A DNA stretch of 8,641 nucleotides from Pseudomonadota bacterium (GTDB lineage Bacteria; Pseudomonadota; Alphaproteobacteria; Acetobacterales; Acetobacteraceae): NCBI GenBank assembly GCA_021845835.1, contig JAJZVE010000162.1, forward strand, positions 1 through 8,641, in the 5' to 3' direction. Numbering within the stretch: position 1 is the first letter of the stretch; each line of letters opens with the position of its first letter. Positions 1-8,641 of this stretch are shown here, piece by piece. A program made the translations under genes and the position numbers. Under the pieces are notes generated by a model. It did no database searches. It had not been told where the DNA came from and saw nothing but the letters and a program-made list of their open reading frames with translations.

Positions 1-1
1 G

Positions 2-604
2 GTGCTCAACAGCGGCGGGGTTGCCAACGTGACCTATATCGGCGCGGACGGCGCGCTGCTCGCCTGCGACACCGGGCCGGGCAACGGCCCGCTGGACGAC
101 TGGGCGCAGCGCCATCTCGGCACGCCCTGCGACACCGACGGCGCGCTGGCGGCTGCGGGGCGGGCGGACGGGGCGGTGCTGGCGCGCCTGCTGGCGCACC
201 CCTATTTCGCCCGCCCGGCGCCGAAATCGCTCGACCGGCTGGACTTTTCCGCATCCCTGGCGGCGAGCGGGATTTCTGCCCTCACGCCCGCCGATGGCGC
301 GGCGACGCTGGCCGCCTTCGTGGCTGAGGCCGTGGCGCGCACGCCGCTGCCGGCGCCGCCGCTTCGCTGGCTGGTCGGCGGCGGCGGGCGGTGCAATCCG
401 GCGATCATGGCGACCCTCAGCGCGCGCCTGCCCGCGCCGGTCGCGCCGGTGGAGACGGTCGGCTGGGACGGCGACGCGCTGGAGGCGCAGTGTTTCGGCC
501 TGCTGGCAGTGCGCGTGCGGCGCGGCCTGCCGCTCAGTTTTCCGGGCACGACGGGCGTGCCGTGGCCGACCACCGGCGGGCGCATCGTCGCACCGGCGGG
601 ATAA
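2..604 (+). CDS. anmK: Anhydro-N-acetylmuramic acid kinase, C-terminal part (5' end outside window)
   Basis: AnmK is a cytoplasmic enzyme that converts 1,6-anhydro-N-acetylmuramic acid plus ATP to MurNAc-6-phosphate during recycling of peptidoglycan fragments. The 200 visible residues carry the family signatures in order: an N-GGVANVT strand at the left edge, DTGPGN at about residues 23-28, PKSLDR at about 74-79, a glycine-rich GGGGRCNP nucleotide-binding turn at about 127-134, and the C-terminal D-ALEAQCF helix followed by GLPLSFPGTTGV. Family members are usually around 370 residues, so roughly the first 170 lie upstream of the window. The GTG at base 2 is internal, not the true start. The gene ends with TAA at 602-604, only 3 bp before the stop of the convergent LysR gene. 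No frameshift or missing motif is seen in the visible part. The identification is firm because several independent motifs agree. Confidence 0.95.
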   Translation: MLNSGGVANVTYIGADGALLACDTGPGNGPLDDWAQRHLGTPCDTDGALAAAGRADGAVLARLLAHPYFARPAPKSLDRLDFSASLAASGISALTPADGAATLAAFVAEAVARTPLPAPPLRWLVGGGGRCNPAIMATLSARLPAPVAPVETVGWDGDALEAQCFGLLAVRVRRGLPLSFPGTTGVPWPTTGGRIVAPAG

Positions 605-607
605 TGG

Positions 608-1492
608 TCAGCCGCGCCGCCATTCGGCGCGGAACGTCTCGACGATATGGGCGGCGAGCGCGTCGGTGAGCGGCTGGCGCGGTGCGCGCGCCTTCAGCAG
701 CAGGATGCGCGTGTCCGGCAGCGCCGGCAGCGCCTCGTCCTCCGGCAGGGCGCGCAGCCCCTCCGGCAGCCGCGTGATCGGCGAGACGGTGACGGCGAGG
801 CCGGCCAGCACCGGTGTCAGCGTCCCGGCATGGGTTTGCGCGGTGTAGGCGATGCGGTAGGGCACCGCGGCACGATCCAGCGCCCGCAGCGTGGCCTGCC
901 GCCATGCACAGTCGCCGGCTGCCAGCGCCAGCGGCAGCGGCGTGCGCCGGTGCGGCGCATGGCGTTCGGCGGTGATCCACAGCAGCGGGCCCTGCCACAG
1001 TTCCTCGGCCTGCCAGCGACCCGGCTCGTGCCCCTCTGAACACAGGGTCAGGTCGAGTTCGCCGGCCTTGAGCTGCTCGATCAACGGCGTCGAGTTGGAG
1101 CAGGTGACATCGACCTCGACCGAGGGATGCGTGTCGGCGAACCGCTTCAGTACCCCTGGCAGGAAACGCAGCGCATAGTCGTCCGGCGTGCCGAGGCGGA
1201 CGGTGCCGTGCATCGGCGGCGCGCGGAACGTGGTCCAGATCGCGTCGTTCAGCGCCAGCAACTCGCGCGTGCGCTCCAGCAGATACTGGCCGTGCGGCGT
1301 CAGCGACACCGCGCCGCCCTTGCCGCGCAGCAGCACGCGCTGGCCGAGCGTCGCCTCCAGCCGCTGCATCTGCATCGACACGGCCGATTGCGTGCGCCCG
1401 ACGCGCTCGGCGGCGCGGGTGAAGCTGCCCTCCTCCGCGATGAAGGCGAAGGCGCGCAGCAGGTCGGGATCGAGGCCGGCGGGCAGCGACAT
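608..1492 (-). CDS. LysR-family transcriptional regulator, LrhA/HexA-like
   Basis: This is a 294-residue DNA-binding regulator of normal LysR length. A winged helix-turn-helix lies at about residues 8-66, with the recognition helix TQSAVSMQMQRLE at about 34-46. The effector-binding domain begins near residue 92 (VRLGTPDDYALRFLP) and runs to the end. The start LDPDLLRAF, the recognition helix and the late LPPLPDT-like segment (ALPALPDTRILLL) resemble the LrhA/HexA/PecT subgroup, which controls motility, exoproducts and surface behaviour in enterobacteria. The target and ligand here are unknown. I chose the ATG at 1492. An in-frame TTG at 1501 would add three residues, but it falls inside the putative -10 element. 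The gene is divergent from a DUF1127 gene and convergent with anmK. Autoregulation is suggested by a dyad at 1508-1522. The family is certain; the subgroup is from recall. Confidence 0.93.
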   Translation of the reverse strand: MSLPAGLDPDLLRAFAFIAEEGSFTRAAERVGRTQSAVSMQMQRLEATLGQRVLLRGKGGAVSLTPHGQYLLERTRELLALNDAIWTTFRAPPMHGTVRLGTPDDYALRFLPGVLKRFADTHPSVEVDVTCSNSTPLIEQLKAGELDLTLCSEGHEPGRWQAEELWQGPLLWITAERHAPHRRTPLPLALAAGDCAWRQATLRALDRAAVPYRIAYTAQTHAGTLTPVLAGLAVTVSPITRLPEGLRALPEDEALPALPDTRILLLKARAPRQPLTDALAAHIVETFRAEWRRG

Positions 1493-1499
1493 GGGAATC

Positions 1500-1528
1500 A
1501 AATTCTCTGATGTGGCCCATCATGTCAA
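1500..1528 (-). promoter_or_regulatory. Candidate promoter of the LysR gene
   Basis: Read on the minus strand, bases 1528-1523 are a perfect TTGACA. A 17-nt spacer follows, then a weak -10 (GAATTT, 1505-1500). Transcription would begin near 1493, almost at the ATG at 1492, giving a leaderless or near-leaderless message. The -35 is convincing and the -10 is poor. Confidence 0.4.
1508..1522. promoter_or_regulatory. Candidate LysR operator (TGATG-N5-CATCA dyad)
   Basis: A perfect 5-bp inverted repeat with a 5-bp centre (15 bp in all) fills almost exactly the 17-bp spacer between the putative -35 and -10 of the LysR promoter, in the gap shared with the DUF1127 gene. LysR-type proteins typically bind interrupted dyads of about this size in such divergent gaps and repress themselves. 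This one does not have the textbook T-N11-A phasing (T and A are 13 bases apart), so it is only a candidate. Confidence 0.35.
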
Positions 1529-1579
1529 TTCGTTTTTCTGATCCGCACGGCGACGCCATCTTGTGGGCCTGAGCCTTTG

Positions 1580-1585
1580 AGGAGG
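1580..1585 (+). promoter_or_regulatory. Strong Shine-Dalgarno of the DUF1127 gene
   Basis: AGGAGG lies 5 nt before the ATG at 1591. It is the best ribosome-binding site in the window and decides the start: the in-frame GTG at 1585 overlaps this element and cannot be the initiator. It suggests the small protein is made at a high level. Confidence 0.8.
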
Positions 1586-1590
1586 TGACG

Positions 1591-1806
1591 ATGACCAGCA
1601 TCGGGTTGATGCTGCCGGCGCTGCGGCGGGGCGCGGGGCCGCGACGGATCCTGGCGGCGCTGGCGGCACGGTGGCAGCGCCGGCAGCGGCTGCGCGCGAC
1701 GCGGCGCTACGTCATGGAGATGGACGCGCCCATGCTTGCCGACATCGGCGTATCACGCGCGCAGGCGTTGTTCGAGATCGACCGCGAGAGCATGCGCAAC
1801 GAATGA
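1591..1806 (+). CDS. DUF1127 small arginine-rich protein (YjiS-like)
   Basis: This 71-residue basic protein has 14 arginines, mostly in residues 12-39 (for example RWQRRQRLRATRR). The DUF1127 core follows: a MEMDAPMLADIGVSRAQALFEI segment at about residues 42-63, matching the family pattern of an acidic M-D turn, L-DIG(L/V)SR and a trailing helix. DUF1127 proteins are abundant in alphaproteobacteria. Published work on Agrobacterium and Rhodobacter members links them to phosphate and carbon metabolism and to RNA binding. The biochemical role of this copy is unknown. Its position, divergent from a LysR gene across about 98 bp, suggests that regulator may control it. The length is normal for the longer DUF1127 class, and there is no signal peptide or membrane segment. 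Its transcript may run into the stem-loop at 1838-1884. Confidence 0.88.
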   Translation: MTSIGLMLPALRRGAGPRRILAALAARWQRRQRLRATRRYVMEMDAPMLADIGVSRAQALFEIDRESMRNE

Positions 1807-1837
1807 GACGACGTGGAACGCAACGCAAAAAGCATCT

Positions 1838-1884
1838 GCTGCCGTGGCGCATCCGCCTGCGAGGCAAGACACAATCACGGCAGC
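1838..1884 (+). other. Nested inverted repeat after the DUF1127 gene
   Basis: GCTGCCGTG (1838-1846) and CACGGCAGC (1876-1884) are perfect 9-bp arms around a 29-nt loop. The loop itself contains a small hairpin, GCCT-GCG-AGGC (1855-1865). No T-tract follows, so it is not a standard intrinsic terminator. It could be a 3' mRNA stabiliser, a factor-dependent pause site or an operator. The rest of the 1807-2000 gap shows no gene and no clear promoter. Confidence 0.35.
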
Positions 1885-2000
1885 GGTGGCCACGGACGAA
1901 GGTTTGATTCGCAGCACCGCGATCGCCGTGGCAGGACTGCAGACGCGCCGAATCGTCGGGTGTACCCAATGGCTTCGCACCGGCTGCTGCGAGTTCGCCG

Positions 2001-3710
2001 ATGCAGCTCGCGACTGTAGTTGCAGACCGACAAGGAACCCGCCGGGCTGACCGGGCTTCCTGCCCGGCGCGGCTGCCCGCACCCTGCGGTTCGCCGGCCG
2101 AGGCGTTGCAGCGGCTGGTGACGCTGGCCGCGCGTCTCGTTCCCGGCACCGTCTGCTGGGTCGCGCTGGGTGCGCCGGGCCAGCTGCGACTGCAGGCGAT
2201 CAGTGGCGCGATGCCGGCGGACCTTAGCTGGCATCTGGCGCTCGCCGGAGAGGCGGCGCAGCGGCCGTGTCTGCTGCCCGACCTGAACGCGACGGCGTGC
2301 CGCGCGGCGGCGCGCGGACGCCGCCGACCGTTCCGCTGCTTTGCCGGAGTGCCGCTGCGCCGGCCGGACGGAAGCGGCTTCGGATCGGTCTGCCTTACGG
2401 CGCGCGTGGCGCGGAACGGGCACGAGGCGGAGGATCGCACGCTGCTCGCCGATCTCGCGCTGCTCGCGCAGCCGCATGCGCTGCTGCTGGCCGACCCCGT
2501 CGGCGCGGCTGCGGCGCCGGCCGGCGCGGCCCGGGACATCGCCGAACGCAAGGAGGCCGAGGCGGCGAGCCTGCAGACCGAGAAGCTGCAGTCGCTCGGC
2601 CGGCTGACCGGTGGCATCGCCCACGACTTCAACAATCTGCTCACCGTGATCTCGATGAACCTGGAGATGCTCGGGCAGTTGGTGCCGCCCGGCGATGAGT
2701 TGCTGGAATATGTCGAGCCGGCGCGGCAGGCGGCGCGCAGCGGCGCCGACCTCACCGCCCGCCTGCTCGCCTTCGCGCAGCGCCAGCCGCTGCATCCGGA
2801 ACCGGTGCGGCTCGACCGCTTCCTGGCGTCGCTGCGTGACCTGGCGGTGCGCACGATCGGCGGCTCCTGCACCATCGAGCTGCGCTGCGCCGCCGATCTG
2901 GGCGCCTGCCTGGTCGATCGCGCGCAGCTGGAAAGCGCGCTGCTCAACCTGATCGTCAATGCGCGCGACGCCATGCCGGCGGGCGGACGCATCGTGATCG
3001 CGGCCAGCAACGTGGCAGTCGCGGCGCCGGGCGCGGGCGGGCTGGCGGCGGGCGACTATGTCAGCGTCACCGTGTCCGACGAAGGCGTCGGTGTGCCGCC
3101 GGATATCCTGGATCGCGTGTTCGATCCGTTCTTCACCACCAAGCCGGTCGGCAAGGGCACCGGCCTCGGGCTGAGCACGGTGCTCGGCTTCGCGCGGCAG
3201 TCCGGCGGCCGGGTCGAGATTGCCAGCCAGCCGGGGCACGGCACCTCGGTCGTGCTGTACCTGCCGCGCGGCGGCGGTGGCGGTGGCGCCGGCGCGGCGC
3301 GCAGCGACCGCGACGCACAGGCCTGGATGCCGCGGCCGTGGCAGACGCTGGTGGTGGACGATGCGCCGGACGTGCTGACCGCGATGACGCGGATGTGCCG
3401 CGAGCTGGGCCTGCGGCCGACGCCGGCCGGCTGCGCTGAAGAAGCGATCGCGCTGCTGCACGGCGATACGCCGTTCGATCTGCTGCTGACCGACGTGATC
3501 CTGCCCGGCCGGTTCGGCGGCGCCGAGATCGCGCGCGAAGGGCGGCAGGCGTGGCCGTCGCTGCGCGTGCTGTTCACCTCCGGCTACACCGATACGGAAA
3601 TCGTCAACCGAGGCCGGCTTGACCGCGACAGCGAACTGCTGGTCAAGCCGTACAGCCGGCAACAGTTGCTGGCGGCGCTGCGGCGCGTCATGGAAGGCCG
3701 CGCCGCATAG
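2001..3710 (+). CDS. Soluble hybrid sensor histidine kinase: GAF-HisKA-HATPase_c-REC
   Basis: This 569-residue cytoplasmic kinase has no membrane segment or signal peptide. A GAF-type sensor domain lies at about residues 33-162 (AGVPLRRPDGSGFGSV is its typical late strand). A short Ala-rich linker and RDIAERKEAE follow. The dimerisation/phosphoacceptor helix has LTGGIAHDFNNLL, with the phosphorylated His at 208. The ATPase domain is intact: N-box Asn320 in LIVNARDAM, G1 DEGVG at 360-364, F-box FDPFF at 374-378, G2 GKGTGLGL at 384-391. After a six-glycine linker, a receiver domain has acidic pair D453-D454, phosphoacceptor D498 (LLLTDVILPG), T526 and K549. It should pass phosphate from His208 to Asp498, then to an unlinked Hpt protein or act locally. 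The ATG at 2001 lacks a clear Shine-Dalgarno. The upstream frame is open to 1908 but has no better start. The ligand is unknown. It precedes the FIST-kinase pair by 52 bp. Confidence 0.93.
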   Translation: MQLATVVADRQGTRRADRASCPARLPAPCGSPAEALQRLVTLAARLVPGTVCWVALGAPGQLRLQAISGAMPADLSWHLALAGEAAQRPCLLPDLNATACRAAARGRRRPFRCFAGVPLRRPDGSGFGSVCLTARVARNGHEAEDRTLLADLALLAQPHALLLADPVGAAAAPAGAARDIAERKEAEAASLQTEKLQSLGRLTGGIAHDFNNLLTVISMNLEMLGQLVPPGDELLEYVEPARQAARSGADLTARLLAFAQRQPLHPEPVRLDRFLASLRDLAVRTIGGSCTIELRCAADLGACLVDRAQLESALLNLIVNARDAMPAGGRIVIAASNVAVAAPGAGGLAAGDYVSVTVSDEGVGVPPDILDRVFDPFFTTKPVGKGTGLGLSTVLGFARQSGGRVEIASQPGHGTSVVLYLPRGGGGGGAGAARSDRDAQAWMPRPWQTLVVDDAPDVLTAMTRMCRELGLRPTPAGCAEEAIALLHGDTPFDLLLTDVILPGRFGGAEIAREGRQAWPSLRVLFTSGYTDTEIVNRGRLDRDSELLVKPYSRQQLLAALRRVMEGRAA

Positions 3711-3733
3711 TGACGCACACAAGGTTTCGCGAA

Positions 3734-3761
3734 GTGACGCCCGCCGCGTCAATGCTATAAA
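3734..3761 (+). promoter_or_regulatory. Candidate promoter for the FIST gene
   Basis: GTGACG (3734-3739), a 16-bp spacer and TATAAA (3756-3761) form a plausible sigma-70 pair in a locally AT-richer gap. If it is used, transcription starts near 3768, downstream of the ATG at 3763. That would favour GTG 3805 as the translation start and would uncouple the FIST pair from the upstream kinase. Confidence 0.4.
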
Positions 3762-3762
3762 C

Positions 3763-5001
3763 ATGCGCAGTCGTTCACTTCATCTTTCGAAATGCGAGCG
3801 TGATGTGATCAGGATCGGGTACGCAAGGCATTTCGATGCGGCGAGTGCCGTGCAGCAATGTGCCGCATTCCTGCCGAAGCGGGATGTCTGCATGCTGATG
3901 GCGTTCTGCGGCGGCAAGCACGATCCGCTGGCGCTGCTGGGCGCGTTGCGCGCGACTTTCGGGCCGGTGCCGATCGTCGGCGGCTCGGCGGCCGGCGCCA
4001 TCTGCAACACCGCCAGCGGCTACAGCGGATTGGAAATTGCCGTCGCCGCCTTCGTCGATCCGGCGACGGTGCCGCGCGTGCTCGCCGAGCCGGGGCTGGA
4101 GAGCGACGAGCAGGACACCGGGCGGCGGCTCGGCCGCCGGGTGGCGGAGGTCGCGAGCGACGGCGCCACGGTGCTGTTGCTGTTCGACAGTGTGGCGCGC
4201 TGCGCGCCGCTGCGGCTGCATCCGGCCAGCGACATCGTGCGCGGCGTCACCGCAGGCCTGGGTGCCAGGCCGGTGCGTCTGTTCGGCGGCGGCACGCTGA
4301 CCGACATGAATCTGTCCGACGCCTGGGTGTTCGACGGCGACGGCGCGCGCAAGCACGCTGCCGTGGCGCTGGTGTTTCCGCCGCAGGTCGGCGCGGAGAT
4401 CGCCATCCTGCACGGCTGCCGCCCGGTCAGCACCTTCATGGACATCACCCGCATCGACGGCGCCGAGGTGTTCGAGCTCGACGGCAAGCCGGCGCTGACG
4501 GTGATCGAGCAGATGCTGGGCCTGCCGCTCGGCGGCTCGCAGGGCCAGGACCTGTCTCTGATCGCAACGCTCGGCGAGAAGCAGGGCGACCCGTTCGCGC
4601 CGTACCACGAAAGTGCCTACGTGAATCGCCTGATCCTGTCTGCCAATCGCGCCACCGGATCGATCACGCTGTTCGAGCCGGACTTCGCGCGCGGCACGCG
4701 CGTGCAGATCATGGCGCGCGACAACGGCCTGATGCTCGATTCGGTGCGCCACGGCATCACCCGCATCAACCGCGCGATCGCCGGCCGCGACGCCCTGTTC
4801 GCGCTTTACATCGACTGCGCCGGCCGCGCCAGCGCGCGCAGCGGCGCACAGGTGGAGGAAGCCGATCTGGTGCGCGGCAGCCTGCCGGGCGGCCTGCCGC
4901 TGCTCGGCTTCTATTCGGGCGTGGAAGTGGCGCCGTTCGACGGCTACAGCCGTCCGCTCGACTGGACCGGCGTCATCGGCGTGTTCTGTCGCACGCCATG
5001 A
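3763..5001 (+). CDS. FIST-domain (FIST_N + FIST_C) sensor protein, NosP-like
   Basis: FIST proteins are cytoplasmic ligand-binding sensors encoded beside signal-transduction proteins. The subset called NosP binds haem, senses nitric oxide and controls the adjacent histidine kinase NahK. This 412-residue protein shows FIST_N at about residues 40-215 (VPIVGGSAAGAI at 69-80, RLFGGGTLTD at 172-181) and FIST_C at about 235-395 (LYIDCAGRA at 348-356, GFYSGVEVAPFDG at 382-394, the usual closing motif). His217 (AILHGCRP) lies roughly where I recall a histidine in NosP proteins, but I cannot confirm that it binds haem. The start is uncertain: ATG 3763 has no Shine-Dalgarno and almost touches a TATAAA box, while in-frame GTG 3805 gives VIRIGYARHF, closer to the usual family start (398 residues). 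Its stop overlaps the next start as ATGA, so the two are translationally coupled. FIST is certain; NosP function is inferred from context. Confidence 0.9.
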   Translation: MRSRSLHLSKCERDVIRIGYARHFDAASAVQQCAAFLPKRDVCMLMAFCGGKHDPLALLGALRATFGPVPIVGGSAAGAICNTASGYSGLEIAVAAFVDPATVPRVLAEPGLESDEQDTGRRLGRRVAEVASDGATVLLLFDSVARCAPLRLHPASDIVRGVTAGLGARPVRLFGGGTLTDMNLSDAWVFDGDGARKHAAVALVFPPQVGAEIAILHGCRPVSTFMDITRIDGAEVFELDGKPALTVIEQMLGLPLGGSQGQDLSLIATLGEKQGDPFAPYHESAYVNRLILSANRATGSITLFEPDFARGTRVQIMARDNGLMLDSVRHGITRINRAIAGRDALFALYIDCAGRASARSGAQVEEADLVRGSLPGGLPLLGFYSGVEVAPFDGYSRPLDWTGVIGVFCRTP

Positions 5002-6321
5002 ACGAGCAGCTTCAGCGCGAGCTGAACTACTACCGCCGCGAGTGCAACGACCTCGGCGCCCGTCTGCTGCGGCTGCAGGAGGAACAAAGCCAGGCGTTCC
5101 GCGAGGCCCGGCGCAGCCGCACCACCGCGAAACTGGTGCGCGAGGCGTACCGGCTGGCCGACGGCGCCGCCTCGCTGGCGGACGTGGGCGGCGCGCTGCT
5201 CGACGTGATCGTTGACAACGCGATGTGCGACCGCCGCCTTCCTCGCAGAAGCGCCGGCCGGATCGGGTAACTTCGTCATCACCCACGCGGTCGGCCTGGC
5301 CGGTGAGCCGCCGCCGGCCTCCGCGCGCATCCTTGACTGTCCGGCGTTCTTCTTCACCACCGCGCAGACGCGCATCGAGCCGCCGGCCTACGAGCTGACC
5401 GGCATCCTGAAACGTCCGTACATCCTGTGGGCCTACGACAAGGCGAGCGGGCAGGCGCTGATCCTCGGCAACCGTTCGGAAAGCAACATCAGCCGCCCGT
5501 TCGAGCCGGGCGACCAGGAACTGGTGGAGGGTGCGCTCTCGGTCTATCTCGACGTGCTGACGCGCAAGCAGGCGGAGTTGCAGCTGCGCCGCGCCAAACA
5601 GGTCGCGGAGGAGACCGTCGATGCCACGGCCGAGTTCCTCGCCGCCGTGAGCGGCGCGCTGCGCTCGCCGCTCAACTCGATCCTCGGCTGCTCGGAAAAG
5701 ATGACGTCGGGGTCGCGCTATCCGCTCACCATCGAAAACTGCGCCGGGTTCGCCGATCGCATCCACGAATCCGGCAACCGCGTGCTGGCGCTGCTGAACG
5801 GCCTGCTGGAGTATTCCAGCTTCGCCAGGGTGACGCTGTCGCTGGCGCCGGCGTGGCGGCCGCTGCGCGAGCTGGTCGGCGCCGCGGTCGGCGCCGGTGC
5901 CGTCCTCGGCCAGCCGCGCCGCGTGCTGGTGGACAGCGACCTTGCCGCCGATGTGGAACTGCACGTCGATCCGGTGTGCTTCGGCCAGGTGCTGACGACG
6001 CTGGTCGGCAGCGCCGTCCGCACCAGCCCGGTCGCCGGGCGGGTGAACGTGTCGGCGCTGCTGTGCCAGGACGGCTCGATCGAGATCGGCGTGCAGGGCG
6101 CCGCGCCGTGGGGCGGCCCTGCCAACAATCCCGCCGGCCTTGAGGAACTCAGCCTGCCGATCATGCGCGCGCTGGTGGGCGTGCATGACGGCCGCATGAT
6201 CCTGCACGGCGAGGCACCGCGGCCGGCGACCGCGACGATCGCGCTGCCCGCGCATCGGGTGCGCATGGCGCTGCCGGTGCGCGGCAGCCGGCCGGGCGTG
6301 CCGTTGCTGCCGCACGCCTGA
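4998..6321 (+). pseudogene. NahK-like histidine kinase partner of FIST, frameshifted and lacking all catalytic motifs
   Basis: The first frame (4998-5270) encodes a coiled coil (residues 1-55, YYRRECNDLGARLLRLQEEQ) and the start of a GAF-like domain, ending in sense at MCDR (residue 79). Similarity then continues one base out of phase as AFLAEAP, in a frame open to TGA 6319-6321. There the GAF-like domain ends (PAYELTGILKRPYILWAYD, then VYLDVLTRKQAE) and a HisKA/HATPase_c region follows. Joined, it is about 440 residues with no receiver. The kinase region is recognisable but dead: the expected SHELRTPLN reads SGALRSPLN (His to Gly, codon 5653-5655), the N-box reads TLVGSAVRTSP without its Asn, G1 reads VQGAAPW without its Asp, the lid and F-box are missing, and G2 reads LEELSLP. 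The first start overlaps the FIST stop (ATGA). A shorter product from TTG 5212 is possible. It is either a decaying gene or a scaffold pseudokinase. Confidence 0.8.
5209..5267 (+). other. Frameshift window in the NahK-like gene
   Basis: The second frame is closed by a TGA at 5206-5208 and the first by a TAA at 5268-5270, so the switch must fall between them. Protein sense changes at GACCGCCGCCTTC (5229-5241). One surplus C near 5235 gives CDR-AFLAE. Loss of a CG dinucleotide from a former CGCG run would give CDR-AAFLAE, which looks closer to the family. A true mutation, a sequencing error and a recoding site all fit this position. Confidence 0.75.
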
Positions 6322-6324
6322 GGG

Positions 6325-7500
6325 TCAGCCGACGGCACCGGGCGGCGTCGCGGCCAGCGTCGCCAGGTTCTCGTCGATGGCGCGGAACAGGCCCCAGCTC
6401 TCCTGGTAGTTCAGCGGGAAGCCGGGGCAGCCGGCATCCACATCCTGCTGGCGCGCCTGGATGTAGCCGGTCCAGCGCCGCGTCGCCGGCCGCCGGTGGT
6501 GGAAGTCGTGACACGGCGCGTCGCCCACCAGCACGAACAGCCGCACGAACAGCTGCACCGTCAGCATCTGCACCCACCACCACGTCCAGGCCAGCAGCCC
6601 GTGCAGCGAGGCGGCCGATCGGTGCGGCGGCATCGCGCCGGGGAACACGCCGGCGGTGGCCCGGCAGATGAACTCCTTGCCGCGGGCGGCGATCAGCGCC
6701 GGGGCCGGGAAACGGTGCTCGCACAGGATGCGGAACACCGTCGCCACCTGCAGCAGCACGGTGACCGGCAGCACCCAGGCGACCAGGAACCCGACCAGCC
6801 GCCCGCTCGCCGCCGCGGCAGCGAAGCCGCACGCCCAGGCGGCGATGCCGAAGGCGTTGTGCGCCCGGTCCGCCGAGCCGAGGCTGGCATGCAGGCGCCG
6901 CCACAGGAACCGGGCATGGAAGCCGGGGGAAACGAGGTTCGCCAGCACCCGCCGCCACAGCGCCCGCTTCGCCGTCCCTGCGTGCAGGCCGCACATGGCG
7001 AACACGAAGTCGGCGAATTCGTCCTCTGCGGTGAGCAGTTTCCTGGGGCTGTGGTGCAGCATGTGCCCGCGCTGATAGGCGTCGAACTGCCTGAACAGCA
7101 GCAGCGCCGAGATCGCCCGCCCCACCAGCCGGTTGCGCGCGCGGTCCCGGAACACGGTGCCGTGGGCGCAATGGTGGAACACCACGACCTGCAACAGTCC
7201 AAGCCCCGAACTGGTCAGCAGCAGCCCGAGCGGCAGCGGCCCGAACAGCGCCCAGCCCGAACGTTCCAGCGCCCACGCGGTCAAGGCCGCGCCGCCGAGG
7301 CTGCACGCCAGAGCGGCGGTGACGAAGCGCTGCGGCGAGCTTGGCGGCACCGCTTCCCCCGGCGCCGGGCGCGCCGTCAGCCATGTAAGAAACGGCTGGA
7401 GCCAGGGTGGCAGTTGCAGGAACATCATGGCCCTCGGGTCCGATCGCATCGGCCAAGCGGCTGCCCAGGGTACATGAATGCGGGGTGACATGTATGTCAT
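6325..7500 (-). CDS. Membrane fatty acid desaturase-like di-iron protein
   Basis: This 391-residue polytopic membrane protein has the three histidine boxes of the fatty acid desaturase/hydroxylase superfamily, which bind a di-iron centre and use O2 to desaturate or hydroxylate acyl or isoprenoid chains. Box 1 is HHCAHG (H109, H113), box 2 HMLHH (H146, H149, H150) and box 3 HDFHH (H331, H334, H335), with another His in EHRFP (262). Hydrophobic stretches lie at about 62-80, 88-108, 215-255 and 302-327, as expected for boxes facing the cytoplasm. The start at 7500 has AGGA (minus strand, 7512-7509) 8 nt upstream. A second possible start is the ATG at 7428, after GAGGG. It converges on the NahK-like gene with 3 bp between stops and is divergent from the GT87 gene. 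The substrate cannot be read from the sequence; I see no adjacent electron-transfer or carotenoid gene. No key residue is missing. Confidence 0.85.
   Translation of the reverse strand: MTYMSPRIHVPWAAAWPMRSDPRAMMFLQLPPWLQPFLTWLTARPAPGEAVPPSSPQRFVTAALACSLGGAALTAWALERSGWALFGPLPLGLLLTSSGLGLLQVVVFHHCAHGTVFRDRARNRLVGRAISALLLFRQFDAYQRGHMLHHSPRKLLTAEDEFADFVFAMCGLHAGTAKRALWRRVLANLVSPGFHARFLWRRLHASLGSADRAHNAFGIAAWACGFAAAAASGRLVGFLVAWVLPVTVLLQVATVFRILCEHRFPAPALIAARGKEFICRATAGVFPGAMPPHRSAASLHGLLAWTWWWVQMLTVQLFVRLFVLVGDAPCHDFHHRRPATRRWTGYIQARQQDVDAGCPGFPLNYQESWGLFRAIDENLATLAATPPGAVG
7486..7499. promoter_or_regulatory. Perfect dyad over the desaturase start codon
   Basis: TGACAT-GT-ATGTCA is a perfect 6-2-6 inverted repeat covering most of the initiation codon (7498-7500) and the next four codons. 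It could be an operator just downstream of the promoter, or a small mRNA hairpin over the start. The 2-nt centre is too tight for a full hairpin, which favours a protein site if it is functional at all. Confidence 0.35.
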
Positions 7501-7533
7501 TGGCTGTTTCCTTCCCGGATGAGACATATTGTT

Positions 7534-7556
7534 GGCAGATCGGTTCCGATCATGCC
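7534..7556. promoter_or_regulatory. Extended palindrome in the desaturase/GT87 divergent promoter region
   Basis: GATCGG-TT-CCGATC (7538-7551) is a perfect 6-2-6 dyad. It extends outward to GGCA...TGCC if one A (7552) is bulged, giving about 10 paired positions per arm. It lies about 35 bp upstream of the desaturase start, where a repressor site would be expected. The sequence is not one I can assign to a regulator. Confidence 0.4.
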
Positions 7557-7564
7557 GGACCAGT

Positions 7565-7607
7565 GCCCTGAACGGGCGATAGTCTGGACTGTCGCGATCC
7601 ATTCGCG
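7565..7607. repeat. Two further short dyads in the divergent gap
   Basis: GCCC-TGAAC-GGGC (7565-7577) and CGCGA-TCCAT-TCGCG (7593-7607) are perfect inverted repeats with 5-nt centres. Individually they are easy to get by chance at this GC content. Their clustering with the palindromes at 7486-7499 and 7534-7556 is the only reason to record them. Confidence 0.25.
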
Positions 7608-7644
7608 CATTGGAAAGTGCGGCATGATCTTCCGTAACGACAAC

Positions 7645-7718
7645 GCCGCCGGACCCGTTGCCTGACGGCGGCGGACGCGCGCTTGCGGCGGCGCCGTTGC
7701 GGCGGCATATCGCCGCCG
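7645..7718 (+). other. GC-rich stem-loops in the GT87 leader
   Basis: GCCGCCG (7645-7651) pairs with CGGCGGC (7666-7672). Nearer the gene, CGGCGGC (7700-7706) pairs with GCCGCCG (7712-7718) around an ATATC loop. The second ends 17 nt before the GT87 ATG, next to its only Shine-Dalgarno-like stretch (GGGGCGGG, 7722-7729), so it might affect initiation. CGG repeats are common in this genome, so this may be only composition. Confidence 0.3.
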
Positions 7719-7735
7719 GCCGGGGCGGGCACGAC

Positions 7736-8641
7736 ATGGCGGCGACGGCGGACCGGGCGAGCGGGCTACGGCAGTGGTGCGGGCGGGCGCTGCGTGACGG
7801 CACGTTCCTCGACCGCGCCCGCGTCGCCGGCTGGAGCGGCGTGCTGCTGGGGCTGGAACTGCTGGCGCTGGGCTTCCTGGTGCTGTGGACGCATGGCGCC
7901 TTTGCGCCGCAGCCGCCGACGACGAGCGGCTTCAGCAGCTTCTACGCCGCCGGCCGTCTCGCGCTCGGCCCGGCGCCGCAGCTCGCCTATGACCCGGCGG
8001 CGCATTATGCCGCGCAGCAGGCGGCGACCGCAGCGGGCGTCGAGCATTTCGTGTTCTTCTATCCGCCCGTGTTCCTGCTGCTGTGCGCGCCGCTGGCGAT
8101 GCTGCCCTATATGGCGGCGTTGCTGCTGTTCGAGGCGGCGACGCTGGCGCTCTACCTGCCGGTCGGCGCGCGCATCCTGAGCTTGCCGGGGTGGGCGGGA
8201 CGGCTGCCGGTGCTGGCCTTTCCGGCGGTGATCTGGACGCTCGGGCTGGGGCAGAACGCGCTGCTGACGGCGGCGCTGTTCGGCGGCGGCTTGCTGTTGC
8301 TGGAGCGGCGGCCGGCGCTCGGCGGCGCGGTGCTGGGGCTGCTGTGCTACAAGCCGCATTTCGGCCTGCTGCTGCCGGTGGCACTGCTGGCCGGCCGACA
8401 TTGGCGCGCGGTCGCCGGTGCCGCCGCGAGCGTGACGGCGCTGGTCGTGCTCTCGCTCGCCGCCTTCGGCTGGCCGACCTGGCTCGCCTACCTGCACGCC
8501 TTCGCCGGGTCGGGCGGCGTCTATGCCAGCGGCCAGGTGAGTTTCGCCGCCTTCGTCACCCCGTACGGCGCGGCGCTGCTGCTGGGCGCCCGGCCCGCGG
8601 TCGCGGTTGCGGTCCAGGCCGCCGCCGCGCTGTGCGCTGCG
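7736..8641 (+). CDS. GT87/DUF2029 polytopic membrane glycosyltransferase-like protein (3' end outside window)
   Basis: The frame stays open from ATG 7736 to the last base (302 codons, no stop). The protein is a multi-spanning membrane protein of the DUF2029/GT87 group: GT-C-fold enzymes that move sugars from polyprenyl-phosphate donors to lipid or polymer acceptors on the outer face of the cytoplasmic membrane (mycobacterial PimE is the known member). Signs are a first membrane helix at about 34-52, then FSSFYAAGRLAL (66-77), AYDPAAHYAAQQAAT (84-98), FFYPPVFLLLCAPLAMLPY (107-125), GLGQNALLTAALFGG (170-184) and GLLCYKPHFGLLLPVAL (201-217), with further helices beyond. Residue 65, before FSSFYAAG, is Gly, where I recall an Asp (a DF-SF-AAG pattern) in relatives. 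The start has only a weak GGGGCGGG upstream. In-frame TTG codons at 7658 and 7697 are less likely alternatives. The acceptor is unknown. It is divergent from the desaturase gene. Confidence 0.85.
   Translation, partial: MAATADRASGLRQWCGRALRDGTFLDRARVAGWSGVLLGLELLALGFLVLWTHGAFAPQPPTTSGFSSFYAAGRLALGPAPQLAYDPAAHYAAQQAATAAGVEHFVFFYPPVFLLLCAPLAMLPYMAALLLFEAATLALYLPVGARILSLPGWAGRLPVLAFPAVIWTLGLGQNALLTAALFGGGLLLLERRPALGGAVLGLLCYKPHFGLLLPVALLAGRHWRAVAGAAASVTALVVLSLAAFGWPTWLAYLHAFAGSGGVYASGQVSFAAFVTPYGAALLLGARPAVAVAVQAAAALCAA

What the first reader, a model, noticed from the sequence alone, without database searches (positions are those of the whole stretch)
5638..6276. Every catalytic motif of the FIST-linked kinase is gone
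In a HisKA/HATPase_c fold that is still recognisable by FLAxxS-x-x-LRxPLN and ALVxxHxGR, the phosphoacceptor His is Gly (codon 5653-5655), the N-box Asn is Ser, the G1 Asp is Gly (codon 6097-6099), and the lid/F-box is missing (about 12 residues where some 35-40 are expected). The G2 glycines read LEELSLP. Loss of all five sites while the frame stays open for over 1 kb suggests either drift after inactivation or retention as a non-enzymatic dimeric partner of the FIST sensor. A motif-less kinase beside a NosP-like protein would be an unusual signalling design.
Basis: partly seen in the sequence, partly recalled or inferred. Interest (0 to 1): 0.72.

Follow-up and report, generated by a model that had tools for sequence, protein, structure and literature searches.

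The report
Conserved dead kinase paired with FIST
A bacterial sensor kinase gene that sits beside a FIST sensor gene has lost the parts needed to work as an enzyme, yet its relatives keep the protein under selection, so it most likely passes signals by touching other proteins instead of by phosphorylating them.

Summary
In detail: in the FIST-linked kinase the phosphoacceptor His (codon 5653-5655) is Gly, the N-box Asn (6010-6012) is Ser, the G1 Asp (6097-6099) is Gly, G2 reads LEELSLP, and the lid is about 16 residues shorter than in intact relatives.

For the clade it is not decay. P0001 and its 14 nearest listed relatives (57-77% identical) all lack His, Glu, G1 Asp and the G2 motif. A second disarmed clade has 107 tree rows. 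In fetched loci the disarmed gene stands where relatives have the active kinase, directly after FIST (45 of 45 loci). The dead ATPase domain has omega 0.12-0.22, with omega=1 rejected; that is somewhat higher than in five of six intact pairs. AlphaFold gives a confident kinase-core fold.

Best reading: a pseudo-histidine-kinase adaptor coupling FIST to an active kinase, in this clade perhaps the intact hybrid kinase encoded just upstream (3 of 3 loci). The selected pseudokinase is well supported; FIST binding and the partner are inference. New variant of a known kind (DivL-like).

The parts
2001..3710 (+). Intact hybrid histidine kinase (HisKA, HATPase_c, receiver), candidate active partner; stops 52 bases before the FIST start
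   Evidence: Pfam HATPase_c 80 bits, Response_reg 47, HisKA 34; H, N, G1, G2 and receiver Asp motifs present here and in L001 and L004; best NCBIfam matches are PRK13557 and CckA-type hybrid kinases, below cut-off
3763..5001 (+). FIST sensor protein (FIST N and FIST C domains)
   Evidence: Pfam FIST 92 bits, FIST_C 67 bits; NosP model only 39.7 of 450 bits; homologue directly upstream of the kinase gene in 45 of 45 loci
4998..5270 (+). First piece of the pseudokinase gene: start codon overlapping the FIST stop, N-terminal helix; frame ends at 5270
   Evidence: Matches P0001 residues 1-79; ATG 4998 overlaps FIST stop 4999-5001
5212..6321 (+). Second piece, in another frame: rest of the sensor-like domain, DHp and CA domains without catalytic motifs
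   Evidence: Matches P0001 from residue 80 on; HisKA at residues 140-203 of this piece
5650..5670 (+). H-box remnant SGALRSP: acceptor His is Gly (5653-5655), following Glu is Ala
5989..6027 (+). N-box remnant VLTTLVGSAVRTS: Asn is Ser (6010-6012)
6091..6111 (+). G1 remnant VQGAAPW: Asp is Gly (6097-6099)
6112..6138 (+). Shortened ATP lid, F-box absent
   Evidence: 10 residues between G1 and G2 boxes against 26 in nearly all intact rows
6139..6159 (+). G2 remnant LEELSLP, no glycines

Best explanation
The gene encodes a member of a clade of pseudo-histidine-kinases that stands, beside FIST, where related Acetobacteraceae have an active kinase. The protein keeps the N-terminal helix and the sensor-like domain, the dimerising DHp bundle and the fold of the CA domain, but is not expected to bind ATP, phosphorylate itself or dephosphorylate a partner. 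It most likely works as an adaptor: FIST binds a ligand, the conserved N-terminal part docks FIST (inferred), and the change in the DHp dimer is handed on by protein contact to an active kinase. In the window clade the likeliest receiver is the intact CckA-type hybrid kinase encoded directly upstream, apparently in the same operon, in the manner of DivL acting on CckA (inferred). Shown: motif loss, selection, gene order. Predicted: the fold. Inferred: FIST binding, loss of ATP binding, the partner. My probability for a selected non-catalytic adaptor is about 0.85, for the hybrid kinase as its partner about 0.4; the confidence given is for the whole chain without naming the partner.
Against: The window's own copy is frame-broken, so in this very strain the protein may not be made. 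Only three window-clade loci have DNA, so the three pairs are not independent, and synonymous sites are near saturation (pS 0.36-0.48). CA omega in all three pairs is above that of 5 of 6 intact pairs (0.02-0.11; the sixth is 0.18), so constraint is relaxed to some degree; plain counting gives 0.46-0.65, within the range of intact pairs of like divergence (0.40-0.69). CA is the least conserved domain of the clade (mean pairwise identity 0.42 against 0.72 for DHp and 0.79 for the N-terminal part). With two very distant rows added as outgroup the window clade was no longer one side of a branch (2 changes; one side in 32% of bootstrap trees). The second disarmed clade has no kinase within reach (0 of 3 loci with at least 4.5 kb upstream), so an adjacent kinase cannot be the partner throughout. 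No interaction was tested.
Confidence: 0.72

Rival explanations
1. Simple decay: the kinase was inactivated and is drifting; the open frame is left over.
For: All motifs are lost and this copy is frame-broken; intact orthologues exist in 33 of 45 loci; CA omega is above that of most intact pairs.
Against: Whole clades are disarmed and full length (436-466 aa in 15 of 15); omega=1 rejected in DHp and CA; the N-terminal domain stays 79% identical on average; all 4 held genomes of another genus carry a disarmed copy.
Confidence: 0.08
2. Cryptic enzyme: the domain still binds a nucleotide or transfers phosphate with non-canonical residues.
For: The CA fold is predicted with confidence and is under selection; 5 of 15 rows keep the N-box Asn, and 27 of 107 rows of the second clade keep a His in the H-box.
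Against: The G1 Asp, the G2 pattern and the F-box are gone in 15 of 15 rows of the window clade, though 3 of 15 keep one Gly in the G2 place; no invariant His replaces the acceptor in the DHp helices. The Glu after the acceptor, needed for phosphatase activity (role recalled), is lost too.
Confidence: 0.07
3. Heterodimer regulator, a special case of the adaptor: the pseudokinase pairs through its DHp helices with the upstream hybrid kinase or another kinase and switches it, as RetS does with GacS (RetS mechanism recalled).
Against: The hybrid kinase's own H-box is of another type (HDFNN), with no sign that the two could pair; the structural match is shared by kinase cores in general.
Confidence: 0.25
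4. Sequence error: motifs are lost through assembly or sequencing mistakes.
For: One frame break is present in the window copy.
Against: P0001, L001 and L004, from other public contigs, show the same losses in an unbroken frame. An error remains possible for the frame break alone.
Confidence: 0.01

Closest known systems
DivL of Caulobacter (pseudo-histidine-kinase acting on hybrid kinase CckA)
   Same: HisKA/HATPase fold without kinase activity; an alphaproteobacterial hybrid kinase is the known client (PMC4211667, passages); DivL structure 4q20 is among the fold neighbours; the window has a CckA-type hybrid kinase next door.
   Different: DivL has Tyr at the acceptor place and PAS domains; here Gly, a FIST neighbour, another N-terminal domain, and lid, G1 and G2 lost as well. 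Partner not shown.
NosP with NahK/NosK (FIST sensor controlling an active kinase)
   Same: FIST gene next to a kinase gene; FIST binds the kinase and sets its activity (PMC12570481, passages).
   Different: NosP model 39.7 of 450 bits, NahK model 15.8 of 1500 bits; the kinase here has no catalytic motif.
VpsV-VpsS of Vibrio (FIST gene upstream of a hybrid kinase)
   Same: FIST proposed as sensing partner of a soluble kinase (PMC4398556, passages).
   Different: VpsS is an active hybrid kinase (recalled); here the gene directly after FIST is disarmed and the hybrid kinase lies on the other side of FIST.
ChrS pseudokinase of evolved Corynebacterium glutamicum
   Same: A kinase that lost its CA function still promotes signalling through an active paralogue (PMC9491836, abstract and passages).
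   Different: A laboratory mutant of one strain; here whole clades.
Intact FIST-linked kinases of Roseomonas, Falsiroseomonas, Inquilinus and others
   Same: Same N-terminal domain, same place next to FIST; the intact rows aligned are 43-53% identical to P0001.
   Different: All catalytic motifs present.

Membership tests
Active HisKA/HATPase_c histidine kinase | Phosphoacceptor His in the H-box | tested here: not met
   Gly at 5653-5655; no His in 18 of 18 tree rows of the window clade
Active HisKA/HATPase_c histidine kinase | N-box Asn | tested here: not met
   Ser at 6010-6012; 5 of 15 clade rows keep it
Active HisKA/HATPase_c histidine kinase | G1 Asp (DxGxG) | tested here: not met
   Gly at 6097-6099
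Active HisKA/HATPase_c histidine kinase | G2 glycines and ATP lid | tested here: not met
   LEELSLP; 10 residues where nearly all intact rows have 26
Active HisKA/HATPase_c histidine kinase | DHp-CA fold | tested here: met
Active HisKA/HATPase_c histidine kinase | Autophosphorylation | not testable with these tools
   -
DivL-type pseudokinase | Tyr (in one species Ala) at the acceptor place | tested here: not met
   Gly in the window; Gly, Asp or Glu in the 15 rows; the more distant P0153 has Ala
DivL-type pseudokinase | N-terminal PAS domains | tested here: inconclusive
   No PAS match in Pfam; the domain was not folded or searched alone
DivL-type pseudokinase | Controls a CckA-type hybrid kinase | not testable with these tools
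   A hybrid kinase is the neighbouring gene in 3 of 3 loci
NosP/NahK system | NosP equivalog model | tested here: not met
   39.7 bits, cut-off 450
NosP/NahK system | NahK model | tested here: not met
   15.8 bits, cut-off 1500, second piece only
NosP/NahK system | Heme and NO binding by FIST | not tested
   -
FIST-linked kinase family (defined here) | Shared N-terminal domain directly downstream of FIST | tested here: met
   45 of 45 loci fetched for this domain, window included

The most novel reading that the evidence does not exclude
In several Acetobacteraceae lineages FIST sensing has become independent of phosphorylation by its partner: the histidine-kinase core was disarmed, possibly twice, along different paths (the window clade lost the acceptor His and keeps the DHp bundle; the second clade keeps a His in 27 of 107 rows but no ATP site, with its DHp diverging), and now serves as a switchable protein-contact module. 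The common core of the system would then be FIST plus the N-terminal domain, as in L042, L043 and L046, where a distant relative of that domain follows FIST without any recognisable kinase.
Probability: 0.35. Interest if true: 0.75.

Novelty: new variant of a known kind. Interest (0 to 1): 0.6.

Why it matters
The pseudo-histidine-kinases that my paper searches turned up were single cases such as DivL and the ChrS mutant. Here is a family in which intact and disarmed orthologues stand at the same place beside the same sensor in related genomes, so the steps by which a kinase becomes an adaptor, and what its fold does once catalysis is gone, can be compared directly. It also warns that a label such as 'signal transduction histidine kinase', which sources give to several of these disarmed proteins, can be wrong about activity.

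Tried and rejected
Decay was tested and rejected for the clade. A programmed frameshift in the window copy was considered and dropped: L001, L004 and P0001 have unbroken frames. One origin or two for the disarmed state stayed open: in the N-terminal tree the two clades are separate, but the test does not reject their union (p-AU 0.42); in the full-length tree they fall together with support 89, unstarred, with the motif columns included. L042/L043 proved too distant to root the tree (branches over 4). A common adjacent kinase partner for both clades was rejected. NosP/NahK membership was rejected on model scores. In the second clade, pairs with the distant L030 gave plain-counting dN/dS of 0.74-0.82 in CA and 1.0-1.2 in DHp at 14-34% identity; I set these aside as saturated and poorly aligned. 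Genome searches with the N-terminal profile: family 42 of 397 genomes (E 1e-20), relatives 13 of 195 (1e-60), order 31 of 395, genus of G001 2 of 5, genus of G018 4 of 4, genus of G040 1 of 1, class 3 of 385 (1e-30); the samples overlap, and only G001 and G231 proved to carry the window clade. Papers: FIST with histidine kinase and NosP 1, FIST with histidine kinase 3, FIST with sensory and signal transduction 3, 'pseudo-histidine kinase' 5, 'histidine pseudokinase' 0; DivL with CckA and pseudokinase 11, of which 10 listed; two wider pseudokinase searches; two or more of FIST domain, pseudokinase, Acetobacteraceae, Roseomonas 107, of which the 15 listed hold neither FIST domain nor pseudokinase. 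By title and abstract start none of the listed papers is on FIST-linked pseudokinases; passages were read in four. Subscription papers are mostly not held; the original FIST paper was not available.

Full report
What is there. The window carries, on the + strand, an intact hybrid histidine kinase (2001-3710), a FIST protein (3763-5001) and the kinase-like gene of the finding, whose ATG at 4998 overlaps the FIST stop; a fatty acid desaturase (within 6325-7803) faces them. One thing was missed: the first 90 codons from ATG 4998 are in one frame, which ends at 5270, and the rest (5212-6321) is in another. The two pieces match residues 1-79 and 80 onwards of P0001, a 441-residue protein from a public contig, 99% identical to the second piece, in which the frame is whole. 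So this strain's copy is either freshly broken or misread.

The clade. The first protein search gave 147 relatives, of which 120 were listed. P0001-P0015 lack the acceptor His, the next Glu, the G1 Asp, the F-box and the G2 motif in 15 of 15; 5 of 15 keep the N-box Asn, 3 of 15 one Gly in the G2 place, and the lid spacer ranges from 10 to 28 residues. Most other rows are intact. A further eight rows are disarmed in another way, and three are truncated or broken. Searching with the eight showed a second, larger clade. In all, 293 rows (254 proteins and 39 loci, partly the same genes) were scored: 163 intact and 130 not. Five rows with truncated or broken ends were dropped for the tree; of the 288 left, 163 are intact and 125 lack the G1 Asp (18 window clade, 107 second clade), and the label needs only two changes on a quick tree built from the N-terminal domain alone, SH-aLRT support 97 and 98. 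Two of the three protein searches were seeded with disarmed rows and each listed only the best 120, so these numbers are not frequencies. One origin or two is not settled. A His in the H-box is kept in 27 of 107 rows of the second clade and in 0 of 18 of the window clade, so its loss in the window clade was not shared by all of the second.

In genomes. A profile of the N-terminal domain found members in 42 of 397 genomes of the family of G001, the genome of L001. Loci were read from all 42, from two further genomes of a class search, and from the window: 45 loci. Of these 33 are intact, 8 disarmed (window, L001, L004; L005-L008, L030), 1 has a broken CA part (L040), and 3 have FIST and a distant relative of the N-terminal domain without recognisable kinase motifs (L042, L043, L046; L042 alone was also scanned with Pfam). 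FIST is directly upstream in 45 of 45; a desaturase homologue is within the fetched stretch in 35 of 45, several stretches being short. Each of the seven disarmed genomes has one match only, and all four held genomes of the genus of G018 are disarmed. The disarmed gene thus looks like the orthologue of the active kinase, not a spare copy, as far as these assemblies are complete.

Selection. Simple counting gives dN/dS of 0.46-0.65 for the CA domain in the three window-clade pairs, where synonymous sites are near saturation; seven intact pairs of like divergence give 0.40-0.69. A codon model with F3x4 frequencies gives 0.12, 0.22 and 0.19, with omega=1 rejected (2dlnL 48.0, 29.5, 29.1). Six intact pairs give 0.02-0.18, five of them 0.11 or less, so the window clade's CA is constrained, but less than most intact ones; three pairs of the second clade give 0.06-0.08. 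The three window-clade pairs come from three sequences and are not independent. DHp gives 0.06-0.08 in the window clade. FIST (0.085-0.105) and the hybrid kinase (0.12-0.15) are constrained as well. The clades differ in what they keep: mean pairwise identity for N-terminal part, DHp and CA is 0.79, 0.72, 0.42 in the window clade (15 rows), 0.69, 0.30, 0.42 in the second (107), 0.70, 0.59, 0.52 in 60 of the intact rows. Groups differ in depth, so only the ratios within a group mean anything.

Mechanism. Losing acceptor, ATP site and phosphatase Glu (its role recalled) leaves protein contact as the likely output. In the window clade an intact hybrid kinase lies 53-77 bases upstream of the FIST match in 3 of 3 loci; of 31 intact loci examined a kinase is adjacent in 7 and at 1.3-2.7 kb in 5; in the second clade 0 of 3 loci with enough upstream DNA. 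The hybrid kinase has its kinase motifs and a receiver Asp in 3 of 3. DivL, a kinase without kinase activity that governs the hybrid kinase CckA (PMC4211667, passages read), is the best model for how this could work. The N-terminal part is common to intact and disarmed members and follows FIST in every locus fetched, so it is the likeliest docking site for FIST. None of these contacts is shown.

Verdict. Observation confirmed; the retention reading is supported for the clade, decay is not; the window copy's frame break is a separate matter. New variant of a known kind: a FIST-linked pseudo-histidine-kinase.

Noticed in passing
window 4998-5270 and 5212-6321: The pseudokinase gene changes frame between these two pieces; a 99% identical public protein is intact.
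   Followed up: partly
L005-L008, L030; many of the proteins P0105-P0253: A second, larger disarmed clade (107 tree rows) in which 27 rows still have His in the H-box but no ATP site.
   Followed up: partly
L042:6469-7797, L043:6258-7538, L046 (match 6881-6279, - strand): FIST followed by a distant relative of the N-terminal domain joined to a C-terminal part without kinase motifs.
   Followed up: partly
window 6325-7803: A fatty acid desaturase gene is a conserved neighbour of the FIST-kinase pair (35 of 45 loci); link to the signalling unknown.
   Followed up: no
L040:6311-7981: H-box and N-box intact but the sequence after the N-box no longer resembles a CA domain; probably a frame break.
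   Followed up: no
P0106, P0107, P0109, P0114: Members of the same family fused to a receiver domain (hybrid form).
   Followed up: no
proteins, P0001 residues 16 and 77: Two cysteines are kept in at least 90% of 66 aligned intact and disarmed members; reason unknown.
   Followed up: no
window 608-1501: LysR-type regulator upstream, also present upstream of the hybrid kinase in L004 (77% identical).
   Followed up: no
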